Source: Letharia columbiana (taxonomy: Eukaryota; Ascomycota; Lecanoromycetes; Lecanorales; Parmeliaceae). Taken from it: a stretch of DNA of 64,000 nucleotides. Positions 1 to 64,000 of this stretch are shown here, piece by piece. The stretch is taken from NCBI RefSeq assembly GCF_014066305.1, contig NW_023501051.1, positions 1-64,000 on the forward strand, written 5' to 3'. The notes under the pieces are model-generated. The model had not been told where the DNA came from and did not search any database. It worked only from the letters and a program-made list of their open reading frames with translations. Both the position numbers and the translations under genes were made by a program. The first letter of the stretch is position 1. The number at the start of each line of letters is the position of its first letter.

Positions 1-2865
1 ATAACTTAATATTTAATTTCTCGTAATTATAAGAGAGTTATATTATAAGTATATAGTTTATCTTAATTTATAATTAATATCTATATATATATATTTAAAA
101 TTTACTAGATCTCTATTAATCTACTTTTAAATAGATTTTTAAACTTCTTTTTTAATACTTTAAAACGCTATATAAGACGGGAATTACGATATATCTTATA
201 TAATAGTTCTAATATCTAATATTATAATATTATAAAGCTTTAATTTTAAAGAGATTTAATAAAGAAATAAAGAAATAGTAATTATAAATATATTTTACTA
301 TAAAGTAATTATTTAATATTATATTTTTAAGCGAAGAAGAAATCGTAGAATAATATATTCTAATTAATTTAAATACTCTTAAATCGAATTAAGTCGTAAT
401 CTTTAATTCTTAAATTAATATTAAATAAGTTTCTTTTTAAGATATTATATTTATAAAATCGCTATAGAGTATTAGATAATAATAGTAAGATCGAATAATA
501 ACGCGATATATCTTCGAAAGATCTTTATAAATAAAGTAATAAGAATAGCGTACTCGATAGATCTTATATAAAATAATCGTTAAATAATAAGAGTTTAAGT
601 AATCGATTTTTAAATATAAAAAAATAAGACTTTAAAGAACTTTCTAAAGACTTTAAATAAATTTAAATTATTAAAAATATAATATTCGATATTCGAGGTT
701 TTATTAATCGTCTATTAATATTATAAATAGAGTATCTTCTATTATTTAAAATAAATATATATAAGTCTTCTATAAGCCTTTTAATAAGTCTTTCTTTTTA
801 ATAGATCTTTCTATAAGCCTTTCTATAAACCTTTTTATAAATCTTTCTATGTTTTTATTTTCTATAAGTCTTTTTATAAGTCTTTATAATCTATAATAGA
901 TATATATATATAAGTCTCGCTATATTAATTAATTATCAAGTAATTAATTTAGAAGGCTAAGAAAAGAACTTATTAATTTATAGTCTTACTATAGTAAAAA
1001 GTTATATTTCTCTTTCTTTCTCTTTATTAATAACTTTATTAATAACTTTATTAAAAACTTTAAAATCTTTTAAAGAGATATCTAAAAAGAAATATCTAAA
1101 GATTATATTTAATAAATATAATTAAATTTATTTTTAATTTATAAGAATAGCTTAAATTCTTAATAAAAGAAGTTTATTATTAAATTAATTATATTATATT
1201 ATAAAGTTACTTCTTCTACTCTTAATTAACGTATTATTAATACTCGTTCTTATTAAAAAGTAGTTAAAGATTAATAATAATTAAATTTTATAAAAAAGAA
1301 AGCTCTAAAAATATAGATTTTATAAGTAATAGAGTAAAGCTAATTTTTTAGAGTTAATCTTATTTATTATATAACTAGTAAAATACTAGTAATAAAGAGA
1401 GATAAAGAAGAATTAAATATAAATTAAATAGTTAATTTTATAAATTATTATTTAGATCTATAGAGTCGATTTAATTAGTTTTTAAATAAAGAATATATTA
1501 TAACTTATAATATAAGAAAGCTACTACGATAGTTTTAGTTTATTAAATTAGTGATTTAGAAGTATAATATTTAAGTGAAAGATATATATAATATAAATAA
1601 GAAAGAGTCTACTCTTAATATTATTAATAAAGTATAAGTTATATATTTTAAGTATAATATATAAAAGTATAATATATATATATATATGACTTAGAATAAA
1701 AGTAGAGAGTAAGTTACTTTTATCGAATATATATTCGCGAATAAAAGACTTCTTTCTTTATTTATTATTTTTAAAAATAAGATTTAGATAAAGACTTAAT
1801 TTAATATCTTAGAGAAAAAGAAATTAGTTATTATATTAAGTGAAAATAATTAGATAAATAACGTATTAAACTTAAAGTAATTTATTAGATATACTCTATT
1901 TAATTCTTTTCATGTAATTAGCTTTTAACTTATTTTTTATAGATATTTTAAACTATAAATTCGAAAAATATTTAAAAAAAAATATCGTCTTCTTATTTAT
2001 AACGAGTATATATTTTATATTAGTATTAAAGTTATATAATTTTATATTAATAACGATATTATTCTATTATATCTATCTATTTATATTATATATATTCTTT
2101 AGCCATTAGATATCGAGTTTTTTCAGCCTTTAACGACTACGTATTATAGATATTTAATAAAGAATATTATATTTAAGAATAGCTACTTAATAAATAAATT
2201 AAACTTTATTCGATTTATTTAAATAGTAAGAATAAATATTATAAAGAAAATAATTATTAGATATATATAATAAGAGAGTAAGCTATTTTTAATTTAACTA
2301 TAAATTATTCTCGATAAATTAAAATTTAAGATATTAGACTTAAGATCTATTACGTCTTTATCTTTAGAGATAATAATTATAATATTTAATAATAACTCTC
2401 TATCTATACTCTTTATTCTATCGAATATAAATTAAGTTAATTAGCTAGTTTAATAAATTAAGACTAGAAATATTAATTTAATATTATTAGAAAAGCTGAA
2501 AAAAGTATATAATTTAGCGCTAGTAAATAATATATTACTTTAAATTATTAATAATAATCTTATTAAGATAGAATAATAAAAAAAGAATAAAATTAAATAT
2601 AAATATACGTATTAAGATAAAGAATAAATTATAAATCTTAAATTTATTTAGAAATAATTAGATAATTTAATTAATAAGAAATTTAAAAAGTAATTTTAAA
2701 GTATATATTATCTCGAATTAGCTATTTTTAAAAATACGAAAAGAAATAGAAGTTTTATTAAGAAAAAGGCTACTATATCTTTTATAATTATATCTTCTAT
2801 ATTAGACTTATTAATATTATTAAATCTCGCTCTATTATAATAATAATAGTAAGATAAATAAAAAA
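1..2865. repeat. AT-rich, RIP-degraded block
   Basis: The stretch is almost entirely A and T, with no ORF of useful length. CA and TG dinucleotides are nearly absent on the plus strand (rare exceptions near 847, 1550 and 1911), while TA is everywhere. This is the signature of repeat-induced point mutation, which converts CpA to TpA in duplicated DNA of filamentous ascomycetes. Degenerate short repeats of the form TATAAGYCTTT recur between about 765 and 895. The source is probably an old transposon copy, but no recognisable protein survives. The edge with normal-GC DNA at about 2,870-2,885 is abrupt and coincides with the end of the chitinase gene. Confidence 0.85.
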
Positions 2866-5800
2866 CTACTTCGCTATAATAATCGCTGTACCCTTGAACT
2901 CCTTTGGAAAGGATATAGCGGGGCTACCACTCCCGGTACCTTGACTCGCAGGTGCTGTTCCTGACGGGCTCGCGGGAGCTGTGCCATTGTTTACAGAGAA
3001 CGGGACGCTGCTGCCTTGCTGCCCGCTCTGCTGTCCACTCTGCCCACTCTGTTGTTCATTCTGCCCGTTCTGTTGCCCGCTCTGCTGTCCCTTCTGCTCT
3101 GCACTCTGTTGTCCGTTCTGCTGCCCGTTCTGTTGCCCGTTCTGCTGTCCGCTCTGCTGTCCGCTCTGCTGTCCACTCTGCTGTCCGTTCTGTTGCCCGT
3201 TCTGCTGTCCGTTCTGCTGCCCGCTCTGTTGTCCATGCTGGTTAGTTTTCCCCGGTTGAGCAGAGTGACTTGGATTTTCTGGGGCGGGAATGAGCTCCAT
3301 AGTCACGACAGGAATGTGCGCCCCGGCAACACCGCTTGCGAGAGCTTGAGCAACAGCCTTTGACGCTGATCCGGCCGCCTCTGCTTCGGATGGGCTACCT
3401 TGTGCGTTCGACTGCTCGGACGATGACGGCTGCGGTACTCCTGCCTTGTTCCCGGATCCTGGAGACGATGCGCCGCTCTCACTGTTGGAATTACCTTGAG
3501 ACGCAGCATTCGATATGCCAGGAGATCCCGCGCTTGGAGACGATGTGCCACTTTCCCCGTTAGAATTGCTTTGAGATCCGGCCTTCGGTGCACCAGTGGA
3601 TCCCCCGCTTGAAGAGCCAATGCTGCCTTCGTTCGAGCTTTTGGATTCGCCTGAAGAAGAACTTGAACCTGCGTGTGGTGAGTTGTTGGATTCATCGGCT
3701 CCGGAACTAGAAGGTGTGTTTTCCGCTCCCGGAGAACCAGGGGTTCCGAAGTATGAGGTACTAACAAGGAAGTTAGCCGCTGCGCTGTCGGATCCTTTAG
3801 GAGGAACGCGCCCGGGAGGAGGGCTAGCTCCGGTGGGGACGGAATAGCCAATGGTCTTCTGTGTAAGTGTGCATGGGCAGTCAGCAATGGTGAGAGTCTC
3901 ATTCTAAACATCGTCAGTAGATATCTAAGGAGGGGGAGCTATAAAAGACATACGACAGTAGCAGTGTAGACCCTGCCACTCGACGAGAGAGAGAAGGTGG
4001 TCGCCTCGGAACAAGTGGTTGTAAGAGTGCTCACAATCTTTGTGATTGTGTAGGTTGTTGGGCTTGGCAGAGATCCACTACTTTGGTCTGCGGGTACGAC
4101 GCTAGGACTAGACTGTGGTACGCCGCTAGGCGAAAGCGATGCCGAACTTGACGGGACTGGAACTGGTACAGTTATGCCAACTTCGCCTGGGGAACCAGGT
4201 GTGCTGGAAGAGAAATCAGGTACCGAGGCAGACTTTGTCTCCTCAGAGCAGCGAGGGCAAGTAGTAATCGTGCTCGTGATCAAGCTGGTCTCCACAATGA
4301 TGGAAGTCGTGCCGCTCTGGACCTCAGTGATGGTCACTGGGCAGCTTGTTACAGTGGTGTAAGTGGTCAAGCTGGTGTACTCTGTGGACTCTGGCACTGG
4401 GGGTATAGTAGTCCCAGGTAAAATCGGAGTCGGCGTTGACAACGTGACAACCGATGTAGATGCAAAGGATCCGGTCTTAAAAGTAGTGTTTTGATAGAGA
4501 CCGCTGCTTGGAGAACCACTGGACGGGAGTCCGCTACTGTTCACTTCGGTCATCGACACAACGGCTTCACCTGATGAAGTTGTAATGGAGCTTCCACTTG
4601 ATACGGCTGGCAGTGAGATGCCACTAGTCGAAATTCGTGCCGAGGTCTCCCCAGGGGAAATTGAGATAGAACTGTTGACGGCCGAAGAGCTTGAGCGAGG
4701 GACGCTGACGGATGACGCAACGTGAGTAGGCGAAATAACTGCCGAAGAGGTTGCAACGTGCACTGAAGCTGTGGTGGGGGTAGTAGATACAGCATGGGTT
4801 GTTGATACGACGTGAGTGGAAGATATAGCACGAGAAGAGTGCACGGTCGCCGAAGAAGTCACAGGTGCCGAGACCGTACATCCGGTGTTCTCCAGGTAGC
4901 CCTTGAGCACATCCTAAATCCGGAGTCAGCATTGTTACTCCGAGTCAAACCATGAGCGACAAGCTAATTCTGAGGAGCGTCGGGGCAAGCTGTCAGAAGG
5001 AGTGGCATTTGCTGCGATCCAGAGCCCCATGCCATCTAACAACTAAAAGCGGCAATGACTAAACGAAGCACATTATAGAAATTTCGTAGAGCTCTTAGTC
5101 CCCCAGAATTTGTCAAGTTGAGATCGAATGCCTTGGTCGTGCATAGTGTCACAAACACCAGGCAGTAGAGTTGCTACTTCTTCGACTACTTGCCTGGCTT
5201 TGGAGCCCCAGACTTGACTTGTTGCTCTAGCAGCTGGTCTCAAAATTCAAAACAAAACGGTCTATTGAAATGGAAGGAATTACATCGGAGAACTTACCGC
5301 ATAAGATTGACCGTGGATCTGATTATTCTGGGAGAAAGTTGCCTCGTAGATCATGACACCACCAAACTCATGCTCGTACTCGCACTGCAACGCCTTGATG
5401 ATTTCATTGGCTTCTTCAGGCTGGAGGTACATTTTCGGGTCATAGACGACGCTGGTATTTGGCGCCGCCGGAAGACCAAGGTAGACCTTGGTGTTCGGAT
5501 TGAATGAGTGACCCTGCACGAAACCTACCCAGCTACTGAATGAAATGTTTGTGTTTGTGCCTCCATAGGAATGGTCGAAGTATGCTCGAGCCGAGCATTG
5601 CGGTGTGTTGTAGAATTGGACAAAGAGAAAGTCAAACGGTGAGGTTTTTATCGCATCAGCCAGGTGGGCGTCCGGAACTATGCACTCTGGATACAGAATT
5701 CGAATTTAGCGCTGCTTGTTCGAGAGGGACTTTCGACTCTTGAAATAGGTCTTGAGGGTAAAAACTCTCAGGGCATTTTTCCAGACTCAACGTTCATTCG

Positions 5801-6532
5801 GAAGAAGGGAATCGGAATATAAAATTACGTACGAGGGGCTGCGGAAACATAATATGTCTTTGACTTGTCGGTGTCGTAGAGAGTCCGTAGGGTATCAACC
5901 ATCGTGCCATAACCCCGATCCAGATCCCCTGCATCCTCTCCGGAGACAAGAACGCTTTCTATGTCAAAGTCGAAGCCGTCAACAACAGCATTGCCGAAAG
6001 GTCGCGGAGTTGTCTTGGAACTGTTCTCTGGCCCAAATGCCTCCCACAAGAAAGTAGCAAATCCGGCCGCAGTTACATCACTGTCGAGATGTTGGTTGTT
6101 CGGAATGGCACCACCTAGGGACAAAAGAACCTTTTTGCCTATACTTTGACAGTAGGTAATATTGGAGCCTACGCCAGGGCAATGGCTGAGAAGGAGCGAA
6201 GAAGAGCCGTTGATATTGTCGTACGTCTCGGATCCACACTGATTGCCAAAATTGGTCCCAGGATATCCACCGCTCTGATCAGGAAAGACATTTACGAAAC
6301 CGATCTGGATTATGTCGATTTTGTCGTCGTCACAAAAGACTTCGAGTGGTTCCTGATTTGGCCCTTGACCCTTTTGAGATGGTTGTCAGCAACCATCATG
6401 CCGTTCTGCAGGTCCTGGACCCACCCAGTAGACTGCCATGTTCGTGTTCGCAGACGCGTCAAATGTAGCAAGCGCAGATGGAAGAAGAGCAGCGGCCGCG
6501 GCCATGACGGCTAGAGGGTTGATACTTAACAT
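2866..6532 (-). CDS. GH18 class III chitinase with Ser/Thr- and Gln-rich tail
   Basis: Secreted endochitinase of the fungal class III (hevamine-like) group, cleaving chitin beta-1,4 bonds. Proposed exons are 6532-6425, 6370-5833, 5686-5298, 4913-3954 and 3903-2866, giving about 1,010 aa. The N-terminus is a signal peptide (MLSINPLAVMAAAAALL). The barrel occupies residues about 28-355, with the catalytic motif DGFDFDIE at about 167-174 (Glu174 is the proton donor) and the SLGG strand at about 120. A Ser/Thr-rich stretch follows (about 356-665), then a Ser/Gly region and GQQN/GQQS repeats (about 888-960). Such tails usually serve wall attachment. No GPI signal is visible: the frame stops in IIAK exactly where the AT-rich block begins, so the 3' end may be truncated. 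Intron 3 (384 bp) is long for this genome and is the least certain junction. Confidence 0.85.
2985..3250 (-). repeat. 12-bp coding minisatellite (GQQN/GQQS repeats)
   Basis: About twenty imperfect 12-bp units inside the last chitinase exon encode GQQN or GQQS tetrapeptides. The periodicity opens all frames on the opposite strand, which explains the Cys/Pro-, Leu- and Arg/Ser-rich antisense reading frames here. Such tracts commonly vary in length between strains. Confidence 0.85.
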
Positions 6533-7563
6533 TGTGATTGTAATTACTGGTATGAGAAGAATGTATTAAAATATATTAACGAAGATACCAACTGTCTAAA
6601 GAGTGTGTATTATGGCAAATGTCAAAGACAGGACGCAAACAAAGGTTTGCTGGTAAAAGAATGACAGACGTTGTCGAAGGAAAACGGTGAGGCGATGAAG
6701 AGAAGGAGGGAGAGCGCAGGTGGGACGCATAATAATGATTAATCAAAACGTGACAGTCCCGGAGTCCGTAAGCCAAAGCGGTTTCGGTGGTAGGGGTTTC
6801 CATGGTCGATGTTGATTGGCCTCCTGTTTCTAAGCTACCAAAAGAGATGGTGCCAAGGGATTTAAAGAGATTGACAGCCAAGTCAAATCCCTGGACTTCC
6901 CCAGACCATGCGACGAAAAAGTGTACCATTATTGCGGCGGGTACTTGGACCGTGAAGATCACAAGGTTTATGGGTACCTGTAGCCTGCAGCTTCTGAATC
7001 GTTCCGGGGAATGATGCTCAGCGGATATGGATGTAAGATGATTCTTCTTCTTCTTCCTCTTCCTCTTCCTTTTCTTGATGAGAGAAATATCTTCTGTTAC
7101 GATGTGTGCGTGTGTCTGTGTGGACCCTTGAATCTGAGAAGGATCAAAATTTCCCCTGAGAGCTCGGCCGTCAAACTTCATGCAATTTGCCACTTCTGGA
7201 TGAATACGAGGAAATATCAATACGAACAGTTTTATTGGATTAAGGGGCAGATTTAGCTTAGAGTATGACCCAGAGAAGTAAGGCGGAGATCTTGGTCATT
7301 AGCGTCGATGTTAATCTTGCATCCTCGCGGCCACGCCTGTTTCCTTTTTGAGAAGTAAGGTATCGGCCCAGTAGCTACTTTCGCGCATAACAAACGCCTT
7401 CATCTGTTCTCATCACTTTTTCACTCACACACAACATGGTAGAGCTAGAATGCTGTCTGAATGACGCCGAAACGATGGTCATGAAACGGCAGAATCCGGC
7501 GTTCAGCTCCTGCCATTCTACGGCGGCACCGATACGAACACTGACGCCTAGGCATGTTTCTCC
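6533..7563. other. Intergenic region upstream of chitinase
   Basis: No supported gene. It holds the chitinase promoter side (6533 onward), a polypyrimidine tract at about 7038-7076 and the 3' flank of the dioxygenase gene. A 214-codon minus-strand frame (6576-7220) has no recognisable domain and contains the complement of that low-complexity tract. Confidence 0.5.
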
Positions 7564-8382
7564 TCAATCTGGCCCCCCTTTCACATTCTCCGACTTCATA
7601 CTCGCCTCTCTCATTTGCTTGAACAGACTCAAGTCCAATGGCAATCTGTCCCCCAACCACGTCGCTCGTTGGGTATGATCTCTCTACAATACTCCCGTCA
7701 ACAATAGCCCAATAGTAGTGGTCCAGAAGTCCGTGAAGACGAGGCACCAACCTCATCGTCGTCGGTGTTTGGATGCACAAGCGCACTCAAAGGTCCTCGG
7801 TTGATCACCAGCCAAGATACAAACGCACCGAATTGAGCCGGTGTCACGACGTCGACCTCGAACATGCCGACCGGATGAGGACCAAGTGGTCGGTCCCAGA
7901 CGCGGTAGATGCGGAGTTCTGGGAATTCATGGCGGATGCGGGTCCACAGCTCGTGGGCGAAGGTGGTTTGGGCTTTGTTTTCCTGTGGCCATTAAGATTG
8001 GGGAGAAATAGGACAAGTGGGGCTGAGTAGTCTTCGAGTGGACAGCGAGCGTAGTTGTGGCATGGAAAAGGGATGGAAACGTTTCTGTACCTGGAAGAAG
8101 TAGATATGTACATCAAAGCCTGCCGGCAACAATCAATATTCTCCTCTGGGAACCAGTATTTCTCGTCAAACAAACCACGCCCGATAGGGTTGACAAACTC
8201 CTCATAGGCTTTACTCAGGTCGTTCGTCTTTGGATTGACAAAGCTTTTATTGTCATCATTCTTCTCGCTTGTGATTGGTCAGCCTTGTCGATCCTTCGGA
8301 AAGCGACTTACTCAGATAGTGGAGGCAGATGCTCATAGCCTTTGAGCGGCGACGGGTAGACGTACTCGGAAGAGGCTGTCAT
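7564..8382 (-). CDS. DOPA 4,5-dioxygenase-like protein
   Basis: Small protein (about 180 aa) of the DOPA 4,5-dioxygenase family, whose founding members are extradiol enzymes opening the DOPA ring (betalain and muscaflavin pathways in basidiomycetes and bacteria). The role in ascomycetes is unclear. Proposed exons are 8382-8312, 8267-8176, 8119-8091, 7982-7752 and 7683-7564, all with GT-AG introns and consistent phases. Family landmarks are the N-terminal SEYVYPSPLKGYE, FDVHIYFFQ (metal-ligand His region), RVWDRPLGPHPVGMFEV, WLVINRGPLSALVHPN and RDHTQRATWLG near the end. Exon 3 is only 29 nt and intron 1 only 44 bp, so an automatic caller would probably miss the gene. Cytosolic: no signal peptide or membrane segment is seen. 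Confidence 0.88.
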
Positions 8383-9912
8383 AATTAAGTCTGTGACTCG
8401 TTTCGTGCTCACTTATTTTAACTAGTCTTTTGAGAAATCAATAGCTTTGATCGGCGTCTTTTGTCTATGTAGGCGGGGAGAAAGATCGCGCCATCGGAAA
8501 GCTCGCCTCATTCACTTCCGAGTCTTTGTCATTATGTTGACTAATAATGCTCCTCCGCATAGCAGCAGAGCGGCGGCTATTTGTCGCCATGGAAATGGTC
8601 ACGTGACAAGATACTGCGTGCGATGCATTCTTTCGTAGGCTACCATTGCTTGGCTCGTACCTAGCCATCCCTGGTCGTTTTCGATAGAGACGTACCAAAG
8701 AGGCCACGGAAGCACAAGATTCAAGGTGTTTGAATTACTGCAGACTGTAAATCAAGACCTGATCTCATCTTCCATCTCGGCTGCAGGCAAATTGTCAACA
8801 AAAGTCGCACTTTCGAGTGTTGGCCTCTTCTGAGTTGTAAACTTTAATGGGTATCAGGCCAATATAATTTTGCCACCAATAGCTGAGGAGGGTCCAAACG
8901 AAGCCTTTTCTGGACCATGACTCTCGTCCTTAGTGCTGAGGTCGACAAATTCACCGGATTCCTACCGCTGCAAGGGCCACTTTTCCTGACATTCTACGAT
9001 CCCTCTCACCTTTGCTACAACCGTGGCCTACGCCAGCCTGTCAACCGTGTCAGTCTTGATATTTTCCACCGTAGCGATTGCCCACGCCATCTTTACCTGT
9101 CTCCGATTAAGCTTTCGATGATATTGACCTTTCTTTCTGGTCATGACACCAATGGTTCATGTCATCAGGCCTACAAGCCGCCCACAGCTTTGCAAGGTTT
9201 TTGATATAGTCCTTACGAGATTGCGCGCTCCTCCTCGGAGATCCATTACTGGTACACGTACATCCCTTGGGTAAAATCCGATACAGATCTGAACTTGAAA
9301 TCCCGAGGAAAAGCTGCCCGTCGGGTCCGAAATGGTTAGCAACGTATGACGCAAGCTCTCATGGGAGGCGTCCAAACGGTTGCTGGAGGTCCCGTTTCAG
9401 CTTGGCTGATGGATGATTGAGAGATTCCCTTGAGTTTGGGCTGGGAGTCACTTCGTTCTCATTAGGCGGAAAGTGGCTTGGTGTTGATGAAGGTAAAGAA
9501 ATTAAGAACCAATGAAACTGAAGCAGCAGACATGAAGATGAATTTTGGGGAAATATGAGTTGGCATGAGCAAAAGCTTAGCAACGAGAGAGAATGCCACC
9601 CTCCTTTTCCTGGCTTGGCAGGTGGTAGTCTAGAGTATGAGGTGATTATAGGCGAAGTGCAGCATGCAAAGTCGACGTCATTTGATAAGGAAACAATCTT
9701 TCCGGGCTGTCCGGATCTAGGACAATTAATTACTGAACACCGATCTATATGCTGTCAATCCGTAGGCTTTCTACCTTTCACTGGAGGGTCACGTCCATCC
9801 AGTCCGACGAATTATTGGTAGTCTATACAAACCGCTTCCGACCAATTGATGCCACAAGACAATGCATGCCCAGACGCCATCGCTTATACAACAGCAACCT
9901 GCGAAACGCCGT
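8383..9912. other. Intergenic region, no gene recognised
   Basis: Between the dioxygenase start and the SED5 stop. Short frames occur on both strands (for example 8917-9204 plus), but none shows a domain, splice-linked extension or coding bias that could be supported. Confidence 0.5.
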
Positions 9913-11239
9913 TTAGCCAGCAATGAGAACCCATAGTAGAAAAAAGATCTATTATAGCGGTTAGCACTGTCACTCGTAATGGAAGCATTGAAAGCATGGA
10001 AGTCTACCATAAGAATGCCGAACATCTTGGCCACAAGCCACCTGTTACCAGAAACCCTCGACCAATATTTCATGAGCTCGCGTTGCGCGCCCTGGACGTT
10101 ATCGACCACATCTTCTGTGTTGGCGTCTATCCGCTGTATCTGTTCGCTGTAAAAACATCAGCATCCTCCTCAAACTTGTATAGAAGATACACCAACCCTT
10201 GCTCAGATACCATAGCCGCAAGTTGCCCGAAAACACCCCCTAATTCATTGATAGTGCGCTCAATCATGTCTATTGCTTCACCTCGCATATTTATGTACGT
10301 ATTTTGCGGTTGTGCTTCTTCCATCATCAAGAGTTGTTGGTCCGATTGCGCACCTGTTTGCATCAGCGCTGAGGACGAGCCAGGATCAAGATTCAGTATG
10401 TCGTGATTCGAATTTTGGTAGCCCGGCTGTGGCGTCCTGGATTTTGTAGGAGTATTGTATAGGGGAGATGCAGATTGCTCCGGATTGAGCGGTGGTTGAG
10501 AATGTGCTGAAACGGAAGAGACAAAGTTTTCTGTGCGCGATCGAGAGGCCTGGAGGTTCTTCGTGCGGACTTCTAGGACCTCCTTGAAGTTGACTCCTAC
10601 GCCGGCAAGCTTGCCTTGCAGCAGTACAACGACCTAGTTCGAAGTAAACACCCTGGTCACTCTATATGCATGGGAGTACAGACGTTCTTGTTATGCTCTC
10701 CCTCTTGTTCTGCGCCATTTCTTGAAGTTTGAGTTTGTTGTGACTTCGACAGTGATTGTAAGGAGGATATTTGCGAATTGAGTGACGAGAGATCTTGCTT
10801 AATGACATAGGTGAGCTCGTTGATTTCAACAGGCCTGTCGTCGAACAGCGTTTTCCGTTTCGCCACTGCATCTCAAGAGTCAGTACAGATTCATATGTAT
10901 GGTAGATTGATCAAAGCGCCCTGAACTGAGTCGCTCAAGGTCCTTGATTCGGGGAGTAATATGAATATGTCACGTACATTCAGCCAGCCTGCCCAGCTTC
11001 TCCATTGTTCCCGTGATACCACGCCCTATCTCCGCAGCTCTTCTGGCAAATTCTGACCGCGCGCCTCTTCTTGCCCCTTTGATATCGCCATTGGGAGACC
11101 CATTGGCTGCTCTCCTTTGTGACTCAGTAAGTAGCGATTGTCTCTGAGCGCCAATCTTTGTCGAAGACTGGCGCTTTTGCGCCTGGGCTAGAACAGCTCT
11201 GAATTCGGCTGTTCGGTCTTGTATAGAAGTTGTGGTCAT
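9913..11239 (-). CDS. SED5: Syntaxin-5 family Qa-SNARE (Sed5)
   Basis: Golgi t-SNARE that receives ER-derived and intra-Golgi vesicles. Proposed exons are 11239-10978, 10865-10684, 10633-10197, 10146-10008 and 9948-9913, giving 351 aa. The N-terminus (TTSIQDRTAEFRAVL) matches the conserved Sed5 peptide that binds the SM protein Sly1. An Habc-type helical region follows, with the family motif LAKRKTLFDDRPVEINELT near residues 88-106. The SNARE motif covers about 260-325 with the ionic-layer Gln in FGQLAAMV (about residue 285). A C-terminal anchor (WLVAKMFGILMIFFLLWVLI) ends two residues before the stop. All four introns (50-112 bp) are GT-AG and the phases agree. The Met at 11239 was chosen because the upstream in-frame start is only a GTG. 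Confidence 0.95.
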
Positions 11240-11960
11240 CTTTGAGTGAGACACTCACGCCGCAGCTGAGTTTGTGTTCTAAACTATCTCAAATCTGGCT
11301 GATTGATATCCAGGTAGACTTGGACAAAAGACGCAGTACCTGAAAGCTATTGAGGGAGGCGGGGCGGAGGGGAGGGGTGTGCTGATGAGGAACAGATCTA
11401 ACGCCAGTAAAGAATGCTGGACAGGAAGAGAGTTGGGGGTGTTCTCGTTGCTTCGGTGTTTGTCAGGGCCTAGTGGTCTTGTATAAGTAGACATAAGCTC
11501 CATATTCAGCCTTTGTACAGATTGAACGTTGTCAAGTAAGGAGCCACTCTCGGTGGATTGTCGGCCCGTAGCGCCATTGAGGGACCCTAGAAACCTGGCT
11601 GCTGTCAAAAGTTCGCTGCGCCCCATAATGCCATGCGTTCCTCGTGTGAAAAAATTATTAGATCCAGATCTTGAGAAAATATAAGCGGCCATTGCACTGT
11701 TTACGAGAGAGGGGAGTGATTCTCTCCTTGCTTTCACCTCCGTTAGCTATCAGCAAATGATCACGGAAGCGGCAGTCGCCAAACCACGCCCAGAAACAGA
11801 TGCGACAATTGAGACCGTGAATTAGCTCACTGCGGTCATCTTCTCCATGAATACAGCGGTCTAATTTCAGAGCAGGAGTCGAGGCTTTCATGTAAGCCCA
11901 GCGCTGGTATGCGGTGTTCTCAAATACAAGACTTTTCATTGGTCCAACCCAGCCATTGCT
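11240..11960. promoter_or_regulatory. Divergent intergenic region (SED5 / giant gene)
   Basis: About 0.7 kb between the oppositely transcribed SED5 and the long disordered-protein gene; it must hold both promoters. A 152-codon minus-strand frame at 11279-11737 has no recognisable domain and is not called as a gene. Confidence 0.5.
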
Positions 11961-12027
11961 GTAAGTGGCCACCCGCAACCTTTTCATATGCAAAGCACAC
12001 CCCTAACGATGACTTTTCGCGGTCTAG
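11961..12027 (+). other. Probable 5' UTR intron of the giant gene
   Basis: A 67-bp segment begins GTAAGT, contains CCCTAAC 24 bases before its end, and finishes TCTAG, 13 bp before the preferred start ATG at 12041. The signals match the introns seen elsewhere in this window. It supports translation starting at 12041 and not at the in-frame ATG at 11909, whose 44 extra codons would cross the intron. Confidence 0.6.
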
Positions 12028-12040
12028 GAGATCGGCAACA

Positions 12041-15000
12041 ATGTCACAACAAGTTCCAGTCGATGGGCACCCCAAAAGCTTCAATACTAACGTCAATCGT
12101 GCCAAGACGAAGAAATGGATGGAGGCCAAATCATATTCCTATGACGGTGACGATTGGGGTGATGTCGATGACTACGACGAATATGGAGGCTACGATGAGC
12201 CAGAGCCAGAGCCGGTGCCAGAAGCAAAACCTACAGGGCTCCGACAGCGAGGCCAGTCAGCGAGTCAGATGCCCCAAGACCCCTACTCAGCCCGTCAAGA
12301 TCCCTACCAAGCACCAGTCGACACCAGAATATATGGGAATAAGGGTGGACCGCCAAGCCGGCAACAGCAGCAGCAGTATGGCAGCCGCAGTGTCACAAAT
12401 CCCCAACCTCAAGCTCCCGCGATGCGGAGGATGAATTCTTTCGACCCCGAAGACGAAAGGCGGGCCTTTTCAGCTGGCGGACCGCCGCAAAGCATGGGAA
12501 ACGCTAGCTCGGGAACTCCGCCCTCCTCTCAGCATAATCAAGGCCAGAACATAGCAGCGCATGACTTCCAATCGGGTCAAAACTACCCCAATCAACGTCT
12601 CCAAGGGCAGCCTAGCCCCGCTCGGCCTTCTGTGCATACGCCGAGTCGTCCAAGCATAGATGAGCCGGCAAAATATGGAGGCCAGCCCCAACAGCAAGCT
12701 GGAAGTTATCAAGGCATACATCCTGATCAGCAACGACAATCGAATACGGGCGGTAGAACGCAGTCCATGGCGAGCACCAACTCAGCACTAGATTTTCATA
12801 ACAGACGTGATTTCTCTCCCTCAGCCATGCCACCACCCCTGCAAACTCGTGGGTCGCCTTCGCCACATTCAAGATCTTCTCCTAGTCATCCACCGCGCAA
12901 GAGTAGTCTGAGCCAGGAGGCTGCGCCTTCTTTACCCTTTGGTGCACCAGCTCCACCAACGACTGGAACAGAAGATACAGAGGACGGTTTACCACATGCA
13001 GATGAACGTGCTGCCAGTGGTGCTGCAAAGGCATTGCCTTTTGTTCGGCCTGCAGATATATACAGGCGCATGCAAGAGGAGAAGGAGAAGGAACGTCAAC
13101 CGCAAGACTCAGCAAGACCTAGCATGGTTGCTATCATGGGCAAAACAAACGAGCGTCCAGGCCTTGGGAATTCACAGGACAGCGAGGTCAGCCAGCGATT
13201 AAAGCCAACTTTGGATCCGGTTACAGAGCGGCGAAGCGAGTACAGCTTAGAGGGAGTGAACATAAACGAGCAATTGAAGCCTGAAGAGCGACGTCCTACG
13301 ACATCGAAGAAGTTCGAGTTGCCAAATCGCAAATCAAATCCTGGTTCCCAAGGTGCCGGTAGTTCACTTCAGCCTATGCTTCCTGATGTCAGTCGGGTCT
13401 CCGGATTTGGCGAATCTTTCTTCGGTTCAACAAGTGGCTCTCATGAGCCGTCGCAAGAGCTCTTCGTGAACTCTGCAGGAGCCACCACTTCCGCGCCGGC
13501 CCAGCAAGAACAGACTAAAGCAACACCAGAGAAGGATTTGAGAAACCAGCCATCTCTGGGATTTACTTCTGCTGTACATGAAGCTTTTGATAGAGCCGAA
13601 GATCAGGTACCGCCTACTCCGAGTTCTGCGGCAGGCTCTACAGTTGGACGTAGTACTAGCGGGGGTACCAGTGCCGTGAGCCCAATCATAAGCAGAGGCC
13701 CAAGTACGGCTGCGGAGAATTGGAACCCCAGGCTTCCAGGGATTGACGACGTGACCACTCCAACAACAGTCGATACACCCGAAGGAAGCAGTTCAAGGCC
13801 AATGTCTTCGGGTTCGCTAGGCACCCCGAAACAGATTACAAGGAAACCGTCGCCGTCACCAGCAACGATGCCGCAGTCGACGGACTTACCCTCACTGTCA
13901 TTCGTTCCAGGTCATCGAAGAGATCTAAGCACTCCGAGTCCAGACAACAGCCCTGCGAGAACACCAGCGCTTGAAGTCAATCGGCAATTACGACAACCGC
14001 AAGAAGTCGAGCTTGCTGCGGCGACTCCGACTGACCCAAGCTTCAGTACCAATAATAGCTCAAACGTGTCTGAGGTTGCTGAACAGGACTCAATTCCAAC
14101 ACGCCCAACCGAAATAGCGTCAAGAGGCAGATCCGACATTTATGTGGACACTCAACCTATGGCCAAGAACTTTTCCGGAAAACTTGATCAACCTATTCCG
14201 TATCCTCAGAACTACCTCCGGACTCGTACAGACTCGGGAAGCAGCAGTAGAGTTCGTGATCTGGCAGACAAATTTGAAAGCGGCAGTCGACCTGGATCCG
14301 CACACTCAGCTACACCGCGTAGCAGTGTGTTTGGAAACACCATACCGAAAGACGATCTTGTTCCTTCTCGTCCACTAGCTGATCGTATGGAGAGCTTCCG
14401 ACCTCATCTACCTGGTGGATGGGAGTCGTCCGCTTCAATTGCCCCAGCAGCGGCGCTCAGACGGCCGGAACCTACCATAAACCGTACCCGGCCTAATTCA
14501 GTTGCACCCACTGGTGAACCCAGAGAGGATGTCGTCTCGTCTGCGGAGCAAGCTCCTTCGTCCATGTCACAGATCAAGGACGCATCTGAGGAAGCCTTCA
14601 CAGCTGTGACAGCAGCCGGAACTGCACTGGTCGGTGCCTTTGCCGCAGCTGTCGGAATGGATCAACATAACGGGCCTGTAGCTTCGACTGCCGAAACTTT
14701 GTCAGACGAGCAATCAGACGAAAGAACGTCCAAAGATTCTGGAGCAGCCCCTCACAGACATGACGTTCCTTTGAACACGGTGGTCAACCCAGAGGCTACA
14801 AAATCATACTTGTCAGATCCTATGAACGACGAAGCGTCGACTGCGGCACCCACTCCCCTCCTTAAGGATACCCCTCTTCATCACACCAAAGATTCCGAGA
14901 CCTCAAGTTACTTCTCACCTCCCGAAAATCGAGAGCACCCCGGTTGGGCAAGTCGGAGCGAAGGAATCGCGCCAGCAAACCGCCCATCGATGTTGCCATC

Positions 15001-18000
15001 ACTCAGCACTGGTACAGGGGGTCCTCAGTACGAGTCTGACAGGTTACGCAGAGAGATCGTTAGAGAATTGAGCCCCATGATTGCTAGCGAGCCGACGACT
15101 GCGCAGTCGGATTACTCAAATTACGAAGATGCTTCAAGATTATCCACACATCAAAGCTTGCCACGTCCTGGTCATGAGAGCGGAGTCCTTCCAAGAGAAT
15201 ATGAAAGCTATTGGAATGACGCTAACAGCGACGATGATACAAGTCACTTTAGCGGCGAGCCGGACCGACTGGAAGATGCCACGACTGCGCGCCGCGAGCA
15301 GGGCGCCGCAGTCGTTGGTGAGCCTTTGCGTCCACGTCACGTCGAACCAGACACTTTCGCTGGTGAACCCCTGCATCCCAATCGACTACAACAGGATACA
15401 CCCCCTGGTCCTATCAACATGGACGAAGGCTCTCGAGACAGTCCTCAGGTGCTGCAACATCGGTTCTCATGGGAGCAACCACTGCTATCTCCACAGCCCA
15501 TTCCTGCAGATCCAGATACGATCCACGAAGCTCCAAATGCCCCTGTGTCTGACTTCCCAAGATCTGCAGATTCGGATACAGTCATTCAAGCTCCAGATGC
15601 TCCAGTGTCTGATTTCTTAAGGTCTACGGTATATCCTGAGGGTCAATCTTTCCAACCCCGAGATCGTCCTGGAACTTCCCAGTTGTCCACAATGCCCAAC
15701 CTCGCAGATGCGCTTGAAAATGACAATTCGAGACTACTTGACCGAGAAGCATCATTTCCCGAGAGTCGAAATGATTCAGGTCAACATGATGAGACAGCAG
15801 GGTCTGAGAAAGAGTTGCCGGACTATAACCCTAGCTTAGAGGTGGCGCCGTCATCGTTAGAGAAGGAAGACGCAGGGCAAAAGGACTCTGGCTACGATGA
15901 TGGCACGAACTACATGGGCCAACAAAGCCCAATGTTGCAAAGTGAACAGAGGCAAGACTTAGAGCCGCCTTTACTCGAGCCTTCGTTACCCGAGCCTCCT
16001 GCACACGAGTTTTCTCGGACCTTTGGTGCACAAGACGATGAGCTCCCACCTTTGCCACCTCCCAATGCCCAACCAAAGATGGCAGCTTTCCGGGAAATAC
16101 TTGCTTTGAAGTCCGCTTCTGATCGCATCCGAGCGTACGATGAAACTCGAGAACAGTTCGCCAACCTGAATACTGGCCTTGCGCAATGGCTTGCTATCAC
16201 AGCAAATGATCTTCCCGAGCATGCAGATTTACTGACAAATTCTGCACGTCGTCCTGCTTTCCAGGGTCACAAGCCCTCTCCCTCAAGGTCAAAGCTCGGC
16301 GGGCTACTGCAAAGTGGAGGTCATTCTAATCAGATATATGCAAACAGTTCACAGCCAGCGCCAGAAGGTGCTGCAACCGGCGGTGCTCTAGGCAATGCTT
16401 CTCCATATGGACATTCGCCCTCCGCGGGGTCGAGTGGTAAAATATCTAGTCAGCAAGTTCAGGCCAAAGGCAAAGATTTATTGCACACAGCAGGCGTTTT
16501 CGGAGGAAAGGCAAATGTTGCTGCGAAAGGGTTGTTCTCCAAGGGCAAGAGCAAGCTCAGGGGCAACAGTGGTGCGGAAAAGGTATAACCTTTCCCTTTT
16601 CATGTGGTCCATACTTTGATTCTTGCCCATTCAATGTTTTTACACCCAGTGCCTTAGCAAGGGGGAGGGTCAACATTTAGCACATGTATTTGTATCAGCA
16701 ACAATGGATGTCAGAATCTCGGTCGAGTACCGATCGATCGCCGTTCACTAAGATTTCTCCTTCTTCTATGTGACTGACGTCTGCTCCCCCAAATGCAGTG
16801 ATTGATACTTGTGTTGTGTCAGGCTACTCTCGCTCCACCCCAACCCTATAGCCCTGAGCCCCGAGGAATGCAGCAACAGCAAAGGATTATCGAAGCAAGG
16901 CCTACCGTTCAAAGTGCTAGCAGAGCCGCAACCCCGTCCAACGTTCAACCCCTACAGGACCTGCGTGCCGGTTTTGAGGTAATTACACCCCATCCCACCG
17001 TTCTACCACAGCAAGACAACCCCGCCATTGCCAGCGAAAACCCCAAATCAGCCGCTGAGGAACCCCCATACCAGCACGTCAATCCGAATGAAGCAGTTAT
17101 TCAAACACTATCTCTAGAATCTCAGCTATTGCATCCATCTTCTGGGCAGAAATCGCCTCGAGATATGCCTTCTCTTGAAAGTTTTACACAGAGTCAGGAG
17201 GGCGATGATGAACGTAGCGAAGAGTCCGCTCCTACAGACCAGGAACACCCTCCAAGAGCTTCTAGTCTATACCTTAAAGGAATTACCAGTCAGAGGCAAA
17301 GTCGACCTCCGCAAATCCCAGCGACAATCGGAGATAATGCTCCAAGTCTTCACAAAGAAACGCCAGTGGTAAATTCACACATTGGGTCTCCTAAAGATGT
17401 CCAGACCCCTCGGTCCGCTACCAGCAGCAATAAGACACCCACCCAAGCGACGTTCACCGATGCTGGTCAACCTGCTATACCGGCTGGGTTTCCAGTCACA
17501 TTTGACGGAACCAGCATCCAGCATCATAGAGACGCGGGATCATCTCCTAGATCCTCTTCCCATCCACAGTCCGGCTTCTCTGCCCAGACTTCGAGCAACG
17601 ATCGTTGGGGCCAAGAGATTGAAGCCGCTCCAAGATTCTCACAGGATTCCGAAGGCACGTTTTATACAGCAGATAGCGGAGATGGCCTTCCAGAGACTCC
17701 ATTGCCGACACTGCCGAATCCTCAAAACCAATCGGCTGGCCTCGATGCATACTCGCCGGTTCCTGAAGGGGAAAAAATGCCACACCAGTCAGAAACATCC
17801 CAGAGGCAGCTTTTACATTCACCCACGGACGTCCAAAATGGCAGACCGGTATCTCTGACACGTGATTCCGTGAATCCTCAAGTGCCAATACAAGACTACT
17901 CGTGGAGAGGCCCGAGTATCGACAGTGATATGGGTCGCATAAACTTTGACCATCCACCATCACCTTTGACGCCAAGGCAGCCGGACAACCATGGTGCTCT

Positions 18001-19910
18001 AGAGCAGAGAGGTCGGACTGGTCCAGTTCACTACGGCACTGATCATGATTTTGACCGACCAAGCGATACGGAACGATCCCGGAGCCGCTCACCATCGTTC
18101 CCCAGACAGCTACAAGACATACGACGATCACAAGATTCCCGTCCATCCCTAGATCCTAATATCCTAGAGCACCCCGCCTTCCGGGCAGTTGCCGAGGGTA
18201 ATGGTATGCCTGCGCAATATTACCGTGCGCAGCTCACGCGTGATGACAACTTTACTCCACGTCAACAGACAGCAGAACACATGGTTGTGGGTGGTGGACC
18301 AACTGTAGGGAGACGTTCGGAAAGTAAATCACGGTCTAGGCGCGGCTCAAGAAGTTCTGCGTTCTTCAAAGCCTTCACCACCCCATCGAAATCAGATCAC
18401 CCCCCTTTGCCAAACGCGGCGGATAGTCAAGCTAGCTCGTCGCCCAGAAATTCTCCTGCCATGGGAGACAGGAGGAGCAAAAGACTCAGCATCTTCCGCT
18501 CTCGTAGCGGGGATATAGGAGGTGGAAGTGGAGATAGCCGTAGCAAGGAAAAGATGGCACCTCGGGATGCTTCACCTCGAGATTCTTTTACACAAGTGGC
18601 ACAACAAGTCGGTCCAACGACACCAAGGCCCACTGAAGAAGACACTTCTTCAAAGGGTGTGTCGAGCAGACGGGCCAAGAAGCTACAAAGGGCGTCGACA
18701 TCGGCAAAGCCAGAACCAGACAGTGGGAAGAAGAGGAGGTTCTCGGTGATTGGGGCAAGTACTCTGAGTTCCATTGTGCAAGCAAGTTACTAACGAGTAT
18801 CAGACGCTTTTTGGAGGTCGAAAACGACGGAGCTCCACTCTGCAGTCTCGGGGTCCCCCTCACCAACCTTTCCAGCAGTCTCCTCCAAATCAGACGCAAC
18901 AGCGCGACCCATACAACGTAGTCCAGCCACAAAGGCTCGAACAATATGACTACGGACCGCCTCGGGATGAGTACATTCAGCCAACTCATGAAGGTTACTA
19001 TGCCCCCAGTCGCCAGGATGGAGGATCGCCTCAAGCCGCTGGTGCATATCGTTCGCCTAATTCTGGGTCGCCACAAACCCGGCAATCATACTCCAGAGCT
19101 TCAGACGCCCCAGCTTATGTACAAGACTCAGCATTAAGAGTCCGCCAGTTAATGTCACCAGTCGAACAGCCCCAAAATGCAGCAGTGCCACGAACCTCTG
19201 CAACTTTCCCTCAACGCAGCACTCAGAATTCATCTTCTAGTGTGCCCAGGTCATCAACTTCTAACCAAACAATTACCGGCGAAGCTTTTCCTCGACGTCC
19301 TGAGCACCAAACCAAGACGTCAGGCAGTTCTTGGACACGCCTCTCAACTCACGCCCGATCCAAGAGCCGCCAAGAGCAAGCACGGCCGCCATCAAATGGG
19401 GCGCTGTCGTCTCCGCCTCCTAAAGCTTATGCACCTGCCCCCCCATCCAACAGCCCTGCGACCGGTCGACGGTCATTCCAGGGACCTGTGCGCTCCGAGT
19501 CTCCACCTCCGCCGCCTCCGCCACCTAAAGACGATTGGCATCACCCTCGTCCTCGCGTATCCTCGGGACGAACCAATCAATACACCCACCACTCGCCATC
19601 TCCTTCTCAGTCCTCCCTTCGTCTCGTCTCAACCCAACAACGCCAATCACTCCCCCCTCTACAAACGAATGTCCGCAATAATAACTCTCGCAATAGCGCG
19701 ATCGGGTCTGGCAGAACGCTAACGCCCGAGGAAAAGCGCAAGTCACGGCAGCTGGAGATTGAGCGGAGCAGTATTCCGCCGCAGAGTCCTGCCAGGAATG
19801 TACCCCGCCACGTGCAGCAGGTGGAGTTTGAGGATGAAGAACCGGTGATGTCGGCGACGAGTTTTCCGGGACAGATGTGGCAGCCGAGTTATGCGCATTG
19901 GGATGAATGA
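12041..19910 (+). CDS. Giant intrinsically disordered fungal protein (about 2,526 aa)
   Basis: I do not recognise a named function. Proposed exons are 12041-16582, 16823-18754 and 18804-19910. The N-terminus is conserved-looking (SFNTNVNRAKTKKWMEAK, then an Asp/Tyr/Gly/Glu-rich acidic stretch). Most of the rest is Ser/Pro/Gln-rich and disordered. A compact helical block near residues 1,349-1,390 (FREILALKSASDRIRAYDE) is followed by a basic Gly/Lys segment ending about 1,513. A tandem duplication with the motif AP-x-APVSDF lies at about 15511-15620. Intron 1 (240 bp) is GT-AG. Intron 2 (49 bp, 18755-18803) appears to be GC-AG (GCAAGT...TTACTAAC...TATCAG), joining RRFSVIG to TLFGGRKRR. An alternative is two genes, the second starting near 16868, because intron 1 is unusually long. 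Confidence 0.72.
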
Positions 19911-20422
19911 TGGGATTGGTTCTTTTGCGCGATACTTGACTTCGTGGGGACATGTAATGTGGATATCAAGAATGTGTGGGTGCAATGCCGGTCTTGCTTT
20001 TCTTGTATTCATGTAGGTACCAGCGCGCGGAGATACCATTGTGAAGCTTGGGCAAATTGCTTGGTTGGTCTAGATCATCATCTTAATACACTTGATAGAT
20101 CTACTAGTACTACGGTTCATCGACAGCTCTCTCATGCTGGCTGACTTCTCCATCCACGGTCCCTACATCCCCCGCAACCCCCGTCCGTGGTCTCTTTGCG
20201 ATCAAAGGAATTCCGACGAATAGATACGGAAGATAGCGAGAGCGTATCTCGAGCAGTTGATACATTGAGGCCACCCTTTGTAGAGTATACAGCAAGCTGA
20301 GGGGTATCATAATTATCAAATCAACCATCCTAAACTGAAGCGCAACACAGTAATCCTCCTTGTGGGTTCGTGCTAGATACCCTCCTTGCTTACTTGCGCT
20401 TCCACGTCCTGCTCACTCGTTC
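19911..20422. other. Convergent intergenic region
   Basis: About 510 bp between the stop of the giant gene (plus) and the stop of VAM7 (minus). It should hold both 3' UTRs; nothing else recognised. Confidence 0.5.
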
Positions 20423-21496
20423 TCAGGAAATCTTTCCAATCCTCTTCCTCGCCACATCCATCTTCCCCTGCACCCTCGTCACATCCTCATCCAACAGCCC
20501 CAACATCTCATTCTGCACCGCCAATTCCTCCTGTATCTGCACCCCCAACTCCTTCTGCCGCGCCACCGCCCGGGCCAACACCGTCACATCGTCATCCTGA
20601 TCCTGCATCATCTGTTTCTGCAGCTGCAGCACACCCTGATTATCGAGCGCGCGCGTCTTATCACTCTCCTTACCCAGCACGCGGCCGGAGGCCGGTTTCG
20701 AAGGACCGAGCAGGGCCGTGCTGTCGGACTTATCCGCGACGGTCTTGTCGACGGCGGACTTGGCCACCATGGCCGAGAGCAGGTTCTCGAGGCCTTCCTT
20801 TTCGCGCTTGGCGCTCGAGAGGAGGTCGCGGCGCCGGCGGAGCTCGCCTTCGCCGAGTCTGGCGGCGCCCCACGAGGAGGCGGAGGAGAGGTTTGCGAGA
20901 CCGGTGTCGAGGGTTTGGATCATGGTGCCCGCTCTGACGAGGAATTTCTTGGCTTGGGCGGAGGCTTCGTGCTGGGCTTGCGCGGTGGAGGCTTGGTCCC
21001 GCCGCGTGAGATGGAGCCGGGCGTCGTGTAGTTGGGCTTTCAGGTCCCGGTGGTGATCGAGCCATACGACAGGGTCTGTTATGGGTTGGCTGCCGCCGGG
21101 TCCGTTTAGGGCGCTGTGGAGCGTCGATGTGCTTGAGCGCGAGGAAGTATTGCTGGGCAGGTTCAGGAATATCCGCCATGCACTGGTGTTCCGCCACCTT
21201 TCATCATCCGACTCGTTTATAGTCGTAAGGTATATTTCGAGCCCTTTGCGGCGCTCTTCTGTGAGTTCTGGGGAGGAGGTCGTGCGGGTGAACCATGATT
21301 TTGAGGGCAGCGGAGCTGGTGGGGCGGCACCTCCTTGGGATGTCAGACCGCTGTGGAGGGTGGTGAAGTCTGAGTAGCGTTTTTGGAGAGTGAAGGAGCG
21401 GAGGGGAAGGCGGAGAGTGATGTTGTAGAGGGTGTAGGGTTTGGGGGTGGAGGAGGTTTGAGTGGTGGGGATGGAGATTTCGACCTGCTTGGTCAT
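20423..21496 (-). CDS. VAM7: Vam7-like PX-domain Qc-SNARE
   Basis: SNARE for homotypic vacuole and late-endosome fusion, recruited to PtdIns3P by its PX domain. It is a single exon of 357 aa. The PX domain covers about residues 5-120 (TLYNITLRLPLRSFTLQKRY with the RYSDF lipid-binding motif, Pro-rich loop and RRKGLEIYL helix). The middle is a helical linker. The C-terminal SNARE helix (about 290-355; QEELAVQNEMLGLLDEDV) ends RKRIGKIS with no transmembrane segment, as expected for Vam7. Length and layout match the family. Long antisense frames over 20386-21031 are GC-rich shadows. Confidence 0.93.
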   Translation of the reverse strand: MTKQVEISIPTTQTSSTPKPYTLYNITLRLPLRSFTLQKRYSDFTTLHSGLTSQGGAAPPAPLPSKSWFTRTTSSPELTEERRKGLEIYLTTINESDDERWRNTSAWRIFLNLPSNTSSRSSTSTLHSALNGPGGSQPITDPVVWLDHHRDLKAQLHDARLHLTRRDQASTAQAQHEASAQAKKFLVRAGTMIQTLDTGLANLSSASSWGAARLGEGELRRRRDLLSSAKREKEGLENLLSAMVAKSAVDKTVADKSDSTALLGPSKPASGRVLGKESDKTRALDNQGVLQLQKQMMQDQDDDVTVLARAVARQKELGVQIQEELAVQNEMLGLLDEDVTRVQGKMDVARKRIGKIS

Positions 21497-21811
21497 GATT
21501 TATCGCTATCGTAAATGCATTGGGAGAAACTTCGTCTTTCTACTGAACAACTATACAAGTTTTTGAAAGGTATGAGCATTGTATTGAGAAATGCGCATCG
21601 CTTGACGGCTGGAAATACGGGGCCAACGGTAGCCCAGAACTCCGGAAGCGAAGCCTGAGAAAGTCGGCTCTAAGCTGCCTTTGAGCTGCCACTATTGCTC
21701 GTCGATTCTTCACTATACCCTTGACAAGGCTAGTCGTCGACCCTAGGCCATTATTCCGTTGAGTGGCATTTGTCCCGAACCTTTTCTGCACACGAAGTTC
21801 TGGTCTCTCCT
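21497..21811. other. Intergenic region between VAM7 and EB1
   Basis: About 315 bp containing the VAM7 promoter and EB1 3' end, two genes in the same orientation. No other feature seen. Confidence 0.5.
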
Positions 21812-22903
21812 CTAGAACGTCTCCTGATCATCCACCACTCCGCCCTCTGCCTCTGCGGGTATCTCAAATCCTTCCTGTAGCAGAACATGTAAGTTAGCGC
21901 TGCTTGGTCTAAGAGAAGAAAGCACGAATGCCCAAAGCGTACTTCTGTTGAATACAAAATTGCCTGAATATGCTTGACCAATCCATCCTCAGCCTTCTCA
22001 ATCTCAGGATCCTGGTCGACAGCCTGCTGTAACAGCAACTCGATATCCCTTAGTTTACTAAAATAGAAGTCCCGTTCCCTCTCCAGCCCCTCGACCGTCT
22101 GCTTGAGCTGAGTGTTTTCCGCTGATACAGCCGCGGATACACCTCCCGTTGGCTGTCTTGCTCCTCGCGCCGCTGAGGTTGTTGATGTTGTTGGGGTGGT
22201 ACCACGTCGAGCAGCGCTGGTGGCGCTGACGCCAGCACCAGAAGTGCGAGAAGAGACGGGTGTTGGGGCAGCAGCTGCGGGAGCGCCTCCAGCTCCTTTC
22301 CGTCGGGCAAGAGCATCGTAGTCGCCACCTGGATAGTACTGATCCCAGTAGCGCTTTGACCATTGAAGGAACTCAAGGTTATCTTGCATCTTGCATTTGA
22401 CCAGGGACTCGACAGGAACGGGGCGCTCGATTTGGTGCTTCGTAAAGGCATCTTGTGACAAGAGTGTAAGCTGAGCTGAGCTGGCGTAAGATATCGTTGG
22501 TGGTACGTACTTTGGAGGATTTTGAAATTTTGTAGATAGGCATATTCAGTGTTGACATTGAATTTGACTCTGCTCATGGGTAGATCCTCTGAAGACCTCA
22601 TTGTGAGCGCGGAAGTAAGCTGCGCTGGGAAGATAGGGCATGCGTACGGAAGATACTGTCATAAATCTGACAGAGAGCTGCGCTGTGATGTAAAAGTCGA
22701 GTCAGTGGCTGCCTTTCTCCGCCCAGTCCGTCCACATGTTTGGGTGCCGTACCCTGTCCCGCATTGCTCGACTTTGGTGACATTTAGCTGCAGGAGGTTG
22801 TTCAGCCATGCCAGTAGCTCTTGTCTGCAAGGAACCCTCCGTCAGTGACGTCTTGTAACCCGGGAAAGCCTTGCACTCATAGATCGCACCTTGATTCCCC
22901 CAT
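21812..22903 (-). CDS. BIM1: EB1/Bim1 family microtubule plus-end tracking protein
   Basis: End-binding protein that autonomously tracks growing microtubule plus ends. Proposed exons are 22903-22890 (14 nt), 22824-22753, 22682-22648, 22588-22511, 22451-21943 and 21874-21812, giving 256 aa. The CH domain (about residues 1-105) contains RQELLAWLNNLLQLN, AALCQIYDSIF, MSRVKFNVNTEYAYLQNF and NLEFLQWSKRYWDQYYPGGDY. A Ser/Thr/Ala linker follows, then the coiled-coil EB homology domain (LERERDFYFSKLRDIELLLQ, about 175-235) and an acidic tail ending DDQETF. The first exon carries only MGES plus two bases, and five introns crowd the first half, as is common in fungal EB1 genes. The exon 3/4 junction gives a Gln before DLPMSRV and is slightly less certain. 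Confidence 0.93.
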
Positions 22904-23416
22904 CTTGGGCGGTCCGTTGTTGAACGAACCACACGATGTGCGATTGATGGATAGTTAAGGATGGAGGACGATCTCAGGGAGAGAGAATGGGATTGCACTG
23001 AAAAGGGGACTCGTGGTGTTCAAGGCGGTTAATTTCGAGGTGTGTTTACTTGAGCAGCGTCACCAAATAGTCGATCACGGAGCACGAACCAATCAACGCG
23101 CTAGTTTGGCGAAATCTTGGCAGCCTTGATTGGTTAAGACTTGAGCATATTCCGCAAATCTCCAGTTGACAAATGGCTCGAATCATTGCAATGTATAAGG
23201 TACTACCTGATCACGTTGATGACTCTATATACACGAAGTCTCGCCTGAAATTCTGGCAACCTCGCGAGCGAAATCCCACTCATTAGCAGATGCCACCCAC
23301 ACCATCTCTTGCTCAATGGATATGAGGAAATATGTACAATAACCATGGCAGTCAAGACGCACAATCACAAATCAGTCGTTGTTAAATCGCCAGTTTTCCA
23401 TGAAATTAAGGTGGCA
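22904..23416. other. Intergenic region upstream of EB1
   Basis: About 510 bp holding the EB1 promoter and the 3' flank of the F-box/WD40 gene. No gene or RNA recognised. Confidence 0.5.
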
Positions 23417-25599
23417 TTAGGCCTCCAACGATTCGATGCCAGGAAGCCGATATCCAAAATCCATTATCACAGCCCGGCTATCTTGACTGGTAGCAATAAT
23501 GCGCCTGTAGTCTGCTTTGGCGCTCAGTATCCAACTCGATGTCCATTTGGTAAAGTTGACGATCATTTCACCACTCCGCATGTCATAGGCTTTCACGCTG
23601 GTATCGTAGCTGCCACTGACGACCCTACCACTGGCGCTGTCGAGATGCAAAGACCGAACCAAGCCCTCGTGACCCTTCATTTCGCGAACCAGCTCGCCAG
23701 TGCTTGTGTCGAATTGGTAAATGACCTGATCGTTTCCACCAGCTAGGATGGTTCGAGAATCGGGACTGAACTCCACGCAAGCCATACCTCTGTCTTTGCT
23801 GGGAAACTCCTTGATACAGAGACCGGACGTTAGGTTCCACAGCTTTGCGATGCCATCACCGCTTGCAGATACTACAAGGTTGCCTCTCAATTGCACTGCG
23901 TTCACTGGCCCCCGATGCCCACTCAATTTCTTCATAAGTTCACCAGTGCTGCGATCCCACAAACAGACAGTCGCATCTTTCGAGCATGATACGATGTGCT
24001 TTTCGTCAAAGCAAACATCGAGAACGCCGGCTGTATGCTCTCTGAGCCGTCGCATGGGCCGATAACCGGCTTTGATGTCCCAAATGATCAAGGTGCAGTC
24101 GGATGATCCGGTGATCATGATTTTATCATCGTATTGCAAGCACAGGATTGATCCGTTGTGGTACATGAAGAGCCAAGGAGCGGTGCGCTCAGGTTCAACA
24201 ATGGATTGAGACGAGAAGACCTTCGCGAACGGTCTTTGGCCTCGATCTGCCACATCTGCTGGGAGTGGAGGTACTGCGGATCCAGCACCTCTGCTAGGCA
24301 CTCCTAGTACCTTGATGCACTCATAGGTACGAGCATCCCAGATCCGAATTGTCCTGTCCCTGGAACCTGTAAGAATCTTATCCTCGTCGAATTGGACGCA
24401 GTAGACACTGTCAGTATGGCCTTCGAGATAGATAGCAGCCGCGTATCCGTCGTTCCAGCGCTGCTGTAGTGCCTTTCGAGCTCGCCACATGCTTTTCCAC
24501 TCTTGGCAAGAAAACACTTTGCCAAGGCCTGGGCCTCGGCCATTACCTGCCATAGTCGTATTCCTTTGGGATATGTCCTGGAATTCTGAATGAAAAACAT
24601 CCTTCCAAACATGGCGAGAGCTAGCTGACTGGTGCCAATCGTGCGAGACCAGCTCTGCATTTAGTAACGAGCTAGCATCCAAATAAGAAAGTATATGTCC
24701 AACGAGTTCCTGTGGAAGAGCAGATAGAGGATCTGCCCAGATGTTAGCGAAGTAGGGTTGTGATGGCCTCGGGTCTCCATACCTTGACGAACGACCGGAA
24801 TATCAAAGTCGAATTCGGCCATTGTCTCTCCGCCATCCCGAACCTCGATTCCCACTCCACTCTCTGAGTCTCTTGTAAGGTGCGGTTCTGCCAGTGTGAT
24901 GTTTCGCATGGAGTCCAGGATCTCATTCTGCGCGGCTGCTGCTGCTCGTGCCGCTGCTCCGCTGGCGAGGTTTAACGACGGTTTCGATGGTTCCAGTTCG
25001 ATAGCACAGCCTGGCATTGCTGGCAAAGCAGTGAAGTCACCGTCCTCGAAAACCAACGATCCATCATATGGAGGCGGTGATGTCATTGACGAAGATGGTG
25101 TAGAAGGGCGATGCTTCAGGCTCGTACTCATGCAGCGTCGAAGCCAGCCTGACGTTTTGGACTGAGCAAGCGCTTCTTTCTCCACGATATAATTGGGGCC
25201 TGGTCTCGAGAAATTGTGTATGTTATGGCTTGGCTCTCCATACGCCGTTTTGCCGAAAGAGAGGAAGCTCTTCGTGCGCTGCGATGGAGTCCTCTTGGGC
25301 TGTGATCGTAATTCGTCGTTGGCATCGCCAACCCCGGAAAAGCTTTTGCGCGGTTTCCCATGCGACGCCGTTGAGGACCTCAATGTATCTTCTGACAGCT
25401 CTAGTCTGTGTCCGCTGTGTTCTCCGTATGTCAAAGGTGTAGAAGGTGTTGGTAGAAGCGCTGAAGGCGTGCCGGGGGGCGGTTTTGATGGTGCGAGGAA
25501 TCCCTCGTATTCCAAGAAGAGCTCGTGGGCGCCCGCTGTAGGCTTCTCTTTTCTTGGTTTCTTGTCTGAAGAAGTCGCTCCTCTTCTTCTGGAGAACAT
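23417..25599 (-). CDS. F-box/WD40-repeat protein (SCF substrate adaptor)
   Basis: Predicted substrate receptor of an SCF (Skp1-cullin-F-box) ubiquitin ligase. Proposed exons are 25599-24783 and 24732-23417, joined by a 50-bp intron with CTAAC branch and GCAG acceptor, giving 710 aa. Residues 1-272 are a basic, Ser/Pro-rich disordered N-terminus. The F-box (DPLSALPQELVGHILSYLD, about 273-315) begins at the exon junction. A seven-bladed-type WD40 propeller runs from about 370 (LEGHTDSVYCVQFDEDKIL) with repeated GH...WD spacing (TIRIWD, TLIIWD, TVCLWD, IAKLWN) to about 690. A proline/Ala-rich insertion lies between the first two blades. It resembles Cdc4/Fbw7- and Pof1-type proteins, but I cannot assign the exact orthologue or substrate. 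Confidence 0.88.
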
Positions 25600-26521
25600 T
25601 TTCCTGGCCTTGACTGATCTGTTCTGCTGCTAACCGAACCCTTTGTTTACGCCCCCGTAATCATGTTTCAATAACTGCGACGATGGTCAGACAATCTTCG
25701 CAATTGCATTGCTGGCTCTGGTAGCCGATGTATGCGTCCGGACTTACTCTGTATCAATACGGATGTTGCTCTGAGTCTGACTTTGGGCGCTATGTGTAAG
25801 ACTGTAGCGAACGACTCCGGAAGTCCAGGGCAATTAAAATAGCCAATGTTCCAGCGAAAAGATAGAGTATCGCTCGGCGATTGAGAATTTATATACCGAA
25901 CTGCGACTTTGTTGAGAGGGTAACATGGTCGTTAATCATTATGCAAGATCGAGAGGGACGCTCAAGCGCAGGGCTGCGGCGCATTGTATTATTGTCTAGG
26001 TACTATCTATTGGTGTAGACCGTAGAGTACGGGAAATTTTGATCGACGGCTAGATCCGTGGCCAAGATTTCATGCATGACCGAGGACCTGCGCCTCCACA
26101 TCATCATCATCTTCTGCAGAGTGCAGACTGCAAATGCGCAAGTTAGATTACCTTTTATTATTGTTACAGTGACACCGAGGAAGACCAATGTCCACTGTTG
26201 ACTATATCTTCCAAGATACACTATGACCGCCCCTAGACCCCAAGTAGCCAGAGTCTACAAATGACTCTTACCCTTTTACAGTGTATTACCTTACGCGACT
26301 AGCTTTATACATGCCGCTTCACCTTTCAAAGGTGATTATGATGGTGAGTGTAGTGACTCAGGGTGAGCACAGCTCACCCTTAAGCGCTGGAGTGCATTTA
26401 AAAAAATCACTCATGGTAGGACATATGTTCATCTTTAAAGCTCCTCAACTGAGATTTCTACGACTTACGAACCTCAACTGACTAATAAATTGTACAAGCC
26501 ATCATCCCAAGCTCTCCGAGA
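25600..26521. other. Intergenic region left of the recombinase relic
   Basis: About 920 bp between the F-box gene (minus) and the DUF3435 relic (plus). It probably contains the F-box promoter. It also includes a perfect 9-bp hairpin at 26360-26380 (listed separately). If the relic belonged to a mobile element, its left boundary would be expected here; I saw no clear target-site duplication. Confidence 0.5.
26360..26380. repeat. Perfect short inverted repeat
   Basis: AGGGTGAGC at 26360-26368 pairs exactly with GCTCACCCT at 26372-26380 across a 3-base loop, about 140 bp upstream of the recombinase relic. It could be an element-end subrepeat or a transcription-factor palindrome; short perfect hairpins also arise by chance. 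Confidence 0.6.
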
Positions 26522-29500
26522 ATGTCAAGCTCGTTCAAAAAGAAAGAGTATCCGACTAATTACAAGGAGTCATCTGATTCTGACACGGATTCTGGGGATG
26601 ATTTGGTCTTCCAGTCCAAAGGGCCGGCCATAAATTATCAACCCAAACAGGAGCGGGTCTTGAAAATATGGAAAGAGTAAATAATACCCGAATCTACCCA
26701 AATTTGTCCGCTGCTTCAACAACCGTATTGATAATGAATAGCTTCATGGGCATACGGGGGGTATCTGAAGAGGAAAGCCTTCGACGTTACCGGCACCTTC
26801 CCACAAAGCGAGCATTGGGCGAGTCCATAGACTTATGGTCGAACGGAAGCGAAAGAGTACGATTACACAATCGGTACATACTATCAAAGGTTACTACAGA
26901 TCGCTCGTTCCGGCATACGAGAAAATTACACGTACACACTTCGATAAAGAACGAAGACAAAATCCACTCAAGGTATGTGCATTAAGCCGTGTGTGGCAGG
27001 GCCAGGCCGTCGACTAACAATACCGAATTCCGTATAGCACATCGTCCAAGAACTCCCTCGAAAGTTTGGATCGTCAACAGGCAAGAAGAGAAAATACGAC
27101 CTGACAGTCACCGACCTAGACATTCCGACTCGAACTCTCTGGCGTAATAATGAGTACCATGTGAAGCATGACCGGATGCGAGCTCAACTCACATGGTTTC
27201 TCTTGCTGCACGCGTACACCGGTGCTCGGGCTAGCACTTTCATCGAAGGATACTTCCACAAGGGCACTGGGAAGTCTTTAACAAACAAGGTCAGTGATAC
27301 GGGATAGCTTACTGATCTACGGCTGACAGTGCGAATAGGACGTCCGATTGCACGTCTATTGGCGAGCGAACGGAACTCCTGGATGGATGCTTGAGCTCAC
27401 TGAGCGGTATACCAAAGCGAAACCCGATCCTATGGAGAACAGGTTAGTGAAAGCTGCGTTATTTGAGCTTCGCTGTTACCAATGCACGTAGTATGCGTGT
27501 AATTATGAAGGACAAAGAGGGCTTCCTTCGTGATCCGGTCTTCTTTTTCCTAGCTCTCGCTTTCGTAGACGAGGCTCTTCTGGGTATCGACTCTGTGGAC
27601 CAATTCTGGATGATTCGACCTTCAGGCAACAGAAAGCAATTCGATTTCCAATGGAATCCCACGGTCCTGGATACCCCTGTCTTTCAATTGACAGATTCTA
27701 CAGGGGGAATTTCACAAGCGTGGAATGACACCTCAATGTATTATTTACTTAGGGGGTTGATCCGGATCGCCAGATATGAAGCGAAATCTATTACCGTTCA
27801 TAGCATCCGTCGTGGCTTTGCCAGCTGCATAGACAGCAGGGTGTGATCCTTTGCAAATCTGATCTTCTTCTCTTTACTTTACTGATAAATCAATAAAAGA
27901 ACATATCACTATTGCGGAGCATACGCAAGCGCTCAGTTACTTGGCAGATGATAGGTTCGGGCAAGATTACATCTCAACAATATCCGCTATCGACGGTCAG
28001 GCTATGTTCTTGGGGGATATTCCTGACGTAGAGCAGATCAATTGTCCGAGTAGTGCTCGTCGTTACCGAAATGTCAATCTGCCTCAAAACCTACCGGCCA
28101 AAGAGGCCGCTGCTTATGAGCAAAGTCAAAAAATGAGGAGCGTTCGTAACAGGCTAGAAAGCCGCTTGCCAGGAGACCAGAAAGAATATCAGAAGACTAT
28201 AAAAGAGCGAAAGATTCTGAGGAGGCAAGCTCTCAAAAATTACCAGAATCAGTGGCTTCGAGATGAGTATCAGTGAACAGTATCAACCGGAGGATTGGAC
28301 TGTGCAAAACAGATCAGCGCCCAGAAGAATTTCGATTTCCTACAGCGCTTTATGCCCGAACGCGTTCGCTTAGCTGGAATGATAGGAATATTGATTCCGT
28401 CCTTTGATGAGAGAAGAAAACATGCTCTCCAGGACCTAATCGCTATCTGCAGTCAACCCGATTAGCAGGTCTTATATCGTCCGAACGAAACAACAGTGGA
28501 AGGACAGTGTCCAGTCTTGGATTGCAGAAAGCAAATCTTAACGTATGTTCTCGCGTCATATCCTTTGTAAGAGGCTATATCTAAAGCTGATTCTACTAAA
28601 AGTATGCCCCCCATCGGACGAAGCTCTCACATCCACTCATGCAGGACGCGGGAGGTGTCAGGATTGGCCCAGTTCTGTTACCGATGCTCGGAGTGGTTCC
28701 AGAGTTCCGATGATTGGCAGCAACACTGTGCATGGCGTCTCTCCAACCTTGATATAAGATGTGAGACATAAAAATATCGCTACATGCTTGTGCTACCAGG
28801 CTTTTGTCCGTTTTGCATCGGATTCAGCCAACTCTCACCCGCGGCAAGACTTCATCAGTTTGTGTGGCCTACGAAATTATAGAAGCATGTTAGCAAACAT
28901 CTACAAACGACTTTATGGCCAATACCTTGTCCATATTCGCTTTGCAGACTCGAGATCGGAGACAAGGAGAGCTTCGATCACCACATGGTTGACACGCATG
29001 ACAAGTACTCTTTACCGCCGTAACAGTTGAAGCGGAAGCACGAAGAAGGAGATACAGATGACAAGAAGAAGAAGATCAAGCCAGATGTTGGCGAAAAGAA
29101 ACCCTATCGCCCAAGGCGAACAGTCGGTCCCCGCGACGTTCCCTGCCCTTCAAATGTTTTCCGGATCTATGACATTGGTATGAATTTAGATGCTGCTTTC
29201 GCCAACGCCATGAATGCCTTCAATGTTGAGTCAGAAGCATCTCCACTCCCAGCAATAGCTTTGGAGTCAACTATCGAAGGGATCTTAGAGACCGAAACAC
29301 AGGGACCCTCAGCACCATCATCGAACTTGACCGGACAATCGCAAACGACGACCATCTCTGAATGGGGTGTGGACCTTCCCATGTCTGAACATTCACAGGA
29401 CAATACGTTTGAAGGCACAGGGGGAGTCGATGATTATGACGTCTTTGATGATTTTCTTTGCGCCGGGGAGACCGAGGACCATGATTTTTTTGATGGATTT

Positions 29501-29677
29501 CTTTGCACAGGAGAGCCTGAAGGTCCCAACATGTTTGACCAGCCTCTGTTCTATAGAGGGCAGCTCGAGCTGGCTCGTGGTACGGATTCATGGTTTGGCA
29601 ATCTCAACAAATTTCCGGGTGGAGTCTGCGGTGAAGGGTTGACAATCCAAGTAGAGACTTGCAAAGTGAAGGTGTGA
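26522..29677 (+). pseudogene. Disrupted DUF3435-type tyrosine recombinase (Crypton/Starship captain-like)
   Basis: The frame pieces form one protein when read with GT-AG introns at 26973-27037, 27290-27338, 27443-27491 and 28543-28602 (the 65-bp first one with GTATGT and GACTAAC). A tyrosine-recombinase set is visible: Arg in HAYTGARA (27226), HxxR in HSIRRGF (27799-27810) and Tyr in FGQDYIS (27968). A Cys/His-rich zinc-finger-like region (28660-29000) and an acidic tail follow. It is broken by in-frame stops at 28274 (TGA), 28463 (TAG), 28769 (TAA), 28880 (TAG) and 29021 (TAA), an apparent frameshift at about 26840-26870 and a phase mismatch at 27841-27905. All five stops could come from CGA, CAG or CAA by C-to-T change, as RIP would produce. 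DUF3435 proteins include the captain recombinases that mobilise Starship elements; this copy looks dead. Confidence 0.72.
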
Positions 29678-29820
29678 AATTGCTGAAAATAGATCGACAT
29701 TTTCTATGCGCCCGGTGATAATGGGGTAGAGTGGGTGAAGGGGTGAAAACCCAAATATGGACTAGTGCGAGGAGTGAAGGGGTGAAATACTGACAATAGA
29801 TCGACATTTTCTATGTGCCA
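29665..29820 (+). repeat. Pair of about 48-bp direct repeats after the recombinase relic
   Basis: The segment 29665-29713 recurs at 29773-29820 with few differences; both contain AGTGAAGG, GTGAAAT and then ATAGATCGACATTTTCTATG. The period is about 108 bp. The first copy overlaps the last codons of the recombinase relic. It may be subterminal element sequence or a local duplication of its 3' UTR. Confidence 0.75.
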
Positions 29821-31648
29821 GTGCAGGGGCCAAGGTCTGCCTTCTATAAGATCACTGATCTATGAGATGAAAGTGCTCCGTTCAATCCGTCACGCGTTAA
29901 GTATAGAGAAGTCATCTTGCGAAGGACAAATCAGCGTACACATAAATTTCGACTAAAGCCAAGGTGAGTAGGTCATTTTCTGTCATCTGTGGCTGCGACT
30001 AAACCTTTTCACTGAGTAATCGAAGATGTGCCTCGTTTTCATCACAGTGCGGCCAAAGCATTTATCCACCAAGGCGTTCCGAAGGGAAATGCGAGCCTGA
30101 CTGCGTCAGCGACTCAGCTTCTGCGTCGCATCCGCAAATCAAGCTTCCTACGGGTCTCGAGCATCGACAGAGTATCAGCAACCTCGACTTAACAGCCCGG
30201 ATGTCGAGTCAGATGAACCCAGAAGCGATAGAGAGATAGTATCTTGCGATCATGGGTTTGAAATTACGGGTAGTTCAAGCGCTTCTACTTGGTCTCAAAT
30301 TGAGGCTTTGATTACGAGACAGAGTGCATCTGATAGCTCTCAAGACAACATGGGCCCACCACCACTTGTGTCAGTGTATGAGAGTTGGCTGTCCTCGAAG
30401 CAGGCACGCTTGTCTGAGCGCTCTGACTCAAAGCTGCTTGCAAGGGACAAACTCTCAGATAAGTCAAACATGTATTATACAACTGTTGAGCAGCCGATAC
30501 TTCGAAAGCCCCCATTACAGTGAGCAAAGCATAAATAAAACAATAACAGACGTCAGACGAATTAATGATCCATTGGTATGGCAGTCTAGTGCGTTACGAT
30601 TTCTCATGTGCCTTTCTCCTGCCCCCTTAATAAATGTATCTGTCTTATCACCTTTTTGGGTTGGGTGCCCAAAAGAGAAGTACGGGCATGTAGAAAGCAT
30701 CAAGGCATTTGGAGCGCGTCGGATTATAACACAGGAGTAGGCTCCGGAGTAGACCTCAGGGCATTTGAGCGCGTGCGATCATAACAGGAGTAGGCTCACA
30801 ACAAGGAGTAGGCTCAAAGCAGGAGTAGGCTCATGAAGCACGTAAGGTCAGAAGAAGAGTAGGGGCATGTTATGAGTAGGCTCATAGAGTGCGTGGGATG
30901 ATGAGAAGAAGTGGGGGTATGTTAAGAGTAGGCTCCTAGAAAGCATCAGACACATCAGGAGTGTGAGAGTATACTAGGAGTAGACTTGTAGAATGATTGA
31001 AGCCTAGAAAAGGAGCTTTGGTGACCTTCACCTCCGCCACCACTCCGCTCTTTGAGCTCGGCAATGGTTGAATAATGAAGGTTAACGCGCGCACGTACAC
31101 CTTAAAAGCTGTCTCTTTGCCATGACATATTAAAATCCTATTCTGATGGGATTTACTATCAGTTTCCCTCCACCATGTCTAGGTACAGGTCCCTTTTGAC
31201 CGTTGGCGCTCCTTCTCCAACACTTCTACCTCCGGGCTGAAGCTTGGTTGCGGCCAAGATCGGTGACTTATAACGAAATTGCAGGAGGTCTTGCTGTCGT
31301 CGTTACTCGTAGGGACCGCCTCTGTGCCAAGGAGACAGCTTTCCTGAGGTAGATACTTTTAATTTGACCATATGCCTTGAAACCGTAGACGAGGTGTATA
31401 TAATAGGCTGTTCAAGACTAAAAACGAACCAAAGATTCTTTTATATACTATCATCTACCACAAGAAGGTTGAGAAAATTGGATAAAAAGAAGCAATAACT
31501 TTAGAGAACTTCTGCCATCCCACTCCAGGTTGACTAAGCAAGTCTCACATTTTGGTCAACACACCTGTGGGTTACACAATAAATCACACTTCGTCGTTCA
31601 GTGTAATTTAGCAAAATCCCAAGTCAGCATTGAAAGAACAGAAAGAGC
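29678..31648. other. Gene-poor region right of the recombinase relic
   Basis: No supported gene. An open stretch at about 30160-30523 (plus; Ser-rich, ending ILRKPPLQ before the stop) reads like coding sequence but matches no family I know and lacks a convincing start. A short tandem array lies at 30704-30990. The rest shows nothing recognisable. Confidence 0.45.
30704..30990 (+). repeat. Degenerate tandem array with GAGTAGGCTC core
   Basis: The 10-mer GAGTAGGCTC occurs exactly at 30735, 30788, 30806, 30823, 30874 and 30926, with variants at 30747, 30857 and 30979. The larger unit is clearest in two copies, 30704-30744 and 30760-30797, each running GGCATTT...AGCGCGT...ATAAC...GAGTAGGCTC. Spacing is irregular (17-56 bp). 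It lies between the DUF3435 relic and the tRNA gene. Confidence 0.8.
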
Positions 31649-31653
31649 AAAAA
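31649..31653 (-). terminator. Pol III terminator of tRNA-Thr
   Basis: A run of five T residues on the minus strand starts three bases after the tRNA 3' end, the usual RNA polymerase III stop signal. Confidence 0.7.
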
Positions 31654-31655
31654 CA

Positions 31656-31779
31656 TGCGCCCACTAGGAATCGAACCTAGAATCTCTAAGAATGGATTAG
31701 TCATTAGAATTTTTCTCTTGATTTGCAATTGACTTACCGTGATTACTAGTCACGCGCCTTACCATTTGGCCATGAGCGC
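31656..31779 (-). tRNA. tRNA-Thr(AGT) with a non-canonical intron
   Basis: The 5' part (31779-31738, 42 nt) gives the acceptor strand GCGCTCA, D-arm GCC...GGC and a complete anticodon arm CGTGA-CTAGTAA-TCACG with anticodon AGT (Thr). The 3' part (31685-31656, 30 nt) gives variable loop AGATT, T-arm CTAGG-TTCGATT-CCTAG, acceptor strand TGGGCGC and discriminator A. Acceptor pairing is complete (one G-T wobble). The A box (TGGCCAAATGG) and B box (GGTTCGATTCC) fit the Pol III consensus. The halves are separated by 52 bp (31737-31686). A normal eukaryotic tRNA intron would sit after position 37 inside the anticodon loop; that is impossible here because the 3' side lacks bases able to pair with CGTGA. 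The 72-nt product without the insert is canonical. CCA is not encoded. Confidence 0.85.
31686..31737 (-). other. 52-bp spliceosomal-looking intron within tRNA-Thr
   Basis: The insert starts GTAAGT, has GACTAAT with its branch-point A about 11 bases from the end, and finishes TTAG. These are the same signals, and a similar length, as the mRNA introns of neighbouring genes. It lies exactly between the last base of the anticodon stem and the first base of the variable loop, so its removal restores a normal tRNA. Whether it is removed by the spliceosome, by another route or not at all cannot be told from sequence. Confidence 0.7.
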
Positions 31780-32820
31780 ATGTAAATTTTTGACTTATTT
31801 TACTATCTATAATAATTTTTAGCACGGAATTAGCGAATTTCTACAAGCCCTAAATGTGCTAGTACTACTTCTATTCTCTTCCTTAACCTTATAATCAAGC
31901 GAGAATGGGTTTCGAAGCCGCCAGCTTGCCTTTTCTTCGCATTGGTGGTATTTTGCCTATTTGTTCAATGAAAATTGTATGAAACGTCATTTCATACACC
32001 CTCTCTTAGTCCACTACTCACTATAGGCATGGTAGTTCGCTATGGGTCATTGTTATTGGGGCCAGCGACGTTAATAGGCTTTGGCATTGCGCAAGAGCTC
32101 AGCTTCTCGCGGTTATAACATCATATTGTACGGCTGCAATCCTTCAAGGCTGTTAAAGTGCCAAGCACAGCTTGAGAAGGCGTTTCCCTGTCGAAAAGGA
32201 TCAAAACTTCACCCGGCGTAAACTTCACCGCGGACGTGACCTAGGTATCTAATGCAGTAATTACCAAGTTCGCTGAAAGCTTTGAGGAATAAGAGCTTCT
32301 CCGAACACTGAAAATTTGTAAATATCGCCAAGGCCGATAACTACTTAATTGACTTAAGACCCTTATCTTGCTAAGTGTCTAAAGCGCTACCCAGCTGAAT
32401 GGTCATCTTCACTCACCGACTCTCCCCAGAATGTCCCTGCAATCAAGTTCCCAGTGCTCCCGAAGTTCGTATCCACAGCCCCTATAAACAATTTCAATGA
32501 ATTTGAAAATCTCAATAGCCATACACCAATTCGATAATTGACGACTTTTCCGACGAGCTTTCTAACAATCGACTTGACATGTAAGCGCTATCACGGCAGT
32601 TGATTTTGGTGGCGACTGTCCAGAGGATGATTTCTGTTCTGGCAATAAGGAAGCTTCATACTCGCTGGTTACTTGAGACAACTTGATCTCGGGCTTCAAA
32701 GGAGCAGTAGCTCGTGCTGTTGTCAACGCCATGACGAGTATCTTGACAGGATAATATGGCGTTGGTCGTAGTCAAACGATCCGTATAGCCATCTCAGTCC
32801 TCTCGATTTCCTATCATAAG
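31780..32820. other. Intergenic region with decayed coding fragments
   Basis: Apart from the SDR fragment at 32043-32218, no intact gene is seen. Stops in all frames and loss of recognisable motifs after about 32220 suggest decayed sequence. Confidence 0.45.
32043..32218 (+). pseudogene. Short-chain dehydrogenase/reductase (SDR) fragment
   Basis: Three consecutive pieces in three different frames together resemble the N-terminal Rossmann region of an SDR: WVIVIGASD (from 32043), GFGIAQEL (from 32077) and SASRGYNIILYG followed by PSRLLKCQAQLEKAF (from 32096). In SDRs the glycine-rich motif TGASDGIG-x-G is followed by a strand and helix in this order, so two frameshifts within about 55 bp have broken the gene. 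No catalytic YxxxK region was found downstream. Closest in feel to fungal 3-ketoacyl-CoA reductase-like SDRs, but this is inference from a short stretch. Confidence 0.5.
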
Positions 32821-33554
32821 TCAGGTGTACATGTCTATAGGGCTCCCTCGGCCGGGGGCTGCGCCTAGAAACCTATTCGATCTCTTCTCTATCTCTTCAA
32901 GCCGGTAGCCATCAAGTTGATCTACGAGCGTGTTCATGCGCTTGACTTCCTGTCCTCCCTTGTAATCTAGCCAAAAGGACTCTACACCTTTCGACGTCAG
33001 GGCTGTCATATTGACTCCTAGCCGTGCCCCAGCGGAGTCATTCGAGGCCGCAGCTGCATATTTTTCAGGGTGCGGACCTTTTGGTTCTAGAAAGCCTTGG
33101 AGAACGACCTTGTTGTCGAGGATCCGGGCGTAGATTACTGCTGGGACTCGGGAGACAAATTGCATGCAGAAGACACGTCCACCTGACCTCTTCGTAGAGT
33201 GATCTTTAAGCTTGCATTGATAGCCTTGAAGAAACTTTTGCCGACAGTTGTCTGTCCGGCTTCTATTAGCCAGGATCTGAAATTGCCCGAGAACAAGACG
33301 GTGATGCTCCCGATGTTTGGCGGCTGATGAAACACGCAGAGCATTAAACCTTGATAAGGTACCAAGGTTGGTGTAGAAAGTCCTGGATCTGTCAAGACGC
33401 TTAGGCAAATCGGATACCGCCCCACCCGAAGATTCGGATAAGTTGCCGGGACAATGCGCTTAGATTGACAGTGGGACTGGGTCACAATCACATCTGAGCA
33501 TAGCTCGGGGCTCAGCTTGAGGCTATCGAGCCTAATAGAGCCCTTAAAAACCAT
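32821..33554 (-). CDS. Hypothetical protein, uncertain
   Basis: Two long minus-strand frames (33554-33188 and 33138-32821) can be joined by a 49-bp GT-AG segment (33187-33139, GTCAGG...GCAG) to give about 228 aa. I recognise no domain. The second half (ending PGRGSPIDMYT) looks protein-like, with a charged helical stretch. The intron lacks a clear branch point, and the gene sits in a region with decayed sequences, so it may itself be a relic or spurious. Confidence 0.3.
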
Positions 33555-33799
33555 TTCCCAGGGTTACCCTTATGGCTTTCAACTATAGGGCTGTCTTCCG
33601 AGAATAGGGTTAGGGCTTCTGATAGCGTGTCTTGGCATGTTCAGGCCCTTTAGCAAACGCGCCATTTAGCACTGATTGTTAGCCGTCTTGGATAATTCAT
33701 ACTCCTAAAACTACCACCAAAGGACAAACAACGCCTACATAGCCAATCCTGATATCGTAAATATTCCGTGGCTCACATTTTCAACAACCACTTGCCTCG

Positions 33800-34312
33800 A
33801 TGTCGGCATCGACGCATGGTGTAATGCGAAGTGTCTACAAGTACTTTTTCCTCTACATCGAACCCCTCTCCACCATCCTCGGCGCCTACTACTCTTCCTT
33901 GCAACAGCAAACCTATCTTGACCTCACTCATGCGACTTCAAGCCCCCAAAACGGCATACCCGTCTCAACCCAAATTGTTCTCATGCAATTGTCGAACCTG
34001 TATCTCTGTTTTGCCATTAATGAAGCTCTCGTCCTACGCGCATCATCCGATTTGAAGGTCTGGCGGACTCTACTTTTCTGCTTGCTTGTCGCAGACTTCG
34101 GTCATCTCTACAGCGTCCATGCTGTGGGATGGCACATCTACTGGAACGTGCTCCGGTGGAACGCCATTGACTGGGGCAACGTCGCTTTCGTGTATGTTGG
34201 AGCTACGATGCGCATCTGTTTTCTGTCCGGCTTGGGGGTGGGTCCTTCGGGTAGGCAGGCGGTCAGACGCAGCACTCGGAGAAAAAGACCATCGTCCAGA
34301 ATTACAGGCTAG
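33800..34312 (+). CDS. DUF7704-type fungal membrane protein
   Basis: Single exon, 170 aa. The layout is of a small fungal multi-pass membrane protein: YFFLYIEPLSTILGAYY (helix 1), STQIVLMQLSNLYLCFAINE (helix 2), VWRTLLFCLLVADFGHLYSV (helix 3) and IDWGNVAFVYVGATMRICFL (helix 4), then a basic cytosolic tail. The motifs EPLSTILGAYY, ADFGHLYS and WNVLRWNAIDWGN are typical of the DUF7704 family, whose function is unknown. The basic tail (SGRQAVRRSTRRKRPSSR) probably stays in the cytoplasm by the positive-inside rule. Confidence 0.8.
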   Translation: MSASTHGVMRSVYKYFFLYIEPLSTILGAYYSSLQQQTYLDLTHATSSPQNGIPVSTQIVLMQLSNLYLCFAINEALVLRASSDLKVWRTLLFCLLVADFGHLYSVHAVGWHIYWNVLRWNAIDWGNVAFVYVGATMRICFLSGLGVGPSGRQAVRRSTRRKRPSSRITG

Positions 34313-35316
34313 GCTTTGATGGCTCAGCACTATTTATCTCTTGACGAAGGGATTGACCGCGGAATAGACTGATATTGGCTTGATAGCCCAAACGCCAAGT
34401 CTACCTGGGTCTCAAGGCTGGAAATTGAGTCAAGACAGTTCGAAGAAGTTTGCCTCACACTAGTGGGCCTTGAGCCGTCGGAATTGTATCTCTGAACTGT
34501 TTTCCCTGGGATTCTTTCACTTCCTCAAGCATGTCTTCGTCTACCATCAAATTCTCACTCTTGTCAGCCTCGAAGGGCCAGCATTGCTCTCATATTGCTC
34601 GCTCTACATCAACCCTGTTTGACCGAAACCCTCAATTCCGCCCAATTGTTGTATCTGTCACCGCTTTTCCCTGAAATTTGAAGGAAACATGTCTGAGCTG
34701 GTGACGACTCCCAAGGACAGAGAACTTACAGGCTCACTGCACCCTGAAGAGCAACAGCGAAGATGAAATCAAAAGACGCTGATAAGGACATCCAGCAGGT
34801 CAAAAGCAGCTTGAGCCTATGATCACACGATCTAGAGCTGCCCACCCCAGTGAGGCTCCAATTCACGGGATACGGATTACTGCTCGCTTGCCATGTTCGC
34901 GGGCTTGGAGACAACGCGGATGGCATCAGAACTCAAGTGATCAGCACGAAATGTGTACCCTACCAGGTCTGAGAGATGGTATTTTCTGTAGTACATTAAA
35001 AATTGGTCCCGGTGCATGTACTGTGACCAGGCTTGGGAAGCACGAATTTCGGAAGATGTCGTAGGGTTTGACCTTATGGCTCTGGGGCAATTCGAAACCG
35101 AGCAATAGACAATATGGTGGTACTCTGGACGTGCGTCTTCGCCTGCTTGATACTCCATGCTCAAGCAGCTGCAAATTGAACGTTTTGTAATCAGCGCAGA
35201 TCAGTTGACGGATAGATCTCTGGACCCAGGTAGCGACATCAAAACACACCTTTACACCCATCTAATCCGCTCACCAAGAAGCATGCGCGAACTTCAAGAA
35301 ATTCCAATCAACTCCA
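34313..35316. other. Intergenic region, no gene recognised
   Basis: About 1 kb between the DUF7704 gene and the 3' end of the oxidoreductase gene. Only short frames without family resemblance. Confidence 0.5.
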
Positions 35317-36667
35317 TCACCTCAAATCCCAAACCCCATCCTCCCCCACCAAAATCTCCACCCCCCTCTCCTCATCCAGACTCCTCCTTCCCGCTTCCAA
35401 AATTGCAGTCGTAGCAATCGTGTTCTTCAGCGTCGGTAGCCCCCTCCTATCTAGCTCATCAAGCGTCACTCTCCCCTCCTTGAACGCGGTCACCGCATCA
35501 ACGAATTTCTCAAAGCTTATATAGCCATATCCCGTCTGCCCATTGAAATACCCTTCTTCGTCAGGTGCATACTTCATGTAGAAGGGGTTATACCACATTA
35601 ACTGGCCCTGGGAGTCGTCAGCGACGTCGTAGCCGCGTTTGGCTTGGTCGACGCGGATTTCGCCGTTGGATGCTAGGTCTGCGAAGGTGAGCAACCACGA
35701 AGATGGCAGAGGGATTTCCTGGCTTACAATGGAAATACTGATTTGAATGGACTCCGGCCTTCTGCGGAGCAGTCCAACTCGCCGTATATACCCCCGTCGC
35801 TCTCCTTCCCGGCTCATCGCGCTTCACCCATTCTACAAGCAGCGAAATCGTGTCCTCTGTCCCAGGCACGCAGCCCAGGTTTTCAGCCGTACCCTTTGAA
35901 CCGCTAGCTGTCACCTTGACTGGCTTGTAATCCGGCACCATCGACTCGCATACATCCACATGATGCGAGTTCAGGTAGTAAGAAATATCACTTTCCTTAC
36001 CAGCCCACGCTTTAAAAGTGTCTAGCTGGAATTTGGGTTGGCTCATGTAGCTGTAAAAGTAGTTGAAATTGCCCAAGGTCTTTGCTCGTGCTCTGGCGTC
36101 TGCGTAGGCCGGGTCGAAACGCTTGTGGTGTTCGACGAAGACGAAAACGTTGTGCTTTCGGGCTTCGCGGAGGAGCTGTTGGTGCTCGGATAGAAGCTTG
36201 ACGGCTGGTTTGGTGATCAAGACGTGGATGCCCCGCTCTATTGCATACAGAGCGATCGGGTAGTGGGTAGTGTCGGGGGTGAAGATGGTGATGGCATCCC
36301 CCGGGGAGAGAGCGTCGATGGCCGTTTTGTAGGAGTCTGTGTCACGAGCTGTAGTGTCTGAGGGGAAGGAATCGAAGGAGACGTCTAGGTTGTTGTAGAC
36401 AGCGGCGATGTTCTTTTGGAGATGTTCGCGAATCGCAGGATACTTTTTCCCCGACGTTCCTACCATACTCAACTTGCCCACCTTACCTCTCCTCCGCAGA
36501 TCGAACAGAGTGAGTCCCACAACACCGACCTTCTTGTCAGAGCCTGACATGCCGCCGCCCACGAAACCCGTCGTGTATTCGCCGGTACCAACCTGATTCT
36601 AGCTTCAGTATTCGAAGGTGAGGTATGAGAGAATCAAGCTTACCATGAGAACGTTAAGGGGAGCCAT
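35317..36667 (-). CDS. Gfo/Idh/MocA-family NAD(P)-dependent oxidoreductase
   Basis: Predicted sugar or polyol dehydrogenase with an N-terminal Rossmann fold. Proposed exons are 36667-36644 (24 nt, encoding MAPLNVLM), 36592-35728 and 35678-35317, giving 416 aa. The nucleotide-binding turn VGTGEYTTGFVGGG spans the first exon junction. Family landmarks are TPDTTHYPIALYAIERGIHV with ITKPA (the conserved Lys-Pro near the nicotinamide) and EHHKRFDPAY. The C-terminal alpha/beta domain includes GEIRVDQAKRGYDV. Its substrate cannot be read from sequence. It is divergently paired, about 610 bp apart, with a DHDPS/KDG-aldolase-family gene, which suggests sugar-acid or polyol catabolism. Automatic callers may miss the 24-nt first exon. 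Confidence 0.85.
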
Positions 36668-37278
36668 GATGACAAAATATGAGAGGAAAACGATATTGCA
36701 ATTAGTAGCACTGCTTTTCAACCAGAGCAAAGAGTTTTGATGGTTTCATAAAAGCTTCCCAATTTACTTTACAGAGGACGATAAAACACAGAAACTCAGG
36801 GAACCACACACTCATCTGTAGAAAGATACGTCATATACTTATTACACCCATTACTTTCTATTATAAATACTCGGCAAACTATCAATTCTTCCTCGCTCAG
36901 GGATATTCTCCCGGCACGCTTGGAACTTAGCCGGGGCGGACTCACTTCCGCTTAAACATCCCCACACTTAGCACCAAGTCCCTAACATCATGTCTGTGCG
37001 TTTCGGACAACCGCAGATCCCTTGGTCTGCCATGATTATCGTCACGACATCCTTGAGACGGGCAACGGACGTTGAGATGCCGGAGATAAGACGTCCCCGC
37101 GAATGTTGGATGTGCAGCTTAGCCTGAGGTCAATGGCGACAAGCGGGATGATGCCATCGGCGGGGACCCCACATACGTGTGGAATGGACTGATATAAGTC
37201 TTATATGCCCCAGCTGTTCCCCTCTCAACAGTGTGTCATTGACAGCCCGCTCCAATCTCGATCTCATCGACCCACGAA
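36668..37278. promoter_or_regulatory. Shared divergent promoter of the oxidoreductase/aldolase pair
   Basis: A 611-bp segment separates two head-to-head catabolic-looking genes. TATA-like AT-rich sequence occurs near 36835-36870 (TATTATAAATACTC). No specific activator site was identified. Confidence 0.5.
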
Positions 37279-38235
37279 ATGGCCACAAAGTCGCGCACGC
37301 CCCTCCGTCCGGGTATATACTGTCCCACCCTCACCTTCTTCGACCCTACAACTGAAGATCTCGACCTCCCAACCATAGCCAAGCACTCCGTTCGGCTCGC
37401 CCGCGCTGGTCTCGTTGGCCTCGTAACCCTCGGCTCGAATGGAGAAGCAGTCCACCTTTCTCGATCCGAAAAGGCCGCCGTGACTCGCACGACGAGGCAA
37501 GCACTCGACGAAGCTGGCTACAGAGACGTCCCCGTGATTTGCGGAGCGGCGGAGCAATCCGTTCGCGGTACTTTAGAATTGTGCAGAGAGGGCGCAGAGG
37601 CAGGGGCGGATTACGTACTGCTTGTGCCCCCCAGCTACTATCGGGCTGCAATGAATGAAGGGCAACTGGAAGAATATTATAACGCGGTTGCAGACGAGAG
37701 TCCGGTGCCGGTCCTACTTTACAACTATCCTGGTGCAGTGGCAGGGATTGATATGGACTCCGATTTCATTATTCGCGTCGCACAGCATTCGAACATCGTT
37801 GGGACGAAGTTTACGTGCGGGAACACGGGCAAATTGACGAGAGTCGCAAGTGCGACGGATGCGTGTACGCCCAAGAAGAAGGGGAGTGGCTTCATGGCTT
37901 TCGGAGGTATGGCTGATTTCACCGTGCAAACGTGGGTCAGTGGCGGCAGTGGCATTGTTAGTGGAGCAGCGAACGTGATGCCCAAGATAGTGGTTGAGGC
38001 ATGGAATCTTTGGACGGAGGGTAAGACGGAGGACGCGATGAAGTTGCAAGAAGTTGTCAGTAGAGGAGATTGGTTATTAGGGAAGCCAGGGGTACCGGGG
38101 ACGAAGGCAGCGCTGCAGAGGTTCTTTGGGTATGGGGGTTATGCGAGGAAGCCTTTGCGGAGGGTCGGTGATGCAGAGGTGGACAGTCTGGCGGAGAAGA
38201 TGAAGGAGGTGATGGATATTGAAAATACGCTTTGA
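37279..38235 (+). CDS. DHDPS/KDG-aldolase family class I aldolase
   Basis: Single exon, 318 aa, cytosolic (beta/alpha)8 barrel of the dihydrodipicolinate synthase superfamily. Fungal members act mainly as pyruvate-forming aldolases on 2-keto-3-deoxy sugar acids; fungi make lysine by the aminoadipate route, so a lysine role is unlikely. The Schiff-base Lys is in GTKFT (about Lys177) and the catalytic Tyr is in YNYPG (about Tyr148). The substrate-carboxylate loop GSNGEAVHLS lies at about 52-61. It is smaller and different in detail from the known L-galactonate-pathway aldolase LGA1 as I remember it, so I do not assign a substrate. It faces the Gfo/Idh/MocA oxidoreductase across a shared upstream region. 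Confidence 0.88.
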   Translation: MATKSRTPLRPGIYCPTLTFFDPTTEDLDLPTIAKHSVRLARAGLVGLVTLGSNGEAVHLSRSEKAAVTRTTRQALDEAGYRDVPVICGAAEQSVRGTLELCREGAEAGADYVLLVPPSYYRAAMNEGQLEEYYNAVADESPVPVLLYNYPGAVAGIDMDSDFIIRVAQHSNIVGTKFTCGNTGKLTRVASATDACTPKKKGSGFMAFGGMADFTVQTWVSGGSGIVSGAANVMPKIVVEAWNLWTEGKTEDAMKLQEVVSRGDWLLGKPGVPGTKAALQRFFGYGGYARKPLRRVGDAEVDSLAEKMKEVMDIENTL

Positions 38236-39614
38236 ATGCAGCAGAAGATAGTATTGTATGTTGTGATTGAATGTCATACTGGCGGAATTTCCCATGAGAG
38301 CATGTACAACGATGGGGCGTACACTAAGGAGCAGCCATTTACCCCGTCCCGGTACGGGTATTTTCGGTGAGCAGCCGCCGCAACATGGTAGTACCTCCAC
38401 TGCTTAGCAACGCAGTCCTATGAAAAGCAAACAACCGAGTCCGACCAAAGATTTTTGAGCGACGAGTTTTGAGAGACGAATTTTGAGAGACGAGAGACGA
38501 GAGACGACGCAGAAGATGTTGGAGCACCGGAATCGGTTATTGCCGGATTCTGGAGAAACCTAAAGGCACAGCCACAGGCCTGTGGCGCCACAGCCATCTT
38601 CAGGAATGTCATGGAAAGCGCAACTCATCGAGCCGGACAAGGGACTCTCGGAAAGGAGCTTCGAATCCATAATGCCAAGCGACTGCGGTCACAAATCGAT
38701 GCCGATAGCGGCCTTTGATCAGCCTTTGATCAGGCGGCGGTGGCAGATATGGTGGCTCAGGAAGCATGATTACGTTTTCTCCGGAAAGGCAAGGGATGTC
38801 ATCGGTCGTCAGGTGTTCGGTCTCTGTCTCTAGTAATCTTCGCTCTGGTGCCGCGCAAGAGATGTGTTGGTAGAAGAGCAGAGGTCTGGTAGAAATGCTG
38901 TGCCTTCCCCACCGAGAGAAGCGCACTGCCAAATGATCTCCAAGTCTTGCCACTTCTCTTGGACATTGCTGCATGGCATCCGAAGATTGGACCCTCTGAT
39001 TGTAGAAAGGTCTCATACAAAAAGCACTTCGATTCATTATTTGCAAAGAAAAAGCACTTATGCAGGTTAGAAGGATGATTGGGCCTCGGTGAAAATGATA
39101 GGTCTTCTAGACTTGTTACTGCAGGTGACAGGGATTTTATATTAGCGCTGTTCTTAGTATGGGCGGTTGTACCGTTTCAAATGTTTCCAACCGGCTGCAG
39201 TGATGATTGATGAAGCTCTTGTCCAGAGCCCCTTTCCAGCTTGACCAAGAGACATTCGGCGCGTAAAGTTCTGCTGTTTGAGCCTATGGTAACTGTGAGC
39301 AAGGCTATGGTCATTTCGGACTCTTGGACTGACAAAAATTCTGCGCATTGCGGGGTGCCGATCCTTTAGAGGCAATTGCAATTGCACAGCCTACTTCTTG
39401 GCGACCGGATGGCGGACCAGGCCAATGACCACTTCCTATATCCCCTTTGCTCGGGCACTGCATCTACAAGGCATTCGCCCCACTCCGCATGGACTTATCT
39501 TCCTTCATCAGCTTCCTTCAGCTTTTGCGGCCGTTGCACAGCACCCTCTCCCTTTCAGCTACATAGACGAGTCCACAGACACAGTTCTCATTTTATGCTT
39601 CTACAAAGTACAAC
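38236..39614. other. Intergenic region with short repeats
   Basis: No supported gene. A GAGACGA-type repeat tract lies at about 38447-38515. A 145-codon minus-strand frame (38609-39046) looks partly protein-like but has no family I recognise. The right end holds the Ca2+-ATPase promoter. Confidence 0.45.
38447..38515. repeat. GAGACGA short tandem repeats
   Basis: Units of the form TTTTGAG(C/A)GACGA(G/A) repeat three times and then collapse to GAGACGA repeated three times. Low-complexity tract in intergenic DNA. Confidence 0.7.
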
Positions 39615-42600
39615 ATGACTTCTAATAGATTACTTGTCCCTCCCATCTTTACACATACTACAGTTAGTTGTTCTGGCAATCCATCCAGCGACCGCACTGA
39701 CATGTCGCAGCCCTTACACCATGACAGTCCTACAACTAGTGCTGACCGGGAGGACTCTACGACGGAGATATCGTTGTCCCTCCAAGTACCTCCATCGCCA
39801 TCACGTTCCTTGGGTGGTAGCACGTTACGATCAAGAGCAGACTCATTCAATTCCGAAGCGGAGACCGCAAGGTCGAGAGCGACTTCTGTTAATTCAACAA
39901 CAGAGACCGCAAGGTCGAGAAAGAACTCTGACGTTCAGACAATACGGTCAAGATTTGAAGGGGACGACTTAAGCCCAGAAGAAGCCTTGAGACCTGATAA
40001 GACCGACGAGAAAGATTTGGAAGTGGCTGATAACCCATTCGCTTTTTCAACACGTCAACTGAACAAACTTCTCAGCCCAAAGTCACTCGCTGCATACAGA
40101 GCATTGGGAGGTCTCAGAGGTCTAGAGCGAGGGCTACGGACAGATACGGTAGCTGGCTTGAGCGTAGATGAGACGTCAATATCAGGAAAAATCAATCTTG
40201 AGGAGGCGACTCGGGGTGCAAGGACGAAAAAGCCCCCGGACGCGGGGACATTAATTGCGCAGGATGTTATGGTGACGGATCATGAAGTCAAAGGCCAATA
40301 CCATGACCGGATACGAATTTTCAAGGATAACCGACTACCAACAAAGAAATCTCTGAGTATATGGAACTTGTTTTGGAACGCCTTCAACGACCGAGTGCTC
40401 ATTATCCTGACCATTGCAGCGGTCATTTCACTGGCCCTCGGTATTTACGAAGCCGTTGGTCAAACGCCAGCTCCTGGGCAGGGTCCATCGTTGGACTGGG
40501 TCGAAGGTTTGGCGATCGAAGTCGCGGTTGTAATAGTGGTGCTTGTGACTGGCTTGAACGACTACAGAAGAGAAAAACAGTTTGTGGCACTCAACGAGAA
40601 AAAGGAGGACCGGCAGGTGAAAGCTATTCGGTCTGGTAAATCGGTACTGATTTCGGTTTTTGACGTAATGGTTGGCGATGTCCTCCATCTGGAATCAGGC
40701 GACTCCATCCCAGCAGACGGCATTTTGATTAATGGTCATGGCATCAGATGCGACGAGTCTTCAGCTACGGGAGAATCAGACGCAATGAGGAAGACTGGGG
40801 GACAGGAAGTCTGGAACCGCATCGAAGAAGGAACTGCCACATCGAAGCTGGATCCATTTGTCATCTCCGGCAGCAAAGTTCTTGAAGGTGTTGGAACGTA
40901 CCTGGTCACCTCGGTCGGTGTCAACAGCAGTTTTGGTAAAGTCATGATCGGGTCGCAGACCGGGGACGAAGAAACCCCGTTACAAATTAAACTTGCGAAG
41001 ATGGCCAATTGGATTGGATACCTAGGGACCGCAGCAGCTGGACTTCTTTTTTTCATTCTGCTCATTCGGTTTCTTGCCGGACTTTCTGGGGATACTAATA
41101 CTCCTGCTATGAAAGGCTCGAAATTCTTAGATATACTCATCGTTGCTATCACGATCATCGTCGTGGCGGTTCCAGAGGGCCTTCCTGTGGCGGTCACGCT
41201 TGCCTTGTCATTCGCTACCAAAAAGATGCTCCAGGAGAAAAATCTGGTACGCCATCTGCGGGCTTGCGAGACCATGGGCAATGCTACAACGATCTGCTCA
41301 GACAAGACAGGTACGCTCACACAGAACAAGATGACAGTGGTCGCTGGTATCATGGGTTCAAAAGTCGAGTTCGCCAGAGAAGTAAATCTTGGGGACGCAG
41401 AACGCAATGTCATTCCATTTCCCGCCGCGTTCAAGCGACTGTCGTCGATTGTAAGAACACTCATTCTGCAGTCATGTGCCATCAACTCTACCGCTTTTGA
41501 GGGAGAGGAGGACGGAAAGAGTACTTTCATTGGCTCCAAGACAGAGACTGCACTACTCATAATGGCTAAAGAGCAACTCGGAATGGGACCAGTGGCTGAA
41601 GAGCGAAACGGCGTTGAGGTTGTGCAGCTCATACCTTTCGACTCGGATCGCAAGTGCATGGGCGTGGTGATTCGACTTGTGTCGGGCACTTACCGCCTAC
41701 TGGTTAAAGGCGCTGCTGAGATACTTCTGGAAAAAGCGACCTCAGAACTGGTCGATACAGCGGGAGAAGCTCTTCATCAATGCACTCTCACAGACTCTTC
41801 CAGAGCCCAAGTGTCTGCGAGCATAGATGAATTCGCTAGGAAATCACTACGGACCATTGCTTTGCTCTACAAGGATTTCCAACAGTGGCCGCCACTTGGT
41901 GCCCGTACCTTGGATGAGGACAGAAAAGTCGCTCTGTTCGAAGACGTATTCTGCGATATGACACTCCTTGCTATCGTTGGCATCCAGGATCCTTTGAGAG
42001 ACGGTGTCGCAAAGGCAGTGAAGCAATGCCAAGACGCTGGAGTCAAGGTTCGAATGGTTACTGGAGACAACGTAATGACAGCCAGCGCAATTGCTCTGGA
42101 GTGCGGTATCAAAACACCTGACGGGCTAGTCCTGGAGGGACCTAGATTTCGCCAGATGTCTGACGAGCAGATGGACGAAGCCATACCCCGGCTTGAAGTC
42201 CTTGCCCGTTCTTCTCCGGAGGACAAACGCCTCCTGGTCGCGCGTCTCAAGGAGCTCGGGGAGACTGTAGCTGTCACTGGCGATGGCACGAACGACGGAC
42301 CAGCTTTGAAGACTGCAGATGTCGGCTTTTCCATGGGTATAGCCGGCACAGAGGTTGCCAAAGAAGCCAGTGCCATCATTCTTATGGATGACAACTTTTC
42401 CAGCATCATCAAAGCCATCATGTGGGGGCGTTCAGTCAACGACGCGGTTGCTAAATTCTTACAATTCCAGATTACCGTCAACATCACAGCTGTGGTCCTG
42501 GCCTTCGTCTCCGCTGTGTCATCCCCAGACATGCACTCCGTCCTCTCCGCCGTTCAGCTCTTGTGGGTGAACCTTATTATGGATACGTTCGCCGCTCTTG

Positions 42601-43379
42601 CTCTCGCAACGGATGCCCCAACGGAGAAAATCCTGAACCGCAAACCCACCCCCAAGTCTGCGGCGCTGATTACGACTAATATGTGGAAGATGATCATTGG
42701 CCAAGCGATATATCAATTACTCGTTACGTTCGTTCTCTATTTCGCCGGCTCTTCGATTCTGGGATACTCGAAGAGTGACACTCTCCTCCAGACCGAGCTG
42801 GACACAATAGTGTTCAACACTTTTGTCTGGATGCAGATTTTTAATGAATTCAACAACCGCCGCCTCGACAACAAGCTGAATATCTTCGAAGGCGTTCACC
42901 GTAACGCTTTCTTTATCATTATTAATATTATCATGGTCGCTGGTCAGATTATGATTATCTTCGTTGGTGGCGCGGCTTTTCAGATCAAGAGGATAGACGG
43001 CACGCAGTGGGTTATCTGCATTCTATGTGCGCTGCCATGCCTTTTGTGGGCCATAGTCCTACGGTACATACCCGACCGGTATGCCGCAGCAGTATTCTGC
43101 TTTGTCAACAAGGTCTGGCTTGCGCTTGCGAGCCCGCTCCTCAAGGGCTTAAATGTTTTTTTCAGACCTGTCGCTCAAGCCTGGCGAGTCACGAAACGCT
43201 TCATGCAACGGACAACATCAAAAGTCGTACGCAAAACGGGGGCCACAGACGACACCGCATGTCCAGACGAGGAATCTGGGCTCGGGATCAACATGGGAAA
43301 GTTCTCGTCACCAACCTCTCCCGTGACGCCGTCGGAGCTGCCGCTGCAACCTCCACCTATCACACTTACGACCGCATGA
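39615..43379 (+). CDS. P-type Ca2+-transporting ATPase (vacuolar/plasma-membrane PMC1 type)
   Basis: P2B-type calcium pump moving cytosolic Ca2+ into the vacuole or out of the cell. Single intronless exon of 1,254 aa (or 1,225 if the Met at 39702 is used). The N-terminus is Ser/Arg-rich with a repeated ETARSR motif at about residues 80-110. Visible pump motifs are TGES in the actuator domain (385-388), PEGLP in M4 (from 520), the phosphorylation site DKTGTLTQNKM (Asp563) and the hinge TGDGTNDGPALK (Asp890). Membrane helices flank these, including FLQFQITVNITAVVLAFVSA (M5), LLWVNLIMDTFAALALATD (M6) and the C-terminal set to about 1,160. The tail is short and Pro/Ser-rich. No break or missing catalytic residue is seen. 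Confidence 0.95.
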   Translation: MTSNRLLVPPIFTHTTVSCSGNPSSDRTDMSQPLHHDSPTTSADREDSTTEISLSLQVPPSPSRSLGGSTLRSRADSFNSEAETARSRATSVNSTTETARSRKNSDVQTIRSRFEGDDLSPEEALRPDKTDEKDLEVADNPFAFSTRQLNKLLSPKSLAAYRALGGLRGLERGLRTDTVAGLSVDETSISGKINLEEATRGARTKKPPDAGTLIAQDVMVTDHEVKGQYHDRIRIFKDNRLPTKKSLSIWNLFWNAFNDRVLIILTIAAVISLALGIYEAVGQTPAPGQGPSLDWVEGLAIEVAVVIVVLVTGLNDYRREKQFVALNEKKEDRQVKAIRSGKSVLISVFDVMVGDVLHLESGDSIPADGILINGHGIRCDESSATGESDAMRKTGGQEVWNRIEEGTATSKLDPFVISGSKVLEGVGTYLVTSVGVNSSFGKVMIGSQTGDEETPLQIKLAKMANWIGYLGTAAAGLLFFILLIRFLAGLSGDTNTPAMKGSKFLDILIVAITIIVVAVPEGLPVAVTLALSFATKKMLQEKNLVRHLRACETMGNATTICSDKTGTLTQNKMTVVAGIMGSKVEFAREVNLGDAERNVIPFPAAFKRLSSIVRTLILQSCAINSTAFEGEEDGKSTFIGSKTETALLIMAKEQLGMGPVAEERNGVEVVQLIPFDSDRKCMGVVIRLVSGTYRLLVKGAAEILLEKATSELVDTAGEALHQCTLTDSSRAQVSASIDEFARKSLRTIALLYKDFQQWPPLGARTLDEDRKVALFEDVFCDMTLLAIVGIQDPLRDGVAKAVKQCQDAGVKVRMVTGDNVMTASAIALECGIKTPDGLVLEGPRFRQMSDEQMDEAIPRLEVLARSSPEDKRLLVARLKELGETVAVTGDGTNDGPALKTADVGFSMGIAGTEVAKEASAIILMDDNFSSIIKAIMWGRSVNDAVAKFLQFQITVNITAVVLAFVSAVSSPDMHSVLSAVQLLWVNLIMDTFAALALATDAPTEKILNRKPTPKSAALITTNMWKMIIGQAIYQLLVTFVLYFAGSSILGYSKSDTLLQTELDTIVFNTFVWMQIFNEFNNRRLDNKLNIFEGVHRNAFFIIINIIMVAGQIMIIFVGGAAFQIKRIDGTQWVICILCALPCLLWAIVLRYIPDRYAAAVFCFVNKVWLALASPLLKGLNVFFRPVAQAWRVTKRFMQRTTSKVVRKTGATDDTACPDEESGLGINMGKFSSPTSPVTPSELPLQPPPITLTTA

Positions 43380-43980
43380 GTGAGGCCCGCTCTCGGATGA
43401 CATGAATGTATGAAATGGAAGGATCAGAACGCTGTAAATAGCTTCATAGCGTTGGCGCTGGAGGGTGGTATATTATGAAGCATCATCATCTCGTTTGAGC
43501 CTTCGAAGCATTGGGTATATATATATAGATTGATAGATGCCTAGTGCTAGTGCTAGTGCTAGTGCAGCTCATCACTAACTCAGGCCTGTGAATAAGAAAA
43601 AACCATATCAGATACATCGGTATAACAAGCACTCTTCAACGTTCACGAACACTCCATGGTCTCTTAGATGTAATCCCCGTGAGTGTCATGTGATACCCGG
43701 ACCTGTTCAGCTTTCACATCCACACGCAAGGGACAACTTCTCCAGCAGCCATGGAAGCACGGTTCACCGTCAAACGCGAACTTCGCCGCACCCGTCCCGC
43801 CATATCAGGCATTTCCATCCTAGAGTAACCACGGTGACCTAAGCACCTCGTCACACTCATCATCCAACAACAGAGAGAGAAAAAAAAAAAAAGGCCCACT
43901 GACCCACCCAGTACCAGTACCCCACCACGATCTTCCCACCCCCGAGCCCAACCCACCCACAGCAAAAACCCCCCCCTTCT

Positions 43981-44033
43981 CCCATCCCATCCATTCCATC
44001 CCATCCCATCCCATCCCATCCCATCCCATCCCC
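43981..44033. repeat. CATCC pentanucleotide microsatellite
   Basis: About ten near-perfect CCCAT units inside a C-rich tract. Confidence 0.9.
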
Positions 44034-44229
44034 TCCCGCCCCGCCCAACAGCAAAACCCCCAAACTCCAAAACCCGTATCCCTCCCTTCCCCCGGCCCCA
44101 AACACACCACACCCACACCAAATTGAATCAATCACAGCAGAGGCACCATGCCGTCCAGGCCGCCGCACGCCAACCACTCACAAGGCCCGGCCGGGGAATC
44201 GGAACGGATGTCCCGGTCCGGGGTGACTG

Positions 44230-44337
44230 AGGAAGGAAGGAAGGAAGGAAGGAAGGAAGGAAGGAAGGAAGGAAGGAAGGAAGGAAGGAAGGAAGGAAGG
44301 AGGGAGGAAGGAAGGAAGGAAGGAAGGAAGGAAGGAA
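44230..44337. repeat. GGAA tetranucleotide microsatellite
   Basis: About 27 units of GGAA, interrupted once by GGAGGGAGG near 44300. It generates long Lys/Glu/Gly and Phe/Leu/Pro/Ser frames on the two strands that are not genes. Confidence 0.95.
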
Positions 44338-44703
44338 GCAAGCGATGTACCGACCGATCGATCGATCGTCCGTTCGTTTCGTTTCGTTCCGGGCCCACGT
44401 GGAGCGAGCGGGGAGGGGGAGGGGTGTGGCGCTGCGCTGCTGTCTTTCTTTCTTCGCATCGGATGCCTTTTTTTGTCAGTGGCCGAGGGAGTGGAAGGGG
44501 AGGGTGTGGGAGGGGGGTTGGTGGTCGGGGTTTGGGGGAGGTGAGGTATGGTATGGTATGGTATGGTAGTTTCGTCTGAGGGGAGGCCGGGTTTTGGGGG
44601 GGGGGATCTGTTCGATGGTAGGGGTTAGCTTGTCGAGGAGATTTGCTGTCTGGCTGAGGCGAGGGAGGGGGGGGGGGGGGTTTCGTAGTTGGTTGATTAA
44701 TGC

Positions 44704-44734
<31 letters not shown>
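44704..44734. repeat. GA dinucleotide microsatellite
   Basis: A run of about 15 AG units with one AA interruption. Confidence 0.9.
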
Positions 44735-45336
44735 GCCAAACGGGTTTATTTAGGACCGGTCTTTCGCCAGCCGCACCGTAGTTGGAGGGGGGGGGACTAT
44801 GGTCATCATTGCGAATGTGCTTGCTGATCGGTGGGATGAGGTGGAGTGGATGGTGACGGAACGGCGGTGTTTGGAGCTCTCGGGTTGGAAAAGGACGGGG
44901 CATGGTGGGCGATATGTGTGTTTTTGCGACGTACAAAGAGGAGAGGGGAGGAGTGATTGCCGTGATGGCGTGGTCAGGATAAAAGAGAGGGGGGTGGGGA
45001 TAGGTCCATGTCTCTGTTCTTCGAGAAAAGGGTGATGAAGATCAATGATTGCAAGCCGGCAAGGTGGGACATACACTGAGGTCGCAGAAACTCCTTATCT
45101 AGCGCGGTAGAAGGAAGAAGGACAACAGAAAACTGCATGAATTTGTCTCGTTCCAATCTTGAACTAGGAAAGAGTATACCGCAATGGGGAATGAGAGATC
45201 TCGGATGTTACACTTGGTACAGACAGAATAGAAAAGCGGACAAGTGCCATCGTGATATTCCACACTTACTCCACGACTCCTCCAAACACTCCAATGCATC
45301 CCTTCTGCGTGGTCGTCTTCCAGCAAGCCAAGTCAT

Positions 45337-46325
45337 TTAACAAGCGCATCCCTCCTTCGCCCCCTCCGCTCTCTGGTTCAGATTGACTCTCTCCGAGCCC
45401 AGAGCTGTTTGTCCCGTGCCAGCACCCGTAGCTCCAGGGCCTTTCGCACCTTTCATCTGCGTCTCCGGAATCGCGTTCGCAATAGCCGTAAATACCTCTT
45501 GAACATTCACCCCTGTCTTCGCACTCGTCTCAAAGAACAGTAGTCCCTCTTCCTCCGCATATTCCCTCCCTTCCTTCGTACTAATCTTCCTCGCATCGCC
45601 ACTCTCCTCGGCCACCTCTTCGCCCACGGCGTCAGCTCCATCACCAGAAGTCGCTTCCCGCGAGGCCGCGGCGTCCTCGTTGGTAAGGTCCAGCTTGTTA
45701 CCCACTAAGGCGATCACGATGCCGGGGCTCGCCTGCCGCTGTAGTTCGGCGACCCAGTGTTTCGCTTTCACGAGAGAGGTGGGTTTAGTGAGATCGTATA
45801 CAACCAGGGCGGATTGGGCGTTGCGGTAGTACATGGGAGCGAGCGAGGCGAAGCGCTCTTGTCCGGCTGTGTCCCATATTTCGAACTTTATGGTGCGGTG
45901 GGGGAGATGGGATTTTTGGGTTAGAAAGGCAGCTTGAGATGGGAGCGTCAGCTTGGCTGATCAAAGGCAAGTGCGGGGCTTTATTGAAATCGAGTGGATT
46001 GTAGGGTGTGACATGGAAGAAGCAGTCTCAGGAGGAGAGCCCGAGGCCAGATGCCAGTGCCACAGGACATATGGATGTACCACGTACCACCGATGGTAGG
46101 CTCCTTGTTTTCTTGGAAATCATTATTGACAAAGCGGAGGACGAGGGATGACTGTAAAGCGCAGCAGGTCCATTAGCCGGTATCCACCTCGGTTCTGCCG
46201 TAGTATAAAAGCAGGCGAGGATAAGGCAAACAGAAGACTCATACCTTCCCAACGGCCGCCTCGCCCAGCAGCACAAGCTTGACACTGCTGCTAGGCTTCG
46301 GTGGCGCAGAGGCCGAGTCTGCCAT
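45337..46325 (-). CDS. Rab5/Vps21-family small GTPase
   Basis: Early-endosome Rab GTPase controlling homotypic fusion and cargo sorting. Proposed exons are 46325-46245, 46151-46088 and 45932-45337 (introns 93 and 155 bp, GT-AG), giving 246 aa. The P-loop GEAAVGKSS lies at about residues 21-29 and is split by intron 1. Switch I TIGAAF is split by intron 2. G3 is WDTAGQERF followed by the Rab5-typical [15 protein letters not shown]4 is NKLD and G5 is ETSAK. An acidic insert of roughly 40 residues ([20 protein letters not shown] and on) sits between G4 and G5, as in other filamentous fungal Vps21/YptE proteins. The C-terminus ends in CAC, a CxC signal for double geranylgeranylation. Confidence 0.94.
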
Positions 46326-49300
46326 GACTGTAGGAGATGTATGCAGGTACACGAATGGGAGGGCGTAGTGGCCGGTTTTGCCAGCACGAGGAGACGGAGT
46401 TGTCCGCGGCTGAGAAATCAAGAGAGAGCCGGACTTAGCGCAGGATGGTTTCACACCTATTAGGGATGTGGCAGATGTGACAGTCGAGCAGAAGGAGTGA
46501 GCACTACTATCCTACTAGAATAGTGTCGAGAAGGCTGAGTAAAAATTCTCTTTTCTTTTTTTTCTTCTCTTTTCACACCGGTGTCGCGGAATCGCGTGGG
46601 AATGACCGATTGGTGGGGATTGACTGGTTGGACTTGCTTTTGTAGGAATGAGATTTGTCGATGCCTGCTGTACTCGTAGTTCTCGTACTCTCCTACCCCC
46701 GTGAAGATGACGATGCGTGCCAAACCTGGTTTAGCGCCACTCCACGAATCCTACGGATTTAATGGTTTAGATAAATCTGTCTATCGATCGGTACTTGATT
46801 CTGTGAATTGCCTTGGGAGATCTGGAGCTCTGGGGTAGAGGGGATAGTGGGGCCAATCAACTACATAATGAGGATTTTTTTCCCATGTATGATATCTCAC
46901 TCTCGCATCGACAAAACACAGAAAGGTTTGTATCGTGAAAATTTAGAGTAATGGCATGAGCGAGAGAAATCTATGAGTGCAGCGCCGAACCTAATGTACA
47001 GTCATCGCCAGTTCCTTGGTACCAGACCGCCATGCCCCCGCCTGTCTCGCTGCAGCGTAGACAATGCCCCGAAACCCTCAAGCGATGCCAACCTCAAGCT
47101 GTTCCTTCCACCGAACAAGGGAGAAAAAAAAAGAAACGCTATGTTGAAAATGATACAGTGTTTTCCCCCTGAATGCAGTGACTGTGAAGTCGAATGATCT
47201 ATGTGTGGTATCTCCCTAATTCCATGCTCTTTCTATAAGCGAACTCCGGGAAATGACTTTTTGGATAGCGAATGTACTGATGATGCAAGGGAATTCGTGG
47301 CTGTGGTAAGGGTCGAGAAAAGTGCCCGAAGTTCGCTCAATCGCTGGGTATCGCTAGAACGATTGGTGGTGGTACAACGCTCGAGTAAGGGCGAATGTCG
47401 CTGGTGATGATGGTACAATTTATGGTGCGAAATGCGGACGCTGGAAACCGGAATAAAAGGAGGAAACGAGTGGTAGTGGCTGAGAATCGAAGAAACCGAT
47501 GGCTGATTGCGGATGGTGCGGATGAATGATGAGCCTGTGCGGTACGTACGTTAGCAGGGTTCGTGCAGGGCTAGGCAGTAAGGGTGACGGTGGCCTAAGT
47601 AGTACGTACCTCGCTGGGGATCCATTCCTTCCACTTCCAAGGTCCAATGAGGTACACTGCCAGGCTGCTTGCGAAAAGACGGCAGGTTGCAGAGATTGTT
47701 GTCGAGTGGGCGAAATGACAGCAGTGTATCCTCACGACCTTGGAAGGCCATACTATGACTTATCGAGGTTTTGGTGGTGGCTTTGGCTTTGGCACGCCGG
47801 TGGTATCGTATGCGCCTCGTCCCATATTCATTGGTGCGTCGATTGCTCTGAAGATCATGAAAGCGTTCTGAGTGTCTTTGCGGTATGAGCGTTAGCTGTG
47901 GTTGTTGGTCTGAAGAAATGAAACAAGGCATGGGGGAATTGTATTATATAGGGAATCTAGACATAGACGGCGCCGGTTGCTGACCTGACTCACAAATAGA
48001 CTGGGCTGTGTCCGTTCCTGCAACTACTCGTAATGAGAGCTGAGTCGACACTGTTTACAATCGTTTACGATGTAACTGTGCATGCAGGTAAGATCCGTCT
48101 CCGATTCCGAAAGATGCCTTTTCTTTGTCAAGCTCAGGATTGTGGTGGTGTGATAGTGTCCGCCGTTTAGATTGTGGAGAAATGAGGGTATGGACTCCTC
48201 TGGGAATGGAAGCCAGCTTGAGTAATCTTGTGGTTTGTCAGGTTGTACTTTTGAATTTTCTGTTCTCGCAATGGTGAGACGGAGCTTGGGTGGTGTAGGA
48301 GGTCCGGGCGGTGTTATATCAATTGGCAGCAAGAGAAAGACTTATGCAAGGTGAAAGAGAGTGGGAGGAGTCAAAAATGACAGGAAGAGTTTGTGAGCGG
48401 ATATGTAATTTGTGTAATGCCGGCACCCCTTGAAGCAAGCGAGACCTTGATGCCCAATGTGATGGATATTGGACAGAGTTCAGATGCCTCTTTGAGACAT
48501 GAATGAGAGTAAAGGGCAACTTTTGCGTCCGGTTGGTTTGTGGTTGTCTACAATCCAAGTACCAATTGGAGGAAGGAGATGCAAGATGACGCAGAGATTG
48601 GATTGGCTGTACTTTGAACTTGAATCGAATTAGCGACTTGACACCTAGGTAACATTTATTCTTTCTACAGGGGTCTGCGGCCGGTTTCAAGATGCCAACG
48701 GCACGAAGGGCACGAAGGGCACGAAACTAGTTAAACGGGCTCCAAGGACCTAGCGATTGGGTATTTTGGTATTTTGGTTTTTTTGAATTTTCTTTTACGA
48801 GCTATGGCTGATGCCTACGAAATAATCATCTTCTCAGCTTTGGGCGCAGAAAGTGTGATTTTTTTTTCGATTTTTTTTCCCTTTTTTCCCTTTTTTCCCT
48901 CGGGTCGCAAATGATCCCTGCCTTAGGGCTCGTTCCTGCATCAGTAGGAAAGTTGGTAAGCCACTAAATGAAGGGACTAGATGACGGAAGCGTTCCCGGT
49001 AGGTTGGCTGAAAGTCTATCTGTCACACACCCTTTCCCTGGTGCCACTGCCCCCCCCCCGAGATAATGAGGTATCGAAAACTAAATTAGCTCAGGTATCT
49101 TGTGACACTACTCCGTAAAGTAGGTATGCTGCCTGAATAATGCTGACTGACACTACGATTAAAAATTGTCAGATTCGACCAGAAACATAATTGAGTCATA
49201 GCAGAGTCATAATAGGTACATGAGCCATGAAATGTCCCTTCTGTGCTGACACCATCTCCGCAAAGAACAGAAACCATACTGACCTTAGCTACTGGGCCCG

Positions 49301-50845
49301 AGGCCTGGGCGCCGCGCCATGTGCGTCGAGAGACGAAAATAACAATTCCCGCATAATCATCCATCGATGTGAGCCGACCGCAAAGCAATACGAAGTGATA
49401 CACTGTGTGACACATTCTTTTTCTACCGCTTTCTATTTCCTTTCACTACTCTCTATAGGTACATCAAAGCAATGAGTATTATTAATTCCAAAATCCTTTT
49501 CCGAGGTGTGTGCGCAACGCGGCTCGGATGGAATCAATGACCCTCTCGGCTTCTCCCCCAAGATTGCACTCATCAGCAATCCGTTATCTATCAGCCCATA
49601 CATCCTAGGCTGTGGCTGTATCGTCCGTAGTCCGTACCGACCTCTTGGGTAAACGATCATGTATCTAGAAGGCCGCTAGAACAAGGATGCGTCTTCGGGA
49701 ACGGCTTGGTTGCATTTTGCCATGTGGTGGAACCGCTGGTCTCCAAATAAACGAAAGCCACAAGCTATGCTGACCACTTGACTACTGTGCCCGTAGGCTG
49801 ATGGCATCTTGGCTTTCAACGTGTGGGCCATTCCTCCATCATCTACCTTCTTCTTCATTCTCTCCATTTCTGTAACCCCGTGCGCTATCATCCTTTTGCT
49901 GGATACGCCCGGAAGAGGCTCATCGTTGCGGCTACGAGAATGCGCAACCCAAGCGTTCACTAATCCGCTTTACGCGTCCTCTTTCACTCTCAAGTCTGCT
50001 TTGCGCACCCAAGCCACGCACGAAGGAGTCCGAAGAGAAAATGAAATGACAGGATGATCCCTGGTTCTTCGCTGCCTCCATGTGGCTTTCCGGGCGGATG
50101 GCTGTCGAGAAAGGAGAACTGCCGTCTTGGCATCAGACTTCCCCGAGGCGCCGGCGTTTTTGATACATCAGATCTCAATCTTAACCCTGTCTCGGACGTT
50201 GAGGACCGTTTAAAGACTTCTGCTCTGACCTATCGCACCCCACAAATCCGTGAATGGACCGGTATCACAATTCCGAAGTGTCTGTGTACCGAAGATGTTT
50301 GTGCAGCAAGTTCTACCCGGAAATGGTCAGCACATGAAACAGGGCGTTGCAATCTGCAAGGCTCAATTACCGTCGACCCTGCAGACAGAGTACAGTCTGT
50401 GCCGCCCGTTCATTATGCAAAGTCTAGTTGTCTACTGCGCAGGGTCGGCTGCTGCGACGTCGCGGCGTAAGATGTGCCAGACTGCCAGACTGCCAATCAG
50501 GCGTTGCGGAAGGTTCCCGGCACCCAACCGTCACACACATGGCAGCCACGTGTGCATAATGCATAAGCAGTAGACTGATCTACAGAACCTCAGATCTTTA
50601 AGGGGAAAAAAATCCCCCTCCCCTCGTTACCTAAATCTGCATCCTTCCGCTGACTGATTGGAGTTTTGCTGACTGACTCATGGGGAGCCCCGAGCAAGGC
50701 TGGAGTCTTGCTATCTAATCGCTTCCAACTGTCAGCATTGTGCCATGGGATGACTCATTCATCATTATTCTTCTTAAACCAAATAGCTTTTGTACAGCCT
50801 CATTGAAGATTGCGAAAGCCGTAAACATCAGTGGCCCAATCGCGG

Positions 50846-50898
50846 GAAGTGAAAGCACAAGATCAGAGATGAATCCTCTGATCTTGAGCTTTCACTTC
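50846..50898. repeat. 23-bp near-perfect hairpin
   Basis: The arm from 50846 (GAAGTGAAAGC-A-CAAGATCAGAG) pairs with the arm ending 50898 across the 7-base loop ATGAATC, with a single A-A mismatch. A T-rich run (CTTTTTTTCTT) follows the right arm, so the plus-strand transcript would look like a hairpin plus U tract. Candidates are a small MITE, a hairpin RNA or a 3' processing structure. Confidence 0.8.
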
Positions 50899-51081
50899 TT
50901 TTTTTCTTAGAAGAGGCTTTTGGAATCCACGATAGTCGTACAGAGTACGGAGGGCTCGTTACATTTTTAATCTCTCTCACTGGGACTGTACAGTAACCGA
51001 GACTCCTGCATGCTCATCCACGGACATCAAGATAGGAATTCATTTCATTGCGCTAGAGGCTGATGGATGTGCTGCAGGTTG

Positions 51082-51138
51082 ATCTAAGCCATGACCATGA
51101 GTCTTTTTGGTACTGTATATCTAAGCCATGACCTTGAG
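51082..51138 (+). repeat. 20-bp direct repeat
   Basis: ATCTAAGCCATGACCATGAG at 51082 recurs at 51119 with one change (CCTTGAG), a period of 37 bp. Confidence 0.75.
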
Positions 51139-51498
51139 CATTTCTAATGTGTGATGAGGATTGAAGATGAAACAAGCCTCTTGATTTGTAGGGATAGAGG
51201 GTTGACAATCGTCGCTGGTTCTTCCATGCTTAGCAATACAGGATCAAGGAGTTTCTTACATTGACAGCATCAAGTTGAATAATAAGCGTCGCAGGAATTC
51301 TCGGCTTGAGCTCGCGTTCCTCTCTATTATGCAGTTATTTGGGCAAAAAGGCAAAGAGGCAGAAAGGCTTTTAGCCACGGAGATACCGCCGCCTTGGCAA
51401 AAGCTTCATGATGCAATGAGGAATCATCGGATTATGGTGTGAATGCCTATGAATAATGGAGCTTCACGACGTCCCTGGCCCTCACAAGTAGCTCCAAT

Positions 51499-52606
51499 AT
51501 GAAACCTGCATCTTTGAGACCATTCCTCCCGAGACCCGCTATACGCCGGCGGCGAATTTCTTCCAGCCGGCATTATGCAAGGCAAGCACCAGGAGCGCCA
51601 ATCCTCCAAGTCTTCAACGACAATACCAAGCACCTACAACGAGAACGAGCGGCAGCGGATGTAGAAAGCAGCCGGAAAGTCGACTATCTTCGAGATGAAG
51701 TGGCTTCCAGACTCTGCGAGCGATTACTTGTAATTATCCTTCCCCAACGTTCCACAAGAGGTACGAACTTACAGCTATTGCTAGGATATCAAACGCCATT
51801 TCCCCAGCGTTCTTGATCTCGGCGCCAATGCCTGTAACATAGGCCACGCTCTCACTGTTCCTGTCCCAGATTCTCCACCCCTCTCCACCAGGCTGTCACA
51901 TCTCACGTCCGCGGACTCGTCGCCGACCCTCCTCCACCGGGACGCTTCCCTCCCATTTAACTCGCTCCTCCCATCTCACACACGCACCACACTCGGCCCA
52001 CCAGACCAGCCTCTCCCCTTCAAGCCTCGATCGTTCAATGCCGTCCTCTCCTCCCTCTCCCTCCATTGGGTCAATGATCTACCCGGCATGCTCTCCCAAA
52101 TAAACCGCGTCCTAAAACCAGACTCCCCTTTCCTGGCCGCCATGTTGGGCGGTGACTCCCTCTTCGAACTTCGCACCTCTCTCCAACTCGCCGACCTCGC
52201 ACTCCGCGGCGGTGTCTCCACTCACGTCTCCCCCCTCGCTGACGTCCGTGACATCGGCGGCTTACTTACAAAGGCCGGGTTCAAAATGCTAACGGTCGAC
52301 GTTGACGACATCATCGTCGACTATCCGAACATTTTCGCCTTGATGACGGATCTGCAGGCGATGGGAGAGAGCAATGCGGCGCTGACTAGGGAGCCGGGAG
52401 GACTGAGGAGAGACGTGATGGCGGCGGCAGAGGCAATTTACCGAGCGCTGCATGCGGAGGGAGGGGAGACGGTGCCGGCGACTTTCAGGATTATCTACAT
52501 GATTGGGTGGACAGAGGGGGAGAACCAGCCGAAGCCGTTGGAGAGGGGGACAGGGCAGCTTAATATCAAGGAGATCTTGGAGGCGCCTGGAGAGAAGAAG
52601 TCGTAG
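51499..52606 (+). CDS. NDUFAF5-like mitochondrial complex I assembly methyltransferase
   Basis: SAM-dependent methyltransferase-fold protein. In animals NDUFAF5 hydroxylates an arginine of the complex I subunit NDUFS7 during assembly. Proposed exons are 51499-51729 and 51785-52606 (intron 55 bp), giving 350 aa. The N-terminus is Arg-rich and acid-free (RPFLPRPAIRRRRISSSRHY), a mitochondrial targeting signal. The family signature VFNDNTKHLQRERAAADVE with RKVDYLRDEVASRLCERL precedes the SAM-binding strand VLDLGANACNIG at the start of exon 2. Later motifs are FNAVLSSLSLHWVNDLPG, QINRVLKPD, FLAAMLGGDSLFELR and VPATFRIIYMIGWTEG. The length matches the family. Acts in the mitochondrial matrix. Confidence 0.92.
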
Positions 52607-52772
52607 TCAGAGGCTTGGTGCATACAGCTACGTTGTACAGTCGTAAGCTACTACCGTTGCCGCTGAGACCGTGAGAGCACTGGCACTGTGGTTTTTCACA
52701 AGCGCAGGCAGCTTCGGGCGGGTTGAAACTCCCCATAGAGTAATCTGGAGGATTTGAATCCTTCTGGTATCT

Positions 52773-53534
52773 TCACACTGTCCTCCGATCCGTCATGACC
52801 CGTACGATTGACCCTGCTCCCGCGATCTCCACTAATTTTTCATGCCAGCTAAGCAGCACGCTCATCGCTTGTCCACCTCCCTCTCCTCCCCCCCTTGATT
52901 GTATTTGTGAAAACCCACCAGTTGCTTGGGGTGTTATAGATGACCGGCCAGAGCTAGGCTGTGAGGTGTGCGCCATTCCCTTGTATCTAAGGGGCGGAGG
53001 TATACGTCAGCGGAAGGATTAAAAACGATCGGGGCGTCGGAGAGAGGACGGCATACAAGTACTTCATGAGAACATCCAGAGTTTCAGGACCACCTTCTGA
53101 GCCGTATATCCTGCTGAGCATGGGCGACATGTCGGATTGTTTGATCGATTGCAGCGTTTCCACTACCGTTGCTAGATGTACATCCTGTCCGACTAATCAG
53201 CAATGTGCTCCAATTTTAAATGCACTCTCTCGTATCCCTGATTTCTGTTCTCCTCCACTACACCTGATTTCCTCAAATTGGGGGGGGGGGGGGGGGGGGG
53301 GTTGCTCACCTTCGCCTGCGCGTCCCCTCCGTACGGCGCATTCTCCAAAGCCCCCCTTAATGCACCCTCCGAATCTCCCCCTCGTAACAGTTGCTTGATT
53401 TGGCTTGACAATGTTTGCACCTCTGAAGCTGAGACTGAAGGAATGGAGGGCAAGAGGGAGGATATGTCGAAGTTTGCGGGGGACTCGGGGTCGAAGAGGT
53501 CAACGTTTATGGTGCGCCAGTTCATTGTTGCCAT
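52773..53534 (-). CDS. ARC15: ARP2/3 complex subunit ARPC5 (p16-ARC)
   Basis: Smallest-class subunit of the ARP2/3 complex, which nucleates branched actin at endocytic patches. Proposed exons are 53534-53310, 53184-53057 and 52986-52773, giving 188 aa. Family features are the N-terminal NVDLFDPES, IKQLLRGGDSEGALRGALEN, the central DVHLATVVETLQSIKQSD and LDVLMKYL, a Gly/Gln-rich linker and the C-terminal AMSVLLSWHEKLVEIAGAGS followed by VRVMTDRRTV. Intron 1 (126 bp) contains a run of 21-22 G/C just inside the donor; intron 2 is 70 bp. The start codon lies 208 bp from the divergent dynactin p62 gene. I use ARC15 as the yeast symbol; many fungal annotations say Arc16. Confidence 0.92.
53280..53301. 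repeat. Poly-G/C run in ARPC5 intron 1
   Basis: About 21 consecutive G on the plus strand (C on the transcribed-sense minus strand), starting eight bases inside the 5' splice site of ARPC5 intron 1. Homopolymer length may also be affected by sequencing error. Confidence 0.9.
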
Positions 53535-53742
53535 GATAGCTAGGGAGGAGGGTGGAGGGGCTGCTTGAAGGGATCCTGAGCTACGGCTGTAGACTTTGGA
53601 GAGAACGGCGAGAACGGCGAGAGTGGGCCGTAGGCAAGCGCAGATGGTTTGGCAGCGGAAATGCTCCGCTCGGCTTCATATCACTTTGCGATGTTTACAT
53701 TTGGTTGTCCAAAGCAGTGCCTATGCTAGCCATTCTATAACG
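53535..53742. promoter_or_regulatory. Divergent promoter of ARPC5 and dynactin p62
   Basis: Only 208 bp separate the two oppositely oriented start codons, one for an actin and one for a microtubule-motor component. No specific site was recognised. Confidence 0.6.
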
Positions 53743-55471
53743 ATGAATTTCCCATACACATACATCAGCTGCCCCTGCAACGATGTCTCTACACCCGTTA
53801 ATGCACGTATACAAATTCAAGATGATGAAGAGGAGCAAGAACGGATGTTCGACCCCAGGTCGCCGCGAGCGGGCTTCTCCCTCTACCCCCTTGAGCATCT
53901 TCTATACTGTGAAGATTGCCAGCAGATAAGATGTCCACGCTGCACCATAGAGGAGATAGTGTGTTGGTACTGCCCAAGCTGCCTCTTCGAGATGCCACTG
54001 AGCGTGGTAAAGAGCGAAGGACCTAGGTAGGTAAGCCGTGACTGTCTCCACCTGTATTGACGGCATAGAGAGCTGATTGAATTGCAGATGTTCAAGAAAT
54101 TGCTTTGATTGCCCCATCTGCACATCTCCATTGGCTACCAGTTTCATTAATCCAGATCCAGAGGAAAGAGCGGTCAGCGAACCCTGGATCCTGAGCTGCG
54201 GGTACTGCAATTGGTCGACCCTTGACATTGGCTGGCGGTTCGAAAGCAACAAGAACATGCACCAACAGATGGCCAAGCTCAAGGTTGGAGGACGGCCCAG
54301 GTCTACTCGCGTAATGCCTACGGACTTCGCCAAATCTGTGGGATCCGGACCTCCATCCGAGACTGAGTCAACGTCTTTGTCTGCGCTGGACAACGATCCT
54401 GACGCCGCGTTCGCTGCAGTTAGATCTTTCTACTCCTCTCAGCTGTCAGCTTCCAATCCTTCGGACCCACTTCTCACTCCCTCCGGAGGTTACAATTATA
54501 GCTCTCCGAGCAGTCTTGCACGTATCATGAGCCTCTATACTGGCCGCTCCTTTGGCAAGAAGGATACGGGAAAATCCACCCTCATGCGAGAAACTGCCGA
54601 AATTCCAGAAGGACTCAGGATTGTGTATCCTACTTCTGATGACGAAGCTGTGAAAAAGCTACGTACCGAAGGCTGGACAGGAATTGCGAGCGTAGCTCAA
54701 CAAGCCGAACAGCGTCATGTGTCTCGGTTCGTCGATGACCTACGTCCAATGGGCCCCCTCCTCCGCACGAAACGCAGCAAACGCTGTCGGGCTTGCCGGC
54801 ACTTGCTCGTGAGGCCAGAACAGAAGGTCCAAAGTACACGCTTCAGGATCAGGCTTGTAGCCTTGAATTACATTCCAACCATATCACTTAAGCCATTACA
54901 GCCATCACCTTCTGCCGAGCTACCGCTGATTGATCTCAAAGCGTTGACGCCACTGCGACCAAGCCAATTTCTGGTCACTCTCAAGAACCCTCTCTTTGAC
55001 GCTGTCAAAGTCACCCTTGCAACACCTGTACAAACTCCTGGGAAATATAGCCACAAAGTGACCGTTCTCTGCCCAGAGTTTGACATTGGCTCCAACGTAG
55101 ACCAGTGGGATGAGGCTCTCGGTGATGGTAAGAGCCGAAGATCCAGTAAGCTCTTTAGCATTTCGAAAGTTGAGTATGCGGGAGGTGAGGGTGGAAGGAT
55201 AGCCGAGGCTGGTAAGGTCTGGGAGAAAGGGAGGAACTGGACAAGTGTTGTGGTCGAGGTCGCTTGTGCAGCTATTGCGGAGAGTGAGGAATTGGAAGAC
55301 GATGTAGATGTGCTCGAAATACCCATGTTTGTGAGAATGGAATGGGAGGCTGATTTGGAACGGGAAGGGAAAGATGAGGCAAAGGGCGAGAAGAAGGAGA
55401 AGAGAGAACTAGCTTACTGGACTGTTCTTGGTGTTGGGAGGGTAGGGAAGCTCGACGCAGCATCATCCTAG
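53743..55471 (+). CDS. Dynactin subunit p62 (DCTN4 family)
   Basis: Pointed-end subunit of the dynactin complex, the dynein cofactor that moves nuclei and endosomes in hyphae. Proposed exons are 53743-54026 and 54088-55471 (61-bp GT-AG intron with TTGCAG acceptor), giving 555 aa. The N-terminal quarter carries the zinc-binding Cys clusters of the p62 family: SCPC near residue 10, YCEDCQQIRCPRC and CWYCPSC (about 55-85), then NCFDCPIC and SCGYCNW with LDIGW. The middle has family motifs PLLRTKRSKRCRACRHLLV and PEQKVQSTRFRIRL. The C-terminal beta-rich half ends at the stop with a charged Glu/Lys stretch. The alternative donor four bases later was rejected because it would retain an in-frame TAG. 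Confidence 0.92.
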
Positions 55472-55644
55472 CGGAGCCAGACGTGGCTTGAGATACCCGA
55501 AAGGAGGGATTTTTACACATTGCAAGATTCTGATCCATTTTCACCTAGTGCACCTTCTGCTGGAGTTTGTTCTGCCATGCCAGTCTCTTTACCGAAAGCT
55601 GAAGTATAGCGAGCTTCCACACCTGTCTCCTCGGCCACAATTCC

Positions 55645-56501
55645 CTAGTACTCAGCAGGCCCTCCCAACGGGAACTCAAACCCGACCCCCTTCCCCGTCA
55701 ACTTCCGATACACCTCCGCATACGTATCAAGCCTGTAATCCACCCCACCCCTCTCCTTCTCATCCAACACCACCTTCAACACCTTACTCCCGTCCTCCCT
55801 CGTCCGAGTCCGCTTCCCCACAATCTCGACCGGGTACACCACATCGCTCAGGATGGCATCGTGCACGGCGGTCAAGGTACGGCTGTGGGGGCGTTTTTGG
55901 GTCTGCGAGGTGCGCGAGCGGTTGGACCGTTTCGGGCGGGGGAGGATGCGGCGCGAGGCGAGGAAGAGGACGTGGCGGTCGGAAAACTTCTTTTCGAGTT
56001 CGCGTGTGAGACTGGAAAGGAGGAAGGGGGGGGGGTCAGTGGTGGTTGGTAAGGGGGGGTTTGGGGCAGTGGGGATGAGGGGATGGAAAGAGGTACCGTT
56101 GCTGGACTTTGTGGAAGCCGGGGAGGAGGGGCACGGGGACGAAGATGACGATGGCTTTCTTGCCGTGGCCCACTTCGAGCTGCGGGTTGAGGAGAGGTTT
56201 CGTTAGCTTGCGGCCTTGCCGGTTCAGATGGGTTGTACGGTCAAGGTACGACTCCAGATTCACAGCTCAGATAGATGGGGCGAGCTCAGCATTCGGAGAG
56301 ATACTGCTGTATCAGGCAGAGATCGTGTTTGAAAGAAATGCTTACCTCACGAGCAGAAACGAACTGCAGAGGCCTCAGCGCGGTCTTCATGTCCGGAATA
56401 TTTGACTCCAGGTCATAAAGGGCGTTTGCGATGCTGGTCTCGAGCTCAGAAGGCGTTTGCCTCGAAGGACTCGTTGATGCGATCTTATTGAGGGCAGCCA
56501 T
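55645..56501 (-). CDS. RPS7: 40S ribosomal protein eS7
   Basis: Small-subunit ribosomal protein eS7. Proposed exons are 56501-56346, 56179-56097 and 56011-55645 (introns 166 and 85 bp), giving 201 aa, the usual length. Landmarks are MAALNKI, the helix [22 protein letters not shown] at the first junction, [39 protein letters not shown] and [20 protein letters not shown] with the C-terminal [19 protein letters not shown]. The larger first intron is typical of ribosomal protein genes. It converges on the dynactin p62 gene with 173 bp between stops. Confidence 0.96.
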
Positions 56502-57450
56502 AATTGCGGTCGTGGAATTGTAGCTGTCCTTGGATCGAGGTTCAAGTTGAGTTCCTGATTTTGTGTGGGAGTTTATGATCGCCGTAGGGCTGAGTAGCCG
56601 AGTGGACCGCCAAGGAATCATTCTTTGAAGTTCATGACTTTACGCTGTTGCTGATTTCCTCGTCTCTCTCTGAGCTAGGTATTGCGTTATGAGCTATCCA
56701 ATAGTTGACACAGACGATGGTCAAACGCAAGAAAGGGATCCATACGTGTAATGGGAAGGATGGAGAATGACAAGTGTGATACATGGGAAATTGGAAGGGC
56801 GCCATCAGCAGCAATCTACTTTTAACAATTCGAGATGTTCAGCAAGAGTAGGGGTCATTTACTACATGTCAAGCTCCCAGGGTTTGAGCCAAAGTCTCAA
56901 CCCAAACATCTCAGGACTGAAGGCCACGTTGGATTTCCAACATAGACATGGGTTGGCATGGCAATGAAACGCAATGCCCATCCAAAAAAGCCCGTTTTTC
57001 GATTTGTGGGTGACTGTTAAAGACAGCAAACCGAGAAAGAGATGGAGCGAGAGCCACAATCCATTGGCTCAGCAGAGGGGATGTCATTCCAGCTCAAAGA
57101 CTAGAGCCGGGATACAAAGCCTTGTCAGTAAAACCCAGAGCGTCCTTTGAGATTTCTTGGTCCTGACCATTGTTGATGTCTACCGGGCCAGATGAGTCGT
57201 CGTTACTCAACCCGAACCAGTCTCTTCATGTCTTTAATCAGGCTTTCTCCTTGCATTGGTGTCTAGCTGCTGGAGAGTGCCTTGAAACCTGCGTGGCATC
57301 CTGTAGGACCTTCGCCATGGTATTGTACCCTTGGATTTGCCCATTTGAACTTGCCACTCCGTAATCATTTGCCGGCTCCGCAGGGCACAGAAATCACCGT
57401 GATAGCGCCTAGCCTTATATAGTCATAGTCTGTCCATAAATGGAGCATCC
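56502..57450. other. Intergenic region between RPS7 and CAB2
   Basis: About 950 bp holding the RPS7 promoter (just right of 56501) and the CAB2 3' flank. No other gene recognised. Confidence 0.5.
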
Positions 57451-58632
57451 TCAATCTGCGTTGCCAAACTCTGCCCACGCGAGTGCTTTTGCCAATAGAT
57501 CATCTTCATCCTCTTCTTTGTGCTGCTGCGACATCTGGGTGAATAATCGATGCATTTTGGCGACTTCAGGTACAATGAGTGATTCAATCTCCTGCTCTAA
57601 ATCCCCGTTCATCCATTCTTGTTCTGGCATATCTCCATTGTTCACCGCATCGATGGTGGGTCTAACTCCGGAGACGCTTTTGACCCTTCTATGGACGGGC
57701 ACTCTGATCCACCGCTCTTCTTTTCCGGGAGCAACAAAGACCACCTCAAATTTCCTCGTCGACAAGAGATTGCCAATGACGAGATGATGGGAGTACTTCT
57801 CCAGCGCTTGTTGAGCTTTGGACACCAGCAAAGACGGATCAGTCTCAAGCTTGAAACTGATGATCATGCCCTCGGGTGCCCAGCCGTCGACCAGGCTCTT
57901 CAAGAATTTAGGGACTGGATCCAAGTTAATCATGAGCTGTTTCCCTTGGGAGGTATCTGCATTGCCGGATGACCCTGGTTCTGCCGCTCCACCAGCTCTG
58001 TTTGTCTCCGACGACTGAATTTTGTGCTCGGAAAGCCGGTCTCTTGGTAGGAAGAAATCTGAGACTGCTGCGGCCAAGTAAAAGAGCGCCTTCGGACCCA
58101 GAGGTCTCATCGACATCGAAATCTTTCTGAGCTCCCATAGATACTCTGTCACTGTCGTAAAGGAGATCAGCAGCAGAGTGTTGTTCCGCCTCGCTGCGTT
58201 GTATTCACGCAAGACGCCTAGCATCTTTTTCTGATATTCTGGATTCACTACGACCTCGCTGTTCTCCCCCTCTACCATATAGTCTAGGAAACAATTCGTA
58301 GAATGGCTATAATGCCTCGAATATGGCAGTAGAGAGAATTGCCGGTGAAGGAAAATAACAGCATAGCCAGCTTCTAGGAAACACTCTGCGGATGTGGCCC
58401 CACGGGTACCAGCGGAGAAGTTGTCAATGAATCTCACGGTCTGATTCTCAAGAGGCACCGTTGTTCCGCCCGAGGTCACCAGCACCACAGCCCTGTTGGA
58501 TTGGAGGTGGTGAGAGATGAACGCTTTTGCAAGCTTGCCGTGAAAGTCAAGAGTCTCTGGGGGTGGGTTTTGGTCGAAGTAATCCTTCTCTGGAGGTGGC
58601 AGGAAGGACGATACGGCGTCTAGAGCTCCCAT
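57451..58632 (-). CDS. CAB2: Phosphopantothenate-cysteine ligase (CoA synthesis)
   Basis: Joins 4'-phosphopantothenate and cysteine, the second step of coenzyme A synthesis, in the cytosol. Single exon, 393 aa from the Met at 58632 ([19 protein letters not shown]); the frame is open 27 codons further upstream, but those look untranslated. Eukaryotic PPCS landmarks are [29 protein letters not shown] (nucleotide-binding turn), [40 protein letters not shown] and [14 protein letters not shown] with [13 protein letters not shown]. It carries the usual eukaryotic insertion after the first third. Length and motifs are complete. Confidence 0.93.
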
Positions 58633-60275
58633 CGTGTAAGATTCTGGGGGGGGTGGAAGCAATGTTGCACTACAGAAGGCAGAATGGACAAGCTCAACGC
58701 TCAATCTCCGCAAGACTTGTCAACTAGGGCCATCCAACATCATCTAGAGCGAGATTCGGGCATATAAGGAAGGGGTATATGTTGGAAGAATTCAGTGGAC
58801 AAACTACATGTTTGTGTTCTACGGACTTGGCGGCAAATCGCGTCCATAAGAAAAACCTTCCAAGGTCTGAGCGTTTAAGCAGGACACTGGCACACTGGGA
58901 GAGATAGAAGAATAGGTAGCAGGAGATTTCGACTGATTGGCTAACCATATAGAGTATAGCTTGCTTTGGCTTGGAGGGGTACCTCTTCTCCGGAGCCTGC
59001 TTCCGAGGGTTCATAGAAATTCTACATCCTCTTCTAAATAAGTACCTAGGTACTCGAACGTTACCCTAATTTGAAGTAATCTTACCCATGACCTCTTTCT
59101 TGTTTCTGAAATCTTGACCAAACGAAGCGCTTCGGTATTCGGGTTGAAATTGCAGAGGTGGAGTAGACAGGGCAGAGACGGACTGCCTTGTGCCGGACAG
59201 GTGATGCAATTCCAATGAAGCTTCAGCAGCCAAGCGAGTCAGGAGTCAGGGTACTAGTACTTGTCGACATCTCCGAATGCCGTACTACAGTACTAGTATT
59301 CATCGGAGGTTCGCCCGGTCAGGGTCTTGGTGGCACCAGGAGAAAAGGAGAAAGGTGTGGCGGTTAGTTTAGTTTAGCGTTCCGTTCAGCCATCACATCC
59401 ATGATCCATCGTGCCATCTCATCAGCGATCTCTCTGCTCAGATTCGACATTAATATTGGCTATGGCTACCTGGCTGCGCAATAATTAATGAGTAGTTGAC
59501 TTTATTAATAATTAGAATAATGTACTCCAAGAACTCTAGAAGCAAGCCGGTCGTCGTACTTGCATAATTCCGCCAGGAGTCGCAAACCCGTTGCTGTGTC
59601 CGAATGTTTACCACAATCTCTACCTTACCTAGGCATCGCATGTCATTGAATCGAAGAAAGTCTCGCTGCGGCGCTAGCATGGACTGCAAACATGTCCGTC
59701 GTGCTCCTGCCTTTAGGCGATCTCATTCCCTCGTCTTTCTCCTCCCTTTCGTCCCCGCCTCCCACATCCCACCTTCACCTGGCTAGACTGAAGAGAAAGC
59801 GTCGCTGCACCATCGACATAGTGGCGATCATCTTTTATTCCGACACCAGAATCAGAGTAGGTAGCAATTCAAACATTTCCATGCCCAGGGTTCAATGGCA
59901 AAAGTCTGCTTGGTCATCGTGTCATCGCATTCGTGGCACGTCAACTTTTCCTCCTTCACCACTCTACATCTGCCACCTATCCTTCTCAGCTAGAGTCTTT
60001 GCAGTGCCGTGCTGATATTAACCCTCCTAAGATCACAGGACAACAGGACACTGCACACATCTCCCAATTATCGCCCGAGCCCGCCATGAATTGCGCCAAA
60101 TTATCTCCATCTTCGTCACTACTCCCCCAGAGCCCGTCACGCTCCATACGCCGCCATACACAACATCACGATTAACAGAGGAAATTTTTGGTTGGATGTT
60201 TGGAAAGCGCTGTTACATTGCTGCTTGAATTATCGAAGAACGTCTCTACACTTTCCGCGAGGGGCCGCCCAAAGA
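58633..60275. other. Intergenic region upstream of CAB2 and the Zn2Cys6 gene
   Basis: About 1.6 kb between divergent genes. A short AT-rich patch lies at 59455-59530. Several unrelated short frames occur; none is supported. It must contain both promoters. Confidence 0.5.
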
Positions 60276-63183
60276 ATGGTCACCCGAGAAAAGATGAAGC
60301 AGGCAGGTTCCAAGCAGGCCGGCAAGCCGCCAGCCTCGGTATCCCTCACCAACACAACAGGCCAGCAACCAGAGCCGTCTCAACCACAGCCTTCGCCTTA
60401 CACACCGACCGCTGCCCTCCCCATCGCTGCTCCATCCCACCAGGGCAGTGCGCAATCACAGAATCCGCCCAAGGTAGCCATACCTCGCCTACGTCGCAAT
60501 AGCGAAGAAATGTGTCTCTCCAAAGGATCTGCATCAGCGGACAAAAATCGTGTCGCTCACGCATGTGAGCCATGCAGGCAAAGGAAGACAAAGTGCAGTG
60601 GAGAACGTCCGGTTTGCCAGCACTGCGAAGACTTCAAGCTCACGTGCATGTATGCGGATGGCAAACGCGATAAAACCAAAAAGTGAGTACTTGTTGAAAA
60701 GAAGTGTTTCCTGGCTGACATCTGTGACCATAGACAACTTGGTAGTCTGGTCGGCAGGGTCGAAGAGTACGAGCACCTTCTCGAAGAGCTCAGCTTGCGT
60801 GCTGGATTTGCAGACCAAGCCTTGATCCGAAGAACCTTGGACAGAGTAAAATGCTTAGACTGCACGATAGGCACTCCGGCTGACCCCTCCAGGAGCTATC
60901 TCCGGAGGACGATGATGAATCAGCAACCCCACATAGCAAAAAGTCAGGTGTGCACCGAGAGCTGGCCGGGGAGTTCAAAGCCAACGCTCGAGCTGGTTCT
61001 ACCGAATCCTTAGATTGCATTGACGAAGACTACAACCGAAACCCCGCCGCCCGTGCCACAGGATACCATGGCAAGAACTCGGAAGTGACTTGGATGCAAC
61101 GGCTCAAGCGACAGACCAGACAAGATTCTGAGGAGCAGGAGGACGACGATGAAGGCTCATTGCCCAGTGGACAGTCATCGCCAGCTCTTCATAACGAGAT
61201 TTTCGGTTCAGATCTTACTCCGATTAGTGAATCAACCTACCATTGCGATGACTTGACCTTGACTCCTCCTCATCACGTTGACCCGTTCGAAATGCCATCA
61301 CAGGCAACGGCGAACATGCTGTTTCAAAGCTATCTGGAAACCGTTCATCCTGCGTTCCCAATTATTGGAAAGAGTACTTTCATCAGCCAGTACCAAGCAT
61401 TCCAACTCAGTGAGGATCAATCAAAAATCAACCAGAATTGGCTGGCCATCCTAAATCTGATTTTCGCCATCGGTGCTAAATACTCCCATCTCATCCAAGC
61501 CGAGTGGAATGGCGACGAAACAGATCACCTGGTCTACTTCACTCGTGCTCGGATACTCGGCTTCAATTCGGAGGCCATACTAGGCCACGCTGAGTTGCAG
61601 AAAGTACAGATTACGGGTCTCATGTCTTTTTATCTGATGGCCTTGAACCAGATTAATAGGTAAGTCGTAGCCTCAACTTAATGAGACGATTTCCGTCTGA
61701 CACCACCTATAGGTCCTGGTCAACTAGTGGCATCGCTATCAGGCACGCTGCCACCCTAGGCCTCAACCTACGAAACGATAGCAAGGATGTTCCGGAAACC
61801 TCAAAAGAGATCCGATACCGTGTTTGGTGGGCGGTGTGCAGTCTTGAACGTATACTGGCCGTCATGACCGGACGTCCCACATCTTTCTCGGAGACCGACT
61901 GTACTGCACCGGCGCCGCTCCCTCTCGAAGAAGATTCCTTCGTAGGAAATAATGCGCCCAGTCCCCAGGATATCGCACTGCTCCGGCGCATGTCTAGTGA
62001 AGAATCGCGACAGACTGATGGCACAACGACCCCGCCGTCCTCAATTAGCTACTCGTTAAAGTCCAAAAATTCTCCAGCTGATTCAATGTCACCATTATCG
62101 CTGCCATCGTCGCAAGAGCGGAAGCAAGCAATACCTACCACCAACGCACTTTACTTCGGATACCACACGAAGTTGAGCACCTTTAGCAACGATGTCCTGA
62201 ACCGCCTTTACCGTGCTGATGCCATGTCAAAGTCCTGGGCTGATGTCCAAAACACTATTGCGTCCCTGAACTCGAAAATCGAGGACTGGCGTGGCAAACT
62301 GCCCAATGTATTTGATTTCACCAAAAAGCAACGAGACCAACAATTTGTTCGTGAGCGAATGAGCCTCGGTTTCTTTTATTACAGCATCTTGGCAATCATC
62401 AACCGGCCGTGTCTGTGTCGGGTCGACCGAAAGATCCCCAATCAATCAGACAAAGCTAAAGATTTCAACCGCGAGACTGCTATTAAAAGCGTACACGCGG
62501 CGCGAGATATGTTGGAGATGTTGCCCCAAGAGCCGAATCCAGTTGGTCTATATACAGTCGCTCCTTGGTGGTGTCTAGTGCATTATCTCATGCAGGCCGC
62601 CACTATTTTGATGCTTGAACTCTCCTTTCGTTCGGATCATATGCCCAACGAGGTTGACGAGATTTTCGACTCGGCAAAGAAGGCAACAGATTGGCTACGG
62701 GGTTTGTCAGAGAATGAAGCGGCGAGGCGGGCTTGGTCCCTGTGCGATGACATGTTGCGCAAAGTTGCCTCGAAGGTTGGAAGAAGCCCGGCTGAAGCTT
62801 CAACCTACGGAGGTGTCTCAGATCACCAAGGAAATGCAGCGGATCAGATGCAGGGTATGCAATGCACCCATTCCACACAGGGACCGGCTTCATCGAGCAT
62901 GTTCCTTCCGCAACATGGCTACGCGAGCTCAGCACCGTTCCACCAGCCAATTTTCTCGGCTTACGATCAAGTCCTCTCCTATTGCCAGGTACCAACGACC
63001 TCGGCTTCCGGGCCTTTTAATGACATGTTCCCCACTGGGACTGACATGGAAGCCATACAGTACGACGGTTACGATCATACGGGGTACTCCTACGAGCAGA
63101 ACCACCAACGATGGTTCCCCAACGGCTGCGGCGGCGGTGATGGTGCTTGCAGTGGCTCGATGCTCCACACATTTTCTTCTTGA
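60276..63183 (+). CDS. Zn2Cys6 fungal transcription factor
   Basis: Nuclear DNA-binding regulator. Proposed exons are 60276-60682, 60734-60845, 60893-61659 and 61713-63183 (introns 47-53 bp, GT-AG), giving 918 aa. The binuclear zinc cluster has Cys at about 97, 100, 107, 114, 117 and 124 (ACEPCRQRKTKC, then CQHCEDFKLTC), followed by a basic linker and a short coiled coil (LGSLVGRVEEYEHLLEELS). The fungal_trans middle-homology domain runs about 300-640 (ETVHPAFPIIGKSTFI, AIRHAATLGLNLR, RYRVWWAVCSLERILAVMTGRP). The C-terminus is Gln/Tyr/Gly-rich, a plausible activation region. The Met at 60276 is the first ATG in frame. The regulated pathway is unknown and no adjacent cluster suggests one. Confidence 0.9.
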
Positions 63184-64000
63184 TGAGATCACGGCGTTAC
63201 GGCCTTCGCTGTCTCGGTTTGTACCTACGATACGATCGCGTGCATTTGTTAGAGATACCATTTCCTTACACTTCAATTGTCCAGTTGTCGAAAGTGACGA
63301 CGAGGCTGAGATACAATTTGTAGAACAGACGAGTGCGCGAGACACTAGCTTCAACGTTTTTGCGCTCGATATGTGCTACTGCTCTGGGCTCCTGTCTACT
63401 CAAGCATTCAAAAATGTACCAGTGCTATCGTCTTTCTCGACCCCCTGCAAGGGACATCTAACCGAGCCTTGCATATGTGCATCTGCCTTCAGCGTGACTC
63501 CTCAGCGTGTATCTCCGTATTCCCTCTCCCTCCTCGTTCTTCACGGAATGGTCGTAGCAAAGGGCTTCTTTCTGTTTTCCGCCCTCCTGCTAACCCAACC
63601 AGCAGCAGCAGCGCCTCAAGCTCATGACCATGGCTGCCCTGATGTTGACGAGCAGCAGCTTGAGCGTCGAATCGTCGTTTCGTCGACGAGCAGTCATGCC
63701 TCCCCAACCACTAGCTCCCCATTCATTATCCCGATCCTGACAATGATGACCATCAGAGCGGCCCCCATCCGTGTTTCGAAGCAGATGCAATACGTGACGT
63801 CCTACAGCCCTATCCCGTGACTGATCTTGATAGGTCTTGCCCCAAAAACCCCCGGTGACAAAAGGTTCTCGTTCCGCCGAAAATGGCTTGCTTGGATGGT
63901 ATGTTTATCGTGATGAATCTAATCAAAGAGGCTGTTCTTGCAAAGCCTTCCAGGCTGCGGTGCGGACCATGCAACGCAGTGAAATCATCGGGAACACAAT
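63184..64000. other. Right-end flank, no gene recognised
   Basis: About 0.8 kb after the transcription-factor stop. A frame to 63820 is open only as an overlap from inside the previous gene and has no domain. The window ends here. Confidence 0.45.

Follow-up and report, generated by a model that had tools for sequence, protein, structure and literature searches.

A nuclear tRNA-Thr(AGT) gene of Letharia is split by a 52-bp insert, which is very probably a U2-type spliceosomal intron within a functional gene and one of many such introns in this organism. The anatomy of the gene, the recurrence of such inserts, their splice and branch signals, their likeness to local mRNA introns and the absence of uninterrupted copies from the searches made all support this reading. 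Chance is excluded by the set of 24 distinct inserts, not by the Thr insert singly. The phenomenon is genome-wide, larger than the preliminary description of this locus had proposed.

Anatomy of the interrupted tRNA-Thr(AGT) gene

The locus lies in a 64-kb window (the whole stretch of DNA analysed), in which ARAGORN, run without introns, called no tRNA anywhere. The Rfam tRNA model RF00005 matches positions 31779-31656 on the minus strand with 53.5 bits (E 1.1e-8; gathering score 29), and in its alignment a single long insertion separates the anticodon stem from the variable loop. ARAGORN identifies the joined exons as a 72-nt tRNA-Thr(agt). The coordinates and the insert length given in the preliminary description proved exact, the donor, branch-site and acceptor signals that it named are present in the sequence, and the A box, B box and T5 terminator were recovered by pattern match and reading (Table 1).

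The locus has the cloverleaf, the A and B boxes and the terminator of a nuclear tRNA gene. Broken stems or a broken promoter together with an intact copy elsewhere, which characterize a tRNA pseudogene, were not found for it. The insert is located after the anticodon stem and leaves the anticodon loop (CTAGTAA) unbroken, so that it does not occupy the site of a 37/38 intron. It possesses three features of U2-type introns, namely GT-AG ends, a branch motif near the 3' end and a length like that of mRNA introns. The boundaries of the Thr insert alone are weakly determined, as a refit based on structure only leaves 10 tied boundaries, GT-AG among these.

Table 1 Features of the interrupted tRNA-Thr(AGT) gene, with a comparison mRNA intron from the same window
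Feature	Position	Strand	Basis
5' exon of tRNA-Thr(AGT), 42 nt: acceptor strand, D arm, whole anticodon arm	31738..31779	-	RF00005, ARAGORN on joined exons
Insert, 52 nt, read as U2-type spliceosomal intron	31686..31737	-	GT-AG ends, branch motif, length; 1 of 25 in 20 loci
5' splice site GTAAGT	31732..31737	-	read from sequence
Branch-site motif GACTAAT, branch A at 31697, 11 nt before insert end	31696..31702	-	sequence
3' splice site TTAG	31686..31689	-	read from sequence
3' exon, 30 nt: variable loop, T arm, acceptor strand, discriminator A	31656..31685	-	RF00005, ARAGORN
B box GGTTCGATTCC	31667..31677	-	pattern match
A-box core TGGCCAAATGG	31762..31772	-	read from sequence
T5 run, Pol III terminator-like, begins 2 nt past 3' end	31649..31653	-	pattern match, reading
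TATA-like stretch, ~30-35 nt upstream	31808..31814	-	reading; function putative
Comparison mRNA intron of F-box/WD40 gene, 50 nt, GTATGG...CTAAC...GCAG	24733..24782	-	tblastn with 99% identical L. lupina protein, reading

Elsewhere in the window, positions 50846-50898 form a short-looped inverted repeat whose arms measure 22 nt; it matches a miRNA family with 28.5 bits, far below the cut-off of 83.

Interrupted tRNA genes across the genome

The genome searched, that of a lichen-forming ascomycete, comprises 161 contigs totalling 52.2 Mb. Searching it with the tRNA model yielded 62 matches, with 63 of the 1723 first-look candidates scored, and most of these matches fall on contigs C94 and C110, both taken as mitochondrial. 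On the mitochondrial-looking C94 one set of tRNA genes recurs about 90.5 kb away, which probably means that the assembly runs more than once around the circular mitochondrial genome. Further loci came from reading over-long or weak nuclear matches of the tRNA model and from B-box patterns. A pattern for T-loop-interrupted tRNAs gave 19 matches versus 47 in the reversed control, and of its four matches examined, on C65, C4, C5 and C66, the one on C65, Arg(TCG), was the sole tRNA. Further B-box patterns gave 172 matches versus 225 in the control (100 of the 172 were examined), another gave 92 versus 59, and a search with joined yeast-like tRNA gave 3 matches. Ten B-box-pattern matches (on C1, C3, C9, C14, C19, C48, C77, C82, C83 and C153) belong to a dispersed repeat beginning like a B box (GGTTCGACCCCGTCATGTACGGGGCGAAAAACATTTT and variants), which is possibly a tRNA-like short interspersed element.

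Candidates that by eye are not tRNA (L088, L090, L091, L099, L104-L106, L112, L113, L116, L117, L120, L122, L124 and L126-L135) were rejected, and L040, L041 (two hits) and L049 were not counted because they are doubtful or look mitochondrial. The two hits of L041 (a Lys and Arg pair with many transitions) and L049 (Val) are mitochondrial-like tRNA sequences on other contigs, perhaps old mitochondrial insertions. Genes for Asn, Asp, Cys, Val, initiator Met, Glu(CTC), Pro(CGG), Ala(TGC) and Thr(TGT) were not recovered in the genome searches.

Inserts of the GT-AG kind are present in 20 of the 39 accepted nuclear tRNA loci; 'about half' is an estimate, because the tRNA inventory is incomplete. 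These loci hold 25 inserts, one to four per locus, and the ends as read are GT-AG in 24 and GC-AG in one. A second Ser(CGA) locus has the same gene sequence as the first and was dropped as a duplicate, leaving 24 distinct inserts. Lys(CTT) contains four inserts, whilst Ile(AAT) and Gln(CTG) contain two each, one of the Gln inserts being that with GC-AG ends. By eye, the inserts were assigned to the D loop in Arg(TCT), Trp-1, Thr(CGT), Lys(TTT), Arg(CCG), Ile(AAT), Lys(CTT) and Gln(CTG), to the D stem in Lys(CTT), Gln(CTG), Met and Phe, to the anticodon stem in Lys(CTT) (27/28), to the anticodon loop in Tyr (32/33), to positions around the variable region in Thr(AGT), Ser(GCT), Ser(AGA), Lys(CTT), Ile(AAT) and Trp-2, and to the T arm in Arg(TCG), Leu(TAA), Arg(CCT) and Ser(CGA), the last at two loci. 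With the inserts removed, all 20 loci are called by ARAGORN as tRNA with the expected anticodon. An ordinary 37/38 intron is also present in 13 of the 20, and in Tyr the two kinds lie five nucleotides apart in the anticodon loop. The 19 loci without inserts are L032, L033, two in L034, L035-L038, L042, L047, L048, L050, L051, L089, L092, L094, L100, L115 and L123; by reading, 12 of them have a 37/38 intron, and for some the isotype differs from that of ARAGORN.

The inserts were first spotted by eye seeking GT-AG. A boundary refit with free ends, scoring tRNA pairing and conserved tRNA bases only and holding the length within 3 nt of the reading, lessens this bias but uses the gene ends and lengths as read. 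The best-scoring set includes GT-AG for 20 of the 24 distinct inserts, compared with 8 for the next dinucleotide pair; within 2 points of the best, the counts are 23 and 13. If the comparison is limited to the 13 inserts with six or fewer ties, GT-AG is included for 9 and the next pair for 3. Another boundary is favoured by 1-2 points in four of the 24, these being Thr(CGT), the GC-AG insert of Gln, Met and the second of Ile, and inserts in loops have up to 92 tied boundaries. Single inserts are weak as boundary evidence; the whole set is not.

A CTRAY branch motif is found 6-32 nt before the insert end in 19 of the 24 inserts, versus a mean of 3.0 and a maximum of 9 in 500 dinucleotide shuffles, and is absent from the other five. 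Where present, it lies at a distance of 9-18 nt. The lengths have a median of 53 nt and range from 49 to 59 nt, plus one insert of 83. Moreover, the last base of the 5' exon is G in 17 of the 24 (background 0.31) and the last two are AG in 10 (background 0.07), which resembles mRNA donor sites and is counted in favour of spliceosomal introns. Seven local mRNA introns, one from the F-box/WD40 gene in the window and six from a chaperonin gene, measure 47-63 nt and have the branch A 10-15 nt from the end. The F-box/WD40 gene is 99% identical to a Letharia lupina protein over 95% of the query. In the chaperonin gene, four of the ten gaps could not be resolved and were dropped, and for some of the other six the intron was chosen by eye from several in-frame candidates. 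The proposal in the preliminary description that the Thr insert is a spliceosomal intron is thus strongly supported, since it is one of 25 inserts in 20 loci with GT-AG or GC-AG ends, a branch motif in 19 of 24 and the length of mRNA introns.

Transcription, copy number and alternative origins

An alternative that accepts the introns as spliceosomal is that the interrupted tRNAs derive from Pol II transcripts, by read-through or from promoters of their own, and not from Pol III; they would then be coupled to splicing in the usual way. The inserts in D loops and T arms split the A- or B-box regions in several genes and could hamper TFIIIC binding, in line with such an origin. We nevertheless regard it as unlikely. 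The six loci recovered by searches that did not demand a T run (Thr, Arg(TCG), Leu(TAA), Arg(TCT), Trp-1 and Ser(AGA)) all show a run of four or more T no further than 13 nt from the 3' end, the T runs of the other 14 of the 20 being no independent evidence because the search patterns required them. In addition, TATA-like stretches occur upstream of most interrupted loci, and intron-bearing genes for U6, an RNA of the Pol III class, are known in fungi. A depletion of T runs within the introns was rejected as proof of Pol III, as T5 or longer runs occur in 0 of 24 with 2.2 expected (P(0) 0.09, not significant); T4 runs number 7, versus 7.6 expected from shuffles. We infer transcription by Pol III as the preferred reading.

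Another possibility, raised in the preliminary description, is that an insertion with chance or borrowed splice signals killed one tRNA-Thr(AGT) gene and that intact genes elsewhere supply the tRNA. This is very improbable, as the stems, both promoter boxes and the terminator of the Thr gene are all intact and no second Thr(AGT) gene was found by the 5'-half pattern, the 3'-half pattern or the joined-exon search. The 5' half has a single exact occurrence in the genome, and none of the four places with three mismatches is a second Thr(AGT): one is an Arg(ACG) gene and three hold no tRNA (by ARAGORN, and by cmscan for two of them). The same half gave 0 matches each in viral and prokaryote contigs. 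The 3' half has one exact occurrence and one other, with a single mismatch, at C50:171914. When 19 predicted mature tRNAs, each extended by CCA, were searched against the genome, the 38 matches comprised the exons of these genes themselves, Leu and Ser relatives with different anticodons and the C50 fragment, with no full-length uninterrupted copy among them. The count of other intact tRNA-Thr(AGT) genes proposed as a check returned none in these searches, and the only relative is this 42-nt C50 fragment, which lacks the insert.

The same holds beyond Thr. For 17 of the 18 interrupted isoacceptors, including Trp, Phe, Tyr and both Lys, an uninterrupted copy was not found, which makes dead copies unlikely. 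Met is the sole interrupted isoacceptor with a second locus without insert (L037), whereas both Trp loci are interrupted. The tRNAs for Trp, Phe, Tyr and Lys are indispensable to the cell, and the same kind of insert is present in every copy found, so these genes cannot all be dead and must be spliced, barring intact copies that were missed. With the partial scoring of candidates and the incomplete inventory, uninterrupted copies may have been missed, and the assembly may lack copies; these points count in favour of a killed gene.

The C50 fragment (C50:171900-171941, 42 nt) is identical to the predicted mature Thr tRNA at 40 of 42 positions, from within the anticodon through CCA, and it crosses the predicted splice junction without the insert, which counts towards the spliceosomal reading. 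On reading its surroundings, neither a D arm nor an anticodon arm was seen upstream, nor a T run a short way downstream, and cmscan called no tRNA there. In the simplest reading, the fragment is perhaps a DNA copy of a 3' tRNA half from spliced, CCA-tailed RNA, that is, a footprint of reverse transcription. It could also be what remains of an ancestral gene without the insert, its CCA being due to chance; a 7-nt upstream stretch that pairs with the acceptor end of the fragment would allow for such a remnant.

The inserts have also to be compared with ectopic tRNA introns of the endonuclease type, cut at bulge-helix-bulge (BHB) motifs and joined by tRNA ligase, as in Cyanidioschyzon merolae. 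The available portions of two papers report 34 of 43 nuclear tRNA genes of this alga as disrupted, many by introns at odd positions (PMC9602550, PMC3978253), and state that its ectopic introns are tied to BHB motifs, whereas many in the Guillardia theta nucleomorph have no defined BHB (PMC3978253). In those portions both organisms resemble Letharia in having several introns per tRNA gene, in the D, anticodon and T arms; GT-AG and branch signals go unmentioned in the text examined (PMC9602550, PMC3978253), unlike what is seen in the Letharia inserts. An A-I pair is possible in 13 of the 24 inserts and in 12 of the 19 ordinary 37/38 introns, and a 4-bp central helix in 1 of 24 but also 0 of 19, so that these crude tests do not separate the two kinds. 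An endonuclease-type origin is highly unlikely, for it gives no reason for the GT-AG ends, for the branch motif at 9-18 nt in 19 of the 24 or for the length of mRNA introns.

Known introns in structural RNA genes and a proposed maturation pathway

Ordinary eukaryotic tRNA introns occupy the fixed 37/38 position, one nucleotide 3' of the anticodon, have no GT-AG and are cut by the tRNA endonuclease, and tRNA splicing by endonuclease and ligase is held separate from mRNA splicing. Bhattacharya et al. reportedly described spliceosomal introns in the nuclear rDNA of lichen-forming ascomycetes in 2000, and Canzler et al. are said to have treated those of fungal U3 snoRNA and U6 snRNA genes in 2016. 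According to the available part of a later study, spliceosomal introns occur in lichen rDNA and one was excised from Pol I transcripts in yeast, the Cladonia grayi case being a 57-bp intron with a GUAAGU donor (PMC8527467). These rDNA introns, together with the removal by yeast, are counted in favour of the spliceosomal reading. Like those in Letharia tRNA genes, they are short, spliceosomal and located in structural RNA genes of lichen fungi outside Pol II; their host is rRNA (Pol I), whereas the Letharia hosts are about twenty tRNA genes. A 2017 paper, in the part available, states that among small structured RNAs U3 and U6 alone are known to carry an intron frequently (PMC5832005). The introns of fungal U3 and U6 are likewise ordinary spliceosomal introns within small structured RNAs, but their hosts are not tRNA, and the best Letharia U6 match also has an apparent intron.

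In the literature searched, consisting of titles and abstract openings with subscription journals mostly outside the coverage, nuclear tRNA genes with spliceosomal introns did not appear. The word stem 'spliceosom' is absent from a review of tRNA introns (PMC4090602), and in the accessible part of the Cladonia grayi genome paper 'tRNA' occurs once, in an organelle table (PMC6652019). The class of host gene, tRNA, appears to be new, the class of intron being already known.

In the proposed pathway, Pol III would transcribe the Thr gene from the A and B boxes to the T run, the spliceosome would excise the 52 nt between tRNA positions 43 and 44, the endonuclease would take out a 37/38 intron where one is present, and the joined RNA would be trimmed, CCA-tailed and used. 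In Tyr, the GT-AG insert splits the anticodon loop (32/33), so its removal would probably have to precede substrate recognition by the endonuclease. With about half of the recovered tRNA genes carrying mRNA-type introns, the cell probably needs the spliceosome to make its tRNAs. We lean towards the broader view that translation in Letharia is rooted in the spliceosome, with the sole Trp, Phe and Tyr genes, both Lys genes and other tRNA genes being Pol III genes that are divided into as many as five pieces and depend on the spliceosome, often with endonuclease splicing of the same molecule as well. If so, there is a tRNA maturation pathway of two machineries, which could brake growth and may be general in lichen fungi beside the rDNA introns.

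If mRNA-type introns reside in essential tRNAs, precursors of tRNA can be processed by the spliceosome; tRNA genes would then tolerate intron gain at almost any position, and two splicing systems would process one molecule. The inserts offer about 25 natural, apparently sole-copy test cases, and tRNA finders that expect 37/38 introns only would misread or miss many such genes. The inserts also bear on why lichen fungi gather introns in structural RNA genes and on the proposal, made in the available part of the rDNA study, that rDNA introns of lichen fungi slow growth (PMC8527467).

Spliceosomal introns would have invaded about half of the recovered nuclear tRNA loci and, apparently, U6 as well. 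The best U6 match in the genome, at C17:919165-919323, reaches 41.2 bits (below the gathering score of 44) and is split, which is likewise counted in favour of spliceosomal introns. Positions 1-42 of the U6 model align at C17:919165-919205, followed by a 53-nt stretch with the form GTTGGT...TACTGAT...CTAG inside the ACAGAGA box and then by the remainder of the model. A second stretch, GTATGT...TACTAAT...AAAG, is a candidate interruption that may break the 3' part of U6.
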